From NCBI RefSeq assembly GCF_006716425.1, contig NZ_VFOZ01000002.1, positions 186,001 to 250,000 of the forward strand: a stretch of DNA of 64,000 nucleotides. The letters run 5' to 3'. This DNA is from Actinoallomurus bryophytorum (lineage in GTDB: Bacteria; Actinomycetota; Actinomycetes; Streptosporangiales; Streptosporangiaceae). The notes under the pieces were generated by a model. It was not told the origin of the DNA and searched no databases. It was given only the letters and a program-made list of their open reading frames with translations. Shown piece after piece: positions 1-64,000 of this stretch (positions are counted from its first letter, which is position 1; each line of letters starts with the position of its first letter). The translations under genes were made by a program, and so were the position numbers.

Positions 1-1
1 G

Positions 2-1081
2 GTGATCGCCAACCGGGCGTCACAGCTCCTGGACGGCGCGCTCGGCACGCAGGAGCCGGTGGCCCCGAACGACGACGTCAACATGGGGCAGTCCAGCAAC
101 GACAGCTTCCCCACCGCCATGCACCTCGCGTCCGTACGGATGATCGACGACCACCTGCTCCCGCAGGCCGAAGAGCTCGCGACCACGATCGAGGCCAAGG
201 CCGACCAGTGGAAGGAGGTCGTCAAGATCGGGCGGACCCATCTCGAGGACGCCGTCCCCCTGACCGTCGGGCAGGAATGGTCCGGGTACGCCGCCCAGCT
301 ACGCGCCTGCGTCCAGGAGATCGACCACGCCCGGCAGGGCCTCCTGGAGCTGGCACTCGGTGGCACCGCCGTCGGGACGGGGTTGAACGCCCCGAAAGGG
401 TTCAGCCATGACGTCGCGGCGCGGATCGCCGAGCTGACCGGCATACCGTTCGTCACGGCGCCGAACAAGTTCATGGCACAGGGGTCGCTCGACCCGATGG
501 TGCGGGCTCACGGCGCGCTTCGCGGGCTCGCCGTCGCCTTGATGAAGATCGCCAACGACATGCGATGGCTGGCCTCCGGACCACGCACCGGCTTCGCCGA
601 ACTGCTGCTGCCGCAGAACGAGCCGGGGTCCTCGATCATGCCGGGCAAGGTCAACCCGACCCAGTGCGAGGCCATCGTGATGATCGCCATCCAGGTGCTC
701 GGCGACGACACCGCAGTCGCCTTCGCCGGAAGCCAGGGCAACTTCGAGCTCAACGCGATGCGCCCGTTGATCATCAACAACTTCCTGCACTCCGCGCGCA
801 TCCTCGCCGACGGAATGGAGAAGTTCCGCACCTTCTCCGTCAGCGGCACCGAGCTCAACCGGGACAAGATCACGCAGTACGTGAACGAGAGCCTGATGCT
901 GGTCACGGCGCTGAGCCCCACCATCGGCTACCAGAACGCCGCGCACATCGCCGAGTCCGCGCTGGCCAACGGCCAGACCCTGAAAGAGGCCGCTCTGGCG
1001 AGCGGCCACGTCGACGAGAAGACCTTCGACGCGGTCGTCGACCCGCTCTCGATGGTCGGCCACGGCGTCTCCGGCGCTTGA
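2..1081 (+). CDS. fumC: Class II fumarate hydratase, 3' part
   Basis: Interconverts fumarate and malate in the TCA cycle as a cytoplasmic tetramer. The 359 visible residues carry the class II signature GSSIMPGKVNP (about residues 209-219), the substrate loop NMGQSSNDSFPTAMH near residue 27, and IGRTHLEDAVPLTVGQE, which is fumarase-like rather than aspartase-like. The family is about 460 residues, so roughly 100 N-terminal residues lie upstream of the window, and the GTG at base 2 is probably internal. The C-terminus is complete. Confidence 0.93.
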   Translation: MIANRASQLLDGALGTQEPVAPNDDVNMGQSSNDSFPTAMHLASVRMIDDHLLPQAEELATTIEAKADQWKEVVKIGRTHLEDAVPLTVGQEWSGYAAQLRACVQEIDHARQGLLELALGGTAVGTGLNAPKGFSHDVAARIAELTGIPFVTAPNKFMAQGSLDPMVRAHGALRGLAVALMKIANDMRWLASGPRTGFAELLLPQNEPGSSIMPGKVNPTQCEAIVMIAIQVLGDDTAVAFAGSQGNFELNAMRPLIINNFLHSARILADGMEKFRTFSVSGTELNRDKITQYVNESLMLVTALSPTIGYQNAAHIAESALANGQTLKEAALASGHVDEKTFDAVVDPLSMVGHGVSGA

Positions 1082-1288
1082 TGCCCCTCACACCGTGCGG
1101 AGGTAGCGGCTCCACGATCTCCTCGCGGTCCACCGTGATCGGCCCGTCGGCCTAGAGGCGGCCAGGATTCTCAGAACGAGACGCCCACCGGGAGGATCCT
1201 GGGCTTACCTGGATCTATGGGACCTAGAACCTCACCTCCGGCGGCGCAGGCTGCCGAGCAGCTGTGCTCTTACGTACCGGACGGTCCT

Positions 1289-1879
1289 GTGAGTACGACG
1301 AGCACACCCATTCGTTGCGTCATCGTCGATGACAACCGTCACTTCCTGCACACCGTCAACGACGTGCTCAGCTATGAGGGAATCACCGTGGTCGGCCTTG
1401 CCTCGAAGAGCGACGAGGCCCTCAGCCATGCCTGCCTGCACCGGCCCGACGTCGTCCTCGTGGACGTCAACTTGGGGCCGAAGAGCGGTTTCGACCTCAC
1501 GCGGCGGCTGATGGCGGCGGCACCCGCCTGGCAGCCGACCGTGATTTTGATGTCCACCTACGCTGAAGAGGACGTCAGGCCCATGCTCGAGACCAGCCCC
1601 GCCGCCGCGTACATCCCGAAGATCGCCATCTCCGGGCCCGCCATCCGCCGGGCCCATCGCGAGTATCGGGAGCGCGGGCGGCCTTCGACGGGACGTCATC
1701 GAATGGTCGCGACGCCCGGCCATGCCGATGAGCGCGACGACAGACGGGCCCATGCCGCAGATCGGAAGGAAGGAGGGGGTGGGTGGTCGACGACATCAGG
1801 GCCGACAGTGTGGCCCGGGTCCGGGAACGTTTTCTGCAAGCGGAGGAAGTGTCACCCGACCGGCTGCGGGCCGGGATAG
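1289..1879 (+). CDS. CheY-like response regulator, C-terminus probably aberrant
   Basis: A receiver domain fills residues 1-115. The acidic pocket is IVDDN, the phospho-acceptor Asp lies in VLVDVNLG, a conserved Ser in ILMSTYAEED and the Lys in AYIPKIAIS. GTG at 1289 is preferred because the domain begins right after it; in-frame codons upstream to 1217 add a non-conserved tail. After residue ~125 the sequence turns Arg/His-rich and overlaps the start of the next gene, as if the normal stop had been lost by a frameshift near 1650. Single-domain regulators of this type usually end there. No kinase is visible nearby. Confidence 0.6.
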   Translation: MSTTSTPIRCVIVDDNRHFLHTVNDVLSYEGITVVGLASKSDEALSHACLHRPDVVLVDVNLGPKSGFDLTRRLMAAAPAWQPTVILMSTYAEEDVRPMLETSPAAAYIPKIAISGPAIRRAHREYRERGRPSTGRHRMVATPGHADERDDRRAHAADRKEGGGGWSTTSGPTVWPGSGNVFCKRRKCHPTGCGPG

Positions 1880-2774
1880 TCGAATCATGGCGACGCTCGC
1901 AGCTGTACGCCGTCCCTGCAGCGAACACTTCAACGAGCGGCTGCACCGGGGAGCGTGCGCCGGCGCGCCCATCCGGGACCCGCTGACCGGACGGCTGGCC
2001 GGGCTGCTGAACATCAGCTGCTGGCACAAAGACGCCGGGCCGTTGGTGCCCGCTCTGGCGCACAACGCCGCGAGCGCCGTCGAGCAGCGGCTGGCGGAGC
2101 TGGGATCAGAGCGCGAGCGGGCCCTCATGCGCGAGTTCCTTTCCATCGGCAGGAAGTTCGGCCGGCCGGCCATCACCGTCGGCGACGGCCTGACCATGGC
2201 GAACCGGCCGGCCGCCGACCTCCTCGAGGCGCGACGGCCCGCACCCCGGCCGATGATCAGTCCCGCCGCGCTGGGCCTCGCGGGTGGCTCCACCACGTTC
2301 TGTAAGGTGTGCGCCGACCTGATGGCAGGGTGCCCGGCCGGTACCTGGACGCTGGTGGAGGGCGAACCCGGCGCAGGCAAGCTGACGCTCGCCGAAGCCG
2401 CGCACCACGCCCGCGACCGCGAGGCGCCGCTCGTCATGATCGAGCCCGCCGACCGGCCCGAGGACACCACGGCCCGCCTGGACCAGGCCTCCTCCAACGG
2501 CTCCGCGAGGCGCACCGTGGTACTCCGCCACCCGGAGAGCTTCACCCCCACCGCGCTGGCGGCGGTCATGGCATGGATGGCCTCACAGTCCGGGCATCCG
2601 GAGCGGCCCTGGCTCGTCGCCACCGCATCCGTGGCCACCGAACTGCCGGCCGGCCTGCTGCGCGCCCTGCCGGTGACGCTGACCGTGCCGCCCCTGCGTT
2701 ACCGGATCGACGACGTGCGCGAGACGATCTACCGCAAGATCAACACCTACGGAATCTCGGTCACCCCACGCTAA
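1783..2774 (+). pseudogene. Decayed AcoR/GAF-type activator (internal deletion, frameshift, lost C-terminus)
   Basis: A GTG start at 1783 follows a strong AAGGAGGGGG stretch. The first ~45 residues, including VRERFLQAEEVSPDRL and IVESWRRSQL, match the N-terminus of GAF-Fis activators. Near 1915 the reading frame changes and the text jumps to the end of a GAF domain (EHFNERL, CAGAPIRDPLTGRLAGLL), so about 130 residues are missing. A P-loop-like GEPGAGKLTLAE follows. The protein stops at 2774, before the helix-turn-helix expected in this family. Three separate lesions make function unlikely. It would once have responded to a small ligand, probably with the adjacent receiver protein. Confidence 0.7.
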
Positions 2775-2818
2775 CCCCGTCCGCGTTCTCCGAGGCCCCT
2801 ACGCCGCCCTCACGAAAC

Positions 2819-3142
2819 TCAGGCGGGTACGAGTGCCGCCAAGGGGACGTGGTGCTGGCCCGCGTGAACATCCCGATCGCGCAGGCTGCCCTGGGCCACC
2901 GGCCGGGGAAAGGAGATCTTGACGACGTTGAGGACGGGGATGCGGAAGATCTGGACGTCCGCCGGGTCGAGTTCGTACAGCCGCGCGATGACCTCCTCGT
3001 TGATGAAGTCCTCGTCCGCGACGGTCGCGTAGTCCTCGGCCGAGCACATGAAGAGCTCCATGGTGACCCAGAAGGGGCCGGCGTTCTTGGAACGCACTTC
3101 CTGGGCCAGTTCGCCCAGCGTGGGCCGGCGCTCATCGGTCAT
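2819..3142 (-). CDS. DUF4387 family protein
   Basis: A protein of 107 residues with the family-typical C-terminus VVKISFPRPVAQGSLRDRDVHAGQQ-like, followed by HVPLAAL. The biochemical role is not established. The family is regularly encoded directly behind AtuA/DUF1446 proteins, as here, so the two probably form one enzyme or complex (inference). ATG at 3142 overlaps the AtuA stop by 11 bp, indicating translational coupling. It is the last gene of the leftward operon. Confidence 0.85.
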   Translation of the reverse strand: MTDERRPTLGELAQEVRSKNAGPFWVTMELFMCSAEDYATVADEDFINEEVIARLYELDPADVQIFRIPVLNVVKISFPRPVAQGSLRDRDVHAGQHHVPLAALVPA

Positions 3143-4541
3143 GGGAGGCGTCCTCGGTGATCTCGATGCGGAACATGTCGGTGGGTTCGTCGACGTCGAC
3201 GACGTGGTTGAGCACGAACTCGTAGGCCGGACCGCGCTCGGTCTCCGCGGGTGAGGTGGCGAAGGCCAGGCTCGGCAGGTAGTCCATGTCATGGGTCGGG
3301 AGGTGGAGCATCAGCGGATTGGCGATCTTGGCGATCGTGGTGGCCGTGGCCTGGTCCGGGGCGTTGACCAGCAGCATCACTCCGACCTCCCGGGGCCGCC
3401 CGGCCGCCGGGTCGATGGCTCCGAGTACGGCGTTGTACCCGTACGGACGGATGTCCACGGCGTACTCGGGAGGGTCGAGTCCCAGTGTCTGGCGTACGCG
3501 CCCGGCGAGGACCTCCTCCAGCAGGGCGAGCCACTCCTCGATCCGCGCGAGGATGCGCGGATCCCGGATGGCGGTGAAGGACATGGTCTCGTAGCCCGTG
3601 ACGCGGGCTCCTTCGAGCTTGATCGTGTGCTGGCCGGCGAGCTCGAAGCGGGACCCTTCGACGCGGACACGGCGGTGGTCCAGCGCGGTGTAGACCGCGT
3701 CGGAGACGACGAGCGTGCCCGCCGGCTCCCGCATCTGGAACGGGTCGACCGTCTCGTAGAGCATGTGCGCCGCCACCGACGTCGGTGTGCAGGCGGTGGA
3801 GGGGTCCAGTGGCTCGATGGTGAAGCCGTCCTGGTCGATGGTGGCGAGGACGCCTCCCCCTCGCGGGTCGGTGGTGCACTGCCCACCGCACTCGACGATC
3901 TTGGAAGCGTGCCAGGTGGGACCCGCAGGCATTCCCTTCATCAACGGGTACGCGGCGGCCACGGCGGTGTCGGTGGCGCGACCGGCGAGCACCACGTCGG
4001 CCCCGGCCGCCAGCGCCTCCACGATGGGTTCGTGGCCCATCATACCGACGATGTGGCTGCAGTCGTCCAGCGTGGCGGCGTCCAGCCGGCCCATCGGTGC
4101 CAGCGGGTGTACCCGTCCCTCGTTGAGGCTCTCCTTGAGGGCGGCGGCCGTCTGCTCGCTGTAGATGCGGGCGACCTTCAGGTCCAGGCTCTCCTCCCGG
4201 AGGATCCCGTCGACGATTCCGGCGACCCAGTCGACGCCGGAGTCGGTGCCGCTCGTGCCGCACGAACCGATGATCAGCGGGATGCCGGCGTCGGCCGAGG
4301 CCCGCAGCAGTATCCGCAGGTCGCGGGCGACGGCGGCGGTGGCCGTCTTCGGTGTGCCCGAGCCCAGATAGTACGGACCGGAGTCGGTGGAACCACCGTC
4401 GACGGCGATCACGTCGGCCCCCAGCTCGAGCCCCCGGCCGACCGTCTCCGGCGGGAAACCCGCCCCGAGCATTCCGCTGGGGGTCAAGATCCTGACGGTC
4501 TCCCCCGGAGCGGGATCCCCGGTCGCGGCCGTGCTCGTCAT
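3132..4541 (-). CDS. AtuA-like (DUF1446) protein, possible independent translation
   Basis: A 469-residue product if started at ATG 4541 (upstream GAGG, spacing ~7). It belongs to the acyclic terpene utilisation AtuA/DUF1446 family. Visible family features are the N-terminal GGSTDSGPYYLG, GSCGTSGTDSGVDW, GMMGHEPIVEALAAGADVVLAGRATDTA and the GGQCTTDPRGGG block. The name comes from Pseudomonas citronellol metabolism. The neighbours here (hydroxyacid dehydrogenase, tartrate-type dehydrogenase, MFS carrier) point instead to hydroxy-carboxylate breakdown (inference). It shares its frame with the upstream dehydrogenase with no stop between them. Confidence 0.8.
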   Translation of the reverse strand: MTSTAATGDPAPGETVRILTPSGMLGAGFPPETVGRGLELGADVIAVDGGSTDSGPYYLGSGTPKTATAAVARDLRILLRASADAGIPLIIGSCGTSGTDSGVDWVAGIVDGILREESLDLKVARIYSEQTAAALKESLNEGRVHPLAPMGRLDAATLDDCSHIVGMMGHEPIVEALAAGADVVLAGRATDTAVAAAYPLMKGMPAGPTWHASKIVECGGQCTTDPRGGGVLATIDQDGFTIEPLDPSTACTPTSVAAHMLYETVDPFQMREPAGTLVVSDAVYTALDHRRVRVEGSRFELAGQHTIKLEGARVTGYETMSFTAIRDPRILARIEEWLALLEEVLAGRVRQTLGLDPPEYAVDIRPYGYNAVLGAIDPAAGRPREVGVMLLVNAPDQATATTIAKIANPLMLHLPTHDMDYLPSLAFATSPAETERGPAYEFVLNHVVDVDEPTDMFRIEITEDASHDR

Positions 4542-5582
4542 CTCGTCCTCGTTTCTCTTGATCGTTCTTCGTACCGCCGGCTCCGCGACGGCCCGGTGGT
4601 CACCGGCCCGTACGGGCGGGAGCAGATGTGCGTTGAGCGAGGACCGGGGACGTCCGCGCAGGGCGGCCACCAGTTCGCGGGCGCCGTCCAGGCCGGCGGC
4701 CCGGCGGGCCTCGGCGGTCTGCCCGGCCAGGTGGGAGTAGACCGTGATGCCGGGGACGTCGCGCAAGGGGCTGTCCGCCGGCAGCGGCTCGGTCTCGGCG
4801 ACGTCGAGGGCGGCGCCGGCGAGCCGGCCCGTGCGTACCGCGTCGGCCAGTGCCGCCTCGTCGACGATGGCGCCGCGTGCGGTGTTGACCAGGTGCGCCG
4901 TCGGTCTCATGCGGGCGAGCGCGGACGCGTCGATCAGGTGCCGGGTGGCCGGGGTGAGCGCGGTGTGCAGGGAGAGGAAGTCCGCGGCGGCCAGGAGTTC
5001 GGGCAGGTCCACGAACCGCACGGAGGCGTCGTCGCGCCGGCTCGCCGGCACGCCGGTCGTGCAGAGCACCGACAGTCCGAATGCCCGGGCGAGAGGCACC
5101 ACGGCCCTGGCCGCCGCACCGTACCCGAGGAGTCCGAGCGTCCTGCCGCGCAGCTCGTGACCGTCCTCGCGCGGCCAGCGACCGGCGCGGACACCGGCGG
5201 CGACCGGCACCAGCCGGCGGGCCTGGGCCAGCAGCAGGGCCATCGTGTACTCGGCCACGGCGTTGGCGTTGACGCCGGGCAGATTGCTCACCGAGACGCC
5301 CGCGCGGGTCGCGGCCGCGATGTCGACCGAGTCGTAACCGACGCCGGTACGTACCACCGCGCGGAGGGCCCGGGCCTGCGCGAACACCTCGGCGGTCATC
5401 GGCTCGCCTGCGATCAGCGCGCCCTCGGCGCCGTCCAGGATCGCGATCAGCTCGTCGCGCTCACGGGCGCCCCGCAGCGGGCGGTGCCGGGTGGTGTAGC
5501 CCGCGTCGAGGAGGAAGCGGTCCACCTCGTCGCCGGGCACCAGGTAGTCGGTGGTGATGAGGACGGTGGGCGGCGTGCTCAC
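3132..5582 (-). CDS. D-2-hydroxyacid dehydrogenase reading in-frame into AtuA-like protein (816-aa fused ORF)
   Basis: From GTG at 5582, which overlaps the MFS stop as GTGA, the first ~325 residues form a complete NAD-dependent D-2-hydroxyacid dehydrogenase. It has a Rossmann motif GLLGYGAAARAV, the Arg in NTARGAIVDE, the Glu in DVAETEPLP and the His in YSHLAGQTAEA. No stop codon follows. The frame runs through a basic ~25-residue linker (AVRRTIKRNEDE at its end) straight into the AtuA domain. Either this is a real bifunctional fusion or the dehydrogenase has lost its stop codon. A ribosome-binding GAGG sits just before the internal ATG at 4541, so AtuA may also be made separately. Confidence 0.75.
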   Translation of the reverse strand: MSTPPTVLITTDYLVPGDEVDRFLLDAGYTTRHRPLRGARERDELIAILDGAEGALIAGEPMTAEVFAQARALRAVVRTGVGYDSVDIAAATRAGVSVSNLPGVNANAVAEYTMALLLAQARRLVPVAAGVRAGRWPREDGHELRGRTLGLLGYGAAARAVVPLARAFGLSVLCTTGVPASRRDDASVRFVDLPELLAAADFLSLHTALTPATRHLIDASALARMRPTAHLVNTARGAIVDEAALADAVRTGRLAGAALDVAETEPLPADSPLRDVPGITVYSHLAGQTAEARRAAGLDGARELVAALRGRPRSSLNAHLLPPVRAGDHRAVAEPAVRRTIKRNEDEMTSTAATGDPAPGETVRILTPSGMLGAGFPPETVGRGLELGADVIAVDGGSTDSGPYYLGSGTPKTATAAVARDLRILLRASADAGIPLIIGSCGTSGTDSGVDWVAGIVDGILREESLDLKVARIYSEQTAAALKESLNEGRVHPLAPMGRLDAATLDDCSHIVGMMGHEPIVEALAAGADVVLAGRATDTAVAAAYPLMKGMPAGPTWHASKIVECGGQCTTDPRGGGVLATIDQDGFTIEPLDPSTACTPTSVAAHMLYETVDPFQMREPAGTLVVSDAVYTALDHRRVRVEGSRFELAGQHTIKLEGARVTGYETMSFTAIRDPRILARIEEWLALLEEVLAGRVRQTLGLDPPEYAVDIRPYGYNAVLGAIDPAAGRPREVGVMLLVNAPDQATATTIAKIANPLMLHLPTHDMDYLPSLAFATSPAETERGPAYEFVLNHVVDVDEPTDMFRIEITEDASHDR

Positions 5583-6871
5583 AGGGCGCCCTCCCCCGTG
5601 TCGTTGCCGCGCTGGAGCCGGTCGATCCGGACGACCAGCAGGATGGCGATGACGGTCAGGACCGCGATGTCCAGCAGCATCAGATGCCATCCCGTGATGT
5701 CGACCGCCAGGCCGACGAGGGCCGGCCCGGCGATGCCCCCGGACGCCCATCCGACGGTGTACAGGCCGGTGTAGGTACCGAGGACGCGGGACGACGGTGC
5801 CAGGTTCCACAGCACGACGACGGCGTTGATGATGAAACCGGCGGCGCCGGCCCCGCCGAGGCACAGCGTCACCATGGTGACCGTCGGAGTCTGGACGGCG
5901 GCTCCCAGGAGCAGGCCGATGGCGAAGACCGCCATCCCGGCGACCATGACCCGCAGCCGCCCGAAGCGCTCGGCGAGCAGGGCGACGGGGAAGGCGGCGA
6001 GGATGTAGGTGATCCCGCTGGGCAGCGTCAGTCCGCCGGCCTGGCCGTCGGAGAGGCCGAGGACCTCCACACCGTACGGGGTCATCAGGGAACGTGATGC
6101 GAACCAGGCGCTCGCGAAGGCGAACACGGCGATGATCAGTAGCAGCCGGCTCCGGTCGGGATCGCGCACCAGCTCGCGGAGAATGACCCTGGCCTTCACC
6201 TCGGCGTTCGCCTCGCGCCGGCCGGTGGCCGCCGACGCCTCGTCCTCCGCGAGGGCGGCCTGGTAGGCCGCCGAACGGCTGTCCCGTACCCGCCAGACGA
6301 GCACCGCCGCCGCCACCAGCATGAGGCCCGACGGAACGGCGAAGGCCAGTTTCGGGTGGTCGTCGACCAGCAGCAGGCTGACCAGTGCGGCGACGATGGT
6401 GGTCAGCGCTGAGGCGATCTTCACCGCGGCGTTCCCCCGGCTCCGGCGCGCGGGCTCGATGAAGTCGGGCATGAGCGACTCGCTGACGGGCTTGAAACTG
6501 TTCATCACCAGCGCGTAGAGGAAGATCACCAGGATCAGCCAGCCCAGCGACGTCGCCTGCGGGATGAGCAGGAACAAGGCGGCGCCCACCGGCATCATGA
6601 CCGCCAGGTACGGGATCCGGCGCCCCCAGGCCGTCCGGGTGTTGTCCGACCGGTTGCCCATGTAGGGCTGGATGAAGACTCCGAGCAGGTTGTCCATGCC
6701 CATGAGCAGGCCGATCACCGCCGCACTGGAGACGTGGTCCCGCAGCAGTTCGGGCACCCGGTTGTCGTAGAAGTTCCAGGTCGACTCCTGAGCGAACACC
6801 GCCAGGGCCACGTAGAAGGTGATCCTCCTGGTGCCGGCCGAACGGATTTCGGTACGGGTCGCGCTCGCCAT
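5579..6871 (-). CDS. MFS transporter, GPH/SLC45-like
   Basis: A 430-residue membrane protein with about 12 hydrophobic segments. The first loop carries RSDNTRTAWGRRIPYL, the cation-symporter-type motif of glycoside and sucrose carriers. It opens the leftward operon and overlaps the following dehydrogenase start by 4 bp. It probably imports the hydroxy acid or sugar acid degraded by the neighbours (inference). The upstream region is shared with the divergent GntR regulator and contains palindromes. Confidence 0.85.
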   Translation of the reverse strand: MASATRTEIRSAGTRRITFYVALAVFAQESTWNFYDNRVPELLRDHVSSAAVIGLLMGMDNLLGVFIQPYMGNRSDNTRTAWGRRIPYLAVMMPVGAALFLLIPQATSLGWLILVIFLYALVMNSFKPVSESLMPDFIEPARRSRGNAAVKIASALTTIVAALVSLLLVDDHPKLAFAVPSGLMLVAAAVLVWRVRDSRSAAYQAALAEDEASAATGRREANAEVKARVILRELVRDPDRSRLLLIIAVFAFASAWFASRSLMTPYGVEVLGLSDGQAGGLTLPSGITYILAAFPVALLAERFGRLRVMVAGMAVFAIGLLLGAAVQTPTVTMVTLCLGGAGAAGFIINAVVVLWNLAPSSRVLGTYTGLYTVGWASGGIAGPALVGLAVDITGWHLMLLDIAVLTVIAILLVVRIDRLQRGNDTGEGAL

Positions 6872-6907
6872 TGAGGTCCTCCTCCGCTATGGCACGCGTC
6901 ACGGTAG

Positions 6908-6957
6908 TTGCTATAGCAAAAAAGTCAAGAGACAGCATTTGTGACTTGCCATGTCAC
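6908..6957. promoter_or_regulatory. Divergent operator region of the GntR locus
   Basis: The 101 bp between the MFS and GntR starts hold a perfect 12-bp palindrome TTGCTATAGCAA (6908-6919) and an inverted repeat GTGAC-N7-GTCAC (6941-6957) just upstream of the regulator start. FCD-type GntR proteins bind short palindromes of this kind, so both are candidate autoregulatory and operon-control sites. Which one is bound is unknown. Confidence 0.5.
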
Positions 6958-6972
6958 TGTTACGATGCGGCC

Positions 6973-7707
6973 ATGACGGTCAAGTCGACGGCGGACCGAT
7001 CCGCCACAGGCGGCCAGACTCGAGCCGACCTCGCCTACCAGGCCCTGAGGGAGGCGATCGCCTCCGGTGCGCTCCGTCCTGGCCAGAAGGTGACCGAGCG
7101 AGGCCTGGCCGAGCAGCTCGAGGTCAGCTCCACACCGGTGCGCGAAGCGCTGCGCCGGCTCGAGCAGGACGGACTCATCCAGCGCACGGGGCCACGAACG
7201 GTCGTCGTGGCCGAGATCGCCGAGCGCGCCATCGACGACCTCGCCGAGGTCGAGATAGGTCTGCGGGGACTGGTGGCCCGGTTCGCGGCCCGGTACGCCA
7301 CCCCCGAACAGCTGGACGCCCTCGACACGATCCTCGACGCCGCCGACGACCTGCTGATCGTCATCGTCACCCGGCACCGGAACGGCGAGAACGTCGACCG
7401 GTACGTCGCCGCGCTGCTCGACCGGATGCAGGAGTTCAACGAGGCGGTGAACTCCTGTGCCGCCAACCCGGTGCTGATCCGGCTCCTCGAGCAGTCGCGG
7501 GTCTTCTCCCAGCCCGAGCGCCGGGCACGGATCCTCGAACAGATCGCGGCGGGCGACAGCTTCGGGCTGGACCGCTACTCCAGCCACCGCGCCCTGGTAC
7601 GCGCCCTACGGGAAGGCGACTCGGCGACCGCGGAACGGCTGGTCATCCAGGACGCCCAAGGCGGCCTGGCGGCCCTTCGAGCGCGCCCGCGCAGGAGGTC
7701 CCGATGA
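6973..7707 (+). CDS. GntR/FadR-type (FCD) transcriptional regulator
   Basis: A protein of 244 residues. A winged helix-turn-helix at about residues 18-80 reads LRPGQKVTERGLAEQLEVSS and PVREALRRLEQDGLI, followed by an all-helical FCD ligand domain rich in Arg, Asp and His. ATG at 6973 is chosen over upstream codons because the family N-terminus begins there. It probably represses both divergent arms until a carboxylate effector binds (family knowledge plus context). Its stop overlaps the next start as ATGA, so regulator and dehydrogenase are co-translated. Confidence 0.9.
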   Translation: MTVKSTADRSATGGQTRADLAYQALREAIASGALRPGQKVTERGLAEQLEVSSTPVREALRRLEQDGLIQRTGPRTVVVAEIAERAIDDLAEVEIGLRGLVARFAARYATPEQLDALDTILDAADDLLIVIVTRHRNGENVDRYVAALLDRMQEFNEAVNSCAANPVLIRLLEQSRVFSQPERRARILEQIAAGDSFGLDRYSSHRALVRALREGDSATAERLVIQDAQGGLAALRARPRRRSR

Positions 7708-8861
7708 CGGCGTCCTCGTACCGCATCGCCGTGATCCCCGGCGACGGAATCGGTACGGAGGTCGTCCCTCAGGGACTCCAGGCGCTGGAAGCCACCGCCG
7801 GAGTGTTCGGTCTCGACCTGCGGTTCGACCACTTCGACTTCGCCAGCGCCGCGTACTGGCAGCGCCACGGAACGATGCTGCCGCCCGACTGGCAGGAGGT
7901 CCTCGGCTCCTACGACGCCCTCTTCTTCGGCGCCGTGGGCTGGCCGTCGATCGTCCCCGACCACGTCTCGTTGTGGGGCAGCCTCCTGCGGTTCCGGCGC
8001 ACGTTCGACCAGTACGTCAACCTGCGTCCCTGCCGCCTGATGCCCGGCGTCCGCAGCCCCCTCGCCGACCGCGAACCCGGCGAGGTCGACTTCCTCGTCG
8101 TACGGGAGAACACCGAGGGCGAGTACTCCAGCATCGGCGGCCGGATCTTCGAGGACACCGAGCGCGAGACCGTCCTGCAGGAGACGGTGATGACCCGCGT
8201 CGGCGTCGACCGCGTGCTGCGGTACGCCTTCGAACTCGCCGAACGACGGCCGGCCCGGCACCTCACCTCGGCCACGAAGAGCAACGGCATCTCGATCTCC
8301 ATGCCCTACTGGGACGAGCGGGTCGAAGCGATGGCGAAGCAGTTCCCCGGAGTCAGCCACGACAAGTCCCACATCGACGCGCTGGCGGCGAACTTCGTCC
8401 TGCACCCGGACCGGTTCGACGTCGTCGTGGCCAGCAACCTCTTCGGCGACATCCTCTCCGACCTGGGCCCCGCCTGCACCGGGACGATCGGCATCGCCCC
8501 CAGCGCGAACATCAACCCGGACCGGACCCACCCGAGCCTCTTCGAACCGGTCCACGGCTCCGCACCCGACATCGCCGGCCGCGGCATCGCCAACCCGGTC
8601 GGGCAGATCTGGTCCGCCTCCATGCTGCTCGACCACCTCGGACACCCCGACGCCGGCGCACGCCTGCTGGCCGCGATCGAGGACGTCCTGGCCGCAGGTC
8701 CCGCCGAAGCCCCGCTCACCCCCGACCTCCACGGCCAGGGCACCACCCTGGAACTGGGAGAGGCGATCACCGACCGAGTCAGGCAAGCCCCGAAGGCCGC
8801 ATCCGCGACACAGACCCTTCGGCACCGTTCTCGGACAGAGCCGCCCGCACGACGAGAATGA
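7704..8861 (+). CDS. Tartrate / D-malate / isopropylmalate-type dehydrogenase
   Basis: A 385-residue beta-decarboxylating dehydrogenase that oxidises a 2-hydroxy-dicarboxylate with NAD. It shows IAVIPGDGIGTEVVPQG at the N-terminus, the substrate Arg region LRPCRL, VVRENTEGEYSSIGG, the divalent-metal Asp pair in NLFGDILSDLGP and the NAD loop FEPVHGSAPDIAG. No leuC or leuD is nearby, and the GntR/AtuA context favours a catabolic tartrate or D-malate enzyme over leucine synthesis. AGGAGGT lies 5 bases before the start. The last ~25 residues are basic and non-conserved. Confidence 0.88.
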   Translation: MTASSYRIAVIPGDGIGTEVVPQGLQALEATAGVFGLDLRFDHFDFASAAYWQRHGTMLPPDWQEVLGSYDALFFGAVGWPSIVPDHVSLWGSLLRFRRTFDQYVNLRPCRLMPGVRSPLADREPGEVDFLVVRENTEGEYSSIGGRIFEDTERETVLQETVMTRVGVDRVLRYAFELAERRPARHLTSATKSNGISISMPYWDERVEAMAKQFPGVSHDKSHIDALAANFVLHPDRFDVVVASNLFGDILSDLGPACTGTIGIAPSANINPDRTHPSLFEPVHGSAPDIAGRGIANPVGQIWSASMLLDHLGHPDAGARLLAAIEDVLAAGPAEAPLTPDLHGQGTTLELGEAITDRVRQAPKAASATQTLRHRSRTEPPARRE

Positions 8862-8868
8862 GTGGGAT

Positions 8869-9564
8869 ATGAGGGAAGACCGTGACGGGTGGAAGGTCGT
8901 TTCCGACCCGTCGGCATGGGTCGGCATCGTCTTCGTCGACATTGACGGCACCCTCGTACCGGCCCCCGGCTCCGCTGTCCACGTAGCCCGATATCTGGGC
9001 ACGGAGGAGGAGATGGCCAAGGCCGAGGCGGCCTACGCGGCCGGTCTATTGACCAATCCCGAGATCGCTGCGGTGGACGCGCTCGCATGGGCGGGCCGCA
9101 CCGAACGGGAGATCGACGACTGGCTGACCCAACTGCCACTCGTCGACGGGATCGCGGAGACGGTCCAGTGGTGCCGTGCTCATCGTCTGCTGCCGGTACT
9201 GGCCACCCTGGCCTGGCAGCCGATCGGGAAGCATCTCGGGAAAAGGTTCGGGTTCGCCGCCTACTGCGGACCTGAGCTGGAAACACTCGACGGGTCCTTC
9301 ACCGGCCGAGTGCGGGCCACCTTCGATGAGTTCGGCAAACGCGACTTCGCGCTGCGCTACGCGGAGAACCTCGGCTTCGGCCCGTCCCAGTGTGCCGCCA
9401 TCGGCGACAGCCGGTCGGACCTGCCGCTGTTCGACGAGGTCGGCCTCAGCGTCGCCTTCAACGCGGACCAGCAGGCGCGTGACAGGGCCTCGACGACGGT
9501 GGACGGCGGGGACCTATGGGCCGTGACACCGCTTCTGGCGGATTGGCATCAGCGCATTCGCTGA
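8869..9564 (+). CDS. HAD-superfamily phosphatase, SerB-like
   Basis: A 231-residue cytoplasmic hydrolase. The nucleophile motif VDIDGTL lies near residue 25, a helical cap follows, and the metal motif GDSRSDLPLF is near residue 185. The substrate is unknown; SerB-like members dephosphorylate small phospho-metabolites. It lies 7 bp after the tartrate-type dehydrogenase and may be co-transcribed. It ends at a bidirectional hairpin shared with the opposite gene. Confidence 0.85.
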   Translation: MREDRDGWKVVSDPSAWVGIVFVDIDGTLVPAPGSAVHVARYLGTEEEMAKAEAAYAAGLLTNPEIAAVDALAWAGRTEREIDDWLTQLPLVDGIAETVQWCRAHRLLPVLATLAWQPIGKHLGKRFGFAAYCGPELETLDGSFTGRVRATFDEFGKRDFALRYAENLGFGPSQCAAIGDSRSDLPLFDEVGLSVAFNADQQARDRASTTVDGGDLWAVTPLLADWHQRIR

Positions 9565-9606
9565 AGCGCCCCAGCCGCCGGTTCCGCACCCGACATCGCC
9601 GGCTTC

Positions 9607-9631
9607 GGTCCCCGGGGTGACGCCGGGGACC
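9607..9631. terminator. Bidirectional hairpin between convergent genes
   Basis: A 9-bp perfect stem (GGTCCCCGG / CCGGGGACC) with a 7-base loop sits in the 75-bp gap between the HAD phosphatase and the convergent hydrolase. There is no U-run, as is common in actinomycetes. Confidence 0.6.
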
Positions 9632-9639
9632 CCGGAGTG

Positions 9640-10677
9640 TCAGGCCGGCCGGGCGACGGTGCGGGTCCACGCCAGCATCAGTGCCGCCGCCTCGGGCTCG
9701 GTCGTGCTTTCCTGCACAGAGTGGCCGGTCCTCGGGATGATGCCGAAGCTCACGTGCCGCGCCGGCCAGTACTTCCCCTCGCCCTGATGGAAGGTCGCGC
9801 TACTGGAACAGTCGAAGGCGCCGGCCCCGCAGAAGGTCAGGTCACTGCCGCCGACGAGGACCAGCGCGGGCACCGTCAGCTGCCTGCTGATCGCGTCGGC
9901 GGGCGTGGCCGGAAGGTTGTAGGCGAGGATGTCCGGCACGTCGTGGCTCGAATGGACGTCCTTCAGCTTCTCGTCCAGGGCGTTCATCCCAGGCGTCGAG
10001 GTGCGGGAGTCGTGGTAGAGACGGCCTCGCACGCCCGGGACGGTGGTCAGATATCCGTCGTAGCCGAGCCCGGCGAACTTCGGATCGAGGTTCGCCTCCT
10101 GGGTCGCGTCGAGGATGGCTCCCGCCGCGTCGGACATGGCGTGGCCACCGCCGATGCTGATGACACCGTCGACGTCGCGGTAGTGCGCCGACTCCACCAC
10201 CGCGACCGCCGAGCCGAACGAGTGCCCGGCCGTGATGACGTGCCGGAACGCGTGACCGCCGACACTGCCCGACCGCAGGGCGGTCACGACGTCGTGCATC
10301 GACGTCGCCTCACCCGCGAGAGTCAGGTCGGTGTACGGCGGGTGGCTGCTGTATCCGCTGCCGATCCGGTCGACGTCGAACGTCGCATAGCCGGCCGAGG
10401 TCGCCGCCCGTACGTAGGAGTAGACGCCGCCCCGGTACGGGAAGTCCCAGTAGGTGTGGTTGTAGGTCCCACCCGGGATGAGCAGCTGCACCGCCTTGGG
10501 CTTGATTCGGCCCTGGTAACACAGTTCGCCCCACATCCGGTACGCGGCGGGGCCGCCGTCGGCGAGCCGTACGTGCAGCACATGCGTCGAGCAGTGCGCG
10601 GGCGTACGGGCCTGTGCGGGCGCGGCCACGAAGGTGGCGGCGATCAGCGCGGCGGCGAGTAATGGCAGGCGTCTCAC
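9640..10677 (-). CDS. Secreted alpha/beta hydrolase
   Basis: A protein of 345 residues. Residues 1-23 form a Sec signal peptide (two Arg, an Ala-rich core, cleavage after AQA). The nucleophile elbow is GHSFGSAV, an acidic residue lies in LVGGSDLTF and the likely catalytic His in RTGHSVQ. Four Cys could form extracellular disulfides. Probably an exported esterase or lipase-like enzyme of unknown substrate. It stands alone on its strand, facing the HAD phosphatase. Confidence 0.85.
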   Translation of the reverse strand: MRRLPLLAAALIAATFVAAPAQARTPAHCSTHVLHVRLADGGPAAYRMWGELCYQGRIKPKAVQLLIPGGTYNHTYWDFPYRGGVYSYVRAATSAGYATFDVDRIGSGYSSHPPYTDLTLAGEATSMHDVVTALRSGSVGGHAFRHVITAGHSFGSAVAVVESAHYRDVDGVISIGGGHAMSDAAGAILDATQEANLDPKFAGLGYDGYLTTVPGVRGRLYHDSRTSTPGMNALDEKLKDVHSSHDVPDILAYNLPATPADAISRQLTVPALVLVGGSDLTFCGAGAFDCSSSATFHQGEGKYWPARHVSFGIIPRTGHSVQESTTEPEAAALMLAWTRTVARPA

Positions 10678-10730
10678 GGCGAAGCTCCTTACGGCATCGA
10701 TCGATGACAGTGCGCAGCCGCAGACGCCGC

Positions 10731-11915
10731 TCAGGCCTGGGCTGGTGAGAAGACGACCGGCAGCGTGGTGAGGCCACGGATCACCGGGCCGATCACCCAG
10801 TCAGGCTCGTAGCCCTCGGCGAGCCGGAACCCGGGTGCCATGGCGAGGAGCTCTTCGGTGATGATGCGCATTTCCAGCAGGGCGAGGTGCTCGCCGAGGC
10901 AGCGGTGGACGCCGGAGCCGAACGTCACATGAGGGTTGCGCTCCCGGGGGCAGACGAACTCCTCGGGCCGGTCGAACACGGCCGGGTCGTGGTTGGCGGC
11001 GCTGAAGACCATCAGCACCCGCTCCCCGTCCTCCAGCTTCTGCCCGGCCAGTTCGGCGCCCCCGCGCACGGTACGGGCCAGGGAGACGATCGGCGCCTCC
11101 ATGCGAAGGCTTTCATCGATCATCGGCGGGATGAGCGCCGGGTCGGCGATCAGGCGTTCCTTGAGGCCGTCGACGGTGGCCAGGTAGTAGATCATCGCCC
11201 CGATGCCGTGGACGGTGGTCTCATGCCCCGCCGCGATCAGCAGCGCGATCATGCCCACCTGCTCCTCCTGGGTGAGCGGCCGCCCGTTGAACCGGCCTTC
11301 GTCGATCGCACCGATGACGGCGTTCTCTTCGCGCGCGCCGCCCAGGTGGTCGGCGATGTATTCGGTGAACTCCTGAGTCACCCGCTCGTTCTCGGCGAGG
11401 TCGCCCGTGGCCGCCGTCATGAGTTGCCGTTCCACCCAGTACATGAACCGCTCGCCGTCTTCGGGCGGAAGTCCGAGGATCATGGCGATCGCCATCGGCG
11501 GCACGTTGCGGGCCAGCGTGGCGATGAGGTCGGCGCTGCCCTGCTCGATCAGTTCGCCGAGGCGTTCCCGTACCAGCCTGCGCAGGAGCGGCTCGTAGCG
11601 TGCCGCGCCCTGCCGGGTGAACTGCCGCTGGACGATCCTGCGGTAGGCGGTGTGCTCGGGCGGGTCGAAGTCGAGAGGCGGCTGCAGGATGGAATGGACC
11701 CTGGGGATGGTGACGCAGTCGGTGCTGGTGTAGGTCTGCGGATCGCTGGTCACCTCCTTGACGGCCTCGTGAGTGAGTGCCGCCCAGAAGCCGCCGTACT
11801 TGGTGCTGTGCACGACCGGGCAGTCGCCTCGGAGCTCGGCTAAGACCTCGTTGATGCGTGGCGCCAGCCATGGATCAACATGATCGAATTCCCATCCACC
11901 AGCGATTGCCGTCAT
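10731..11915 (-). CDS. Cytochrome P450
   Basis: A soluble bacterial P450 of 394 residues. The oxygen-activation motif is AGHETT (I helix), the K-helix ExxR is ESLR, and the haem Cys loop is FGSGVHRCLG. It needs ferredoxin and reductase partners, none of which is encoded here. The substrate is not predictable. It stands alone between the hydrolase and an unknown protein. Confidence 0.93.
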   Translation of the reverse strand: MTAIAGGWEFDHVDPWLAPRINEVLAELRGDCPVVHSTKYGGFWAALTHEAVKEVTSDPQTYTSTDCVTIPRVHSILQPPLDFDPPEHTAYRRIVQRQFTRQGAARYEPLLRRLVRERLGELIEQGSADLIATLARNVPPMAIAMILGLPPEDGERFMYWVERQLMTAATGDLAENERVTQEFTEYIADHLGGAREENAVIGAIDEGRFNGRPLTQEEQVGMIALLIAAGHETTVHGIGAMIYYLATVDGLKERLIADPALIPPMIDESLRMEAPIVSLARTVRGGAELAGQKLEDGERVLMVFSAANHDPAVFDRPEEFVCPRERNPHVTFGSGVHRCLGEHLALLEMRIITEELLAMAPGFRLAEGYEPDWVIGPVIRGLTTLPVVFSPAQA

Positions 11916-12079
11916 GTGTTGGGAATATCACCACATAAGCACTGAATCAAGACATGTCACTCGTCCGCCGCCTCGGCGGTATTCGGCTGATCAAGCCATC
12001 GAGGACCGGTTGCCGCCCATTCGCCCGGCAGGTGCGGCGTATCCATTCAGCCTGAGCGGGCGGCTGGTGTCCGGGTGAG

Positions 12080-12640
12080 TCAGGAATAGTTCTCCCAGCC
12101 CGGCCAGAACCTGCGGAGCTTGGGGTCGGTGTCGTTGGCGCGAGGCCAGAGTCGGAGCCGGTAGTGGTCGTCACCGTCAGCTCCGGCGTGGCCCAGCGTG
12201 GTGTAGCCCGCGCCGGAGATGCGCGCTCGGTAGCGGCCCGCGGGCAGTTCGACCGGGATCGGCGTGCCGCCGCCGGACGCTTGGAAGATCAGCTGCCCGT
12301 CCGGTATATCGAGGTCGACATCGACTTCGTGTGACCAATTGCCGGTGTCGGCGGAGGGCTCGGCGGCCCAGACCTCCACGCGCATCGGTGTTTCGAAGTT
12401 CCACTGCCCTGGCGTCATCAGGTCGATGAGGCCGCCCGCGGTGCCGACGAACCGCTGGGAATCCACTGCGTCGTCCAGTGCGTCGAGGAAGAGGTTGTCC
12501 TCGTCGTCCTCGATCACGGCAGCGTCGGAGTAGATGTAGATCTGGCCGTAGTCGGCTGAGACATGCAGATCAGCGGCGAATGCGGGCCGGTCCGGGTTTG
12601 TCATGTCGAAGAAGATATCGATCGCGGAAACGACGACCAT
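12080..12640 (-). CDS. Uncharacterised protein
   Basis: A 186-residue acidic protein without membrane segments. It has a HVSADYGQIYIYSD stretch near residue 27 and a C-terminal beta-rich part (GGGTPIPVELPAGRYRARIS). A remote resemblance to ComJ-like proteins is possible but not firm. The start is uncertain: coding-like sequence continues upstream of ATG 12640 without a start codon, and an alternative ATG lies at 12604. A copy of the island repeat sits 30 bp upstream, so its original promoter may have been displaced. Confidence 0.6.
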   Translation of the reverse strand: MVVVSAIDIFFDMTNPDRPAFAADLHVSADYGQIYIYSDAAVIEDDEDNLFLDALDDAVDSQRFVGTAGGLIDLMTPGQWNFETPMRVEVWAAEPSADTGNWSHEVDVDLDIPDGQLIFQASGGGTPIPVELPAGRYRARISGAGYTTLGHAGADGDDHYRLRLWPRANDTDPKLRRFWPGWENYS

Positions 12641-12669
12641 GACCCAGCGGTGGCCTTCGTGCCCAAGGA

Positions 12670-12708
12670 GTATTGGCAGGTAAAGGCCGCGCGACCGGGA
12701 TCGGGGGA
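12670..12708 (+). repeat. Left copy of ~38-bp direct repeat (island boundary, copy A)
   Basis: This stretch matches 32814-32853 in the same orientation with one substitution and one extra A. In the right copy it forms the distal arm and T-run of a terminator hairpin; here the other arm is missing. Mobile-element debris begins just to its right. Confidence 0.7.
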
Positions 12709-12859
12709 ATCCCCACTTCGTTCGCCTCTTGATCCGCTGACGGCGCCGGCCCCACTACCAAGCTCATCCTGGAGACCTGGACCTCGGACACCTGCCTCAT
12801 CTCCGCCTTCACCAGCGCGCCCGCCCGGACCAGCCAGTCGGGCAGCGCGTGTCGCGGCA

Positions 12860-13439
12860 CCTTCGGGGCCCGGATCTGCTTCGAAGACGAGGCCGGGCAG
12901 AATCTGCGCCCACCCAAGGCCCGCACCTGGGCCCGCCGCGGCCACAGCCCCATCATGGAGGTCTCGGGCAAGGGATCGGGACGGGTATCGGTCGCCGGGC
13001 TCGTATGCCGCAAGCCCGGCATGCGGGGCCATGTGTTCTACCGCCTGATCGTCCACCGCGGGCGTAAAGGCGAACGCCGCAGTTTCTCCGAAGCCGACTA
13101 CGCCGCCGCGGTCACCGCCGCCCACGAGCAGCTACACGCCCCGATCATTCTGATCTGGGACAACCTCAACACCCACCTCAGCGCACGGATGCGCACCTTC
13201 ATCGATGCGCACACCGATTGGCTGACGACGGTCCGCCTGCCCGCCTACGCCCCCGATCCCACCCCGTCGAAGGCGTGTGGGCCCACATGAAGAACGGACT
13301 GGGCAACCTGTCCGCCGACACCGTCGACCCACTCGCCGCCACCGTTAAGAGCCGACTCAAACGCATCCAGTACCGACCCGAACTCGTCGAGGGGTTCCTC
13401 ACCCAGACCGGACTCACCCTCGAACCCGAGCCCCCATAG
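12860..13439 (+). pseudogene. IS630-family transposase remnant
   Basis: The DDE domain is recognisable: first Asp in ICFEDEAGQNLRPPKARTW, GKGSGRVSVAGL, second Asp in LIWDNLNTHLS, then Glu in HPVEGVWAHMKNGLGNL. The frame changes near 13260, between YAPD and PVEGVW, and the N-terminal DNA-binding half is absent. It ends at TGLTLEPEPP, a normal C-terminus. Confidence 0.85.
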
Positions 13440-13487
13440 GAAAGAGACCTCAGCTATTCGACCTCTTGTATCAGCTTGAGTCGGTCC

Positions 13488-14123
13488 TTAGCCGAATGGC
13501 GTGGCCACCAGTGAAATGTGGCGCAAGTCGTCCGTGGTGCATCGCAGGTCTGCCAAGGCGGCGAGAACTCGCAGGTAGACGGACGTATCAGCCTGGTCTT
13601 CGTAGGAAGGTTCGAAAGTTCCTGCTGCGTCGATGGCTGCCTGCAGCTCAGCGGGCAGCTCGGTCTCGACGTAAGGGAGGCCGCCATTGATGACATGGAC
13701 GACCACCTCGCCGTCGACCGCGTAGCCGAGGTCGGTTTTCATGGTGAACGTCACGGTGCTGGTCGCTGCCACGCGGCCGTCGGCGGACAACTTCTTGGCC
13801 GGGACCGTGGTAGGCGACGAGTCCGCGTCGAATGAGGTAGCGCCTTCAGCGTCGTAGACGAACGTCCAGTCACCAATACGCCCGGCAAGCATTGTGAAAG
13901 TGTCCTCAGCCGGGGCCGACCTCCAGGTTTCGGGCCTGTCGCGGGGGATCATGCAGCGCTGAAACAGCCGGGGCTTGGCGCCTAGCAGTTCCAATGCCTC
14001 GGTCGGCTCAAGGCCGCGAACCACGTGCACCGTGTGATGTGGCTGTTCCTCGGCCAGGGCGCTGATCCAAATCGGCGTTCCCACCGAATCGAGAGTGCCT
14101 GCCGGGAAGCCAGGTGTGGACAT
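13488..14123 (-). CDS. DUF6461-like uncharacterised protein
   Basis: A protein of 211 residues with the pattern TVHVVRGLEPTEALELLGA near residue 30 and MLAGRIGDWTFVYD near residue 78, as in DUF6461 proteins of actinomycetes. Function unknown. A GAAGGAG site precedes ATG 14123. It is intact between transposase remnants inside the proposed island. Confidence 0.65.
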   Translation of the reverse strand: MSTPGFPAGTLDSVGTPIWISALAEEQPHHTVHVVRGLEPTEALELLGAKPRLFQRCMIPRDRPETWRSAPAEDTFTMLAGRIGDWTFVYDAEGATSFDADSSPTTVPAKKLSADGRVAATSTVTFTMKTDLGYAVDGEVVVHVINGGLPYVETELPAELQAAIDAAGTFEPSYEDQADTSVYLRVLAALADLRCTTDDLRHISLVATPFG

Positions 14124-14196
14124 CCCACTCCTTCAACGGTCGATGGTGCTCAACCTAGCCCCGTTTTCCGCACACATGGATGTTCGGGGTTGATCA

Positions 14197-14720
14197 GTGC
14201 GTCGGGTCGGCCGTGTGCCGGTAGGACGGGCAGCGTGCCGGGTTGTGAGGCAACCTGCGCGGTTCGGAGGTCCGTCAGCGGAGAAGATACTGGGGGCGTT
14301 GCCGGTGGCTGCCCCGTTGCAGTTCCCGGTTGAGGATCCGGGAGATCACGATGAGGCGTGCCCGGTGCGTGATGTGGCCGAGCTGACCATGGGCAGGTGA
14401 TCGAGGCGCTGGTCGCGAACCGGTTGACCTCGCCCCGCCCATTGGTGCATGTGCAGGGGGTGGGCGCGGGGACTGGGCGGTTCGGTGAGGCTCTGGGATG
14501 GGTCCTGAGCTGCTCAGCCGATCGGATCGGGCCGGCGCTGGACGCGATCGTCGTGCACCTGGACCGGACCGCTGAGGGCGGTTGGGATGGCGGCGATCGG
14601 AGCGTTCCGGATCGAGGTCATCCGAGTGCACTGGGACCTGACCTCGATCTTGATGCACGGCCAGTACGAGCAGACCGAGGACGGGCTCGCCGCTCCCTGG
14701 ATTCGGTCACCCCCAAGGAC
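14197..14720 (+). pseudogene. IS1634-type transposase remnant, N-terminal part
   Basis: Family text is scattered over shifted frames: CPVRDVAELTMG, VIEALVANRLTSPRPLVHVQG, then VIRVHWDLTSILMHGQYEQTEDG and a trace of GHPKDR. At least three frameshifts; the catalytic remainder is missing and an IS982-like piece is joined on. Confidence 0.7.
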
Positions 14721-14749
14721 CGCGCGATCCCGTGCTCGAAAATCCACGC

Positions 14750-15235
14750 GGCCCGCAGCCGCACCTTCTCCCGTCTGGCCCACCCCGAAGCGGACAAACC
14801 GCCATCACCGGGACCTCATGACTTGTTCGCACTGACCGGCGCGAAGGCCGACGAACGTGAAACCCTCCGCGACATGCTCGACACCACACCCGACGTCCAG
14901 GCCGCCCATCCACGACAAACGATCATCGCCGACAAGAACTACTACGGCCGACAGCTCGAGCACGACCTCACCGAACGTGACCTGAAGCTGCTGCGCCCGG
15001 CCCGCAAAGGCGAGTCCGAACGAGCCGGCGCGCACCTGTTCAAACCGCTCCGGCAGATCATCAAGTCGATCGACCAAACCCTCAAGGGCCAACTCGACCT
15101 GGAACGACACGAAGGCAAGAGCCCAGCCGGGGTGACCGTCCGGGTCCTCCTGCGCATCCTCGCATTACCGCCGCGATATGACACAACGACAAAACCGGGC
15201 AACCCGTCAAACGATCCCTGAATCGCCTACGATCA
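14750..15235 (+). pseudogene. IS982-family transposase remnant, C-terminal part
   Basis: Shows FALTGAKADERETL, TIIADKNYYGR, LLRPARKGE, LFKPLRQIIKSIDQTLKGQL and LERHEGK. Near 15165 a lost A shifts the frame. The expected Trp of the AIWHN motif is now TGA (15179-15181), and an extra A follows near 15222. It is non-functional. Confidence 0.75.
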
Positions 15236-15285
15236 CTGACCGCGACACCAACCCCTGGACTCATTCATCTAGGCGGCGACGGTGT

Positions 15286-15381
15286 CGTTCACTGTTCGAA
15301 CGGCTCCCGAGAGGCGTACGGCTGAATCCCGCGGGCCATGCACTGCATCGTCACGCCATGGACGTGCTCGAGCGCCTACGC
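15286..15381 (+). pseudogene. LysR helix-turn-helix relic
   Basis: Thirty-two residues match the end of a LysR DNA-binding domain (LFERLPRGVRLNPAGHALHR, then HAMDVLERL). No start, N-terminus or effector domain is present. It is a leftover between the IS debris and the lanthipeptide cluster; the rest of 15236-15563 shows nothing recognisable. Confidence 0.5.
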
Positions 15382-15563
15382 CGACCTGGGGATGGCCGGG
15401 GTGTTCATGGTGATCGACGCGAACGGGAACATGCCGCGCCATCCGGCTCCATGAGCAGGTGGTGCCAGCTTGAAGAGAACACGTCGAATTCGCCCTGCCG
15501 GCTCGTTACCTGACTGCCGAGATCAGCGGGGTCGCGAAATGCCGGCGACAACCGGCTTCGCGA

Positions 15564-16937
15564 TCAGGCCAGGAGAAGTGCGGAGTCCCAGGTGGTCGCC
15601 GGGGGGCCGCCGCGCGCGTAGGCGTGCAGGGCGAGCGCGATGCCCGCGGCTCCCTCCAGGAAACCGGCCCGGTCCGGTGCCACGTCTGCACCGGCTCCCG
15701 CCGCGTAGCGGAAGCCGAACGGCGCCTCGGGATCGAAGCAACCGGCGACGCGGCGGGCGAGCCCGTCGACGGCCCCGTCGAGATCCTCCGCACCGTCGTC
15801 GGCGGCGATCAGCCGGGTCATGTGCAGCATGCCGGCCCAGCCGTGGCACAGCCCGGCGTCGACCACCCCCCAGGTGTCCCACGGACGTGCGAGCGTGGCC
15901 CGCAGCACCGACACCGCCGCGCGTCGCCACGCGGAGTTGTCCAGGGCGATACCCGCGAGCTGGATCGCGCGGGCGATGCCCGGCGATCCATAGCACCAGC
16001 TCGGCCGGTCCGGCGCCACCTGGTGTTCGTGGTGGCGCCGGTCAGGGACGTCGACGAGCTCGCGCAGGGTCACGACGGTCGGCCACGAGCCCCCGGAAAG
16101 CCGGTCCAGCAACCAGGTGACGATCCGCTCGATCGCCTCCTCCTGGCCCGGGAGGCGCAGGCCCTCGCGGTGGGCGATGGCGAGCAGGGCCAGCGGGCCG
16201 GCGATCCCGTGGGCCAGGCCCAGGTTGAAATGGCCGTCGCCGGCGGAGGTGTCCCGGATCGGAGCGTGGGTGACCCACCAGCCGGGCACCCGGACGCCGC
16301 CGACCTCCACGTCCTGGGTGAGAGCGATCAGGCAGTCCACAGCGTCCGCAGCTGCGCCGTCGCCCTCGCCTCCCGCCAGGAGCAGCCGGCCCAGACCGGC
16401 GAGTCCCTGGACGATGTCGTAGACGGCGAAAGCGGTCCCGGGCCGGCCGGCGGCGATCCGTCCGGTCTCGTCGCGGGTGAGATCGCGGACGGCGGCCCGT
16501 ACGGCCGGCAGGGCACGGTCCATCAGGCTCGCGTAGTCGCCGGGCCGGCTGGCCGCGGCACGCGTGGCGAACACCACCGCGGGCAGGCCGGCGAACAGGC
16601 CACCACCGCCGGACATCGCCTCCTTCGCCGCGACGGACAGGTACGCGTGGGTGCTCCGCCGGTCGCCGAGCTCCGCGTGCAGGAGGGCCACGCCCGGACA
16701 GCCCTCATTGAGGGCGCTCGGATGCCAGATCAGGGATTCCCGGCCGCCGGGAGACCGGTCGACAGCGGTCCCGGTGATCCGCATGACGGCCTGCGGGTCG
16801 GCGATCCGCCGGGCCACCTCCCCGACGATCGACTCCGCCTCCGCCCTGACGGCCGTACCGCTCGTCTCGCCCCCGGACGCGTCGGCCCTGACGGGCTCCG
16901 ACCCGACCGTGCCCGTGCCGCGTTCGTCCGCCGTCAC
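15564..16937 (-). CDS. LanC-like lanthipeptide cyclase 1
   Basis: A protein of 457 residues. The alpha-barrel cyclase carries LAHGIAG (near 242), Zn ligands Cys315 in WCYGSPGIA and Cys364-His365 in CHGWAG. It should catalyse Michael addition of Cys to dehydroamino acids in the core peptide. GTG at 16937, preceded by GAGGGGA, lies 11 bp after the LanB stop, so the two form a leftward operon. An N-terminal ~100-residue extension precedes the barrel. A second cyclase gene lies across the promoter, which is unusual for one class I precursor. Confidence 0.9.
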   Translation of the reverse strand: MTADERGTGTVGSEPVRADASGGETSGTAVRAEAESIVGEVARRIADPQAVMRITGTAVDRSPGGRESLIWHPSALNEGCPGVALLHAELGDRRSTHAYLSVAAKEAMSGGGGLFAGLPAVVFATRAAASRPGDYASLMDRALPAVRAAVRDLTRDETGRIAAGRPGTAFAVYDIVQGLAGLGRLLLAGGEGDGAAADAVDCLIALTQDVEVGGVRVPGWWVTHAPIRDTSAGDGHFNLGLAHGIAGPLALLAIAHREGLRLPGQEEAIERIVTWLLDRLSGGSWPTVVTLRELVDVPDRRHHEHQVAPDRPSWCYGSPGIARAIQLAGIALDNSAWRRAAVSVLRATLARPWDTWGVVDAGLCHGWAGMLHMTRLIAADDGAEDLDGAVDGLARRVAGCFDPEAPFGFRYAAGAGADVAPDRAGFLEGAAGIALALHAYARGGPPATTWDSALLLA

Positions 16938-16948
16938 GTCGTGTCCCC

Positions 16949-19918
16949 TCACTTCGCGTGCCTCTCCCGGTCCCACAGTGCCTGCAGAGCCCCCCGTGTG
17001 ATCGCATACGAGACGCCCTCGCCGTCCGGTGCGGCTCCGACGAGCCGGTTGTGGTGCATGTGCAGCAGCGCGGGAAGGGGCGTGGGCCGGTTCAGCGAAC
17101 GAATCAGGCGGCCGTACTCCGCGACGGCCGGCCTGCGGCGTGCCCAGATCGCATCGAGGCGCGGATCGACCTGCCCCTCGACGACCGGGATCGCGGTCCG
17201 GCGTACCGCCTGGAACGCAGAGTGGTGCTCGTTCTTGGGGAAGGCGTGCAGGAACCACTCCCGCCAGTCCGGCGCGTCGAAGCCGCGCATCAGGTCCGCG
17301 TAGTTCGCGGCGGCGAGCAGCTCCGGGCGCAGGTCGAGCCGCAGTCCCAACTGCTCGATCACGGCCTCGCTGTCGGCCTGGAACAGCCGCTCGGCCGCCT
17401 CCAGCGCCTCCGGCCCGCCGTACCGCTCGACCTCCGGCTCGTACGTGTCGAGCATCAGCGTACGGGCGAGCCCCGCCTCGCACAGCCGCGCCGCCCATTG
17501 GTGCACCAGCGGCATGACCTCGCGGTTCAGCCCGTCCGGGTCACCCTGGAAGCGGAGTCGCAGGTGCGGGCCGGGATCGAAGTACCGCATGAAGAACCAC
17601 CGGTCGACGCAGGAGGGTAGCGCGGCGCGCAGCACGGGCAGAGAGCGGGCGATCAGCTCTCCGTGCCGGTCGGCGGAGCAGTACAGCTTCGCGAACAGCC
17701 ACTCACCGCCCGGGTGGTGGACGTACGGGCGGCGCCGCACCACGGCCCGCGTTCGGACGGCCGGATCGGGCGTATCGGAGGTCAGCGTGACGACGAGCTC
17801 CCCGGCGCGGCCGTCCGCCCAGCCCGCGCCGAAGCCCTCGCCACCCGGCGGCTCGACCAGGAGAGTACTCTTGCGGCGGCCGAGTTCGTAGCGGAGGATC
17901 CGCCGGTGCAGCGTGGCGTCCAGATCCAGGCCGATCCGGTTGTCTCCGTTGGTCATGAAGACCTCGGCGGGCACCCGCCAGCGTTCGCGCCAGGCGTCGA
18001 GACGGCGTTGCCACTCCCGGTCCGGCACAGCGGTGTCGACGAGGTCGAGCGAGGGACGCCAGGTCGCCGGGGCCATGATCGTCCGGCCGTGCCGGACACG
18101 CGGTAGGAACGGCAGCATCGCGTCGAGGTCGCCCCAGGTCCACGCGGCGCACGCGCGGTGACGCGCGTCGCTGACGTCGTAGAGGAAACGGGCCACGTCG
18201 GGAGCGACCTCGCGCAGGACGAGCATGTGGATCGTGGTCGGAACGATCTCCGTGCCGCGGCTCAGCGACTGGAGGAAGAGCCGTCCGTCCGCGGAGCCGA
18301 CCGCGAGGTCGTCCAGGTCGACCACCGAGGGATCGCCGGGGTCCGCGAACCTCCCGACCGGCAGGCTGTGGGCGGTCAACCGTGGCACACGGGCCACGTT
18401 GGCGACCCGTGTCCAGTTGGCCTGGAAGGTGAGTTGCGGCTGGGGAATCTTGGCGCCGGACAGGAGCTGGGCGGTCTGGTCGCGCAGATCGTCGAGGAGG
18501 TACGCGAAACGGCCGCTCAACGCGCCGGCGCGGCGTGAGAGGGGCATGGTCGCCAGGGCGATGCGGAAGTCACCGGCCTCCAACGCCGGCGCCGACGCGG
18601 CCAGCACGTGGATCCCGAGCTCCAGCACGGACGGCACCCGCCCGTCGTCGTCGTCCGCGAGCCAGTCGATCATCGCAGCGTCGAGCTCGACCTCGTGGGC
18701 CCCGTCGAGCAGCGCACGCTGGGTGAGCTCGCCGAAAACGCGGTCGCGGTATCGGTTCGGCTCCGCGCGGGGCGCGCTGCGGGCCGAGGTACGGTAGCCG
18801 GCCGGGGTGCCGAGCCCCGCCTCCGGATCGAGAAGTTCCTTCACCGGGACCAGCCGCCCCGTGCCGTACCGGTCGACGAAGTCATCGTGGTAGGCGCGCA
18901 TGTGGGGTACGGCGCGGTCAGGAGGGGTGATGCGGGTCAGGATCGCGGCGGTCGACTCGACCTCCTCGGCGACCGCCCACGGCAGTGTGATCTCGTCATC
19001 GAGCCGCAGGTCGACGTGGGGAGCGTGCTGTTTCTCCCCGAGCCGCCGGGTCACGCGGAGGACCTCATTCCACGCCGGAAGCCCCCCACCGACGGGCGTC
19101 CTCGCGTAAGCGTCCAGCGCGGCGCCGGTCTCTTCCAGGTCCGCCGCCGCCTCGGCCGGAAGACGGTCGAGGACGTGCTGGATCGGGTCGGCGTCGTCGG
19201 GGGGCATGAGATCGGTGAGCAGGGCGTACCGCTCGACGAGTTGCATCAGCATCCGCTCGACCGCCTCCGGCGAGCCCTGCGGGAAGGCCGTGAGCAGGTG
19301 TCCGGCCAGGTCCGTGAACCGCACCGGCCGACGAGCCCGCTCCAGCACCTCGTCCACCACCCGGGTGCGGCGTACGGAGACCTCGATCGCCGGGCCGTCG
19401 TCACCTACGGGCAGGTGCGGCACCACGATCCGGTCGCCCCGCGCGAAGGCCAGGCCGTTGCGGACGACATGGAGGCGCCGCACGATCTCCGGCCGGCGTT
19501 CCCAGTCGCGTACGAGCGTGTGCAGCCAGCCGACGTCCGGCCGCGCGCTCTTGCGGTGGCCGTCGCCGAAGGACGTCTTGACGGCGTCGCCGAAACGCGC
19601 CTCGGAGACGCCGGCCATGATGCCGAAGGGCGTGGACCGGGTCGCCATGCGAAGCACGTAACGGGATACCGAGAGCACCGCGCGCCGCAGCTTCTTCGGA
19701 TCGACCGGGCGGCCGGCCTCCAGCGCGTCGAGCGTGTGCGCCAACGACGGGCTGGATACCGCGATCGCCTCCCGGACCAGCGGGTCGGCGATGATCGAGC
19801 GCAGATATCCGGCGGGGTCGTCGCCGTCGCTTCGGGTCCGCGCCGCCGTCTCCGCCGGGAGCACGCTCATCCGCACCGTCGCCCGGTCGGCGGCCTTCAG
19901 CCTCGGCATTTTTGTCAT
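16949..19918 (-). CDS. Full-length class I lantibiotic dehydratase (LanB)
   Basis: A protein of 989 residues. The glutamylation domain spans roughly residues 20-640 (LSVSRYVLRMATRSTPFGIM near 90 is conserved). The elimination (SpaB_C-type) domain is at about 680-970, with WFFMRYFDPGPHLRLRF and RTLMLDTYEPEVERYGG. It uses glutamyl-tRNA to activate Ser and Thr of the precursor, then eliminates glutamate to give Dha and Dhb. Presence of both domains in one chain argues for class I lanthipeptide rather than split thiopeptide enzymes. ATG 19918 has GGAGAG 5 bases upstream. It is divergent from the precursor gene. Confidence 0.94.
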   Translation of the reverse strand: MTKMPRLKAADRATVRMSVLPAETAARTRSDGDDPAGYLRSIIADPLVREAIAVSSPSLAHTLDALEAGRPVDPKKLRRAVLSVSRYVLRMATRSTPFGIMAGVSEARFGDAVKTSFGDGHRKSARPDVGWLHTLVRDWERRPEIVRRLHVVRNGLAFARGDRIVVPHLPVGDDGPAIEVSVRRTRVVDEVLERARRPVRFTDLAGHLLTAFPQGSPEAVERMLMQLVERYALLTDLMPPDDADPIQHVLDRLPAEAAADLEETGAALDAYARTPVGGGLPAWNEVLRVTRRLGEKQHAPHVDLRLDDEITLPWAVAEEVESTAAILTRITPPDRAVPHMRAYHDDFVDRYGTGRLVPVKELLDPEAGLGTPAGYRTSARSAPRAEPNRYRDRVFGELTQRALLDGAHEVELDAAMIDWLADDDDGRVPSVLELGIHVLAASAPALEAGDFRIALATMPLSRRAGALSGRFAYLLDDLRDQTAQLLSGAKIPQPQLTFQANWTRVANVARVPRLTAHSLPVGRFADPGDPSVVDLDDLAVGSADGRLFLQSLSRGTEIVPTTIHMLVLREVAPDVARFLYDVSDARHRACAAWTWGDLDAMLPFLPRVRHGRTIMAPATWRPSLDLVDTAVPDREWQRRLDAWRERWRVPAEVFMTNGDNRIGLDLDATLHRRILRYELGRRKSTLLVEPPGGEGFGAGWADGRAGELVVTLTSDTPDPAVRTRAVVRRRPYVHHPGGEWLFAKLYCSADRHGELIARSLPVLRAALPSCVDRWFFMRYFDPGPHLRLRFQGDPDGLNREVMPLVHQWAARLCEAGLARTLMLDTYEPEVERYGGPEALEAAERLFQADSEAVIEQLGLRLDLRPELLAAANYADLMRGFDAPDWREWFLHAFPKNEHHSAFQAVRRTAIPVVEGQVDPRLDAIWARRRPAVAEYGRLIRSLNRPTPLPALLHMHHNRLVGAAPDGEGVSYAITRGALQALWDRERHAK

Positions 19919-19986
19919 GCAGCTCTCCGTGCACAGGAAAAGGATCGTATCGCGCCGTACCGTACCAGGGGATTTGTTCAGGATAT

Positions 19987-20091
19987 GTAAGCGTTCCCGC
20001 GCGTTCCCACGTTCGGTTTCCTCCTCGGCGAAGCCCGCCGTGCCGAGCGTAGAGCTGCGGTAAGCGATCGGTAAGCGATCGGTAAGCGCAC
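19987..20091. promoter_or_regulatory. Divergent lanB/lanA promoter region with tandem 11-bp repeats
   Basis: Three head-to-tail 11-bp units of GGTAAGCGATC occupy 20059-20091 (the third matches 9 of 11). A further GTAAGCG lies at 19987-19993, followed by two 10-bp GCGTTCCC units (19991-20008). An 11-bp period puts half-sites on one face of the helix, as in operators of SARP-type antibiotic regulators. The exact -10 and -35 boxes were not resolved. No SARP gene is in the window. Confidence 0.6.
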
Positions 20092-20155
20092 CCTGCCATG
20101 CTGCTCGGCGAGCCGCTCCGTTGCGGCTTTATCTGTATTGCAGAAAGGAATGTGT

Positions 20156-20368
20156 ATGCCCCCGTTGGCAACCCTGGAAATCGACGAGGACATCTTTGAC
20201 CTCGACATCGAATTGGTGCTGGAATCCGATTCTGTGACGCCGATACAGTCCTGCAGTGGTGGCGAAAGCACCTGCGGCACGCAGGTGTCCTGGAGCGGTA
20301 CCTGTGGCGGGACCCTGTGCAACTGCAGCGCCACATACGGGGCGATGGCTCCCGGCATGTGCTACTGA
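20156..20368 (+). CDS. Class I lanthipeptide precursor (LanA)
   Basis: A 70-residue precursor. The leader is acidic with the FDLDI box (residues 14-18), the LanB recognition motif of class I leaders. The C-terminal half is rich in Cys, Ser, Thr and Gly: six Cys at 33, 40, 50, 55, 57 and 69, and about 14 Ser/Thr after residue 23, ending in Cys-Tyr. Up to six (methyl)lanthionine rings are possible. AGAAAGGA ends 6 bases before ATG 20156; ATG at 20150 is an alternative. The cleavage site is not evident, and no leader protease is encoded nearby. The stop overlaps the second LanC start. Confidence 0.9.
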   Translation: MPPLATLEIDEDIFDLDIELVLESDSVTPIQSCSGGESTCGTQVSWSGTCGGTLCNCSATYGAMAPGMCY

Positions 20369-21534
20369 TTAGTGCGGCCCAGCGAGCCGTCGCCACGACC
20401 ATCGCGCGCGAGGTGGCGGCTCGCCTTGCCTCCGTCACGGACCGCGACGGCGCCGCCGCTGCCACGCGGCGGCCGGGCACTCGCTCCGACCACGCCGGGC
20501 AGGCGCAGCTCTACGCGGCGCTACACGACCGCGAGCCCCGCGCCGGATGGGACGCGACCGGCCATCGACTCCTGGAGAACGCGGTGACGAAAGCCGGGTC
20601 GGCCGGGCTCTTCAGCGGTGGGCTCGCCGGACTCGGCGTCGCGGCCGTACTCCTGCGGGGTCGCACCGGCCGCTACCGCGGTCTGCTGGAGAAGCTGGAC
20701 GCGGCCGTCGTGCCCATAGCGGACCACGACCTCATCAACGGAACGGCCGGTGCCGGCGTGTATGCGCTGTTGCGGGGCCGTCCGCCCGCGATCGTCGCGG
20801 TGACCGCCGCGCTGGCGGAGGCCGCCGCCGGTGACCCGCCCTTCTTCGTGCCACCGCACCGCGTTCCGCCGGCCTGGTCGCTGCCCGAGGGGTACGTCGA
20901 CTGCGGGCTGGCCCACGGCGCCGCCGGCCCCGTGGCCCTCCTCGCCCTGCTCACCGAGCAGGGCAAGCAGGCCGACCTGAGCGCCGAGCACGCCGAGCGG
21001 CCCGAGGTCCGCACACGCGCGCTCACCCGTGCGGCGGACTGGTTGCTGGACGCGGCCGAGACCGACGAGTGGGGCATCGCCTGGCCGGCCGGCCTGGCCG
21101 GCGATGACCGGATGCCCTCACCGCGCCGCGCCTCCTGGTGCTACGGCGTCCCCGGCATCGCCCGTGCCCTGTGGCTCGCCGGGCGGGCACTGGACGAACC
21201 CCACCACCAGAGCGTCGCCCGCGACGCGATGACCGCGCTGCTGGACGCCTCCGACGCCTGGGGCCTGGACTCTTCGCCGAACCTGTGCCACGGGATCGCG
21301 GGACTACTGCTGGTCACCGCGGCGTTCGCGGCCGACGACGCGCGATTCGCGCCCGCCGCGGAGGACCTGCTCGACCGGCTCGTCGATGCTTTCGATCCCA
21401 GCCTGCCGCTCGGCTTCGACGTGACCGGCCCCGGCCTGCTGACCGGCGCCGCCGGGATCGCGCTGACACTGCTGACGGTGACCGGGGACTCTCCCGCGGA
21501 CGACCCGGCCCTACGGCCGTTCCTGGTGGGCTGA
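20359..21534 (+). CDS. LanC-like lanthipeptide cyclase 2
   Basis: A 391-residue cyclase from GTG 20359, a start inside the precursor's last codons. Motifs are GLAHGAAGPVALL (near 183), Zn ligands Cys261 (SWCYGVPGIARAL) and Cys310-His311 (NLCHGIAG), and GAAGIALTL at the end. All catalytic residues are intact, so it is not a decayed duplicate. It is shorter than cyclase 1, lacking the N-terminal extension, and clearly diverged from it. It may close different rings or act at another stage (inference). Its stop overlaps the transporter start (TGATG). Confidence 0.88.
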   Translation: MLLISAAQRAVATTIAREVAARLASVTDRDGAAAATRRPGTRSDHAGQAQLYAALHDREPRAGWDATGHRLLENAVTKAGSAGLFSGGLAGLGVAAVLLRGRTGRYRGLLEKLDAAVVPIADHDLINGTAGAGVYALLRGRPPAIVAVTAALAEAAAGDPPFFVPPHRVPPAWSLPEGYVDCGLAHGAAGPVALLALLTEQGKQADLSAEHAERPEVRTRALTRAADWLLDAAETDEWGIAWPAGLAGDDRMPSPRRASWCYGVPGIARALWLAGRALDEPHHQSVARDAMTALLDASDAWGLDSSPNLCHGIAGLLLVTAAFAADDARFAPAAEDLLDRLVDAFDPSLPLGFDVTGPGLLTGAAGIALTLLTVTGDSPADDPALRPFLVG

Positions 21535-23471
21535 TGGAAGAAGGTGGCGTGAAACCGCCCGGCGACGAGCTGTTCGGATCCGGTATCCGGGTGTCGATCG
21601 GCCAGCTCCGGCATGAGGGCGCGGGACTGCTGGTCGGCTTTTCCACGATGGCGCGGGAGCTGCCGCGGCTCCTGGCGGCCACGATTCGTCTCGGGCGCGA
21701 GGCCGCGCCTCGCGCGCTCGCCGCCATCATCGTCGCGGAGCTCGTCGCCGGCGTCGGAACCGCGGTGACGCTCCTGTCGACGTACCGCGTGCTGGTGCCG
21801 CTGATGGCCGGTGGGCCGTCGCGGGACCGGGTCCTCGCCGCCGCGCCCGCGCTGGTTGCGATCGCCCTGGCCGCCGGTACGGCGAGTGTTATGCGGGCGT
21901 GCAGCAAGGCCGCGGCGAGCCGCCTTGGGCCCCGGGCCGAGCGCCTGGCGTACACACGGCTGCTCGAGGGTGCCGCGCAGGTGGAGCTCGCCGCTCTGGA
22001 GGACGCGGAGTTCCACAACCTGCTCGGGGCGGCCCGCCAGGGCACCCGCGCGACCCGGATCGCCCTCAGCAACGCCATCGCGCTGCTGACCGGGTTGACG
22101 AACCTGGTGGCCTCCGCCGGGGTCCTCACCGTGTTGCATCCGGTCCTGCTGCCGCTGCTCGCTGCGGGGATCGCACCCAAGGGCTGGAGCGCCGTACGCG
22201 CCGCGCGGGCCCGGTTCGCCTCGACCAAGCGTTACATGGACCTGACGCGCCAGCTCGAAGTCCTGGGCGACCTGCTCAGCGGCCCGAACCCCGGCCAGGA
22301 GATCCGCGCCCACGGCGTCGCGCCGTTCCTGCTGGAGCATTACCGGCGCCTATCGGCGGTGGCCGAGGAGGAACAGGAGCGCCTCGGCCGGGCTGAGGCG
22401 CGTAACACCCTCGTCGGTGACGCGCTGTCGGGCCTGGCCGGCCTGGCGACGTACGCCGCCCTCGGCGCGTTGCTGCTGACCGGAGCGGTGCCGCTCGCGG
22501 TGGCCGGAGCGGCGGTCATGGCCATCCGCACTGGGAAGATGAGCCTGACCGCACTCGTCATGTCGACGAACCAGATCTACGAACAGGGACTGTTCGTCCT
22601 CGAGTGGGAGCGAGCCTGCGCCGAGGCCGGGCGGCTGGCCATGCACACGGGCCACCTGGCATTGCCGCCGAGGGCGGTCGAGATCCGCGCCGAGAACCTG
22701 CGCTTCGCCTATCCCCACGAGACACGGCCCGCGCTCGACGGCGTCGACGTCGTCATTCGGCCGGGTGAGACCGTGGCGTTCGTCGGAGAGAACGGCTCCG
22801 GCAAGAGCACATTGGCCAAGCTGCTCATCGGCCTGTACCTGCCCCAGGGTGGGCAGGTGACCTGGGCGGGGGTCCCCATCTGGCACCTGGACCGGCGACG
22901 CCTGTTCGAACGGGTCGCCCTGGTGACCCAGGACTTCACCCGCTGGCCGTTCACCGCGCGGGTCAACCTGGCCATCGGCCGCAGCGAGCACGCCCGCGAC
23001 GACGCACGGCTGCGGTGGGCGGGGTGGACCAGCGGTGCGGACGCGGTGGCGGCGTCCCTGCCGGACGGCTGGGACACCCTGCTGGCGCGGGAGTTCATGG
23101 GGGGCACCGAACTGTCCGGCGGGCAGTGGCAGCGCATCGGCCTCGGGCGCGCCTGGTTCCGCGACGCGCCCGTCCTGGTCTTCGACGAGCCGACCTCGGC
23201 CCTGGACCCGCGTGCGGAGATCGAGGTCTTCGACAAGGTGGGGATGTTGGCCGCGCAGGGGCGGACGATCGTCCTCATCACCCATCGGCTGGCCTCGGTA
23301 CGGCGGGCGGACCGGATCTACGTCCTGGCACACGGAAAGGTCGTCGAGCACGGTACGCACCAGAGTCTGATGGACGCAGGTGGCGCGTACGCCGCGATGT
23401 ACCAGCTCCAGGCCGGCCAGTACGCGGAGACGACCTGGCGTCGGCACGGCACGGAAAGGACCTTCACATGA
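21534..23471 (+). CDS. ABC exporter, fused membrane and ATPase domains (LanT-like)
   Basis: A protein of 645 residues. The N-terminal ~350 hold the transmembrane domain (hydrophobic runs near 65-90, 100-120, 190-215 and 300-330). The nucleotide-binding domain has Walker A GENGSGKST near 418, signature LSGGQWQR, Walker B VLVFDEP and the switch His in LITHRL. It probably exports the modified peptide. There is no C39 peptidase domain, so it does not remove the leader. GTG 21549 is an alternative start. Coupled to its neighbours by overlaps on both sides. Confidence 0.9.
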   Translation: MEEGGVKPPGDELFGSGIRVSIGQLRHEGAGLLVGFSTMARELPRLLAATIRLGREAAPRALAAIIVAELVAGVGTAVTLLSTYRVLVPLMAGGPSRDRVLAAAPALVAIALAAGTASVMRACSKAAASRLGPRAERLAYTRLLEGAAQVELAALEDAEFHNLLGAARQGTRATRIALSNAIALLTGLTNLVASAGVLTVLHPVLLPLLAAGIAPKGWSAVRAARARFASTKRYMDLTRQLEVLGDLLSGPNPGQEIRAHGVAPFLLEHYRRLSAVAEEEQERLGRAEARNTLVGDALSGLAGLATYAALGALLLTGAVPLAVAGAAVMAIRTGKMSLTALVMSTNQIYEQGLFVLEWERACAEAGRLAMHTGHLALPPRAVEIRAENLRFAYPHETRPALDGVDVVIRPGETVAFVGENGSGKSTLAKLLIGLYLPQGGQVTWAGVPIWHLDRRRLFERVALVTQDFTRWPFTARVNLAIGRSEHARDDARLRWAGWTSGADAVAASLPDGWDTLLAREFMGGTELSGGQWQRIGLGRAWFRDAPVLVFDEPTSALDPRAEIEVFDKVGMLAAQGRTIVLITHRLASVRRADRIYVLAHGKVVEHGTHQSLMDAGGAYAAMYQLQAGQYAETTWRRHGTERTFT

Positions 23472-24643
23472 CGGTACTGTCGGCACTCGTCGGTGACGTC
23501 GACTACTTCTTCGAGAAGTACGTGGGAAAGGCGCCACTGCACCGGCGCGACGTCCTGCGGGACCTCGGCGCCTTCGTGTCGATCGAGGACATCGACCGGG
23601 TGATCACTGGAAGCGGGCTGCGGACACCCGGCGTCCAGTTGGCGAAGGACGGGGTCGTCGTCACACCCGACCGCTACGTGTCCCGGTCGACCCTCGGTTA
23701 CGCGGGCCTGAAGGACGTCGTCGACCCGGTCAAGGTCGCGCAGTTCTACCGGAACGGCGCGACGATCGTGCTGGGCACCGTCAACCTGCTCCTACCCCGC
23801 TTGCACGAGGTCTGCAAGGACATCGAGACGGAACTGGGCCATCCGGTCGACGCCAACATCTACGTGGCGCCGCCGGACACGCGGGCGTTCGACGTCCACT
23901 GCGACGCCCAGGACATCCTCGTCATCCAGGTCCACGGGACCAAGCGCTGGCACCTGTACGACGAGATCGTGCCGAACCCGGGCGGGGGAACGGTCGTCTC
24001 CGGCCTCGATCCCGACGCGCCGTCGTCGGTATGCGAACTGTACGAGGGCGACCTGCTGTACGTCCCGCGCGGCATGCCCCACCTGGTGCGTACGACCGGC
24101 TCGTCATCGGTGCACGTCACGATCAGCGTCAACACGATGACGTGGGCGGACCTGCTGCGCGAGCTGATCCAGGAGATCCTGCGCGCCGACGAGTTCGCCG
24201 TCCCGCTGCCCCTGGGCCGGAACGTCGCCGAGCGGATCGGGCCGATGGTCGGCCGGTACGGCGACCTGATCGCGTCGGCGCTGGCCGGCCGCGCCGGCGG
24301 GGACGCCCTTCACCGGACCCTTTACGGCCGGACCGCGTTCGGCGAGCCGGTCCGGGCCGGGCTCCTGCGACAGGCGGTGACCGGCACGCCTACCGGCATG
24401 CCGGATCGGATCCGCCTGCGCCCCGGGGTATGGCCGCTGGTAACGCTGGCCGAGGGCGCGGACGGCGCGCGGATCACGGTGGGGACCAGCGGTTTCCGCG
24501 TCTCCGCTCGGGTCGCCGAGACATGCCGGCGCCTGCTGGACGGGCCGCTGGCCGTACAAGAGATCTCCCCTGACCCCTCCGAGGCCGCGACGGTCGCGGA
24601 AACGCTGATCGGCCTGGGCATGTGTGCCGGTGAGGACGTGTAA
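23468..24643 (+). CDS. JmjC/cupin-type Fe(II)/2-oxoglutarate oxygenase
   Basis: A protein of 391 residues of the bacterial ROXA/NO66-like cupin group. The iron ligands are His and Asp of VHCDAQD (near 144-146) and a distal His in RGMPHLV (near 204). Conserved QVHGTKRWHLY lies between them. The C-terminal ~150 residues resemble the winged-helix tail of ribosomal oxygenases (tentative). In a RiPP operon it most likely hydroxylates a side chain of the core peptide (inference). ATGA overlap with the exporter shows it is the fourth gene of the rightward operon. Confidence 0.85.
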   Translation: MTVLSALVGDVDYFFEKYVGKAPLHRRDVLRDLGAFVSIEDIDRVITGSGLRTPGVQLAKDGVVVTPDRYVSRSTLGYAGLKDVVDPVKVAQFYRNGATIVLGTVNLLLPRLHEVCKDIETELGHPVDANIYVAPPDTRAFDVHCDAQDILVIQVHGTKRWHLYDEIVPNPGGGTVVSGLDPDAPSSVCELYEGDLLYVPRGMPHLVRTTGSSSVHVTISVNTMTWADLLRELIQEILRADEFAVPLPLGRNVAERIGPMVGRYGDLIASALAGRAGGDALHRTLYGRTAFGEPVRAGLLRQAVTGTPTGMPDRIRLRPGVWPLVTLAEGADGARITVGTSGFRVSARVAETCRRLLDGPLAVQEISPDPSEAATVAETLIGLGMCAGEDV

Positions 24644-24650
24644 TCCATGG

Positions 24651-24675
24651 GTGATGCCAACCCCGTTGGCATCAC
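24651..24675 (+). terminator. Hairpin at the end of the lanthipeptide operon
   Basis: A perfect 11-bp stem (GTGATGCCAAC / GTTGGCATCAC) with a CCC loop begins 7 bp after the oxygenase stop. No U-run. Confidence 0.65.
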
Positions 24676-24709
24676 GTCCCTCCCCGCCCCGCCGCGCGCG
24701 CCTCCTGGG

Positions 24710-24984
24710 TCATGTACGCGTCGCGGACGGGCTTTCGCTCGTGGCAGAGGAGGAGTCGGGCCCGTCGGCCATGGAGTCGAGCACCTGGTCATGGACCGCC
24801 AGTACGCGAGCGTCGAGCTGGTCAACGGTCAGGCCGATGTCTCGGGCCAGTGATGCCCAGAAGATGAGATAGCTCTTGTACGCGGCCACCATGAACATCG
24901 CGACCGCGTCGGAGCTGGCCGGGAGGGCACCCGAACGCTGGTCGCGTTCGACAGCCGCCCTCGTCCGGTCGATCTCGGGCAGGG
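24710..24984 (-). pseudogene. C-terminal relic of an unknown protein
   Basis: A coding-like stretch with VAAYKSYLIFWASLARDIGL and QLDARVLAVHDQVLDSM. No start exists in its own sequence; the upstream part of the frame is the antisense of an IS1380 remnant, so the N-terminus was replaced. Family not recognised. Confidence 0.4.
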
Positions 24985-25140
24985 CGCGTGGGTGGCGATC
25001 AAGTACCCGAACGCGGTCTCCGATGAACAAGCCGGCGGGTGGGTCTGTAGACGCGGCGATCGCCGAGGCCACCTCCACCGCGTTCGCCTCCAAGAAAGGC
25101 CAGGCGATCACCGCACGGCTGATCGTGCGGCGGGTCAAGG
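24985..25140 (+). pseudogene. IS1380-type transposase fragment
   Basis: AWVAIKYPNAVSDEQAGGWV in one frame continues, after a shift near 25050, as AIAEATSTAFASKKGQAITA and RLIVRRVK. This matches a short stretch of IS1380-family proteins. Both ends are missing. Confidence 0.55.
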
Positions 25141-25200
25141 CCCCGACCCATAGCCGCGGCCTCTTACCGTGCTGGCTGTAAAGGAGCTGGTGGCGAACCC

Positions 25201-25760
25201 GATATCGCGTCCACGCTCGAACTGTGGATCGGCTAATTTTCCTGTGCTTCGTTGACCTCGATAGATGAGGGTCTCCAGAGCGTCGCGGAAGGCTCTGAAG
25301 TTCTTGATCGGCTCGGTCGGCTCTTCGTCCAACTCGAATGTGCGCCGCATCGTCCGGGTCTGACCTTTCAGATCCTCGGCGTCCACGGAGCCGTCGAGGG
25401 CCGCCTCGACCTCTTCGAGCAGGAGCGTGGCTTTTCCCGGGTCGCGCCGGCCCGGTGGTTCAGCACGAACGACCGCTTGAGCCGCTTGATCTTGACGCTG
25501 GGTTTTCTCGCTGGTGATTTCCCGCATGGCTTGGCGCTGTCGGTGGCCCGGCTCGCGGAAGAGCGCCCGGAAGTTTGCGGTCCATGATCGCCGCCGCATC
25601 GGCGAGGTCCTCATCATGGCGAACGGCGTCCATAACACTTCTGGCGAATCCCACGTCCTTGACCTTGAGGTTTTGCGCCTTGGCCGCCTGATCGGGTTCC
25701 AGGAAGTCGGTTGCGCGACGCCGTCGGAGCTCATCCCCGTCGCGACCGCTCGACAGGCCC
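25201..25760 (-). pseudogene. Frameshifted relic of an unknown charged protein
   Basis: Two frames join to a plausible text. Upstream is KVKDVGFARSVMDAVRHDED and LADAAAIMDRK; downstream is LLLEEVEAALDGSVDAEDL, RTMRRTFELDEEPTEPIKNF and RAFRDALETLIYRGQ. No start codon or known family was identified. Confidence 0.35.
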
Positions 25761-25800
25761 AGACCGACCTGACCTCGCGACCAGCCGCCGGCCACGGTTG

Positions 25801-26049
25801 ATGCTGAGGGATCTTTTCCCTCTCGGTGTCGTGTTCGGCATTTGCGGGCCGGTTGCCATCGCCGGCTCCGTCTATGTCCTGACAACCGGTTCGCACCGCA
25901 TCCTGTTCGGCGTGGCCAGCCCCTGCTTCTTCGTGATGATGGCCTCCACCTCTCCGTACGTCGCGGCCCTTTACTACTCCAAGCTTCGGGTGGGGCACAG
26001 ACGAGTGGTGGGCCGGGCGATCATCATCGGGACCAGCAAGCCCCGCTGA
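25801..26049 (+). CDS. Possible small two-helix membrane protein
   Basis: A reading frame of 82 residues with two hydrophobic stretches (about residues 6-27, then 33-56) and a basic C-terminus. No clear Shine-Dalgarno site and no recognised family. It may be a remnant of a larger protein in this degraded region. Confidence 0.3.
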   Translation: MLRDLFPLGVVFGICGPVAIAGSVYVLTTGSHRILFGVASPCFFVMMASTSPYVAALYYSKLRVGHRRVVGRAIIIGTSKPR

Positions 26050-26344
26050 CCCACAATCGGTTCTGCGACGCCGGCCTGTAGAGGCCGCGAGCAGCGCGCG
26101 CGAGGCGGCCGTCTTGATCACGGGCGCACCCCACGGCAGAGCGCCAGTGCGAAGTGAGAATCGGGTGCGGCGCCGGCAGCCCGGCGGGAGCCGGAGCCGG
26201 TGGGTTCGCTGGATGGGCCTGGGATCAGGTGGGTGCGGATAGGTCCGGCATTCAGGGACGTCCGAGGATTGCTTCACGCAGGACCCCGCATTTCGTCCAG
26301 GCCGTTCTTGGCTGCGCTCCGGGCCGAAATCCACAATTCTCGGC

Positions 26345-26847
<503 letters not shown>

Positions 26848-27040
26848 TCAGCCATCGCTGCGACGAGTTCTGAAGCGGTACAGCCTGGGTACTGCCGTGA
26901 ACGGCGCGCGGAACAATCCCTCGCGAGGCCGAACGGCGGCTCGTCAGCGAGCAGGTTGGCAAGACGACGACCGAGGTCAGGATGGCGACAGCGGGACCCG
27001 TCACCCGACCAACGCGACATCGCGTTGACAGCAGACGATG

Positions 27041-27055
27041 GCGGGATAATCCCGC
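27041..27055. promoter_or_regulatory. Perfect palindrome upstream of carbonic anhydrase
   Basis: A 15-bp perfect palindrome GCGGGAT-A-ATCCCGC lies 55 bp before the start. A TTGACA hexamer sits at 27025-27030, so the palindrome would overlap the promoter core as a repressor operator would. The regulator is unknown. The rest of 26803-27040 holds nothing recognisable. Confidence 0.45.
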
Positions 27056-27110
27056 AATACGGCAGGTTTACTACTTATGGCGAGCGGCCGGCCGCTCAAA
27101 ACTGAACGTC

Positions 27111-27674
27111 ATGACGAACCTCGACACGCTTCTCGAACGTAACCGGTTCTTCGCTAAGACCGACGCGAAGGACAAGGTGCCGGCTATCCCGTTCATCCCG
27201 AACATGCAGGCTTACGTGTTGACCTGCATCGACCCTCGAGTCGACCCGGCCGGGATCCTGGGCTTGGAACTCGGCGACGCGATCGTCGCTCGCAGCATCG
27301 GCGGCCGAGTGACCGACGCGGTCCTTGCCGACCTGGCCTGGGTCTGCCACCTCCACGAGAACATGACCCCTGATTCCGCCTGGTTCGAACTCGCGGTCAT
27401 CCACCACACCGACTGTGGCTCGGCATTGTTCGCCGATGACGAGCTACGCCACAGCTTCGCCATCCGCTACGGCTACGACAGCGTTGCCCTGCGTGGTCTG
27501 GCCGTGCTCGACCCCGCCCAGACCGCGCAAGAGGACACGGACAGGCTCCTCGCCGCCCCACAGCTCGCCTCGCAGATCGCGGTGTCCGGCTATGTCTACG
27601 AGATCGAAACCGGGCTGCTCACCCAAGTAACCGCACCGCGCCTCCGAGCGGACGGCTCCACCACCGCCTCCTGA
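27111..27674 (+). CDS. Beta-class carbonic anhydrase
   Basis: A protein of 187 residues. Zn ligands lie in CIDPRVD (Cys near 39, Asp-Arg dyad) and HHTDCG (His and Cys near 98-101). It interconverts CO2 and bicarbonate in the cytoplasm. It is short but complete, with GYVYEIETGLLTQV at the C-terminus. No good Shine-Dalgarno site is visible before ATG 27111. It stands between IS debris and a hydrolase. Confidence 0.85.
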   Translation: MTNLDTLLERNRFFAKTDAKDKVPAIPFIPNMQAYVLTCIDPRVDPAGILGLELGDAIVARSIGGRVTDAVLADLAWVCHLHENMTPDSAWFELAVIHHTDCGSALFADDELRHSFAIRYGYDSVALRGLAVLDPAQTAQEDTDRLLAAPQLASQIAVSGYVYEIETGLLTQVTAPRLRADGSTTAS

Positions 27675-27768
27675 CCGGTTGATGCGGCGAGCCTTGCCAG
27701 CCCAACCGGTAGCACAGGCCAACTCGCCGATCTTCCTACACCACCAAGTCCACCGAAGAAGGAGCTCA

Positions 27769-28479
27769 ATGGCCGACACACCGACCTTTGTCCTCATACA
27801 TGGGGCCCTCACCGATGCCTCGGTCTGGCGTAAGGTCTCCGATCGACTGCAACGCGCTGGTCACCGCGTGGCCGCGCCCTCGGTTGCCATGCGCAGCCTT
27901 GACGGCGACGCGCGCTACCTGCGCGCGTTCCTCGAAACCCTGCCCGGTCCGCTCATCGTCGCCGGGCACTCCTACGCCGGCTCGATCATCTCCCACCCGG
28001 ACGCGCTCACCCCGGCGGTCCAGGCCTTGGTGTTCGTCGCCGCGTTCCAGCAGGACGCCGGTGAAACGCCGGGCGAGCTCAACGGCATGTTCCCCGGTAG
28101 CCTGCTCACCCCCGACAACTTGCGCTTTCGCCCATACCCCAACGGACAGGAGGTATATCTGCGGCCGGAAAAGTTCGCGGAGGTCTACGCCGCGGACGTC
28201 GACCCGGCCGAAGTTGCGATCATGGCCGCCGCCCAGAAGCCGTTCGACCCCACCATTCTCGACGGAACCTTCAATGCGCCGGCCACCTGGCGAACACTTC
28301 CCTCCTGGAGCGTGGTGCCCACGTCCGACATGTCGATCCCTACCCAGACACTACGCTGGATGGCAGAACGCGCCGGATCCATCGTCACCGAAGTCGACGC
28401 CTCCCACGCCGTTCCCACCGCCCATCCCGACCACGTGACCAACACCATCCTTGACGCGGCGAAGGGCATTTCGGACTGA
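27769..28479 (+). CDS. Alpha/beta hydrolase (EstC/salicylate esterase-like)
   Basis: A 236-residue cytoplasmic hydrolase. FVLIHGALTDASVWRKV gives the oxyanion HG, the nucleophile is in VAGHSYAGSII and the His in VDASHAVPTAHP. AAGAAGGAG precedes the ATG by 5-6 bases. The substrate is unknown; close families act on small esters. A second hydrolase of the same fold lies decayed directly downstream. Confidence 0.87.
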   Translation: MADTPTFVLIHGALTDASVWRKVSDRLQRAGHRVAAPSVAMRSLDGDARYLRAFLETLPGPLIVAGHSYAGSIISHPDALTPAVQALVFVAAFQQDAGETPGELNGMFPGSLLTPDNLRFRPYPNGQEVYLRPEKFAEVYAADVDPAEVAIMAAAQKPFDPTILDGTFNAPATWRTLPSWSVVPTSDMSIPTQTLRWMAERAGSIVTEVDASHAVPTAHPDHVTNTILDAAKGISD

Positions 28480-28509
28480 CCAGGACGTCACCCACAAGGG
28501 AAAGGGGCC

Positions 28510-28830
28510 ATACACTTCCGTATTCGTTCCCGGTATCGGGCACGGCGGTTGGTGCTGGCACCGGTCGGTCAGCGGGTAAGCGCGACTGGTCACAGCGCCC
28601 CCGCTCTGACCGTGCCTGGTCTCTGCCAGGGGCGACGATCCTCGGAACCTGCGACTGGCAGACGCTGAACCCCTGGTTGGCGAAGTCGATGCGGGGACTT
28701 CACCGACGTGCTGCTGGTCGGCCATAGTTGGGCAGGTTTCCCGATCACCGTCGAGGCGCCACGGCCTCCGGCCGCCTCGCCCGGATCGCCTTCTATGGCG
28801 GATAGGTATCCCTTCCCGGCGAATCCCTAG
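28510..28830 (+). pseudogene. Alpha/beta hydrolase relic with internal deletion
   Basis: The start of a hydrolase, VFVPGIGHGGWCWHRSVS (from about 28520), and its nucleophile region, DFTDVLLVGHSWAGFPITVE (from about 28696), are in different frames and far too close together. ASGRLARIAFYGG follows. The 3' end is cut by an IS630 remnant. Confidence 0.6.
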
Positions 28831-28856
28831 TGGGGTGTCCACATACTTCGCCGGGT

Positions 28857-29510
28857 GTGATCATGCGGCTTTGGGGCGGGGGGCGGCCCCAGCGTTGCCC
28901 GCGTTCGCTGCGGATGCGGGCGCGTTCGCGGCGTTGTGCGGCCAGGATGTCGGGGTGGCGGGCGTTGGTGTTGCGCCAGCGCAGGTAGGCGTGTAGCCGG
29001 CGGGCCAGGACGGTGTGGTTGGGGTGGTCGGAGTTGCCCATCGTGAAGGTCCGCAGAGCCGAACTGGGCTTCGATGGGGTTGGCCCAGGAGGCGTAGGTC
29101 GGGGTGAGGCACAGCTCGACCTTGTTCTTCTTGGCCCAGGTGCGGATTGCTGGTGTCTTGTTCGCCGACAGGTTGTCCATGATCACGTAGATCTTGGCGC
29201 CGTCGGGGCGGGCTGCCCGGATGGATTTGAGCGCGGCCAGGGAGTGGTCGCCGCCTTTGTGTCTGCGGGTCACGCCCCACGCCTTGGTCATCGCCGAGGG
29301 AGTAACAGCCGTGGAAGTAGCGGATGCCGTGGGTGCGGCGGTAGGTGGCGGGCAGCCGGTCCGGCCGTGTCTGCGGTGCCCACGCCGATCCGTGGCAGGG
29401 ACGGATCGAGAGCGGTCCGAACTGGTCGCTGAGGGGCCTTGCGGTTGCCCCCTCCGACGCGTCCATGGGGGACCAGGACTGCCCGTCCGTGCATCCTCAG
29501 CCGACCTGGA
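28857..29510 (-). pseudogene. IS630-family transposase remnant 2
   Basis: Frame-shifted pieces: YFHGCYSLGDDQ, WGVTRRHKGGDHSLAALKSI, IYVIMDNLSANKTPAIRTWA, LTPTYASWANPIEAQFG, then MGNSDHPNHTVLARRLHAYL with RWRNTNARHPDILAAQRRER. The DDE Asp and Glu positions remain, but at least two frameshifts break it. It belongs to a different IS630 subgroup from the 12.9-kb remnant. Confidence 0.8.
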
Positions 29511-29581
29511 CGGCCTTAGAGGTCCTAACAGAATGATCACTGTTGCCCGATGACTGTGGCTCTGGCTGTTCGCTCTTCGGT

Positions 29582-29735
29582 GTGAGGAAGGGCGAGCAAC
29601 CACCATGGATCGTGGCAGACAGCCTGTGGGAGCGGATCGAGCCATTGTTACCGGCGGTGGAGCGGCGCAGGCGTCATCCAGGCCGCAAGCGTCTGGATGA
29701 CCGCAAGGTGTTGTGCGGGATCTTGTTCGTGTCTT
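29582..29735 (+). pseudogene. IS5-type transposase N-terminal fragment
   Basis: WIVADSLWERIEPLLPAVER, RRHPGRKRLDDRKVLCGILF is the conserved start of IS5-family proteins. It ends abruptly at about 29735. Confidence 0.65.
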
Positions 29736-29905
29736 GGCTGCCACCACCAGAAGGAACGAGACGATCGCCACCAGCGTCCGGGCCGGTGGAACCGGGTCCA
29801 CCGCTCGCGCAGCAACTCCACCTCCGGGGGCGCGTCGCCCTCGTCGCGGCGGCGGAACTTCATGTTGATCGGGTCGCCAATGCTCAGCGAGTCCACGACC
29901 ACCAC
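29736..29905 (-). pseudogene. DUF1772-like C-terminal relic
   Basis: DPINMKFRRRDEGDAPPEVE and LLRERWTRFHRP continue in a second frame as RTLVAIVSFLLV, matching the end of DUF1772 membrane proteins. The N-terminus is missing. Confidence 0.4.
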
Positions 29906-30350
29906 CGCGCCCAGGGCCGCAGCCGTCCACGAAGGACTCTGGCCGCGGCCTCGTCGACCGTCACGACGGCGCGCAGGCGGGTGCGCTCATCCTCGACCGC
30001 CAGGACCGGTGCAGCTTCCGCTCGCTGCGCCCCAACGCCCAGGTTGTCGGCCACCACCAGCGACGGCAGCCAGCTGTCCGGATCGCGCATGGGCCAGCAG
30101 TACGAGTCGAACCCGGCACCCGACGACCACCACGGCGCAAACCTGTCCCGGCGTGACTACGCGTCGCGTCCGGACCGGGTGGCCCACCCCGTCGTCGACC
30201 AGCTGTAGTTGGCTCATGCCGGCCGCGCACAGCGAGAAGGCCCCCGGGTCGGTCAATCCATCGGCGACGCGGAGCGCCTACCGGTACGTCTGCGCGGCCT
30301 GCCGGGCGCCACCTCGGACCGGGAATCTGCCGCATGGTGGTCGGCTCCCA
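29906..30350. other. Unresolved decayed sequence
   Basis: A gene-poor stretch. One leftward frame (29906-30090) reads like former coding sequence (SWLPSLVVADNLGVGAQ, VLAVEDERTRLRAVVTVDE) but has no start, and no family was recognised. Confidence 0.3.
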
Positions 30351-31073
30351 TCAGAAGTAGTCCCGCTTTTCCATCAGCGTTTCGACTTCGTCAAAAGCCT
30401 CGTCCTTGCTGAACGCGGACGGCCATCCGCAGGCCCGGTATACCTGTCGCAGGTATTGGACGTCCAGCTCGGTCTCCCAGTCGTCCGTCTGCGCCAGAAG
30501 CTCCTCCTCCGTGATCGGCGTCTCCCGCTCCTCTGCATACCAAGCCTCGATCGAGTCCATGCCCCGGATCGGAATGAGCTTCAGACTCCGGTAGTCCTCC
30601 TTCAGTTCCGCGAAGTAGGTCTTCGCATCCTGCGGGGGCTTACGCTCCATCCGGATCATCTCCTCAATGACCTCGCCCGTGTTCACATCGAGGAACAAGG
30701 ATCGGCCGCCGCTCTCGTGACCGAGCGCGAAGATGAACACATGGTCAGGCAAGTCCTCGAACGATTCCTCGCCGGGGAACGGCCGCTTCCCCACGAAATA
30801 CGAGCGGTCGACCGTGCTGTAGTTGACAAGACGCGACTTGTAATGGACGTCAGCGGAGCTGTCGAGGTACGGAAGGCTCCTGATGACCTCAAGGGCGAGG
30901 TCGGACTTGGCGTCGAGATCGCTTCCCGGCGCGAGGTTCGGCCACCCCTGCGGAGGCGGCGTCACCAGCTCGCCGGGGTTGTAATGCAGCGTGGTGAGAA
31001 AAGTGTAGAAGTCCGTGAAGATCTCGACGATCTCCTTGGCCGAATAGGGAGGGTCCCGATATTCAGAAGACAT
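30351..31073 (-). CDS. Uncharacterised actinomycete protein
   Basis: A soluble, acidic protein of 240 residues with no signal or membrane segment. Conserved-looking stretches are YSAKEIVEIFTDFYTFLTTL near residue 8, GWPNLAP, ALGHESGGRSLFLDVNTGEV near residue 130 and LDVQYLRQVYRACGWPSAF near residue 213. Its layout recalls SUKH/SMI1-KNR4 immunity-type proteins, but that is tentative. It is intact among IS remnants; no toxin gene is adjacent. Confidence 0.65.
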   Translation of the reverse strand: MSSEYRDPPYSAKEIVEIFTDFYTFLTTLHYNPGELVTPPPQGWPNLAPGSDLDAKSDLALEVIRSLPYLDSSADVHYKSRLVNYSTVDRSYFVGKRPFPGEESFEDLPDHVFIFALGHESGGRSLFLDVNTGEVIEEMIRMERKPPQDAKTYFAELKEDYRSLKLIPIRGMDSIEAWYAEERETPITEEELLAQTDDWETELDVQYLRQVYRACGWPSAFSKDEAFDEVETLMEKRDYF

Positions 31074-31499
31074 TGACGACCGATCCAGGGAGGGAACGGA
31101 GCTGCCTAGGACAGTGCGCGGAGGCCGGCAGCGGGGTACCAAGGCGGTGGGCGAGATTGAAACGTTTGGGAGGCTACGGCGCCCACGTCCGTCGGTGCAA
31201 CGGGCACGGCCACACCGGCGCCGTTACCGCCGGCGACTTGCTCCATGATCGAGAAGGTTATGCCCCGCGACGTATCCCAGCCGTAACAAGGCGGGGAAGG
31301 AATGCGGGCCGAGTGTCCCGCCCGCCGCCCGGAACGGATCCTGGGTCTGCCCCCTCAGTCATCGTGCCGCCCCAAAGGGCAGGCCACAGTCGCTCGTGCC
31401 TTCGATGTTCCCGCAGTTCGGAGAGCCCGCAACCCGTGCTGGGGCGACACCGGTCCTTGTGGCCATGTTCGTGCTACTCCGCCGCGTCGCCGCGCAACC
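31074..31499. other. Gene-less stretch
   Basis: No frame with a recognisable protein, no RNA gene and no convincing promoter or terminator was seen between the uncharacterised protein and the IS701 fragment. Confidence 0.4.
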
Positions 31500-31683
31500 G
31501 CCGCGCTCGACGCCGCGCCACCGGCCCGATGGGTCACCGCGGACGAGGCCTACGGCAACAACACCGTGCTGCGGGCCCGGCTACGCCGCCTGCGCCTGGG
31601 GGTACGTCCTGGCCATCTCCCGCGACCACCTCGTACCCATTGGCGGCGGCAAGACCCGCCGGCGGGCCGACCATCTCGCTGCA
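31500..31683 (+). pseudogene. IS701-type transposase fragment
   Basis: WVTADEAYGNNTVLRARLRR continues, after a one-base insertion near 31600, as YVLAISRDHLVPIGGGKTRR and RADHLAA. The fragment is cut on the right by the next transposase remnant. Confidence 0.65.
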
Positions 31684-31689
31684 GGCCCC

Positions 31690-32480
31690 ACCCAGCGTTC
31701 GGCGATCGCGTTCGCCCGTGGTGCTTGCGGCGGGATCTTGATGATCTTGATGCCCATCGAGGTGAACACGTCGTCGAACCCGGCGGTGAATTTGGTGTCG
31801 CGGTCGCGGATGAGGAACCGCAGCCCGCCAGCGCGTTCGTCCAAGTCCATGATCAGGTTCCGGGCCTGTTGGATCACCCGTGTGCCGTTCGGGTTGGCGG
31901 TGAGGCCGGCGAGGTGGACCCGGCGGCTGGCGATCTCGATGAAGAACAACACGTAGATCCGCTTGAGGAACACCGTGTCGACCGTGAAGAAGTCGCAAGC
32001 CAGCATGGTTTTTGCTTGCGCGGATAGGAACTGGGTCCAAGTGGGCCCGGTGCGGCGGGGTGCTGGGTCGATTCCGGCCCGCTTCAAGATCAGCCATACG
32101 GTACTGGGCGCGACCTTATAGCCCAGCTCGAGGAGTTCCCCGTGGATGCGCCGACGCCCCTAGCAGGGGTTCTCGGTCGCGAACCGTAGCACCAGCGTCC
32201 GGATCTCGGCGGGTACCGGAGGTCGTCCACCGCGATGGCTCGGGTAGGTCCACTTTCGCCGGACCGCGTCCCGGTGCCAGCGCAAGAGCGCTGCCGGTGT
32301 CACGAAGAACGTCGGCCAGCGTGCGCGGGACAGTAACCGAGACAGCAGAGCAAGCACGGCCCGATCGGCCGTTTCGGTCCTGACCTTGTCGACCTTCCGA
32401 CGCAGCACCGCCAGCTGATGGCGAAGAACCAGGATCTCCACCTCCTTGTCAACGTCGGCGCGGAACCGCAAGATCACAAA
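31690..32480 (-). pseudogene. IS3/IS481-type (rve) transposase remnant 2
   Basis: The N-terminal half reads VEILVLRHQLAVLRRKVDKV, TPAALLRWHRDAVRRKWTYP and VLRFATENPC, then TAG at 32160-32162 where the family has Trp. Beyond it follow GRRRIHGELLELGYKV, the integrase core DFFTVDTVFLKRIYVLFFIE, FLIRDRDTKFTAGFDDVF and APRANAIAERWVG. The C-terminus is cut at ~31690. Catalytic DDE residues are still readable. Confidence 0.8.
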
Positions 32481-32813
32481 CTGGGCGAACCGGGTGATCG
32501 CCTTTTACAGAAATGAGGTCAGCACAAGCGCTGATCCTGCCGTACCGGCTGCGATGATCGTGCGGTACGCCGCAGGTCACCAGCCCTGACCGAGGTTTTC
32601 GAGCCCCACAGGGCTTTCAGCACCGAGCCGGAGGACGGAGCAATCGTGCTCCTGTAGGACCAGGGCGACGGCGTAAGGGTTACGCGTTAGACCCCCGAGC
32701 TACGCGCACCATATCGGCCGGTTTGAGCCCAACAGCCCGCGGAGCTGCGGCGACAGGACCACTCTCCACTGGAGATCAAGCGAAACGGGATCTTGAATAT
32801 GTCCCGGTTTGGC

Positions 32814-32853
32814 GTATTAGCAGGTAAAAGGCCGCGCGACCGGGATCGGGGGG
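32814..32853 (+). repeat. Right copy of ~38-bp direct repeat (island boundary, copy B)
   Basis: Same orientation as 12670-12708, with one substitution and one extra A. It lies at the right end of the IS-rich zone; intact chromosomal-type genes begin immediately to its right. The stretch 32481-32813 shows nothing recognisable. Confidence 0.7.
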
Positions 32854-32871
32854 ATGACCCGGCCGCGCGGC
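32826..32871 (-). terminator. Intrinsic terminator of the leftward 115-aa gene
   Basis: On the minus strand a GC-rich stem (arms 32858-32871 and 32830-32844, one mismatch) is followed by TTTT. It lies about 18 bp after the stop at 32889 and contains the right island repeat as its distal arm. Confidence 0.75.
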
Positions 32872-32888
32872 GTCTTGGGGGCGCCTGG

Positions 32889-33236
32889 TCAGCGGCTTTT
32901 TGTGACCTTCATGATCTGCCAGAGTTCCTCGCGGAGGCGGTCACGACAGATACGGTACTGCGACCAGTTGCCGTCGAACGCCGTCATTACGACATATTCC
33001 TCATCCGCCGTCTGCCGTCGCGTTCGTTCCGGGTGGTTCATGGTGTCGTGCATCTCGGTCCACAGGCGGTCCCGCCAGGCTCCGTACAGCTCACCGTCAC
33101 CGGCGAACCACGTCTCCACCAGGAGTTTCTCCTCGTGCAGCACCCAGTTCGCCAGGTCGGTCGAAGGACGCGACCGGCGTTTCCTCAGTCCGCTCAGGGT
33201 GGGTTTGGAGTGGTTGCTCGCCGGCCATACCTTCAT
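32889..33236 (-). CDS. Uncharacterised small protein
   Basis: A charged, Trp-rich, soluble protein of 115 residues (for example NWVLHEEKLLVETWFAGDGE). ATG 33236 is chosen because GAGGGGG lies just upstream; an upstream ATG at 33260 lacks a site. Family not recognised. It ends in a strong terminator whose distal half is duplicated 20 kb away. Confidence 0.6.
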   Translation of the reverse strand: MKVWPASNHSKPTLSGLRKRRSRPSTDLANWVLHEEKLLVETWFAGDGELYGAWRDRLWTEMHDTMNHPERTRRQTADEEYVVMTAFDGNWSQYRICRDRLREELWQIMKVTKSR

Positions 33237-33308
33237 GTCGTCCCCCTCGTTCCTATTCACCCCAAGAGACGCGCCACCTGCTGTTCTGGATGACAGGAAT
33301 GTTCGCCG

Positions 33309-33320
33309 AGACGTACGTCT
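33309..33320. promoter_or_regulatory. Perfect palindrome, candidate TetR operator
   Basis: AGACGTACGTCT is a perfect 12-bp palindrome 14 bp before the TetR start, a typical autoregulatory position. Confidence 0.5.
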
Positions 33321-33334
33321 GAAATTCTGGGGGC

Positions 33335-33958
33335 ATGCAGCAGCGCCGAACTCTCCGCGATGACCTGCTCGACGCCGCCGCCGCGCTGATCATCGAGCGT
33401 GGGTTCCGGCGCGTGCGGATGCAGGACGTCGCCGACGCGGTCAGTGTCAGCCGGCAGACCGTCTACAACGAGTTCGGGGACAAGTGGCGGCTGGCGCAGG
33501 CGCTGACCCTACGGGAGAACGACCGCTATCTCGACGGTGTCGACGCGGCGTTCACCCGGCACGAGGACCTCTACTCCGCCGTCACGGCAGCGGTCGTGTA
33601 CACGCTCAGCACCGCGGCCGACGACCCGCTCAAGAAGGCGATCCTGACCGGGACCGGCAGCGAGGACCTCCTGCCGCTGATGACCACGCGTGCCGAGCCG
33701 GTGCTCTTCGCGGCCAAACGGCGGATCATCGCGCACCTGCTGCGGCAGTGGCCGCAGCTCGACGCCGCGGAGGTACCCGAGCTCACGGACGCCGTCGTAC
33801 GGCTGACGCTCAGCCACATCGTGCTGCCGGTGGACCCGCCGGAGGTCGTGGCGGCCCGGCTGGCCCGGCTCGTCGCACGCTACCTCGGCGACGAGCGCGG
33901 TGCGGCGGCCATCAAGCCGGAGGCCGATGGCACGGGGGCCGCGCCCTTTACGTTGTAG
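33335..33958 (+). CDS. TetR-family regulator
   Basis: A protein of 207 residues. The N-terminal HTH (about 10-55) reads LLDAAAALIIERGFRRVRMQ, DVADAVSVSRQTVYNEFGDK; the ligand domain follows. The target is unknown. The neighbouring acyl-CoA dehydrogenase and CoA ligase suggest acyl metabolism (inference). It converges with the methyltransferase, the stops lying 4 bp apart. Confidence 0.88.
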   Translation: MQQRRTLRDDLLDAAAALIIERGFRRVRMQDVADAVSVSRQTVYNEFGDKWRLAQALTLRENDRYLDGVDAAFTRHEDLYSAVTAAVVYTLSTAADDPLKKAILTGTGSEDLLPLMTTRAEPVLFAAKRRIIAHLLRQWPQLDAAEVPELTDAVVRLTLSHIVLPVDPPEVVAARLARLVARYLGDERGAAAIKPEADGTGAAPFTL

Positions 33959-33962
33959 ATCA

Positions 33963-34694
33963 CTAGCGGGCCTCCCGCTGTGCGATGAAGACGAACTCGC
34001 GACCGGGGCGATCAGGCGCCTCTCGAACGTCCAGCACCCGATAGCCGCAGGCGACCAGGCTCGTCTCCACCTCGTCGCGGTCGCGGAATCTCAGGGTCGA
34101 GTCCGAGGTGAGGACCGCGCCGTCCACCAGGAACCGGTAGGTACAGCGGAACGAGACCAGCGGTAGGCTCACGCCGGTGACCTCGAGACGCCGCTCGACC
34201 GAACCGGCCCCGGGGACATCGAGCGTGACCGGAGCCGTGTCGGCGGCCCATTCCTCCCAGGCCCGGTAGCCGGGACGCCTGGTCTCGAACACGAGGTGGC
34301 CACCGGGGCGGAGTGCCGCGCGGATGCCCTGGAGGGTCCGTGCCCAGCCGTCGTCGGACAGGAAGACCTGCGCCACGTTTCCCGTCATGACCGCGAGATC
34401 GGCGCCGGCCGCCGGCACCGCCGTGGCGTCGCCGTGCACCCAGGTGATTCGTCCCGTCCGATCCTTCGCCCTCGCGACCTCGAGTGACGCCCCGGCCGGA
34501 TCGACGCCCACAACCGTACGGCCGCCGTCGGCGAGCAGGATCGCCAGGCATCCCGTCCCGCAACCGACGTCGAGCACCCGGTCCGCACCCAGCTCGCCGG
34601 CGATGCCGAGATAGGCGGTCAGATCGCCGCGGTCTCCGTCGAAAGCGTCGTAGACAGCCGCCAGGCGAGGGTGCGCGAAGATCGCATCAGGCAC
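33963..34694 (-). CDS. SAM-dependent class I methyltransferase
   Basis: A protein of 243 residues. The SAM motif is VLDVGCGTGCLAILLADGG, followed by acidic VVGVDPAG and a TGNVAQVF post-motif. GTG 34694 is the start; a longer frame runs upstream only as antisense of the next gene. The substrate is unknown. Confidence 0.85.
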   Translation of the reverse strand: MPDAIFAHPRLAAVYDAFDGDRGDLTAYLGIAGELGADRVLDVGCGTGCLAILLADGGRTVVGVDPAGASLEVARAKDRTGRITWVHGDATAVPAAGADLAVMTGNVAQVFLSDDGWARTLQGIRAALRPGGHLVFETRRPGYRAWEEWAADTAPVTLDVPGAGSVERRLEVTGVSLPLVSFRCTYRFLVDGAVLTSDSTLRFRDRDEVETSLVACGYRVLDVREAPDRPGREFVFIAQREAR

Positions 34695-34787
34695 CCGGCG
34701 ACCATATCCACGGAGCGACGACGAGGATGTCCGGTCCGTACGGGAGACATCGCTAATGTGGTCCGCACCAAGCCGAAGGAGGTTCGG

Positions 34788-35969
34788 GTGGACTTCGACC
34801 TGCCAGAGAGCGCCGTCGCCGTACGCGATGGGGTCGCCGCGATCGGCGCGCGCCACGGGCTGGACTACTGGGACCGGTGCGACGCGGAGAAGCGCTGGCC
34901 CGAGGAGGTCTGGCGGGAGCTGGCCGACGGCGGCTGGCTCGGCCTCGCCGTCCCGGAGGAGTACGGCGGTGGTGGTCAGGGCCTGCTCGAGCTCGCCGTG
35001 GCCGCCGAGACCCTCGCGGGCTCCGGCGCGGGCGCGGCGTCGTCCTTCCTCTACCTGCTCACCCCCGCCTTCGGCGCCCTCACGATCGCCCGGCACGGCA
35101 CCGAGCTGCAGAAGAACGCCCTGCTGCCCGCTCTGGCCGCCGGCGAGACGGAGACCTGCTTCGCCATCACGGAACCGGACGCCGGCAGCAACGCGATCAA
35201 CATCAGCACCCAGGCACGCCGCGACGGCGACGACTTCGTCGTCACCGGCCAGAAGATCTGGATCTCCGGCGTCGAACGCGCCCGCTACATGGTGCTCGTC
35301 ACCCGTACGATCCCGGCGGCCGAGGCCAAGCCGCGCCTGAACGGCTTCACGATCCTCCTCATCGACATCGAGGAGGCCGTCGCCGAGGGCACGCTGACCT
35401 ATCGGCCCATTCCCAAGCTCGGCACCAACACGGTCGCCTCGAACATGGTCTTCCTCGACGGCGTACGCGTCCCGGTCGCGAACGTCATCGGCGAGGTCGA
35501 CCAGGGCTTCGCGGTGCTGTGGGACATCCTCAACCCCGAGCGGATCATCGCGGCGGCGGGTGCCGTCGGCTGCGGGGAACTCGCCCTCAGGGTGGCCGTC
35601 GACTACGCGAAGGAGCGCGCGCCGTTCGGCCGGCCGATCGGCGCGAACCAGGCGGTCGCGTTCCCGCTCGCCCAGGTCAGCGCCCAGGTCGAGCTGGCGC
35701 GGCTGATGACCTACAAGGCGGCCTGGCTGTGGGACGCCCACCGGCCGTGCGGTGCGGAGGCCAACATCGCCAAGCTCACCGCCGCCGAGGCGGCCTGGCA
35801 GGCGGCCGACCGGATGTTCCAGGCACACGGCGGCATGGCCTACTCCCTGGAGTACCCGGTGGCGCGGCTGTTCCGTGACGCCCGCATCGGCAAGAGCATC
35901 CCGGTCGCCGAGGAGCTGATCCTGGCGCACATCGCCCAGCACGAGCTCGGACTGCCGAAGTCGTACTAG
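34788..35969 (+). CDS. Acyl-CoA dehydrogenase
   Basis: A 393-residue FAD enzyme that desaturates an acyl-CoA at the alpha-beta position. It shows CFAITEPDAGSNA, the FAD loop VTGQKIWISG, and the C-terminal QAHGGMAYSLEYPVARLFRD with GKSIPVAEE. GTG 34788 has GAAGGAGG 5 bases upstream. Its stop lies 1 bp from the convergent CoA ligase stop, a likely functional pairing: activation, then oxidation. Confidence 0.92.
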   Translation: MDFDLPESAVAVRDGVAAIGARHGLDYWDRCDAEKRWPEEVWRELADGGWLGLAVPEEYGGGGQGLLELAVAAETLAGSGAGAASSFLYLLTPAFGALTIARHGTELQKNALLPALAAGETETCFAITEPDAGSNAINISTQARRDGDDFVVTGQKIWISGVERARYMVLVTRTIPAAEAKPRLNGFTILLIDIEEAVAEGTLTYRPIPKLGTNTVASNMVFLDGVRVPVANVIGEVDQGFAVLWDILNPERIIAAAGAVGCGELALRVAVDYAKERAPFGRPIGANQAVAFPLAQVSAQVELARLMTYKAAWLWDAHRPCGAEANIAKLTAAEAAWQAADRMFQAHGGMAYSLEYPVARLFRDARIGKSIPVAEELILAHIAQHELGLPKSY

Positions 35970-35970
35970 A

Positions 35971-37425
35971 TCACCGGCTCTCGGGCAGGCGTACGGTCAC
36001 GGCCGGGTCGTGCGCCGCCCGAAGGTCGCGTTTGAGGATCTTGCCGGAGTGGTTACGCGGGATCTCGCCGGCGAACTCGTACCAGCGCGGGCGCTTGAAG
36101 GCGCCGAGGCGTTCGCGGCAGTGGGCGTCCAGCTCCTCGGCGGTGACCGGTCCGCGGGTCACGACCAGCGCCTTCACCGCCTCGCCCCACCGGCGGTCGG
36201 GTACGCCGATCACGGCAGCGTCGCTTACCGCCGGATGCGTGAGGAGGACCCGCTCGACCTCGGCGGAGTAGACGTTCTCACCGCCGGACTTGATCATGTC
36301 CTTGGCCCGGTCGACGAAGTAGAGGTAGCCGTCGTCGTCACGCCGTACGAGGTCGCCGGTGCGGAGCATCCCGTGGTCGAACGCATCCGGCAGGTTCGCG
36401 TAGCCCGCCATCATGGACGGCCCGCGCAGCAACAATTCCCCCGTCTCCCCCGGCGGCGCCTCGATCTCGACGTCGAACGCGGGCAGCGGGCGGCCGAGGG
36501 TGCCCGGCCGCTCCAGCTCGTCGGCCAGCGTCGAGACGGTCACGAAGTTGCCCGCCTCGGTCGAGCCGTACACGCCGCGGAAGTCACTGCCCAGCTCGGC
36601 GAGCATCCGGAGGGTCTCGGCGCGTTCGACGCCCGCCATGCCGTACACCAGGCGTACCGGCCGGCAGGACGGGTGCCGCAGCGACCGTCGCGTACCCGCC
36701 GGGAAGACCGCGACCGTGACGCCGTGCTCGCCGATCAGCGACCAGGTCTCGTCCAGCCCGGCGCCGGAGGGGAACACGACCGCGCCGCCCACGGCCAGGT
36801 GGGCGAGGGCCGCCCCGTAGCCCGCGACGTGGAACAGCGGCAGCGTCGCGAGCAGCCGGTCGGAACCCGTCACGCCGAGGCCGTGCACGGCGTTGGCGGT
36901 CGCGGCCACCCAGCCCCGGTTGGTGAGCAGGCAGCCCTTCGGACGCCCGGTCGTCCCCGAGGTGTACAGCTGGATGATCGGGCTCTCGTCCCCGGGCCGC
37001 GGAACATCGGCGCTCCGGACGATGTCGAGCCGGGTCTCGAGCTCCTCGCCGATCATCCAGTGGGCGAGCCCGAGCAGGCCCGAGTCGCGGGCGAGCGGTT
37101 CGAGGAGCGGGTGCACCACGGCGTACGCGGCGCCGGCGTCCTCGATCTGGAAGCGGATCTCGGCCGGCGCCAGGCGTGGGTTCAGCGGCACCACGCACGC
37201 GCCGAGCCGCGACGCGGCGAACGCGGTCTCGAGCGCCTCGGGCGCGTTGACGGTGAGCAGCGCGATCCGGTCGCCCTGGCGTACGCCGGCGGCCGCGAAC
37301 ACCGCGCTCAGCCGCTGGACACGCCGCTCCAGCTCGCCGTACGTGCGGCGCCGGTCGGCCCAGATGAAGGCGGCACGCGACGGCCAGAGCGTGCCACCCC
37401 GATGGACGAGATCTCCGAGCAGCAT
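35971..37425 (-). CDS. AMP-binding acyl-CoA ligase
   Basis: A 484-residue ligase that adenylates a carboxylic acid and transfers it to CoA. It has the P-loop LYTSGTTGRPKG, the A5-type GVYGSTEAGNF, the hinge LRTGDLVRRDDDGYLYFVDR and the C-terminal Lys in NHSGKILKRDL. ATG 37425 behind GGGGGCGCC fits the family N-terminus; codons upstream to 37497 add 24 non-conserved residues. Medium-chain or aromatic acid substrate is possible, not decided. Confidence 0.9.
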   Translation of the reverse strand: MLLGDLVHRGGTLWPSRAAFIWADRRRTYGELERRVQRLSAVFAAAGVRQGDRIALLTVNAPEALETAFAASRLGACVVPLNPRLAPAEIRFQIEDAGAAYAVVHPLLEPLARDSGLLGLAHWMIGEELETRLDIVRSADVPRPGDESPIIQLYTSGTTGRPKGCLLTNRGWVAATANAVHGLGVTGSDRLLATLPLFHVAGYGAALAHLAVGGAVVFPSGAGLDETWSLIGEHGVTVAVFPAGTRRSLRHPSCRPVRLVYGMAGVERAETLRMLAELGSDFRGVYGSTEAGNFVTVSTLADELERPGTLGRPLPAFDVEIEAPPGETGELLLRGPSMMAGYANLPDAFDHGMLRTGDLVRRDDDGYLYFVDRAKDMIKSGGENVYSAEVERVLLTHPAVSDAAVIGVPDRRWGEAVKALVVTRGPVTAEELDAHCRERLGAFKRPRWYEFAGEIPRNHSGKILKRDLRAAHDPAVTVRLPESR

Positions 37426-37530
37426 GGCGCCCCCAACGTTCTCGGGTCTTCGAACTCGTAAGTCAAGTGTCGCCGAACCCCGATCGGGGAGATACATAAA
37501 GGATTCATATAAAGCTGTTATGCTTCAGGC

Positions 37531-37989
37531 ATGAGTCGCCGAGACGCCGCGCACGGAGCCTCCGATGCCATCGGGTCAGCCCTCTACGGTCTGGCCACCA
37601 GGGCCGTGAGACGCCTCCCCCGCGACATGAGCCTGACCTCCGCCGCCACCTTGGCCACCCTGGACAAGACCGGCCCGCGACGGATCACCGATCTGGCGGT
37701 GGCCGAGGGCGTCACCCAGCCCGCGATGACCGTCCTGGTCCGGGTGATGGAGGAATCCGGGCTGGTCGAACGGAAGGGCGATCCGTCCGACAAGCGGGTC
37801 ACGCTGGTGTGCCTGACCGAGGCCGGCGCGTCGTACGTCCGGACGCGACGCCAGGCGGGCGTCGACGCGTACGCGCGGTTGATCGGCGAACTCACCGGTG
37901 ACGAGGCCGAGGCCTTGGCGGCAGCCCTTCCGGCGCTGCTGCATCTGGCGGAGCTCGAAAGCCACGCCCGAGAGGAGTCGGACCGGTGA
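37531..37989 (+). CDS. MarR-family regulator
   Basis: A 152-residue winged-helix protein with DLAVAEGVTQPAMTVLVRVM as the recognition region and the wing KGDPSDKRVTLVCLTEAG. It overlaps the downstream exporter start (GTGA), so it probably controls that exporter in response to its substrate. An AT-rich imperfect inverted repeat (37509-37521) lies just upstream and could be its operator. Confidence 0.9.
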   Translation: MSRRDAAHGASDAIGSALYGLATRAVRRLPRDMSLTSAATLATLDKTGPRRITDLAVAEGVTQPAMTVLVRVMEESGLVERKGDPSDKRVTLVCLTEAGASYVRTRRQAGVDAYARLIGELTGDEAEALAAALPALLHLAELESHAREESDR

Positions 37990-39416
37990 CCGCCGCCCAG
38001 GCTCATGACCAGCCCATGGGCACTGCCCGGATACGTTCCGAGGCACGTCCGCTGGTCCCCGCCCTGATGTTCATCGCCCTGGTCGTGGCGGCGGTCGCCA
38101 GTCTCGGGACGCCGCTCATCACCAGTGTGGCGACCACGTTCCACGTCTCCCTCGACAGCGCGCAGTGGACGCTGACCATCGCCCTGCTCAGCGGCGCCGT
38201 CGCCACACCCGTACTCGGCCGGCTCGGAGCCGGTCCGCACCGGCGGGCCACGATTCTCGCCACGCTGGCGATCGTCGTCGTCGGCAGCGCGCTCACCGTG
38301 CTGCCGCTGCCGTTCGCCTGGCTGCTCGTGGGCAGAGCGGCCCAAGGCGTCGGACTCGGTCTCACGTCGCTGATGATGGGCGTGGCCCGCGACCATCTTC
38401 CCGAGGAGCGCAGCGCGGCCACGATCGCCCTGATCTCAGTGATCTCCATCATCGGAGCCGGCGTCGGCTACCCGCTGGCCGCGCTGCTCGCCGAGTTCGG
38501 CGGACTCCGGGCCGCCTACGGCCTCGGCCTGCTCGTCACCGCCATCGCCTTCGTGACCGCGTGGCGCTCCATGCCCGCAGCTCCCGAAGGCCGCTCCGCT
38601 CACGTGAACGTGGCCGGTGCGCTCGTCCTGGCGGGTGGACTGCTCCTCGTCCTGTTCCTGGCCGGCGAGAGGAGCCTGTGGAGCCGGCACCTCGCCGTGG
38701 CGGTGCCCCTTGCCGTCGCCGCCGTACTCCTGCTCTGTGTCTGGACCGTTTCCGAACTGCGAACCAAGACGCCCCTGGTCGACGTCCGGGCGGTACGGCA
38801 CCCGGCGGTCGCCGGCGCGAACATCGCCATGTTCGTCGGCGGGAGCGGCATGTACCTCCTGCTCACGCTCATCACCCGCTACGCGCAGACGCCGCACAGC
38901 GCCGGCTACGGCTTCGGACTGACCACCTTCGTGGCGGGGCTGGTCCTCATCCCGTTCTCCGTGCTGGGGTTCGTCGCCGGCAAGCTCACGCCGCGGGTCC
39001 GGAGGTGGATCGACGGCCCCCTGCTCCTGGCCGGCAGCGCCGCCATCGTCGGCGGCGGGTTCGTCCTGTTCGCCACCGCCCGGTCCAACCTGGCCGAACT
39101 GCTCGCGGCCATGGGCGTGCTGGGCTTCGGCGTCGGCAGCTTCTCGGCCGCCATGCCCGGCGTCATCCTGGCCGTCACCCCGAAGAGCGAGACGTCGAGC
39201 GCCATGAGCTTCAACTACGTCGTCCGCAGCGTCGGGTACTCCCTGGGCAGCGCCATCGGCGGTCTGGTCCTCGCCGCCGGCACCGCCACGGGCCGCCTCT
39301 TCCCCGACGACAGCGCCTACACCACCGCGGCGCTGGTCGGCATCGGCGCCATGGCGATCGCGACGCTGACAAGCCTCGCTCTCGCCCGCCGACGCTCGTC
39401 CGAGACCACCCCGTAA
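37986..39416 (+). CDS. MFS exporter (DHA2-like)
   Basis: A 476-residue membrane protein with about 14 hydrophobic segments. GRAAQGVGLGLTSLMMGVAR is the motif C region of drug/H+ antiporters. Coupled to MarR by overlap, which argues for efflux of a toxic compound. Confidence 0.88.
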   Translation: MTAAQAHDQPMGTARIRSEARPLVPALMFIALVVAAVASLGTPLITSVATTFHVSLDSAQWTLTIALLSGAVATPVLGRLGAGPHRRATILATLAIVVVGSALTVLPLPFAWLLVGRAAQGVGLGLTSLMMGVARDHLPEERSAATIALISVISIIGAGVGYPLAALLAEFGGLRAAYGLGLLVTAIAFVTAWRSMPAAPEGRSAHVNVAGALVLAGGLLLVLFLAGERSLWSRHLAVAVPLAVAAVLLLCVWTVSELRTKTPLVDVRAVRHPAVAGANIAMFVGGSGMYLLLTLITRYAQTPHSAGYGFGLTTFVAGLVLIPFSVLGFVAGKLTPRVRRWIDGPLLLAGSAAIVGGGFVLFATARSNLAELLAAMGVLGFGVGSFSAAMPGVILAVTPKSETSSAMSFNYVVRSVGYSLGSAIGGLVLAAGTATGRLFPDDSAYTTAALVGIGAMAIATLTSLALARRRSSETTP

Positions 39417-39449
39417 GTCAGACGCACTCATCCCGACACTGGAGGTTCC

Positions 39450-39743
39450 ATGCCCAAGGGCTACTGGGTCAGCGCCTACCGCACCATTTCCGACCCCGAG
39501 AAGCTGGCCGCCTACAACAAGCTGGCCCCTCCGGCCGTCAAGGCCGGGGGCGGGCGGGTGCTCGCCCGCGACGGTCGGGTCGTCGCACACGACGCCGGAA
39601 TCGCCGGGCGCACCGTCCTGATCGAGTTCGACAGCTTCGAACAGGCGGTCGCCGCACATGCGAGTGCGGCCTACCAGGAGGCGCTGGCCGCACTTGCTGA
39701 CGGCGTCGAGCGCGACTTCCGCATCATCGAAGGCCTCGACTGA
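39450..39743 (+). CDS. DUF1330 family protein
   Basis: A small ferredoxin-like-fold protein of 97 residues with GYWVSAYRTISDPEKLAAYN at the start and VLIEFDSFEQAVAAHASAAY in the middle, typical of DUF1330. Role unknown. GGAGG lies 5 bases before ATG. It may belong to the MarR transcript (33-bp gap). Confidence 0.85.
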   Translation: MPKGYWVSAYRTISDPEKLAAYNKLAPPAVKAGGGRVLARDGRVVAHDAGIAGRTVLIEFDSFEQAVAAHASAAYQEALAALADGVERDFRIIEGLD

Positions 39744-39899
39744 CGATCGAGGCCGCGTCGGCGACGATCCGGCGTGACGAGCGACGTATCAGGTTCTCCT
39801 GGATCATTTCCGGTGGTCCCCGCGCCGGTCAGCGCGTGCTCGCGCGGGCGGCGGGGAACTCAACCAGGAGAACGCCGGTAACACCCCAGGAGAGGCCTC

Positions 39900-40331
39900 A
39901 TGCCGAAGCCGTACGCCAGCGCCGTCCTGCCCGTCTCCGCCGATCTGGTGTGGGACTACCTCCGCGACTTCGCCAACATCGCCGACTGGCATCCGGGCAT
40001 CTCCACCGGGGAGATGGAGGACGGCACCGGCGACCGGGTGGGGAGCGTACGCCGGCTGACCGGTCCGGGCGGTGAGGTGTTCCGCGAACGCCTGGTCGCG
40101 CTCGACGACGGCGAGCGCCTCTACACCTACGACCTGATCGAGGGCCCGTTCCCGATCCGCTCGTACCGCTCGACGCTCCGGATCGCGCCGGTGACGGACA
40201 GCGGGCTCGCGTTCGCCGAATGGTGGTCCTACTTCGACGCCGACGCGAAGGACGAGGCGGGACTGACCAAGACCTTCGCTCGCGGGGTGTACGCCACCGG
40301 CCTGGCCGCACTGCGCGAGCGGTTCAGCTAG
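39900..40331 (+). CDS. SRPBCC (polyketide cyclase/START-like) protein
   Basis: A protein of 143 residues. SAVLPVSADLVWDYLRDFAN and IADWHPGI begin the helix-grip fold, and ARGVYATGLAALRERF forms the C-terminal helix. Members bind hydrophobic ligands; this one's ligand is unknown. GGAGAGG precedes the start. Confidence 0.85.
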   Translation: MPKPYASAVLPVSADLVWDYLRDFANIADWHPGISTGEMEDGTGDRVGSVRRLTGPGGEVFRERLVALDDGERLYTYDLIEGPFPIRSYRSTLRIAPVTDSGLAFAEWWSYFDADAKDEAGLTKTFARGVYATGLAALRERFS

Positions 40332-40440
40332 TCAGGACCCGCCGTACGGCGATCGGTGGCCCGTCGACGCGCTGAGACCGGGGCGAGCCGTCGCCGGCTC
40401 GTCCCGTACGTGACCCGCCACCGGGTGCCGTTCTAAGCTC

Positions 40441-40920
40441 ATGCCCATGGCGGCGACTCACACCTACGACGTGACGGTCGAGTGGACCGGCGACCTCGGG
40501 TCGGGCACGGACGGCTACAAGTCGTTCAGCCGCGCCCACGAGGTACTCGGGGACGGCAAGCCGCCCATCGCCGCGTCGTCCGATCCGGCCTTCCGCGGCG
40601 ACGCCACGCGCTGGAATCCCGAGGAACTCCTGGTGGCCTCCGTCTCCCAGTGCCACATGCTCTGGTACCTGCATCTGTGCGCGACGAACGGGGTCGTCGT
40701 CACCGACTACGCCGACCACGCCCACGGAGTGATGACCATGGACGAGAGCGGCGGCGGAGGCCAGATCACCGCGGTCACGCTGCGGCCCGAGGTGACGGTC
40801 GCCGAGGCGTCGATGACGGAGAAGGCCCTCTCCCTGCACGACGACATCAACGCCGTGTGCTTCATCGCCCGCTCGGTGAACTTCCCGATCACCCACGTCC
40901 CAGTGATCCGCGCGGGCTAG
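40441..40920 (+). CDS. OsmC-family peroxiredoxin
   Basis: A 159-residue thiol peroxidase for organic hydroperoxides. The redox Cys pair is in [12 protein letters not shown] and [29 protein letters not shown] is conserved. A second ATG lies at 40447. The stop overlaps the convergent enoyl-CoA hydratase stop. Confidence 0.88.
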
Positions 40921-41702
40921 AAGCTCGGTGGCCGCTTTTCGCGCAGGGCGCGTACGCCCTCGCGAAGGTCGGGGCCGGCGAAGCCGAAGAACTCCATCGC
41001 CAGGGAGGCGTCGAAGGCGGGCCCGGCGCTGCGGAGCCAGTTGTTGAGGGCCAGCTTCGTGAAGCCGATCGCCTGGGTCGCTCCCCCGGCGAGACGTCCG
41101 GCGATCTCGAGTGCCTTGTCGTGCACCTGGTCGTCGTCGACGCAGACGCTGACCAGCCCGATCCGCTCGGCCTCCTCTCCGGTCAGCGGCTCGCACAGGA
41201 GCAGGTGGTATTTGGCCTTGGCCAGTCCGCACAGCAGCGGCCAGACGATCGCGGCGTGGTCGCCCGCGGCGACGCCCAGGCGCGTGTGGCCGTCGATGAT
41301 CTTCGCGGTACGGCCGGCGACGGAGATGTCGGCGAGCAGGGCGACGGCCAGGCCCGCGCCGACCGCCGGGCCCTGGATCGCGCTCACCACGGGCTTGGAG
41401 CAGTTGATGATGTTGTAGACGATGTCGCGGGCCTCGCGCAGGACGCGGGAGCGTACGTCGTAGTCGGCCATCATCTCCTCGATCATGTCGAGGTCGCCGC
41501 CGGCCGAGAACGCCTCACCCTCCCCGCGTACGACGATCGCGCGGACGTCGTCGTCGGCGTCCGCATCGCGCCAGATCTCGGCCAGCTCGCGGTGGCCGGT
41601 CGCGTCGACGGCGTTGCGTCTCCCCGGCGCACTGATGGTCACCCGCAATACGCCATCGGCGGCCCAGTCGATCTTCAGCCGCTCGTACGACTCGTAGGTC
41701 AT
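40917..41702 (-). CDS. Enoyl-CoA hydratase/isomerase family protein
   Basis: A 261-residue crotonase-fold enzyme. Oxyanion-hole segments are [12 protein letters not shown] and [18 protein letters not shown]. The typical Glu positions of classical hydratases are not both evident, so the reaction on the acyl-CoA is uncertain. Its start overlaps the esterase stop by 4 bp, forming a two-gene operon. Confidence 0.87.
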
Positions 41703-42610
41703 CGCTCCTCCTCGCCGAAGGCCTGCCGGAGCCGGCTCACCGCCCACGCGCGGGCGACGGCGGCGTCGTCGAACACCTCCGGCAGCGTCATGAAGTTGTG
41801 GATCATGCCGTCGTAGCGTCGCAGCTCGACCGGTACCCCGGCGGCCTCGAGCGCGCGGGCGTACTCCTCGCCCTCGTCGCGGAGGATGTCGTACTCCGCG
41901 GTGAGTACGGTCGCGGGCGGCATCCCGGACAGGTCGCCGGCGCGCAGCGGCGCGATCCGGGGGTCGGACCGGTCGGCGCTTCCGATGTAGTGCCCCAGGA
42001 ACCACGCCATGGTCGCGGCGCTCAGGCCGTATCCCACGCCGAACTCGGCGAAGCTGGGCGAGTCGAGCCCGGAGTCGGCGTTGGGGCACATCAGCAGCTG
42101 GTGGACGAGCGCGATGCCGTCGTCGCGGGCGATACGGGCGGCCACCGTCGCCAGATTGGCGCCCGCGCTGTCACCGCCCACGGCCACCGCCTCCGGCCTG
42201 ACCCCATGGTGGTCCGCACGCCGTACGACGTCGGCCGTCACGGCGCAGGCGTCCTCGACGGCGGCCGGGAACGGATGCTCGGGGGCGAGCCGGTAGCCGG
42301 CGCTGATGACCACGCAGCCGGCCTCGTCCGCGAGCCGCCGGCACATCGGGTCGGCGGAGTTGAGGTCGCCGATCGACCAGCCGCCTCCGTGGAAGTAGAC
42401 GAGTGCCGGCAGCACGCCGTCCGCGGGGCGGTAGGTCCGGACGGGGACGTCGCCGACGACACCGTCGGTGACCTCGGTCAGGGCCGGCCCGTCACCGCGC
42501 TCCGGATTCGCGCTCGTGATGGCGCGCATCGCCTCGATGTCGGGCTCCGCCAGGGCCGCGTTCGCCTCCATGACCTTCAAGAACGCGACGGTCTGCGGGT
42601 GCAGCGGCAT
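41699..42610 (-). CDS. Alpha/beta hydrolase, hormone-sensitive-lipase family
   Basis: A 303-residue esterase. The HSL oxyanion motif is [11 protein letters not shown], the nucleophile is in [11 protein letters not shown], an acidic residue follows in [12 protein letters not shown] and the His lies in [10 protein letters not shown]. Acts on short acyl esters by family. Operon with the enoyl-CoA hydratase. Confidence 0.92.
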
Positions 42611-42668
42611 GCGGGCGACCTCCAGACTCGGCTCGGGCCGACCTTATCTCAGGGCCGCCCGGCGAAGA

Positions 42669-43388
42669 TCAGTCGCGGGCCTCGGCGACGAGGGCCTCGA
42701 TGAGCCGGGGATCGTCGGACTCTTCGGGATGCCACTGCACGCCGATGCCGAAACGGTGCCCCTGAAGCTCGATCGCCTCGATGACCTGGTCGTCGGCCCA
42801 CGCCACCGTGGAGAGCCCCTTGCCGAGGCGCCTGACGGCCTGGTGGTGGCCGCTCGCCACCTCCGCGTGGTCGCCGAGCGTCTTGCCGAGCACGCTGGCC
42901 ACGCTGATCTGGACCGAATGCCGGCCCAGCCGGCCCGGCCCCGGCAGGTGGGCGTGGCCGCCGACGACTTCGGGCAGGTGCTGGATCAGGCTGCCCTCGC
43001 GTACGACGTTCAGCGCCTGCATGCCCCGGCCGATGGCGAGGAAGGGCAGGTCCGCGTCGATCGCCGCGCGCATGAGGGCGAGCTCGAAGCGGTCGCGATG
43101 CGGCTGCGGTGGCGCGGTCTCCTCGTGGGGTTCCTCGCCGTACAGCGACGGGTCGACGTCCACGCCGCCGGAGAAGATCAGGCCGTCGAGCCGCTCGATG
43201 AGAATGGGCACCGTGCCGCGGACGGACGGCGGCACCAGGACGGGTACGGCACGCGCTCGCTCGATCGCCCGCTGGTACGCCACCGGGAGCAGCGCCGCCT
43301 CGCGAACCCAGTCGCCCCAGCGGGCCGGTTCGAGGTTGGCCGTGATCCCGATGAGTGGGGGAACCGCATCGTACGTCGCCCCTGCCAT
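42669..43388 (-). CDS. PuuD-like class I glutamine amidotransferase fold, nucleophile Cys replaced by Gly
   Basis: A 239-residue protein of the gamma-glutamyl-GABA hydrolase (peptidase C26) family. IFSGGVDVDPSLYGEE and the His-Glu pair in GVQWHPEESDD are intact. The nucleophile elbow, normally ICRG, reads LAIGRGMQALN, with GGC at 43029-43031, one base from TGC. Hydrolase activity by the family mechanism is therefore unlikely; it may bind a gamma-glutamyl compound or have been inactivated. ATG 43388 follows GGAGGGGG. Confidence 0.8.
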   Translation of the reverse strand: MAGATYDAVPPLIGITANLEPARWGDWVREAALLPVAYQRAIERARAVPVLVPPSVRGTVPILIERLDGLIFSGGVDVDPSLYGEEPHEETAPPQPHRDRFELALMRAAIDADLPFLAIGRGMQALNVVREGSLIQHLPEVVGGHAHLPGPGRLGRHSVQISVASVLGKTLGDHAEVASGHHQAVRRLGKGLSTVAWADDQVIEAIELQGHRFGIGVQWHPEESDDPRLIEALVAEARD

Positions 43389-43681
43389 GCCAGAGCCCCC
43401 TCCACGACGTCGCACCTCAGGACGTCTCGTTCGCGTCTGATCATCATTGCGCATAGTCGCGCTTTTCGGGCCCTTCGCCCCCAAGCCCCACCTTCCGGAC
43501 CGGACCCGGCCGCCGGCGCGCACGCGAGGCACGGCGGTCCGGGCGGTCCGGGCGCGGCGGACGTCGGCACGGCCCGCAAAACTTTCGGATGGGCCGTGGA
43601 GTAGATGATCCTTAAAACTCGTTGGTATTTCTTCTATCCCCGTCGGGGAGATGATATCAGCGGATCTCGGAAGACTATTCT

Positions 43682-43695
43682 ATACCGAGCGGTAT
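43682..43695. promoter_or_regulatory. Palindrome in the AT-rich leader of the flavohaemoglobin gene
   Basis: The 477 bp between PuuD and the flavohaemoprotein are unusually AT-rich in their right half. ATACCG-AG-CGGTAT (43682-43695) is a 6+6 inverted repeat, and CTCGG/CCGAG arms surround it. A stress-responsive promoter is possible; no specific regulator site was recognised. Confidence 0.35.
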
Positions 43696-43865
43696 TTGCA
43701 TGTGCGAGGCAATTACTCTCCGATCACACATAATCCCCAGCCGATTACGCTTCGTATATGCCCTGACTCGACCGCCGTAAGAGGTTGATGTTGCCGCTGG
43801 TGAGATGCGAAAATCGTGGGCAGGGGAGCGTGATCGAGATCATCGAGCCGACAATGGGGGGATTG

Positions 43866-44981
43866 ATGAAATCGCTGAATCCCCGGATCATCAAGGAAAG
43901 CTTCGCCCTCTTCGAACCCCGGGCGGAAGAGATATCCGCCTATTTCTACGGTCGTTTATTCGCCGAGAACCCTCGTCTCCGGGCGTTCTTCCCACCTGCC
44001 ATGGATCGTCAACGCAGTCGTTTGTTCCATGCCCTGCGGGAGATCGTCTGGAGTCTCGACAGCCCCGACACGTTGTCGGCGTTCCTGTCCCGCCTGGGCC
44101 GCGACCACCGTAAGTTCGGGGTCACGCGCGAGCACTACGACGCGATGGGCCGGGCCCTGCTGGCCACGCTGCGTAAGTTCGGCGGTGATTCGTGGACGGC
44201 GGAGATGGAGTCGGCCTGGCGCGCCGCGTACGCGACGGCGGCCACGATGATGAACGAGGCCGCCGAGCAGCACGCGGCCGAGCAGCCGCCGTGGTGGACC
44301 GGCGAGGTGGTCGGGCACGAGCTGCGCGGACCCGACATCGCGCTGATTACGGTGCGACCGGAACACCCCCTGCCGTACCGGGCGGGCCAGTACGTCACGA
44401 TCCAGACCGCCCGCTGGCCGTGGATGTGGCGGCCGTACTCCGTCGCCAACGCCCCCCGTCCCGACGGGCTGCTGCGCTTCCACGTACGCGCCGTGCCGGC
44501 GGGATGGGTCAGCGGCGCGCTGGTGCGCGACGCGAGGATCGGCGACTCACTGCTGCTCGGCCACGCGGCCGGCGCGATGACCCTCGACCCCGACTCCGGC
44601 CGCGACATCCTCTGCGTCGCGGGCGGCACGGGCCTCGCCCCGCTCAAGGCACTGGTGGAGGACGCGAACGACCGCGGACTGCGCCGCGACATCCACCTGC
44701 TGGTCGGCGCGCGTACGCCCGCCGAGCTCTACGACCTGCGGGACCTGCACGCCCTGGAGACGGACAGCCCGTGGGTACGCGTCGTGCCGGTGGTCTCCGA
44801 CGACCCGTCCTTCGACGGCATGCACGGCCGGGTGCCGGACGTACTCGACCGCTTCCACGACTGGTCGGACCACGACGTGTACATCGCGGGCCCGCCGGAG
44901 ATGGTCCAGCGGACCGTGGCGGCCCTGGACGACCTGGGGGTGCCGGCCGCCCGCATCCACCACGACCGGCTCGACCGTTAG
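43866..44981 (+). CDS. Flavohaemoglobin-like globin/FAD-NAD reductase
   Basis: A protein of 371 residues. The globin domain (1-130) has Tyr in AYFYGRLF, Phe in RAFFPPA and the proximal His in REHYDAMGRAL. The reductase has WRPYSVANAP for FAD, CVAGGTGLAPLKALVED for NAD(P) and YIAGPPEMVQRT at the C-terminus. This architecture detoxifies NO or reduces haem oxygen. ATG 43866 follows GGGGGG; in-frame starts at 43788 (ATG) and 43830 (GTG) would lengthen it. A monocistronic unit. Confidence 0.85.
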   Translation: MKSLNPRIIKESFALFEPRAEEISAYFYGRLFAENPRLRAFFPPAMDRQRSRLFHALREIVWSLDSPDTLSAFLSRLGRDHRKFGVTREHYDAMGRALLATLRKFGGDSWTAEMESAWRAAYATAATMMNEAAEQHAAEQPPWWTGEVVGHELRGPDIALITVRPEHPLPYRAGQYVTIQTARWPWMWRPYSVANAPRPDGLLRFHVRAVPAGWVSGALVRDARIGDSLLLGHAAGAMTLDPDSGRDILCVAGGTGLAPLKALVEDANDRGLRRDIHLLVGARTPAELYDLRDLHALETDSPWVRVVPVVSDDPSFDGMHGRVPDVLDRFHDWSDHDVYIAGPPEMVQRTVAALDDLGVPAARIHHDRLDR

Positions 44982-45249
44982 AGGCGCCCGGCTCCGCGAC
45001 GATCACCCGGCACGTAATGCGGTTCCCGTCGTGCCTGCCCGGGCGTGGTTTCTCTGGGCGAAGCAGACCAAGGCCGACGGTCTGTCCGGTTCGGCGGGAG
45101 TCGCGGCATCGGCCACGCCCGCGACGCACTCGCGCCTGACGTTCTGAGAAAGATTTCGAAGGCGGTGTCGGATCGGGTCAGGGGTGTTCGTAGCAGGGAT
45201 GTAGGCCGCCCACGAGGGGCGCCCCGACGAGCCGAGAAGGACGTTCCCG

Positions 45250-46680
45250 ATGACCACCTTGACCGAGCCGGGCGCGGTCACCGCACGCCGCTCCAGCCGC
45301 CTGATGTGGGCGATCCTGGGGCTGGTGCTGCTCGCCGACGCCCTCGACGTGATCGATGCGACGGTCACGAACATCGCCGCTCCCACCATCGCCGGCGAGC
45401 TCAACGGCGGTGAGAGTTTGATCAAGTGGCTGGGGCCGGCGTACATGCTCGCCATGGGTGTCCTGCTCGTGGTCGGCGGACGGCTGGGTGACAAGTTCGG
45501 CCAACGCAGGCTCTTCCTGATCGGCATCGGCGGGTTCACCCTGGCTTCGGCGGTCGCCGGGTTCTCGCCCGACCCGACCCTGCTCATCGCCGCCCGGGTC
45601 GCTCAGGGAGCGTTCGGGGCTCTGCTCATCCCGCAGGGCATGGCGATCATGACGAAGGCATTCGACCGAGACATGCTCGCCAAGGCGTTCGGGCTGTTCG
45701 GCCCGGTTCTCGGTCTCTCCAGTGTCGGCGGCCCGGTCCTGGCCGGTTTCCTCATCGGCACCGACGTGTTCGGTCTGTCCTGGCGCCCGATCTTCCTCAT
45801 CAACATCGTCCTCGGCGTGGCCGGGCTGGTCATGGCCGTCAGGATCCTGCCGCGTGACGACGACGGCGACCGGTCCACCGTCGTCGACGGCTGGGCCTCC
45901 GGCCTGCTCGCGGTGACCATGCTCGGGCTGCTGTACGGCCTGATCGAGGGCTCGACCAACGGCTGGGGCGTCATCCCGACCGTCTCGATCACCGTCGGCG
46001 TCCTGTTCTTCGCCGCCTTCGCCCACCGTCAGCGCACCGCGGCCCACCCGCTCATCAAGCCCTCGCTCATGAAGAACCGGGGTTTCACCTCCGGACTGCT
46101 CGTGTGCCTGGTCGCCGTCGCCGCCGGCACCGGCCTGCTCTTCGTGCTGTCCCTGTTCTTGCAGGAGGGACTGCACGTCAGCCCGAGCGGCACCTCGCTC
46201 GGCCTGGTACCCCTCACCTTCGGGCTCGTCGCCGCCGGGTTCGCCGCCATGGGCGGCCTGGTCGCCAGGTTCGGTCGCACCCTCGTCTTCATCGGCCTCA
46301 CCGTCGACCTGGTCGGTTGCGGTTGGGTCCTGGTCCTCGTCGATCATTACGGGACGAACCTCGGCCTCTGGGCGCTGGCCCCGGCGTTCTTCGTCATCGG
46401 CGTCGGCATCGGACTCAGCTTCGCCACGATCCCCACGGTCGCTCTCGGCGACGCGAAGCCCGACGAAGCCGGCAGCGCCAGCGGCTCGTTCAGCTCGATC
46501 CAGCAACTCGCATCAGCGATCGGCTCGGCCGCGGTCACCTCGGTCTTCTTTCAGGCCGCGGCCTCCGGCCTGGCCCACGCGATGAAGGTCGGTCTCATCG
46601 TCGTTCTGGCCGTCACCGCCCTCAGCCTCCCGGTCGTCGCCCTGATGCCCCGCATGGCACCGTCAGAACCCGGCCAGTGA
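45250..46680 (+). CDS. MFS drug exporter, DHA2 (14-helix) type
   Basis: A 476-residue transporter. DALDVIDATVTNIAAPTIAG in helix 1 (motif D1), GGRLGDKFGQRRLF (motif A) and RVAQGAFGALLIPQGMAIM (motif C) mark a proton-driven multidrug exporter. No regulator is adjacent. The preceding 268-bp gap (44982-45249) shows no clear operator. Confidence 0.92.
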   Translation: MTTLTEPGAVTARRSSRLMWAILGLVLLADALDVIDATVTNIAAPTIAGELNGGESLIKWLGPAYMLAMGVLLVVGGRLGDKFGQRRLFLIGIGGFTLASAVAGFSPDPTLLIAARVAQGAFGALLIPQGMAIMTKAFDRDMLAKAFGLFGPVLGLSSVGGPVLAGFLIGTDVFGLSWRPIFLINIVLGVAGLVMAVRILPRDDDGDRSTVVDGWASGLLAVTMLGLLYGLIEGSTNGWGVIPTVSITVGVLFFAAFAHRQRTAAHPLIKPSLMKNRGFTSGLLVCLVAVAAGTGLLFVLSLFLQEGLHVSPSGTSLGLVPLTFGLVAAGFAAMGGLVARFGRTLVFIGLTVDLVGCGWVLVLVDHYGTNLGLWALAPAFFVIGVGIGLSFATIPTVALGDAKPDEAGSASGSFSSIQQLASAIGSAAVTSVFFQAAASGLAHAMKVGLIVVLAVTALSLPVVALMPRMAPSEPGQ

Positions 46681-46780
46681 CCGGCCGAATTCGGGCGGCC
46701 CTGGTCCGCGGCCACGTGAGGCGCCGGTGGAGAAGAAGTCGACCTCTCAAACAGGCGTTTCCAGCCTGGCTTCCGCAGTT

Positions 46781-47800
46781 TCACACCGCCGGGGAAGGCG
46801 ACTCTCCGGACGCACCGAGACCGCGTCGGAGCCTTTCGCCGGCGGCTGCGACCTCGCCCCCCGGTCCGAGCTGTGCCGCGGCCTGATCGAGGCTCGCCCT
46901 GAGCTCATCGCGCCGGGCAGTGACGAACAACAGCCACGCTGCCGCCAACGCAAGCTCGGCCGGCGGATAGACATATCCCACATAACTCATCAAGCTGGCG
47001 CAGATAGGCGCCATAAACGCTATTGTATTATTGAATTTTCGTTGCGCCTCCGCCGCGTCCGAGGACGAATCCGCTATCTCACCGAGGGCCTCCGCGAGGA
47101 CTCTGGTAGGTCCCTCAAGTTGCGAGGTCACCGACGTCCGGAAGGCATCGCCGGTCTCCCCCTCCAGATAGTCATACGACGCGTTGACCGCGTGGTGGAC
47201 GACGTCCGCGTGTCCGGACAGGTCGTCCTTGAGCCCTGCGGCCTCCGAGCCGCGGTCTTCCCAGACTCCGGGGTCCCGGAGGTTCCGGAGCAAGATGGTC
47301 GTCGCGTAGATGTTGACGCTCAGGGCGCTCAGGGCGCTGAAGGTACTGAGGCCCATGAAGACCGGTGATCTGGCGAGCCTCGCGGCCCTCATGTACCCGG
47401 CCAAGGAGCTGAGGGCACTCGACACCGGAACGGCTCCCGCAAAGATCCGAGCGGCGTAGGGCGGGCCGGAGCCCGGATCGGAGTGGTCGGCGAGCAGTTC
47501 GCCCTCGTCGCGGATCTTCCTGTCGTTCTCCGCCTCGGCCGAACCATAGCGGTATCCCGTAGCGCTCACTTTTTGGGTCGCGTTGCGATGGCCGGCGCTC
47601 AGCAGGCTCGCCAGGGTACCGGCTTCCTTCGAACGTTGATTGATCCGGATTGCGAAATCCGCCGCGGCTTCGGGAAAGTCCGTCGGAGCGGGGTGCAGCG
47701 CCGCGGTTCTTCTGGAGAAGTCATCTACGCTCGGCTGGAGGAGCCAGAATTTCTTGTACAGATCTTCAAGTTCCCCGAAGTCAACTCGATACCCGTTCAA
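46781..47800 (-). CDS. Uncharacterised protein with WXG100-like N-terminus and C-terminal membrane segments
   Basis: A protein of 339 residues. The first ~100 form amphipathic helices with a polar hinge (GYRVDFGELEDLYKKFWLLQ, then TDFPEAAADFAIRINQRS), recalling ESX-type helical hairpins (tentative). Hydrophobic segments lie near residues 135-160 and 275-310. TTG 47800 is preferred because AAAAGGAG lies 5 bases upstream; ATG 47839 has none. It resembles ESX-associated proteins, but no secretion genes are nearby. Confidence 0.6.
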   Translation of the reverse strand: MNGYRVDFGELEDLYKKFWLLQPSVDDFSRRTAALHPAPTDFPEAAADFAIRINQRSKEAGTLASLLSAGHRNATQKVSATGYRYGSAEAENDRKIRDEGELLADHSDPGSGPPYAARIFAGAVPVSSALSSLAGYMRAARLARSPVFMGLSTFSALSALSVNIYATTILLRNLRDPGVWEDRGSEAAGLKDDLSGHADVVHHAVNASYDYLEGETGDAFRTSVTSQLEGPTRVLAEALGEIADSSSDAAEAQRKFNNTIAFMAPICASLMSYVGYVYPPAELALAAAWLLFVTARRDELRASLDQAAAQLGPGGEVAAAGERLRRGLGASGESPSPAV

Positions 47801-48101
47801 TTCGGCTCCTTTTGGTTGCACGCGGACAGCATGCGGCACACAACATCAAACAACAAAGAATGAGCCCGTAGCGGCCATTACCGGCAGCGCGCGGTAAAAG
47901 GGGAAATGAAGTCTTCGCCAACTCGCAATGACCGATACGTTGCCGTACAGAAGGTGAGGTGCTCAAAGAGCCGTTCAGGAGCTCCACATCGCGTTCGGCT
48001 CCGTACGCTGAGGGTGGCGCCGATGTCGAGAACGGCCTGTTCCCCCGCGGTCGTCGACCCGGGCCTTGCGAGACCCGGACCGCCTGGGGCGTGCCGCCGG
48101 G
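47801..48101. other. Gene-less stretch
   Basis: About 300 bp between two leftward genes. No recognisable RNA, promoter pair or protein; a short CCGGG/CCCGG inverted repeat near 48058-48078 may be part of a terminator for the SDR gene's upstream region. Confidence 0.3.
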
Positions 48102-48848
48102 TCAGCGGGGGTGGATGCCGCCGTCGAGGCCGATCACCTGGTTGGTGAGGTAGCCGTTGCGGAGCACCGCCATCGACAGGTCGGCCACCTCTTCGGGGCG
48201 GCCGTAGCGGCCGACTGGGATGGGCAGCGCCGGGGCGTCACCGTCGCCGGCGGGCAGCATGCGGGTGTCCTCGATCAGGGCGGGTGCCACCGCGTTCACG
48301 GTCACGCCCTGGGCGGCGACGCGGGAGGCCAGGAAGTGCAGCAGGCCGTGCAGGCCGGCCTTCGAGGCGGCGTAGTGCGGGCCGACGACGCCGCCCGTGA
48401 AGGCCGCGACCGACGACATGAACAACACGCGTCCCCAGCCGCGTTCGGTCATGTTCGGCAGTACGGCCTGGGCCAGCAGGAACGGCGCGCGCAGGTTCAC
48501 CGCGAGCGTACGGTCCCAGGTCGCGAGGTCGACCTTCGCGTACTCCCGCTGGGCCGAGTGGCCGGCGTTCGCGACCAGGATCTCGACCGGGCCGAGGGCC
48601 GCCGTGGTCTCCTCGACCAGCCGCGCCGGGACCGCGGCGTCGGCGAGATCTCCGGCCAGCGCGATCGCGTCGAGGCCGGCGTCCTTCGCCTCCGCCACGA
48701 GCCGCTCGGCATCCTCGGCGTGCTCGCCGTAGGTGAAGGCCACTCTCGCACCGGCGGCGATCAGCCGCCTGCCGAGCGCGCCGCCGATGCCGCCACTGGC
48801 GCCGGTGAGCAGCACCACCCGGCCGCGAAGGCCGGCCTCATCCGACAC
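48102..48848 (-). CDS. SDR oxidoreductase, FabG-like
   Basis: A 248-residue NAD(P)-dependent reductase. The cofactor motif is TGASGGIGG, NAG follows at LVANAGHS, and the catalytic Ser-Tyr-Lys is in MSSVAAFTGG and HYAASKAG. It ends in GLDGGIHPR, the usual C-terminus. Substrate unknown. Confidence 0.9.
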   Translation of the reverse strand: MSDEAGLRGRVVLLTGASGGIGGALGRRLIAAGARVAFTYGEHAEDAERLVAEAKDAGLDAIALAGDLADAAVPARLVEETTAALGPVEILVANAGHSAQREYAKVDLATWDRTLAVNLRAPFLLAQAVLPNMTERGWGRVLFMSSVAAFTGGVVGPHYAASKAGLHGLLHFLASRVAAQGVTVNAVAPALIEDTRMLPAGDGDAPALPIPVGRYGRPEEVADLSMAVLRNGYLTNQVIGLDGGIHPR

Positions 48849-48978
48849 GCGGATCCCCCTCGCCTCGTTCCCTTCCTCATTATCCGCCCACCGCGATCAA
48901 GACCGCCCGGCTCGGCCTCGGAGAATCAGGAGACACTGGAGGTACGACCGTAAAAGCGCCGTCTCCGAGGAAGCAGAC

Positions 48979-49479
48979 ATGACCGAAGCCCGCCCGGAAC
49001 ACACCGGGGCGCTCCTGCGCCACTTCGCCGACCTGCGCGATGGCACCCATGGGGACGTCAGGTCCCGGCAGGACAAAGAACGACTCTTCGTCGACGCCGT
49101 CGCGCTGCTGGATCCGTACGCTCGCCAGGCGCTGGAGGAGATGAACACGCACCTGCTGCTGGGTACCGGCGAGCTGACCGCCACCGGCGTACGCCCGGGT
49201 GACGACGGTACCGAGGCCCTCTGGACGCTCTCCTGGCCCGAGCAACGGACCGCCGGCATCGACCCGATCACCATTCACGCCTTCTACGGCGCCGCGTTCC
49301 ACCATCCGCACGTACGCGGCGCGACGGCCGGCGTGTGGCCGCTCAATGTCTTCACCCCCGAGCAGGCGGCCGCCGAACTCCCCACGCTTCGTACGATCAC
49401 CGCCGCCGACTTGCACAATCTTGTCTTCCAGCGTGACTACCGGATCGTGCCGGCGACCACGGGCGGACAGCCGTCCTGA
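48979..49479 (+). CDS. Uncharacterised protein
   Basis: A soluble 166-residue protein with no recognised family. YARQALEEMNTHLLLGTGEL and WPLNVFTPEQAAAELPTLRT stand out. GAGGAAG lies 7 bases before ATG. Convergent with the secreted protein across a strong hairpin. Confidence 0.7.
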   Translation: MTEARPEHTGALLRHFADLRDGTHGDVRSRQDKERLFVDAVALLDPYARQALEEMNTHLLLGTGELTATGVRPGDDGTEALWTLSWPEQRTAGIDPITIHAFYGAAFHHPHVRGATAGVWPLNVFTPEQAAAELPTLRTITAADLHNLVFQRDYRIVPATTGGQPS

Positions 49480-49512
49480 TCGCCCTCTCGGCCGGCGCCT
49501 CAGGTGATCAGC

Positions 49513-49556
49513 CGGTCCGGTCCCACCGTCTGACGCGGGCGGATGGGACCGGACCG
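49513..49556. terminator. Bidirectional hairpin terminator
   Basis: A 13-bp perfect stem (49513-49525 with 49544-49556), extended inside by CCG/CGG, lies in the 85-bp gap between two convergent genes. Confidence 0.75.
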
Positions 49557-49564
49557 CGGGCGCC

Positions 49565-50236
49565 TCAGGAGACGCAGATGATGAGGAGGCAGCTGTCGAC
49601 CTTCACCTTGTCGATGACCGGCCCGTACCCGCCGGGAGTCGTCGTACTGACGAATTCCAGCTTCGCGGAGGTGCCGGCCGACAGGAAGGTGAAAGCCTTC
49701 GTCACGTATCCCATGTTCGTCCGGCTCGTGCCGGTCGTGTCGAACGAGAAGTTCTGCGCGACATGGCCATTGACGAGTACCTTTCCGGTCTTCACGGCCG
49801 GGATGTCGTCGGGGTTTCCCGCCAGGGAGTAGGAGACCCTGTACGTGGTCAGCAGGTTCGTAGAGAAAATCTGCGAAAGGGCGCCCGTGTCGGCACCGTC
49901 CAGGTCGAGCGACTGGTCTCCGTCGGCCGCCTGCCAGAATCCCGCACCGTTCAATTCGACGCTGCCGCTGGTCACCGTCCACGGGCCGACGGACTCGCCC
50001 GCGAAGTACGTGTGGAAGGTATAGGGCTGGACGACCGGGGTCTCGAAACCGCCGTCGCCGAACCCCGACGCGGCGTCTGCCGGCGTGGTGACGGACGCAC
50101 CCACGACGGTGAACGCTCCGACCAATCCCACGCCGGCGGACAGACGTCGCCAGCGGCTGCCGCGGCCCCGTCCGCGCTGGTGCGACGGCATGCTTCCCTG
50201 CGCGAAGCCATTGGTCGACTTGCCCGAATTTGTCAT
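49565..50236 (-). CDS. Secreted DUF642/choice-of-anchor-C-like protein
   Basis: A protein of 223 residues. A long signal peptide (RR pair near 29, hydrophobic core, Ala-rich cleavage near 55) precedes a beta-sandwich with GFGDGGFETPVV at its start, SVELNGAGFWQAADGDQSLD in the middle and VIDKVKVDSC at the end. DUF642 domains bind extracellular carbohydrate in plants; the bacterial role is unclear. Cys pair at the C-terminus. Confidence 0.75.
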   Translation of the reverse strand: MTNSGKSTNGFAQGSMPSHQRGRGRGSRWRRLSAGVGLVGAFTVVGASVTTPADAASGFGDGGFETPVVQPYTFHTYFAGESVGPWTVTSGSVELNGAGFWQAADGDQSLDLDGADTGALSQIFSTNLLTTYRVSYSLAGNPDDIPAVKTGKVLVNGHVAQNFSFDTTGTSRTNMGYVTKAFTFLSAGTSAKLEFVSTTTPGGYGPVIDKVKVDSCLLIICVS

Positions 50237-51086
50237 GCTTTCTCCCTTATGTGATTTGCTTTTGTCGCAGACCTGACGGCCTTACCGGCGTGAATGAGGA
50301 AGTGATCCGCGTCGACTTTAGGTAGGTATCTCGATAGGCACAGTGTCCGAGCGGACAGGGTTTAGCCCTCTTGACAAACTGCCGAGTCCGCTGCCATCGC
50401 GGGATACTCAGGTAGTCACGGCAAACGGCCGGGAACGGCGAAGGACGATGGCCTGCTGTGGCCATTCGGCGACTCTGTAAGAATCCTCACGGAGGAAATC
50501 GCCGCGGACGTTCTCTGCATTTCGGCGCTAGAGGCCGCCAAGAGAATGAGGTGACATGCGATGGTGAGGAGGCTGATCCGCGTTCCGCGGCGCGCGGTGG
50601 TCCGACTCGGCGACCCGGGCGGCATGGCCACGGCAGATCGGGAGGGAATCACCCCAGGCAAGTACTCATCGCCAGGCCGCCGCTGGCGCCACCCTTTTGC
50701 AGGAATAGGCCGGTGAGAGCGAGGCCTGTGGGAGCGGGGTCGGTGCGAGCAGGGACCAGTGAGAGCGGGGTCGGTACGAACACGGACCAGTGAGAACGGG
50801 GCCAGTGCGAGCGGGACCGGTATGAACAGGGACCGGTGAGAGCGACGCTCGTGAGAGCAGGGACCGGTACGAACGGGCCGGGAACGGGGCGCCACCGTAC
50901 CTCGCAGCCGCAGTACGCCGGTCGTCCGTTCGACCGCGAGGTGCCGATCGGCGGCGGCCGGGCACCGCCGCCGCGTCCGCCGCCCGCCGGCGCCGGCCGC
51001 GGCTCCCCGGCGCGCGGGGCGGCCCCGGGCAGGCCGGGGACGGGTCCTCAGCCCGGAACCGAACATGGAGCCGCCGCGGCTCCGGC
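50237..51086. other. 850-bp gene-less region containing a minisatellite
   Basis: No supported gene lies here. The open frames that cross 50708-50876 on both strands are produced by the tandem repeat. The part nearest the secreted gene (50237-50330) presumably holds its promoter. Confidence 0.5.
50708..50876. repeat. Degenerate 15-16-bp tandem repeat, about 11 units
   Basis: Units follow the pattern GG(A/T/C)C(C/A)(G/A)GT(G/A)(A/C)GA(G/A)CGG. Successive units differ at 1-5 positions, mostly G/A, and lengths alternate between 15 and 16, so it is not a coding repeat. Some units resemble each other alternately (GGTCGGT..., GGACCAGT...), hinting at a higher-order ~31-bp period. Confidence 0.75.
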
Positions 51087-51578
51087 TCAGTCCTCCTTGT
51101 GCCGTGAGTCCTCGGCGAGCTCGTCGACGGCGACGGCCACGGCGATGACCAGGGGGACATCGGGATGGTCGATCTCGATGCCGTAGCTCTCCCGGATGCG
51201 GAACCACTTCCGTGAGGTCTGGGCGACCTCGCCCTGCTCACTCTCGATCTTGTAGTTCTTCTCGATGATGTCGCCCGTCGCCGTCCACTCCTGCCCGTCG
51301 GCGAGTTCGACCACCATCTTGTGGCGGAGCGGGCTGAACAGCTTCTTGTGGACCTTGGCCACCGTGTCACCGTCGCGTTCGACGATCATCGTGTCCCGGA
51401 CGCTGACCATCTTCTTCTTGATGACGGCGAGGGTCTCGCCCTCGGGTCCCTTGAGCTCGAACGTCTGGCGCAGCCGCAGCGCCTTGCCGTCGACCAGGAA
51501 GACGCGCTCGCCCGACTCGTCCTCGATCCAGAAATCCTCGCCGATACTGAACATCCGCTCACGCATCAGGAACTTCAT
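51087..51578 (-). CDS. LURP-one-related (DUF567) protein
   Basis: A protein of 163 residues with a tubby/scramblase-like beta-barrel. MKFLMRERMFSIGEDFWIED begins the domain, and LRLRQTFELKGPEGETLAVI, MIVERDGDTVAKVHKKLFSP follow. Function unknown in bacteria. ATG 51578 is taken because the domain begins exactly there. Confidence 0.85.
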   Translation of the reverse strand: MKFLMRERMFSIGEDFWIEDESGERVFLVDGKALRLRQTFELKGPEGETLAVIKKKMVSVRDTMIVERDGDTVAKVHKKLFSPLRHKMVVELADGQEWTATGDIIEKNYKIESEQGEVAQTSRKWFRIRESYGIEIDHPDVPLVIAVAVAVDELAEDSRHKED

Positions 51579-51762
51579 ATCGCCTCCCCCGCCGCCCGCT
51601 CCCACCGAGAACGCGCGACAGGCACTTGGTGAACGACCGCCCTGCCTCTGGCGGCCCTGGTCTCCATCGTCCGATACCCGACCCTGCCGGATCAAACTCG
51701 ACGGTCCCGCGCCGGCGCGTACGCCGTCAACGACCGTGCCGCGTCCGGACTGGCGCAAGGAA

Positions 51763-51777
51763 GTTAATTGTATTAAC
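51763..51777. promoter_or_regulatory. GTTAAT-N3-ATTAAC operator candidate
   Basis: A perfect 6+6 inverted repeat 34 bp before the membrane-protein gene, with a further ATTAAC half-site at 51792-51797. The TetR protein encoded two genes downstream is the obvious candidate ligand. Confidence 0.6.
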
Positions 51778-51811
51778 TTGGAGCGACTCGCATTAACCAA
51801 GGAGCTCCCGA

Positions 51812-52459
51812 GTGTCCGAATCTGCCGTTGCCCCCGCGCCGTCCGCCCAGCACGGCAGGCTTCTCGCGGTACCCGCCGTCACCGGCATCGCCTACACCGC
51901 ATCCTGGATCGCCGGACTGTCGGTCGGTGCGCCGAGCCCGGCCCTCAACGCCGACGGGGCCGGGATCGTCGCGGCGTTCGCCGGACACGAGACCGTGACC
52001 GCCGCCGGTTTCGTCCTCACCGAAGGGCTGCCCGCGGCCGGCCTGGCCGTCATCTCCTTCTACCTGGCCCGCGCCACCCGAAGGTCCGCGGCCTCGACCG
52101 CCGCCGGGACCGCCGGTCTGCTCGCGGCGGCCATCTCCCTGACCCAGTGCGTACTCGGCCTGGTGCTGGCCGGTTCGGCCGAGCCCGGGACCGCGCATCT
52201 GCTCTACGAGGCGGTGAACCGGCTCGACGGGGTCAAGATGTTCGCCCTCGCCGTACTCGCTGTGGCGGGCGTCGCCTCACGGCTGCTGCCTCGATGGCTC
52301 GCGTACGCCGGGGTCGCGCTCGCCGTCTCCATCGCCGGCTCCGGCGTCGCGTACCTGCTGCTCATCCAGGGCCTCGCCGTCCTGGCGTACGTGTCGGGCG
52401 TCCTGCTGCTCCTGTTCGTCACCGCGACCGGTGTCGTCCTGGGCCGGATCGGCCGCTGA
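51812..52459 (+). CDS. DUF4386-like integral membrane protein
   Basis: A 215-residue protein with about six hydrophobic helices and little soluble sequence. AAGGAG lies 7 bases before GTG 51812. It precedes the TetR gene by 2 bp, so the regulator probably controls this gene. Role unknown. Confidence 0.75.
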   Translation: MSESAVAPAPSAQHGRLLAVPAVTGIAYTASWIAGLSVGAPSPALNADGAGIVAAFAGHETVTAAGFVLTEGLPAAGLAVISFYLARATRRSAASTAAGTAGLLAAAISLTQCVLGLVLAGSAEPGTAHLLYEAVNRLDGVKMFALAVLAVAGVASRLLPRWLAYAGVALAVSIAGSGVAYLLLIQGLAVLAYVSGVLLLLFVTATGVVLGRIGR

Positions 52460-52461
52460 GC

Positions 52462-53028
52462 ATGCCCCGCGCCGGACTGACCAGAGAGCGCATCGTCGCC
52501 GAGGCCGCGGCCGTCGCCGACGAGGCAGGGCTGGAGGGGCTCACCCTCGCGGCGGTCGCGAAGCGCTGCGGAGTCTCCCTGCCCGGTCTCTACAAGCACA
52601 TCGACGGCCTGGAGGCCGTCAAGCGCGACATCGCCGTCCTCGCCGTCGGCGAACTCACCGGCGCGCTCGCCGCGGCGAGCGCGGGCCTGAGCGGCCGGGC
52701 CGCCCTGTACGCGCTCACCGTCGCGTACCGCGGTTACGCGACGACGTATCCCGGCCGCTACGCGGCGAGTGTGCGGGCTCCCGCTCCGGGCGACGAGGAG
52801 CACGCCGAGTCCGCCGTCCAGGCGATCGCCATCATCGGCAGTGCCCTGCGGGGCTACGACCTGCGGGAGACGGACCTGGTCCACGCGGTCCGCATGTGGC
52901 GGATCACCTGCCACGGTCTGGTGTCGCTGGAGGCGGCGGCCGGGTTCGCGCTGGCGGAGTCCATGGACACCACCCTCGACCGGCTGGTCGGCGCCCTCGA
53001 CCACGCCTTCCGTACGAGCTCGGGATAG
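52462..53028 (+). CDS. TetR-family regulator (WHG-type ligand domain)
   Basis: A protein of 188 residues. HTH at about 8-52 reads RIVAEAAAVADEAGLEGLTL and AAVAKRCGVSLPGLYKHIDG. The C-terminal part has MWRITCHGLVSLEAAAGF, as in WHG-domain regulators. Probably binds the inverted repeat at 51763 (inference). Confidence 0.88.
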   Translation: MPRAGLTRERIVAEAAAVADEAGLEGLTLAAVAKRCGVSLPGLYKHIDGLEAVKRDIAVLAVGELTGALAAASAGLSGRAALYALTVAYRGYATTYPGRYAASVRAPAPGDEEHAESAVQAIAIIGSALRGYDLRETDLVHAVRMWRITCHGLVSLEAAAGFALAESMDTTLDRLVGALDHAFRTSSG

Positions 53029-53091
53029 CGACGCAGAGGGACGGCGCGGGCACTGGTCACCGAGATCGCAAGGCCGCAGCGGGGGCCGTGC

Positions 53092-53430
53092 TCACCCGCC
53101 GATCGCCATGATGACCCGGGAGACGACCTCGGGGTCACCGTCGTCGAGGGTGATCCCGACTCCGTCACGTTCGACCGTCAGCGGGGAGGCGTATCGGCGC
53201 GTCGCGCGCCAGGCGACGTAGGCGCGTCCGAAGTTCAGGATCTTGAACTCAGCGTCGATCACCAGTTTCACCACGTCGAACATTCCCGCCGGGCGTGGCC
53301 CGCCGTGGCCCGGAGAGATCAGCATGATCACCGCGTGAAGCCGGACGTACGGCTCGTCGCGGAGCCACTGGCAGAACGAGTGGAGTTCTTCTTCCGCATT
53401 GTCCGCTCTGACCCGAATAACACCGGACAC
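53092..53430 (-). CDS. EACC1-like effector-associated component
   Basis: A protein of 112 residues. The N-terminal VRADNAEEELHSFCQWLRDE and the C-terminal YASPLTVERDGVGITLDDGD match the layout of EACC1 (effector-associated constant component 1), a small domain found beside caspase-like and other effectors of bacterial conflict systems. No caspase or other effector is adjacent here, so the assignment is moderate. Confidence 0.55.
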   Translation of the reverse strand: MSGVIRVRADNAEEELHSFCQWLRDEPYVRLHAVIMLISPGHGGPRPAGMFDVVKLVIDAEFKILNFGRAYVAWRATRRYASPLTVERDGVGITLDDGDPEVVSRVIMAIGG

Positions 53431-53542
53431 AGAGGACCTCTCATCCGTTGGCCATCGGAAGAATCACGCCCACGTGACGATAATTATGATGAGATTCAGT
53501 CGCTCCGAAAAGGCGTACTTTCCCGATGGCAATGAACGCGCC

Positions 53543-54481
53543 TCACTTCTGGCGGGCCCTGCGCTCGTCGCGGCGTTCGACGAACCGCGCCGCCGCCACG
53601 TCGAGCCCCTCAAGGAAGTCCGAGAGCTCCTGGCGCGCCTTGTCGCCGTCGGCGCGCAGGTTCTCGAGTTCGAACACCCCCCACTGGCGCAGGACCGGCG
53701 TGACCACGTCGTCGAGGTGGACGCGCAGGTCGTAGATGCCGGCGTTGGCGATGGCGACCGACTTGCGCAGGAAGCCGTCGATGGTGTGGCCGGGCATCTG
53801 GAAGCCGGTCACGACATCGGTGACGGCGCGCATCGTCTCGTCCGGGGCGAGCTCGAAGGCCGCGGCGAGCAGGTTGCGGTAGAAGAGCATGTGGAGGTTC
53901 TCATCGGCCGCCACCCGTGTCAGCATCCGCTCGCACAGAGGATCGCCGGAGGCGGTGCCGGTGTTGCGGTGGGAGACGCGCGTCGCCAGCTCCTGGAAGG
54001 CGACGTAGGCCAGGCCGTGGAGCATCTTGTCGCCGTGGTCGGCCTGGTAGCCACCCTGCATGTGCGTCATCCGCGCGCGTTCGAGCGCGACCGGGTCGAC
54101 GGCGCGGGTGACGGTGAGGTAGTCCCGGATGACGATGCCGTGGCGGTTCTCCTCGGCCGTCCAGCGGTCGACCCAGGTGCCCCATGCTCCGTCACGGCCG
54201 AAGATGGTGGAGATCTCGCGGTGGTAGCCGGGCAGGTTGTCCTCGGTCAGCAGGTTGACCACCAGCGCTTCGCGCGCGGCCGGAGAGACCACCGAGTCCT
54301 CCGGTGACCACGCCTCGCCCTCCATCGGCCCGTCGTAGTCGCGGCCCTGGCTCCACGGCACGTACTGGTGGGGGAACCATTCCTTCGCCACCGACAGGTG
54401 ACGGTCGAGCTCCCCCGCGACGGTCGGCTCCAGCTCGAGCAGCAGCTCGCTCGTCGTCTTCGGTCCACGCGTTTGCGGCAT
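53543..54481 (-). CDS. Acyl-ACP desaturase (ferritin-like diiron)
   Basis: A 312-residue soluble desaturase. Diiron ligands are in LTEDNLPGYHRE, WTAEENRHG and VAADENLHMLF. It inserts a double bond into acyl-ACP, as mycobacterial DesA-type proteins do. An imperfect inverted repeat in its upstream region may bind a fatty-acid regulator. Confidence 0.92.
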   Translation of the reverse strand: MPQTRGPKTTSELLLELEPTVAGELDRHLSVAKEWFPHQYVPWSQGRDYDGPMEGEAWSPEDSVVSPAAREALVVNLLTEDNLPGYHREISTIFGRDGAWGTWVDRWTAEENRHGIVIRDYLTVTRAVDPVALERARMTHMQGGYQADHGDKMLHGLAYVAFQELATRVSHRNTGTASGDPLCERMLTRVAADENLHMLFYRNLLAAAFELAPDETMRAVTDVVTGFQMPGHTIDGFLRKSVAIANAGIYDLRVHLDDVVTPVLRQWGVFELENLRADGDKARQELSDFLEGLDVAAARFVERRDERRARQK

Positions 54482-54542
54482 ATAGGTTCCCCCCGCGGAT
54501 CAGGTCAGGTCGCGCCACGATGCCCCGATCCCGGGGACACAC

Positions 54543-54569
54543 CGTAAGTGAGTACGTGATCACCTTACG
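54543..54569. promoter_or_regulatory. Inverted repeat upstream of the desaturase gene
   Basis: CGTAAGTGA (54543-54551) and TCACCTTACG (54560-54569) pair with one bulged base, 62 bp before the desaturase start. A candidate operator for a fatty-acid-responsive repressor. Confidence 0.4.
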
Positions 54570-54623
54570 TTAAAGCGTTATGGCCCCAGTACGTCGGGAC
54601 TCACCCTACGAGGCCGGGTGCAC

Positions 54624-55004
54624 TCATGCCACGGCGGGGTGATCGATTCGGCGCTCGCCGAGCTGGGCCGCGGCGAGGGTCGGATAGATGGTGAAGGCGC
54701 GGTCGAGGCCGGTGATGCGCAGCAGCTTGCTCACGTTGCGCTGCGGCCCGGCGAGGACGACGGCGAGGCCGTGCAGCTTCGCCCGGCGCTGTGCGCCGAC
54801 GAGCAGGGCCAGTCCGGAGGCGTCGCAGAAGGCGACACCGGACAGGTCGATGATGACCGGTGCGGCCGTGTCCCGCAGGATGGTGACGATCTGGTCGCGG
54901 AGGACCGCGGTGGTCGCCATGTCGAGCTCTCCGCGGACCGTCATGACCGTGTGGCCCTGTGTCCGGCGGCTGGACAGCGCCGCTCCGGAGGTGTCGTGAT
55001 GCAT
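54624..55004 (-). CDS. STAS-domain anti-sigma factor antagonist
   Basis: A protein of 126 residues. The phospho-acceptor Ser is in FCDASGLALLVGAQRRAK, behind VIIDLSGVA. It would release a sigma factor by binding its anti-sigma kinase; neither partner is encoded here. Confidence 0.88.
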   Translation of the reverse strand: MHHDTSGAALSSRRTQGHTVMTVRGELDMATTAVLRDQIVTILRDTAAPVIIDLSGVAFCDASGLALLVGAQRRAKLHGLAVVLAGPQRNVSKLLRITGLDRAFTIYPTLAAAQLGERRIDHPAVA

Positions 55005-55098
55005 CGGAATCTCCTATCCGAGAAGAAAGAACCTCGCCGAGCACGGGGAACAGGCGGTCCTGGGACACGCCGTCCGCTCCGTCAGGGCACGGGCCGCG

Positions 55099-55341
55099 CT
55101 ATGCGCTGAGCCCGGTAGAGAAGTCGTCGTGGGCCGAGGCGCACCGCGCGTCGAAGGTCACCGCGTGATCGCGGATGTCGGCTCCTTGCGGCGTCATGCT
55201 CGCCGGCCCGTCTTGACCTGCACTGAGGCAGAGGTCGAAGTAGTGAGATGCCAAGGCGACCCCGACTCGGTGTCGGTGTGCGAAGTCCTCGGCTGATCTC
55301 GACAATACCGCACGGAGATCCGGTCGGCCTGCCGACGCCAC
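55099..55341 (-). CDS. Doubtful small protein
   Basis: An 80-residue frame lying just after the broken desaturase. No family, no clear Shine-Dalgarno site. It may be chance or a remnant. Confidence 0.2.
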   Translation of the reverse strand: MASAGRPDLRAVLSRSAEDFAHRHRVGVALASHYFDLCLSAGQDGPASMTPQGADIRDHAVTFDARCASAHDDFSTGLSA

Positions 55342-55344
55342 GGG

Positions 55345-55704
55345 CTATCCGGCGTCCGTGGCGTGCCGTAGCGGGACGCCCACGGCGTGCAGGTGGCGCA
55401 GGACCTGGGCGTACGAGCCGAAAATGGTGCTCTCGTGGTAGGTGAGGCCGTGCTCGCGGCAGTGCGCGCGGACGATCGCCTGGGCGCGCCGCAGCTGGAA
55501 CCACGAACGGCCCAGCAGGACGAAGGCCACGCCGCCGAGCAGCAACAGCCCCAGGTTCGCCGCGATCTTGATCGTGTAGTAGGCGGGCCGCCGCTTCAGC
55601 ATTCCGGCCTGTCTGACCTGCCGGGACAGGGCGGCATAGTCGCTGCCGCGGTCGGCGGTCTCCTCGCCATCGGCACCGGGCGAACGCAGGGCACTGGACG
55701 TCAT
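55345..55704 (-). pseudogene. Membrane fatty-acid desaturase with large in-frame internal deletion
   Basis: ATG 55704 follows AAGGAGAG. Residues 1-70 match the N-terminus of membrane acyl desaturases (SDYAALSRQVRQAGMLKRRP, then a hydrophobic AANLGLLLLGGVAFVLLG). Residues 71-119 match the C-terminus (AQAIVRAHCREHGLTYHEST and SYAQVLRHLHAVGVPLR). Everything between, including all His boxes, is absent, yet the frame is intact and the product is 119 instead of about 350-400 residues. It cannot be a desaturase. Confidence 0.7.
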
Positions 55705-56060
55705 CGACTCTCCTTCGACGGGGAACAGGTGCAGGACCACAGCGCCTCGCGCACTGCTGCGACCATCCGCCGCCGAAGGCGGGCCTCGACTCCGGGAGAA
55801 CGAACAATCCGGCGTACGTGGCCCGCCGGGACTCACCCGTGGCCGACGTCCGCCGCCAGCGAGCCCAACGGCCCGGCTCGCCTGGGAGTTCCCGCCGTGA
55901 CGCCTCCCACGACGCCCGCGCGTGCCGCGTCGAGACGCCACTTTCCGCAGGTACGTGGGATACGCTCGTGCCGACCGAGGATTCCTCGCATGCTGACAGC
56001 CGTGTCGGCGTTATCCCGGCCGTACGCGACGTCGGTCCTTCTGGACCGGGACAGGTCCGG
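55705..56060. other. Gene-less stretch
   Basis: About 355 bp of divergent upstream region between the broken desaturase and the next gene. No convincing protein or operator was seen. Confidence 0.35.
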
Positions 56061-56405
56061 ATGGTTTATGACGCATCACCACGGCGTCGCGGCGTGAACG
56101 CGAGCGGGCAGTCCTTCCAGCGATCCTCGAGATTCACCGGCCGTGGCGGCCGCGGCACCGGCCTGGGAGCGCCCGAGCCCGTGGACGCGCCGTCGTACGG
56201 CTCCTGGCGGGCCGCCCAGCGCCCGGACGTCGTGTCGGTGGACCCCACGGCCCCCGGCGAGTGCCTGTGCGGTGACCCGGCCGACTACATGGTCAGCACC
56301 AACTGGTTCGGCGGGCGCCGCTCCCGCGATCCGGTGTGTGATCGTCATCTCGCCGAAGTCCTTGCCGCCATAGGGAAACAGCAGGCACGGCGGGATGGTG
56401 GGTGA
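56061..56405 (+). CDS. Small protein with possible zinc site
   Basis: A frame of 114 residues. The C-terminal half has Cys-Leu-Cys-Gly ... Cys-Asp-Arg-His (ECLCGDPADYMVSTNWFGG, then VCDRHLAEV), a plausible Zn-binding pattern. The N-terminal half is basic and low-complexity. GTG 56094 is an alternative start. No family recognised. Confidence 0.5.
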   Translation: MVYDASPRRRGVNASGQSFQRSSRFTGRGGRGTGLGAPEPVDAPSYGSWRAAQRPDVVSVDPTAPGECLCGDPADYMVSTNWFGGRRSRDPVCDRHLAEVLAAIGKQQARRDGG

Positions 56406-56480
56406 AGTTTTTACCGAGGCTGCTCACTCCGTGTGATAGCGTTCTTGGCAGTTGCAGTTGTGGTTCCCATGAACATTATG

Positions 56481-56540
56481 TGCGCCTGCTGGTTCTAACC
56501 TCAGGCGCATTTTTCATTTGTCCCGGGATTTTCCCCCGGG
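56481..56540 (+). promoter_or_regulatory. Structured leader of the cold-shock gene
   Basis: A hairpin TGCGCCTG/CAGGCGCA (56481-56488, 56502-56509) is followed by TTTTT. A second hairpin CCCGGG/CCCGGG (56522-56527, 56535-56540) comes next. Together they form a terminator-like and possibly temperature-sensitive leader of a ~130-base untranslated region. Confidence 0.5.
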
Positions 56541-56611
56541 CGAGGGTCATTACAGCGACGTGGGGTTCGTAAGGTGCGAACTCCGGCATTACCCCAGAAA
56601 GAAGAAGGATC

Positions 56612-56815
56612 ATGACCACAGGCACCGTGAAGTGGTTCAACGCCACCAAGGGATTCGGTTTCATCGAGCCGGACGGCGGCGGCGCGGACGTCTTCGCCCA
56701 CCAGTCCAACATCGCGACTGAGGGGTTCCGGGAGCTTCAGGAGGGCCAGAAGGTCCAGTTCGACATCACGCAGGGCCAGAAGGGCCCGCAGGCGGAGAAC
56801 ATCACCCCCGCCTGA
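56612..56815 (+). CDS. Cold-shock protein (CspA family)
   Basis: A 67-residue single OB-fold RNA chaperone. RNP1 is KGFGFIEP and RNP2 is [28 protein letters not shown] starts the fold. AGAAGGA precedes the ATG. Followed by a strong terminator. Confidence 0.95.
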
Positions 56816-56832
56816 CATACCTAAAGCTTGCC

Positions 56833-56867
56833 GCAGGGCCCGTACCTCCCAGAGGTACGGGCCCTGC
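56833..56867 (+). terminator. Strong hairpin after the cold-shock gene
   Basis: A perfect 15-bp stem (GCAGGGCCCGTACCT with its complement) and a 5-base loop, 17 bp after the stop. Confidence 0.85.
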
Positions 56868-56954
56868 TCGCATTCGCGGCGGCCCGCCCCGTCCCGCTCC
56901 GGGCGACCGTCCGGCGGACGCCGACGCGGCCCCGGCCGCGCGCGGGCCCCGGCG

Positions 56955-57836
56955 TCAGCCGGAGGCCGACGGCGGAGATAGCGGGATGAACTCGATGGTC
57001 TGGTCGGCGAGGCCGCGCGCCCGGTCCTCATAGCGCGTCCGCAGCCTCATCAGCACCTCCTGCCCGCGTACCGCGGGCCAGTCGCCGGGCAGCCGCTCCA
57101 CCGGCAGCCGTGGGTCGGTGCGGACGAGTTGCAGCCACTCGGTGGTCATCCACAGGTAACGCGCGAGGTCGTCGGGGCCCTCCGGGATCGGGCCGGGACG
57201 GTCCCAGCGGTCCAGGAACGCCCGGTAGCCGGCGGCGAGCGCGTCCAGGTCGTACGCGCCGCGGATCATTCCCGCCACGTCGGTGGGCGCCTCGGCCGTG
57301 GCGGAGAAGACCTTGACGTGCCCGTTCAGGCCGAGGCCGGCGACGATCGGGGCGATGTCCACCCGGGATGGAGCGATCCACATCCCGTTGCCCAGGGAGC
57401 CGAACCCCGCCCATGTCAGCCGGGACCGCAGGTCGTGCCGTACCCGCTGCCAGGACTCCGGCATCGAGAACGCGAGCACGGTCCACCGCCCGTCCCAGTC
57501 GGTGTTGACCGCGCCGTACCGCCACACGCGGCGTTCGCCGTCGACCAGGATCTCCTCGGAGCGCGGAGTGAGGCCGAAGTACATGCGCCGGCCACGGCGG
57601 TGCCGGGAGAGAAGATCGCGGCTCACCATGCGGGTGAGCGTCGAACGCACCGCGTGCTCGCCCACCCCCAGCCGGCCGAACAGGCCGATGAAGCTGCCGG
57701 AGAAGACCGCGATGTCGCGCCCGAGCACGTAGTTGCCCAGGACGGTGAGCATCAGCGACTGCGGCCGCAGCCGCGGCGAGGGGCCGGCGGCCTCGCGCCA
57801 TGCCGGGGAAGGCTCGCTCACCCGTTCGACTCCCAT
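56955..57836 (-). CDS. PaaX-family regulator
   Basis: A protein of 293 residues. The N-terminal winged helix carries LMLTVLGNYVL and GVGEHAVRSTLTRMVSRDLL. The central domain follows with WRYGAVNTDWDGRWTVLAFS. Classical PaaX represses phenylacetate genes until phenylacetyl-CoA binds. Here it is divergent from an uptake and catabolic operon and probably controls that (inference). ATG 57836 is chosen; GTG at 57821 is possible. Confidence 0.88.
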   Translation of the reverse strand: MGVERVSEPSPAWREAAGPSPRLRPQSLMLTVLGNYVLGRDIAVFSGSFIGLFGRLGVGEHAVRSTLTRMVSRDLLSRHRRGRRMYFGLTPRSEEILVDGERRVWRYGAVNTDWDGRWTVLAFSMPESWQRVRHDLRSRLTWAGFGSLGNGMWIAPSRVDIAPIVAGLGLNGHVKVFSATAEAPTDVAGMIRGAYDLDALAAGYRAFLDRWDRPGPIPEGPDDLARYLWMTTEWLQLVRTDPRLPVERLPGDWPAVRGQEVLMRLRTRYEDRARGLADQTIEFIPLSPPSASG

Positions 57837-57901
57837 CTCGTCAGCGTAGTGACGCCCGGCGGCCGCCCCAACGGACGGGCCAGGCAAATATGGGCAAATT
57901 A

Positions 57902-57930
57902 TTGACTGTCGTTACCAATCAGCCTAACTT
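57902..57930 (+). promoter_or_regulatory. Sigma-70-type promoter of the uptake operon
   Basis: TTGACT (57902-57907), a 17-bp spacer and TAACTT (57925-57930) lie 126 bp before the binding-protein start, in the PaaX divergent region. Confidence 0.55.
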
Positions 57931-58055
57931 CGAGCTGTCTTCCGATGCGACGGCAGCTCGGGCGGCGCCGGGCACGCGTTTCAGGGTCCGGGTCAGGGGG
58001 CGTCCGTGTCGGCCGGCGGCCATGTCCAGACACCGCCCCCTCCAGGAGGCCTCCT

Positions 58056-59234
58056 GTGCGCCGGCTCATCTCACTCTTCGCCGCGGTCGCGCTGACCGCC
58101 ACCGCGTGCAACGGCTCCAGCGGAGACTCGACCATCAAGATCGGCTTCATCGAGTCCCTCACCGGCAACTACGCGCCGCTCGGCGGCGAGGCGAAGAAGA
58201 CCGTCGACCTGGCGGTCGAGCAGGTCAACACGGCCGGTGGCATCGCGGGCCGCAAGCTCAAACTGATCACCCTTGACGACCGGACCGCCCCCGACCAGGG
58301 CGTCCTGCACTTCAACAAGCTCAGGTCCGAGAAGGTCACCGCGATCCTCGGCTCGACGTTCTCCAACGTCGGCCTGGCCGTAGAGCCGCTCGCCGAGCGC
58401 GAGAAGATCCCCTACATCTCGCTGGCGCCGGCCGACGAGCAGGTCAAGCCGGTGCGGAAGTACACCTTCGTCGTGCCGGCGATCTCCTCGACCTACGCCG
58501 AGGCGATGCTGCAGTACTTCCAGGCGCACGACATCACCAGGATCGCGGTCGCCTACGACACCAAGAGCGCCTACTCCAAGGCCGGTTTCGCCGGGATGCA
58601 GCGGCTGGCGCCGAAGTACGGCGTGCAGCTCGTACGGTCCGAGCCGTACGAGACGACCGCGACCGACTTCAGCCCGGTGTTCACGCACGTACGCGGCTCC
58701 GGTGCGCAGGCCATGGTCGCCTGGGCGAGCGGCGCGCCCGGCGTCACGCTCGCCAAGCAGTTCCCGACCGCCGGCCTCGGCATCCCGCTGTACATGACCG
58801 CCTCGCAGGCCAGCAAGCTGTGGCTCGCCCCGGTCGGCAAGGCCGGTGAGGGCGTCTACGTGCAGAGCGCCATCGGCGTGGTCGGCGCGTACCTGCCGGA
58901 CGGCAGGCTCAAGCAGGCGATCCAGCAGATGTCCCAGCCGTTCATCCAGAAGTACGGGTACGAGCCGCCGCAGTTCGCCCAGGACGGCTACTCGGGCGTC
59001 AAGCTGCTGACCGCGGCGATCCAGAAGGCCGGCGGCACCGACCGGAAGAAGATCCGCGACGCGCTGGAGACGCTGACCCTCGTCACGCCGTGCGGCAAGT
59101 ACACCTACTCGGCCACGGACCACTCGGGGCTGCGTCCGACCGACATCTCGATGAACCGCGTCAAGGACGGGAAGCTCGTCCCCACGGACTGGTCGCGCAC
59201 GAGGATCGCCGAGACCGCACGGGCGGCCGGGTGA
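58056..59234 (+). CDS. ABC transporter substrate-binding lipoprotein (LivK-type)
   Basis: A 392-residue type I periplasmic-binding-fold protein with a lipobox (Cys18 after LTATA) and mature start IKIGFIESLTGNYAPLGGEA. The type I fold spans the rest. CAGGAGG lies 6 bases before GTG 58056. It captures a branched-chain amino acid, aromatic acid or amide; the PaaX context favours an aromatic or related acid. Confidence 0.9.
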   Translation: MRRLISLFAAVALTATACNGSSGDSTIKIGFIESLTGNYAPLGGEAKKTVDLAVEQVNTAGGIAGRKLKLITLDDRTAPDQGVLHFNKLRSEKVTAILGSTFSNVGLAVEPLAEREKIPYISLAPADEQVKPVRKYTFVVPAISSTYAEAMLQYFQAHDITRIAVAYDTKSAYSKAGFAGMQRLAPKYGVQLVRSEPYETTATDFSPVFTHVRGSGAQAMVAWASGAPGVTLAKQFPTAGLGIPLYMTASQASKLWLAPVGKAGEGVYVQSAIGVVGAYLPDGRLKQAIQQMSQPFIQKYGYEPPQFAQDGYSGVKLLTAAIQKAGGTDRKKIRDALETLTLVTPCGKYTYSATDHSGLRPTDISMNRVKDGKLVPTDWSRTRIAETARAAG

Positions 59235-60022
59235 GCACGGTGGGCACCGTGCTCACCGTCGAGTCGGTCAGCCGGTCGTTCGGCGGCGTTTACGCCCTGC
59301 GCGACGTCAGCCTGACCGTGGCCGAGGGCGAGACCCGCGCCGTCATCGGCCCGAACGGCGCGGGCAAGTCCACCCTCTTCAACCTCATCAGCGGCCACCT
59401 CACGCCGGAGCGCGGCGCGGTGCGGTACGGCGTGGACGGCGACCGGCGGAGCCTGGACCACCTCGCCCCGCACGTACGTGCCCGGCTGGGCATCGCGATC
59501 GTCTTCCAGGGCTCGCGGCTGTTCCGCGGCATGACCGCCCTGGAGAACGTCATGGTCGGCGCGCACGCCCGTACCCGGCACGGTTTCCTGTCCGGCGCCC
59601 TGCGCCTGCCCCGGCACCGGCGGGAGGAGGCCGCGATCAGGGCCGACGCCCTGGCCGCGCTGGACCGGGTCGGCCTGGCCGGCTGGGCGGACCGCGCCGC
59701 CGACATCCTCCCCCTGGGCCAGCAGCGCGCCCTGCAACTGGCCCGTGCGCTGTGTGCCCGGCCGCGGCTCCTGCTGCTCGACGAACCCGCCTCAGGGCTG
59801 CGCGCCACCGAACGCGAGACGCTCGCCCGGCTCATCGAGGACCTGCGCGCGGAGGGCCTGACGATGATGCTCGTCGAGCACGACATGGCCTTCGTCGGCC
59901 GGCTCGCCGACCGGATCAGCGTGCTCGACCTCGGCCGGAACATCGCCGAGGGGACTCCGGAGGAGATCCGCGGCGACGAGGCGGTCATCGCCGCCTATCT
60001 CGGAGCGGAGGCCGCTGGGTGA
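59231..60022 (+). CDS. ABC transporter ATPase, LivG-type
   Basis: A 263-residue ATPase. Walker A is GPNGAGKST, Walker B LLLLDEP, with LMLVEHDMAFVGRL-like switch His. The signature region is LPLGQQRALQLARAL, a variant of the usual LSYGEQ. GTGA overlap with the binding protein. Confidence 0.92.
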   Translation: MSTVGTVLTVESVSRSFGGVYALRDVSLTVAEGETRAVIGPNGAGKSTLFNLISGHLTPERGAVRYGVDGDRRSLDHLAPHVRARLGIAIVFQGSRLFRGMTALENVMVGAHARTRHGFLSGALRLPRHRREEAAIRADALAALDRVGLAGWADRAADILPLGQQRALQLARALCARPRLLLLDEPASGLRATERETLARLIEDLRAEGLTMMLVEHDMAFVGRLADRISVLDLGRNIAEGTPEEIRGDEAVIAAYLGAEAAG

Positions 60023-60750
60023 GCGAGCCCGAACCCCTGATCGAAGTGACGGACCTCGTGGTCCGCTACGGTGCCGCGACCGCCCTGGACCGGGTCGGCC
60101 TGACGGTCGCCGCGGGCGAGCTGGTCGCCCTGATCGGGCCGAACGGCGCCGGCAAGTCCTCCCTCGTCAACGCCATCGCCGGCATCGTGACACCGGCGTC
60201 GGGCCATGCCCGGCTGCGCGGCCGCGCGGCGCTGGTGCCCGAGGGCCGGCAGATGTTCGGCGACCTCAGCGTCGAGGACAACCTCGTGCTCGGCGCCTGG
60301 CGGCGGCGCCGCACGGCCGGAGCCCGCGACACCGCCCGTGTGTACGAGGTGCTGCCCCGGCTCGCCGGCCTGCGCGACCGCCGGGCCGGCACGCTCTCGG
60401 GAGGCGAACAGCAGATGGTCGCGTTCGGGCGGGCGCTGATGGCCGAGCCGGACGTGATCGTCGTGGACGAGCTGTCGCTCGGGCTGGCCCCCATGGTCAC
60501 CGCGGACCTCGCCGGGCACCTGCGTGAGATCAACGCCGCGCGGGGCGTGGCGGTGCTGCTGATCGAGCAGAACGCCCGGCTCGCGCTCGACCTGTGCGAA
60601 CGGGGATACGTGCTCGAGGCGGGGCGGATCCGGGCCGAGGGCAGCGCGGCGGAGCTGGCCGGGAGCGCGGACGTGGCCGCCGCCTACCTCGGTGCCGGCA
60701 CCGGCCCGGCGGCCGGGACGGCCGAGGACATCGATCGGAGCCGTCCATGA
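60019..60750 (+). CDS. ABC transporter ATPase, LivF-type
   Basis: A 243-residue ATPase. Walker A is GPNGAGKSS, signature LSGGEQQM, Walker B VIVVDE and the Q-loop region VPEGRQMFGDL. Start overlaps the previous stop. Confidence 0.92.
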   Translation: MSEPEPLIEVTDLVVRYGAATALDRVGLTVAAGELVALIGPNGAGKSSLVNAIAGIVTPASGHARLRGRAALVPEGRQMFGDLSVEDNLVLGAWRRRRTAGARDTARVYEVLPRLAGLRDRRAGTLSGGEQQMVAFGRALMAEPDVIVVDELSLGLAPMVTADLAGHLREINAARGVAVLLIEQNARLALDLCERGYVLEAGRIRAEGSAAELAGSADVAAAYLGAGTGPAAGTAEDIDRSRP

Positions 60751-61610
60751 GCGCCTTCCTGGAGTACCTGCTGTCCGGGATCGCGGTCGGCTGCGGTTTC
60801 GCCCTGCTGGCCAGCGGCCTGGTGGTGATCCACCGGGTGACCCAGGTGGTGAACTTCGCGCAGGGCATGTTCGCCGTGGTCGCGGGGCTGACCGCGGGTT
60901 CGCTGCTGTCGGCGGGGCTGCCGCACGGCGTCGCCGAACTCGCCGCGGTCGCCGTCGCGGGCCTGACCGGCCTCCTGGTCGGCTTGATCGCGACCGGAAG
61001 ACCCGGCACAAGCCCGCTGTCCGCGCTCATCGTCACGCTCGGCCTGGGCTTCCTGGCGTACGCGATCGAGATCATGGTGTGGGACGACAACCCGCACTCG
61101 TTCGCGGGCCTCGGCGGTGCCGTGACGATCGCGGGCGCCCGTATCCAGCGGCAGTCGTTCCTGGTCATCGTCGTCGCCGCCGTGGTGTTCGCGCTGCTGG
61201 CGGTGTTCTTCGGCCGCACCTACCTGGGCAAGGCGCTGAGCGCGTGCGCGTCCAACCCGTACGCGGCACGTGCCGTCGGCATCGACGTCACCCGGATGGG
61301 ACTGATCGCCTTCGCGCTCGGCGGCGTGCTCGGCGGCGCGGCGGGCGTGCTGCTCACCCCACTGCAGCCCATCTCCTACAACAGCGACGTCCTGCTGATC
61401 ACCAACGGGTTCGCCGCGGCCGTGCTCGGCGGGCTCACCCGGCCAGGTGTCGCGCTGGCCGGCGCACTGACGCTCGGCGTCGCCGAGGCCATGGTCGCCG
61501 GCTACTACGAGGCCTCGTACCAGACCGTCGTCGCGCTCGCACTGATGCTGACGATCATGGTCTGGCGGGCCTCACGCCGGACCACGCTCCAGGAGGAGGC
61601 CGCCCGGTGA
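60747..61610 (+). CDS. ABC transporter permease, LivH-type
   Basis: A 287-residue integral membrane protein with about eight helices. The conserved cytoplasmic loop SACASNPYAARAVGIDVTRM and the early VVNFAQGMFAVVAG mark the branched-chain permease family. ATGA overlap with LivF. Confidence 0.92.
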   Translation: MSAFLEYLLSGIAVGCGFALLASGLVVIHRVTQVVNFAQGMFAVVAGLTAGSLLSAGLPHGVAELAAVAVAGLTGLLVGLIATGRPGTSPLSALIVTLGLGFLAYAIEIMVWDDNPHSFAGLGGAVTIAGARIQRQSFLVIVVAAVVFALLAVFFGRTYLGKALSACASNPYAARAVGIDVTRMGLIAFALGGVLGGAAGVLLTPLQPISYNSDVLLITNGFAAAVLGGLTRPGVALAGALTLGVAEAMVAGYYEASYQTVVALALMLTIMVWRASRRTTLQEEAAR

Positions 61611-62656
61611 AAAGGTCCTTGGCCGCGCGGCCGTCGGCGGGCCTCGTCACGGCCGTCGTCGTGGCCGTGGCGGCGGTGCTCGCCCCCGTGCTCCTGCAGG
61701 GGTCCCAGGTCTCGGTGTACGTCCTCCTGCTGCTCGCGGCGACGGTCGTCACCGGCCTGTCCATGCTCATGGGCTACGCCGGTCAGGTCTCCCTCGGGCA
61801 GGGGTCGTTCTACCTGATCGGCGCGTACACGGCGGCGCTCATCGCCACGCACGGCATGCCCACGTGGCTCGGCCTGCTGGCCGCCCCCGTGGCCGCCGCC
61901 GGGATCGCGGCGCTGGTCGGCGTCCCCCTGCTGCGGCTGCGGGGACACCAGCTGGCCTTCGCCACGCTGGCCATCCAGCTCATCCTGCTGAGCCTGGCCG
62001 GCCGGCAGGAGTGGGCCGGCGGCGACATCGGCCTCCAGGGCGTGCCACGGCTGGAGATCGCCGGGTACGAGTTCGCCGGCGACGCGTCCTACGCCTACCT
62101 CGCCCTCGGCGCGCTGGCGCTGGTGGCCCTGATCACCCGCAACGTGGTGGCCTCACGGCCGGGACGCGGCCTGCGCGCACTGGCCACCAGCGAGGTCGCC
62201 GCCGCCTCCTCGGGTGTGCCGGTGCCGGCGTACAAGCAGGCGGTGTTCAGCCTGTCGGCGGGATACGCGGGACTGGCCGGCGGCATCTACGCCTTCTACA
62301 TCGGCTACGTCGCGCCGGGGTCCTTCCCGGTCCTGCAGTCCTTCGAGTACGTGGTGATGGTCGCGGTGGGCGGCGCGGGCACGGTCTGGGGCGCGCTGGC
62401 GGGCGCCACCGCGATCACGCTGCTCATCCAGCTGCTCAACAACGTCGGGACGATGGACGGGATGCCCGCCGCGGCCCCCACCGTGCTCTCGTACGCGGTC
62501 TACGGAGCGCTTCTCATCCTCTCGGTGCTCTTCCTCCCCCGCGGGCTGGCGCCCAGCGTCGCCGCCTGGTGGGAACGCCGTGCCGCACGCCGCCGGCCTC
62601 CGCCCGGCGACTCCTCCGTGCCGTCGCCGCACGATCTGGCCGGCACGCCCTCATGA
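61607..62656 (+). CDS. ABC transporter permease, LivM-type
   Basis: A 349-residue permease. VTGLSMLMGYAGQVSLGQGS is the family signature, and GLRALATSEVAAASSGVPVP is the coupling loop. The C-terminus is basic and Pro-rich. GTGA overlap with LivH. Confidence 0.92.
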   Translation: MKRSLAARPSAGLVTAVVVAVAAVLAPVLLQGSQVSVYVLLLLAATVVTGLSMLMGYAGQVSLGQGSFYLIGAYTAALIATHGMPTWLGLLAAPVAAAGIAALVGVPLLRLRGHQLAFATLAIQLILLSLAGRQEWAGGDIGLQGVPRLEIAGYEFAGDASYAYLALGALALVALITRNVVASRPGRGLRALATSEVAAASSGVPVPAYKQAVFSLSAGYAGLAGGIYAFYIGYVAPGSFPVLQSFEYVVMVAVGGAGTVWGALAGATAITLLIQLLNNVGTMDGMPAAAPTVLSYAVYGALLILSVLFLPRGLAPSVAAWWERRAARRRPPPGDSSVPSPHDLAGTPS

Positions 62657-62693
62657 CGGCTCCTTCGCCCCCACTCGAGAGGAACCACAGCGA

Positions 62694-63605
62694 ATGATCG
62701 ATCTGACCGGCAGGGTCGCCGTCGTGACCGGCAGCGGACGTGGCCTGGGCCGTGCCTACGCCATGGCGCTGACGCGCGCCGGCGCCTCCGTCGTCGTCAA
62801 CGACGTCGAGGGCGCGGCGGCCGGGGAGACGGTGGAGGCGATCCGCGCGGCCGGCGGCGCGGCGGCGGCCGAGCCCGGACCGGTCGGTACCGCCGAGACC
62901 GCCGCCCGGCTGGTCGCGCGTGCCGTCGAGAGCTACGGACGGCTCGACGTCATGGTCACCAACGCCGGCATCCTGCGCGACCGGGTCCTGTGGAAGATGA
63001 CCGACGAGGACTTCGACGCGGTGGTCGGCGTGCACCTGCGCGGGACGTTCACGTGCGCGCGTGCCGCGGCGGTGCGGATGCGCGAGCAGGGCGAGGGCGG
63101 CTCGCTGATCCTCGTCGGGTCCCCCGCCGGGCAGCGCGGCAACTTCGGCCAGACCAACTACGCGGCCGCCAAGGCCGGGATCGCGGCGATGGTCCGCACC
63201 TGGTCGATGGAGCTGGCGCGGTCGCGGGTGACCGTGAACGCCGTCATCCCGGTCGCCGCCACCGCGATGACCGAGACCATCCCGGCCTTCTCCCCCTACG
63301 TCCAGGCCCACCGGGACGGCGCGGACTTCCCCGACTTCCTGCGCAAGGGCGAGGGGTTCGGGTCGGCCGAGGACTGCGCGGCGCTGGTGCCGTTCCTGGC
63401 CTCGGACGCCGCGCGGGAGATCACCGGCCAGTGCATCGGGATCGGCGGGGACAAGCTCGCCCTGTGGTCCCATCCGCGTGAGGTGACGGTCGCCTACGCC
63501 GACGGCGGATGGACGCCGGACGCCATCGCGGCCGCGTGGCCCTCGTCGCTCGGCCGCGAACCGGAGACCGTCGGCATTCCGGCTCCGGCGATCCCGGAGG
63601 CCTGA
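62694..63605 (+). CDS. SDR oxidoreductase
   Basis: A 303-residue NAD(P) enzyme. Cofactor motif VVTGSGRGLGRAYAMAL, then TNAGILRDRVLWKM, with the catalytic Tyr-Lys in NYAAAKAG. The length and the extra ~50 C-terminal residues resemble SDRs that act on acyl-CoA or hydroxyacyl substrates. It follows the permease by 37 bp and is probably part of the operon. Confidence 0.88.
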   Translation: MIDLTGRVAVVTGSGRGLGRAYAMALTRAGASVVVNDVEGAAAGETVEAIRAAGGAAAAEPGPVGTAETAARLVARAVESYGRLDVMVTNAGILRDRVLWKMTDEDFDAVVGVHLRGTFTCARAAAVRMREQGEGGSLILVGSPAGQRGNFGQTNYAAAKAGIAAMVRTWSMELARSRVTVNAVIPVAATAMTETIPAFSPYVQAHRDGADFPDFLRKGEGFGSAEDCAALVPFLASDAAREITGQCIGIGGDKLALWSHPREVTVAYADGGWTPDAIAAAWPSSLGREPETVGIPAPAIPEA

Positions 63606-63606
63606 G

Positions 63607-64000
63607 ATGGACCTGGCCGGGCTGACCGCCATCGACGTGCACACGCACGCGGAGGTGTCCTCACGCGGCGGCACCTCCCTCGACGATGCCCTGCACGAGG
63701 CGTCCAGCGCGTACTTCAAGATCGACAGCGCGGCGCGCAGGCCGACCCTCCAGGAGATGGCGGCCTACTACCGCGAACGCAAGATGGCCGCCGTGGTGTT
63801 CACCGTGGACGCCGAGCACGCCACCGGCAACGCGCCGGTGCCCAACGAGGAGGTCGCCGAAGCGGCCGCGGCCAACCCCGACGTCCTGATCCCCTTCGCC
63901 TCGATCGACCCGTTCAAGGGCAGGGCCGGGGTACGGCAGGCGCGCCGGCTGGTCGAGCAGTACGGCGTGAAGGGGTTCAAGTTCCACCCCAGCATCCAGG
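63607..64000 (+). CDS. Amidohydrolase family protein, 5' part
   Basis: ATG 63607 starts 1 bp after the SDR stop. The metal-binding AIDVHTHAEV is near residue 10, and the second barrel strand YGVKGFKFHP is near residue 125. ACMS-decarboxylase/amidohydrolase-2-like, probably a decarboxylase or hydrolase in the same catabolic operon. The 3' end lies beyond the window. Confidence 0.85.
   Translation, partial: MDLAGLTAIDVHTHAEVSSRGGTSLDDALHEASSAYFKIDSAARRPTLQEMAAYYRERKMAAVVFTVDAEHATGNAPVPNEEVAEAAAANPDVLIPFASIDPFKGRAGVRQARRLVEQYGVKGFKFHPSIQ

What the first reader, a model, noticed from the sequence alone, without database searches (positions are those of the whole stretch)
15564..24643. Compact class I lanthipeptide cluster with two intact LanC cyclases and a JmjC oxygenase
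Directly seen: full-length LanB, two diverged LanC proteins each with all three Zn ligands, a 70-aa precursor with an FDLDI leader box and six Cys, a one-piece exporter and a JmjC/cupin HxD...H oxygenase, in two divergent operons. Established: class I systems normally use one LanC per precursor. Inference: the second LanC and the oxygenase give an unusual ring pattern and a hydroxylated residue. No leader protease, immunity gene or regulator is present.
Basis: partly seen in the sequence, partly recalled or inferred. Interest (0 to 1): 0.88.

Follow-up and report, generated by a model that had tools for sequence, protein, structure and literature searches.

The report
Lanthipeptide cluster with borrowed JmjC oxygenase
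A soil actinobacterium carries a six-gene kit that should make a ring-laced peptide using two ring-closing enzymes plus an oxygen-adding enzyme of a kind better known for modifying ribosomal proteins; related species keep the same kit, but what it makes is still untested.

Summary
Window 15564-24643 holds lanC1-lanB on one strand and lanA-lanC2-ABC-JmjC on the other; the latter four genes overlap end to start. All six genes are intact in four other genomes (two of the window's own genus, two Nonomuraea), so it is a real, selected unit. The core CGTQVSWSGTC...APGMC is under stronger purifying selection than the leader. Both LanCs keep their metal and catalytic residues. LanC2 is not a recent copy of LanC1. 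The oxygenase has the whole ribosomal-oxygenase (NO66/MINA53/YcfD) fold, C-terminal winged helix included. Two relatives without a working JmjC both lack core Gln43, a weak pointer to the modified site. A second, different class I cluster type with one LanC and a shorter JmjC exists in two more genomes, so JmjC oxygenases are a recurring part of such clusters. Two-LanC clusters were in print by 2010; no paper found in the held library puts JmjC in a lanthipeptide cluster. Verdict: new variant of class I lanthipeptide biosynthesis; chemistry inferred, not shown.

The parts
15564..16937 (-). lanC1, class I lanthionine cyclase, 457 aa, GTG start
   Evidence: PF05147 E 3.7e-42; NisC match E 2.6e-14; D174, H243, C315, C364, H365 invariant in 7 of 7
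16949..19918 (-). lanB, full-length dehydratase, 989 aa; 11 bases upstream of lanC1
   Evidence: PF04738 and PF14028; best solved relative 5ehk E 1.3e-122 (recalled as MibB)
20058..20088 (+). 11-bp direct repeat CGGTAAGCGAT x2.8, candidate operator upstream of lanA
   Evidence: GTCAGCGATCGGTAAGCG kept upstream of lanA in both same-genus relatives; function not tested
20156..20368 (+). lanA precursor, 70 aa, FDLDI leader box, six-Cys core
   Evidence: clear matches in 7 of 341 family genomes, own included
20359..21534 (+). lanC2, second cyclase, 391 aa from GTG inside the lanA end
   Evidence: PF05147 E 1.2e-28; ligands invariant in 6 of 6; own clade
21534..23471 (+). one-piece ABC exporter, start overlaps lanC2 stop
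   Evidence: PF00005 E 5e-26; 67-82% identical in the five best relatives
23468..24643 (+). JmjC_2 (ribosomal-oxygenase-like) Fe/2-oxoglutarate oxygenase with C-terminal winged helix, start overlaps ABC stop
   Evidence: PF08007 E 9.3e-20; model pLDDT 88; NO66 4ccm_B Z 27.1 over 369 residues

Best explanation
This is a class I lanthipeptide cluster. Shown from sequence: a full-length dehydratase, two intact cyclases, a precursor, an exporter and an intact JmjC oxygenase, in two divergent operons, conserved as a set. Inferred: LanB binds the FDLDI leader and dehydrates core Ser/Thr through glutamyl-tRNA. LanC1 and LanC2 then close (methyl)lanthionine rings on the same core, LanC2 probably taking a subset of rings or a stage that LanC1 does poorly. 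The JmjC protein, guided by its C-terminal winged helix, hydroxylates one core side chain; Gln43 in the invariant CGTQVSW stretch is the leading candidate. The ABC protein exports the peptide, and an unlinked protease removes the leader.
For: Six genes intact in 5 genomes including this one. + strand genes overlap end to start, tying JmjC and LanC2 to lanA. Core codons between two distant members: 16 synonymous to 6 nonsynonymous changes, leader 7 to 16. Cyclase and oxygenase active sites invariant. Ribosomal-oxygenase fold. JmjC recurs beside LanB-LanC in a second cluster type in G004 and G266. A JmjC enzyme, BipG, is a shown gamma-ornithine hydroxylase in a RiPP pathway (PMC12707348, passages). 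JmjC-minus relatives lack Gln43.
Against: No product, expression or enzyme data. The Gln43 link rests on two clusters and is not significant: 4 and 5 of 27 invariant core columns changed, overlap 2, about 0.7 expected; Ser58 to Thr changes in both as well. The LanC2-less relative keeps six Cys. The core lacks Arg and His, the residues that NO66, MINA53 and YcfD modify (recalled, and chain names). JmjC sits in different operons in the window's genus and in Nonomuraea.
Confidence: 0.65

Rival explanations
1. LanC2 does not close rings on this core in a division of labour: it is redundant, or acts as a chaperone or partner for LanB, LanC1 or JmjC.
For: In G172 LanC2 and JmjC are both absent while six Cys remain.
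Against: All five catalytic and metal residues are invariant in 6 of 6 LanC2; LanC2 persists in N. basaltis where JmjC is broken; the second JmjC cluster type has one LanC, so LanC2 is not a general JmjC partner.
Confidence: 0.3
2. JmjC acts on another residue (Val44, Pro, Tyr, Met, Asn/Asp or a Lan sulfur or beta carbon) or on a cellular protein, not on Gln43.
For: Only two JmjC-minus clusters; Ser58, and in one cluster each Gly41, Thr42, Val44, Trp46, also changed. Its fold family modifies ribosomal proteins.
Against: Overlapping start with ABC, conserved linkage in two positions, and a second cluster type with JmjC beside LanC make a peptide substrate likelier than a ribosomal one.
Confidence: 0.35
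3. The cluster in this strain is decaying: its flanks hold transposase remnants, and the precursor has a two-residue gap relative to its kin.
For: Transposase remnant at 14397-15221 (PF01609 E 3.6e-4, below cut-off); 2-residue deletion in the core.
Against: All six frames are open with intact active sites; the six Cys are kept.
Confidence: 0.08

Closest known systems
Microbisporicin/NAI-107-type actinobacterial class I lanthipeptides
   Same: Full-length LanB (closest solved relative 5ehk), separate LanC, FxLD-type leader, no protease beside the genes (last two for microbisporicin recalled).
   Different: Unrelated core, two LanCs, JmjC instead of the halogenase and other tailoring genes (recalled).
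Two-LanC cluster Frankia EAN1pec I (PMC3091789, passages)
   Same: Class I cluster with LanA, LanB and two LanC genes, noted in 2010.
   Different: O-methyltransferase genes are described for those Frankia clusters; no oxygenase mentioned in the passages seen; sequences not compared here.
Two-LanC clusters of G261, G293, G045 (L059, L061, L060)
   Same: LanB, LanC1-like LanC, second LanC, small Cys-rich precursor candidates.
   Different: Other precursors (FDLQ or FDMD boxes), no JmjC by tblastn.
BipG/BpmG of biphenomycin (PMC12707348, PMC12257519, passages)
   Same: JmjC oxygenase working on a RiPP precursor.
   Different: Not a lanthipeptide; target is ornithine; sequence not compared here.
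Ribosomal oxygenases NO66, MINA53, YcfD and B. subtilis YxbC
   Same: Same fold over most of the length (Z 27.1 to 19), same Fe ligands.
   Different: 17-20% identity; encoded in a peptide operon; no Arg or His in the conserved core.

Membership tests
Class I lanthipeptide biosynthesis | Full-length LanB with glutamylation and elimination halves | tested here: met
   PF04738 and PF14028, both full length
Class I lanthipeptide biosynthesis | Stand-alone LanC with Cys, Cys, His zinc ligands | tested here: met
   Two of them
Class I lanthipeptide biosynthesis | Leader plus Ser/Thr/Cys core precursor beside the enzymes | tested here: met
   FDLDI box, 6 Cys and 11 Ser/Thr in the core from residue 32
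Class I lanthipeptide biosynthesis | Thioether rings in the product | not testable with these tools
   No product
JmjC ribosomal-oxygenase (ROX) fold family | HxD...H iron site and lysine for 2-oxoglutarate | tested here: met
   Invariant in 22 of 22; role of the lysine recalled
JmjC ribosomal-oxygenase (ROX) fold family | JmjC, helical middle and C-terminal winged helix | tested here: met
   Model pLDDT 88, aligned 1-390 to NO66
JmjC ribosomal-oxygenase (ROX) fold family | Ribosomal protein substrate | not testable with these tools
   None
RiPP recognition element (RRE) | Strand-strand-strand-helix-helix-helix order binding the leader | tested here: inconclusive
   Model residues 314-389: four strands, helix 347-356, short helical turn, helix 370-382, strand 386-389; no RRE model or binding test run
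Recent lanC duplication | LanC1 and LanC2 are sister groups | tested here: not met
   Two separate 100/100 clades in a 42-row tree; deep joins weak (65/81)

The most novel reading that the evidence does not exclude
A whole ribosomal-oxygenase protein has been recruited as a leader-guided lanthipeptide tailoring enzyme: its winged helix reads the FDLDI leader and its JmjC site hydroxylates Gln43 (or a neighbour), a residue type outside the known targets of this fold family, on a core whose rings are closed by two specialised cyclases, one possibly making a reversed ring from the first Cys. JmjC-lanthipeptides would then be a wider group with at least two cluster types (window type and G004/G266 type).
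Probability: 0.3. Interest if true: 0.8.

Novelty: new variant of a known kind. Interest (0 to 1): 0.6.

Why it matters
It would add JmjC hydroxylation to the lanthipeptide toolbox and show how a ribosome-type oxygenase changes substrate. The natural series (both enzymes; JmjC cut by a transposon; both missing) gives ready-made comparisons for two open questions: why a cluster would keep two LanC cyclases, and how JmjC enzymes find a peptide target.

Tried and rejected
LanC2 as a recent duplicate of LanC1: rejected by the 42-row tree (L031, L032 and L042 rows left out as copies of L060, L061 and L100).

LanC2 adding a ring of its own: not supported, since G172 lacks it and keeps six Cys. That LanC2 and JmjC were lost in G172 rather than never there: favoured (97/98 support) but the opposite is not rejected (AU p 0.088).

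JmjC homologues as a general lanthipeptide marker: of 48 other matches listed, 38 were fetched and 1 of 38 (L106, genome G004) has LanB/LanC by tblastn at 1e-4; 10 were not fetched. In my first pass I had looked at 18 and found none; the G004 case came out of the re-check and raised my confidence from about 0.6 to 0.65.

Weak precursor hits: L063-L066 (E 0.001-0.007) had no LanB, LanC, ABC or JmjC match within their 1.8-3.1 kb, taken as chance. Six genomes at E 0.001-0.0096 were not followed up.

Operator repeat as a regulon: one other site with 1 mismatch in the genome, beside an aldolase-like frame and a tiny ORF; led nowhere. First JmjC model from 4 rows was poor (pLDDT 44) and not used. 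Whole-library paper searches for the core string gave 0 papers. Papers listed but not opened that could bear on the point: PMC10783134, PMC9096227 and PMC10951976.

Full report
What is there. The window is G000:C2:186001-250000 of a 9.47 Mb, 3-contig genome. Two same-genus genomes share contig lengths with Actinoallomurus iriomotensis NBRC 103681 and Actinomadura sp. DC4, so the host is an Actinoallomurus-group actinobacterium (inference). The minus strand carries lanB and lanC1, 11 bases apart; the plus strand carries lanA, lanC2, an ABC exporter and a JmjC oxygenase, each start overlapping the stop before it. Pfam and NCBIfam support every enzyme call; lanA has no family hit.

Is it real. 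Using the precursor alignment, a scan of named genomes gave 6 loci: A. iriomotensis, sp. DC4, Nonomuraea solani, N. glycinis, N. basaltis and, distantly (36%), Streptomyces sp. BR123. All six genes are intact in five genomes including this one; gene order is the same in the window's genus, while in Nonomuraea JmjC follows lanC1 instead of ABC. Core codons between A. iriomotensis and N. glycinis: 18 identical, 16 synonymous, 6 nonsynonymous; leader: 8, 7, 16. That is selection on the product.

Cyclases. LanC1 and LanC2 both keep Asp, His and the Cys-Cys-His zinc set. In a 42-row tree LanC2 is its own 100/100 clade, apart from the LanC1 clade; it falls weakly (65/81) with the second LanCs of other two-LanC clusters (L059, L060, L061) and the LanCs of L054-L058. 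At least 7 of 297 sampled family genomes have two LanC matches within 10 kb on one contig (read; a lower bound, because 6 candidates per genome were scored and the list was cut). So two-LanC clusters recur, with unlike precursors, and were seen in Frankia in 2010 (PMC3091789, passages).

Oxygenase. The JmjC_2 protein keeps H144, D146, H205 and K159, invariant in 22 homologues. The model (22-row alignment, pLDDT 88) aligns over residues 1-390 with NO66 (Z 27.1, 7.2 A over 369 residues; the large rmsd suggests shifted domains) and with MINA53, YcfD and YxbC. Its C-terminal domain is a winged helix roughly in RRE order; an RRE survey noted that bacterial JmjC (PF08007) homologues of RRE-bearing eukaryotic proteins lie in RiPP-like contexts (PMC12710340, passages). 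BipG, a JmjC protein, is a shown gamma-ornithine hydroxylase in biphenomycin biosynthesis (PMC12707348, PMC12257519, passages).

Comparative clues. N. basaltis keeps LanC2, but its JmjC stops matching after residue 90, where a DUF772 transposase frame abuts, and its core reads CG-Y-SWSGTC. G172 has neither LanC2 nor JmjC in the whole genome and its core reads CTTNVSYSGTC. Of 27 core columns invariant in the five JmjC-intact members, only Gln43 and Ser58 changed in both. This is a lead, not proof: chance would give about 0.7 shared changes. All 7 cores keep six Cys. In 4 of 7 (three Nonomuraea and G172) no Ser/Thr lies just before the first Cys, and in G172 none lies between residue 2 and that Cys, so it is free, in a disulfide, or in a reversed ring.

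A second JmjC type. Genome G004, of the window's genus, has on a 5.2 kb contig a LanB end, a LanC and a 303-aa JmjC_2 protein (PF08007 E 1.3e-20, 29% identical to the window's) without the winged-helix tail. G266 has a complete relative: precursor with an FDLD box, ABC (51% identical), LanB, one LanC and JmjC (67% identical to G004's). JmjC in class I clusters is therefore recurrent and does not depend on LanC2.

Print. No paper in the held library joined JmjC with a lanthipeptide cluster in the searches made, nor holds the core string. The two papers with both words are the RRE survey and the biphenomycin paper. The 2020 lanthipeptide survey (PMC7268733, outline, passages and section 8) lists PF03171 oxygenases but not JmjC in the parts read. 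Supplements and subscription papers were not seen.

Verdict. A real and conserved variant of class I lanthipeptide biosynthesis. Gene content and enzyme integrity are shown; division of labour between the cyclases, hydroxylation and its site are inferred.

Noticed in passing
window 20058-20088: 11-bp direct repeat CGGTAAGCGAT x2.8 upstream of lanA, kept in two same-genus relatives; the spacing resembles SARP-type operators (recalled).
   Followed up: partly
L105 6759-6777 (G000:C2:550758-550776): Second copy of the repeat pair with one mismatch elsewhere in the genome, upstream of a very short open frame.
   Followed up: partly
L129 3845-11346; L106 1-3809: A second class I lanthipeptide cluster type with one LanC and a short JmjC_2 oxygenase right after lanC, in genomes G266 and G004.
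   Followed up: partly
L100 6510-7775: Subtilase gene (PF00082) directly after the ABC gene in the G172 cluster, a candidate leader protease that the other clusters lack nearby.
   Followed up: no
L101 1157-2075: N. basaltis holds a second, broken copy of lanA and lanC2 on another contig.
   Followed up: partly
window 8869-9561: HAD-like hydrolase 94% identical over 231 aa to one beside lanC1 in A. iriomotensis (L067 4193-4885); in the window about 6 kb with a P450 frame and a transposase remnant lies between.
   Followed up: no
L059, L060, L061: Other two-LanC class I clusters with Cys-rich precursor candidates bearing FDLQ or FDMD boxes; L061 has two candidates.
   Followed up: partly
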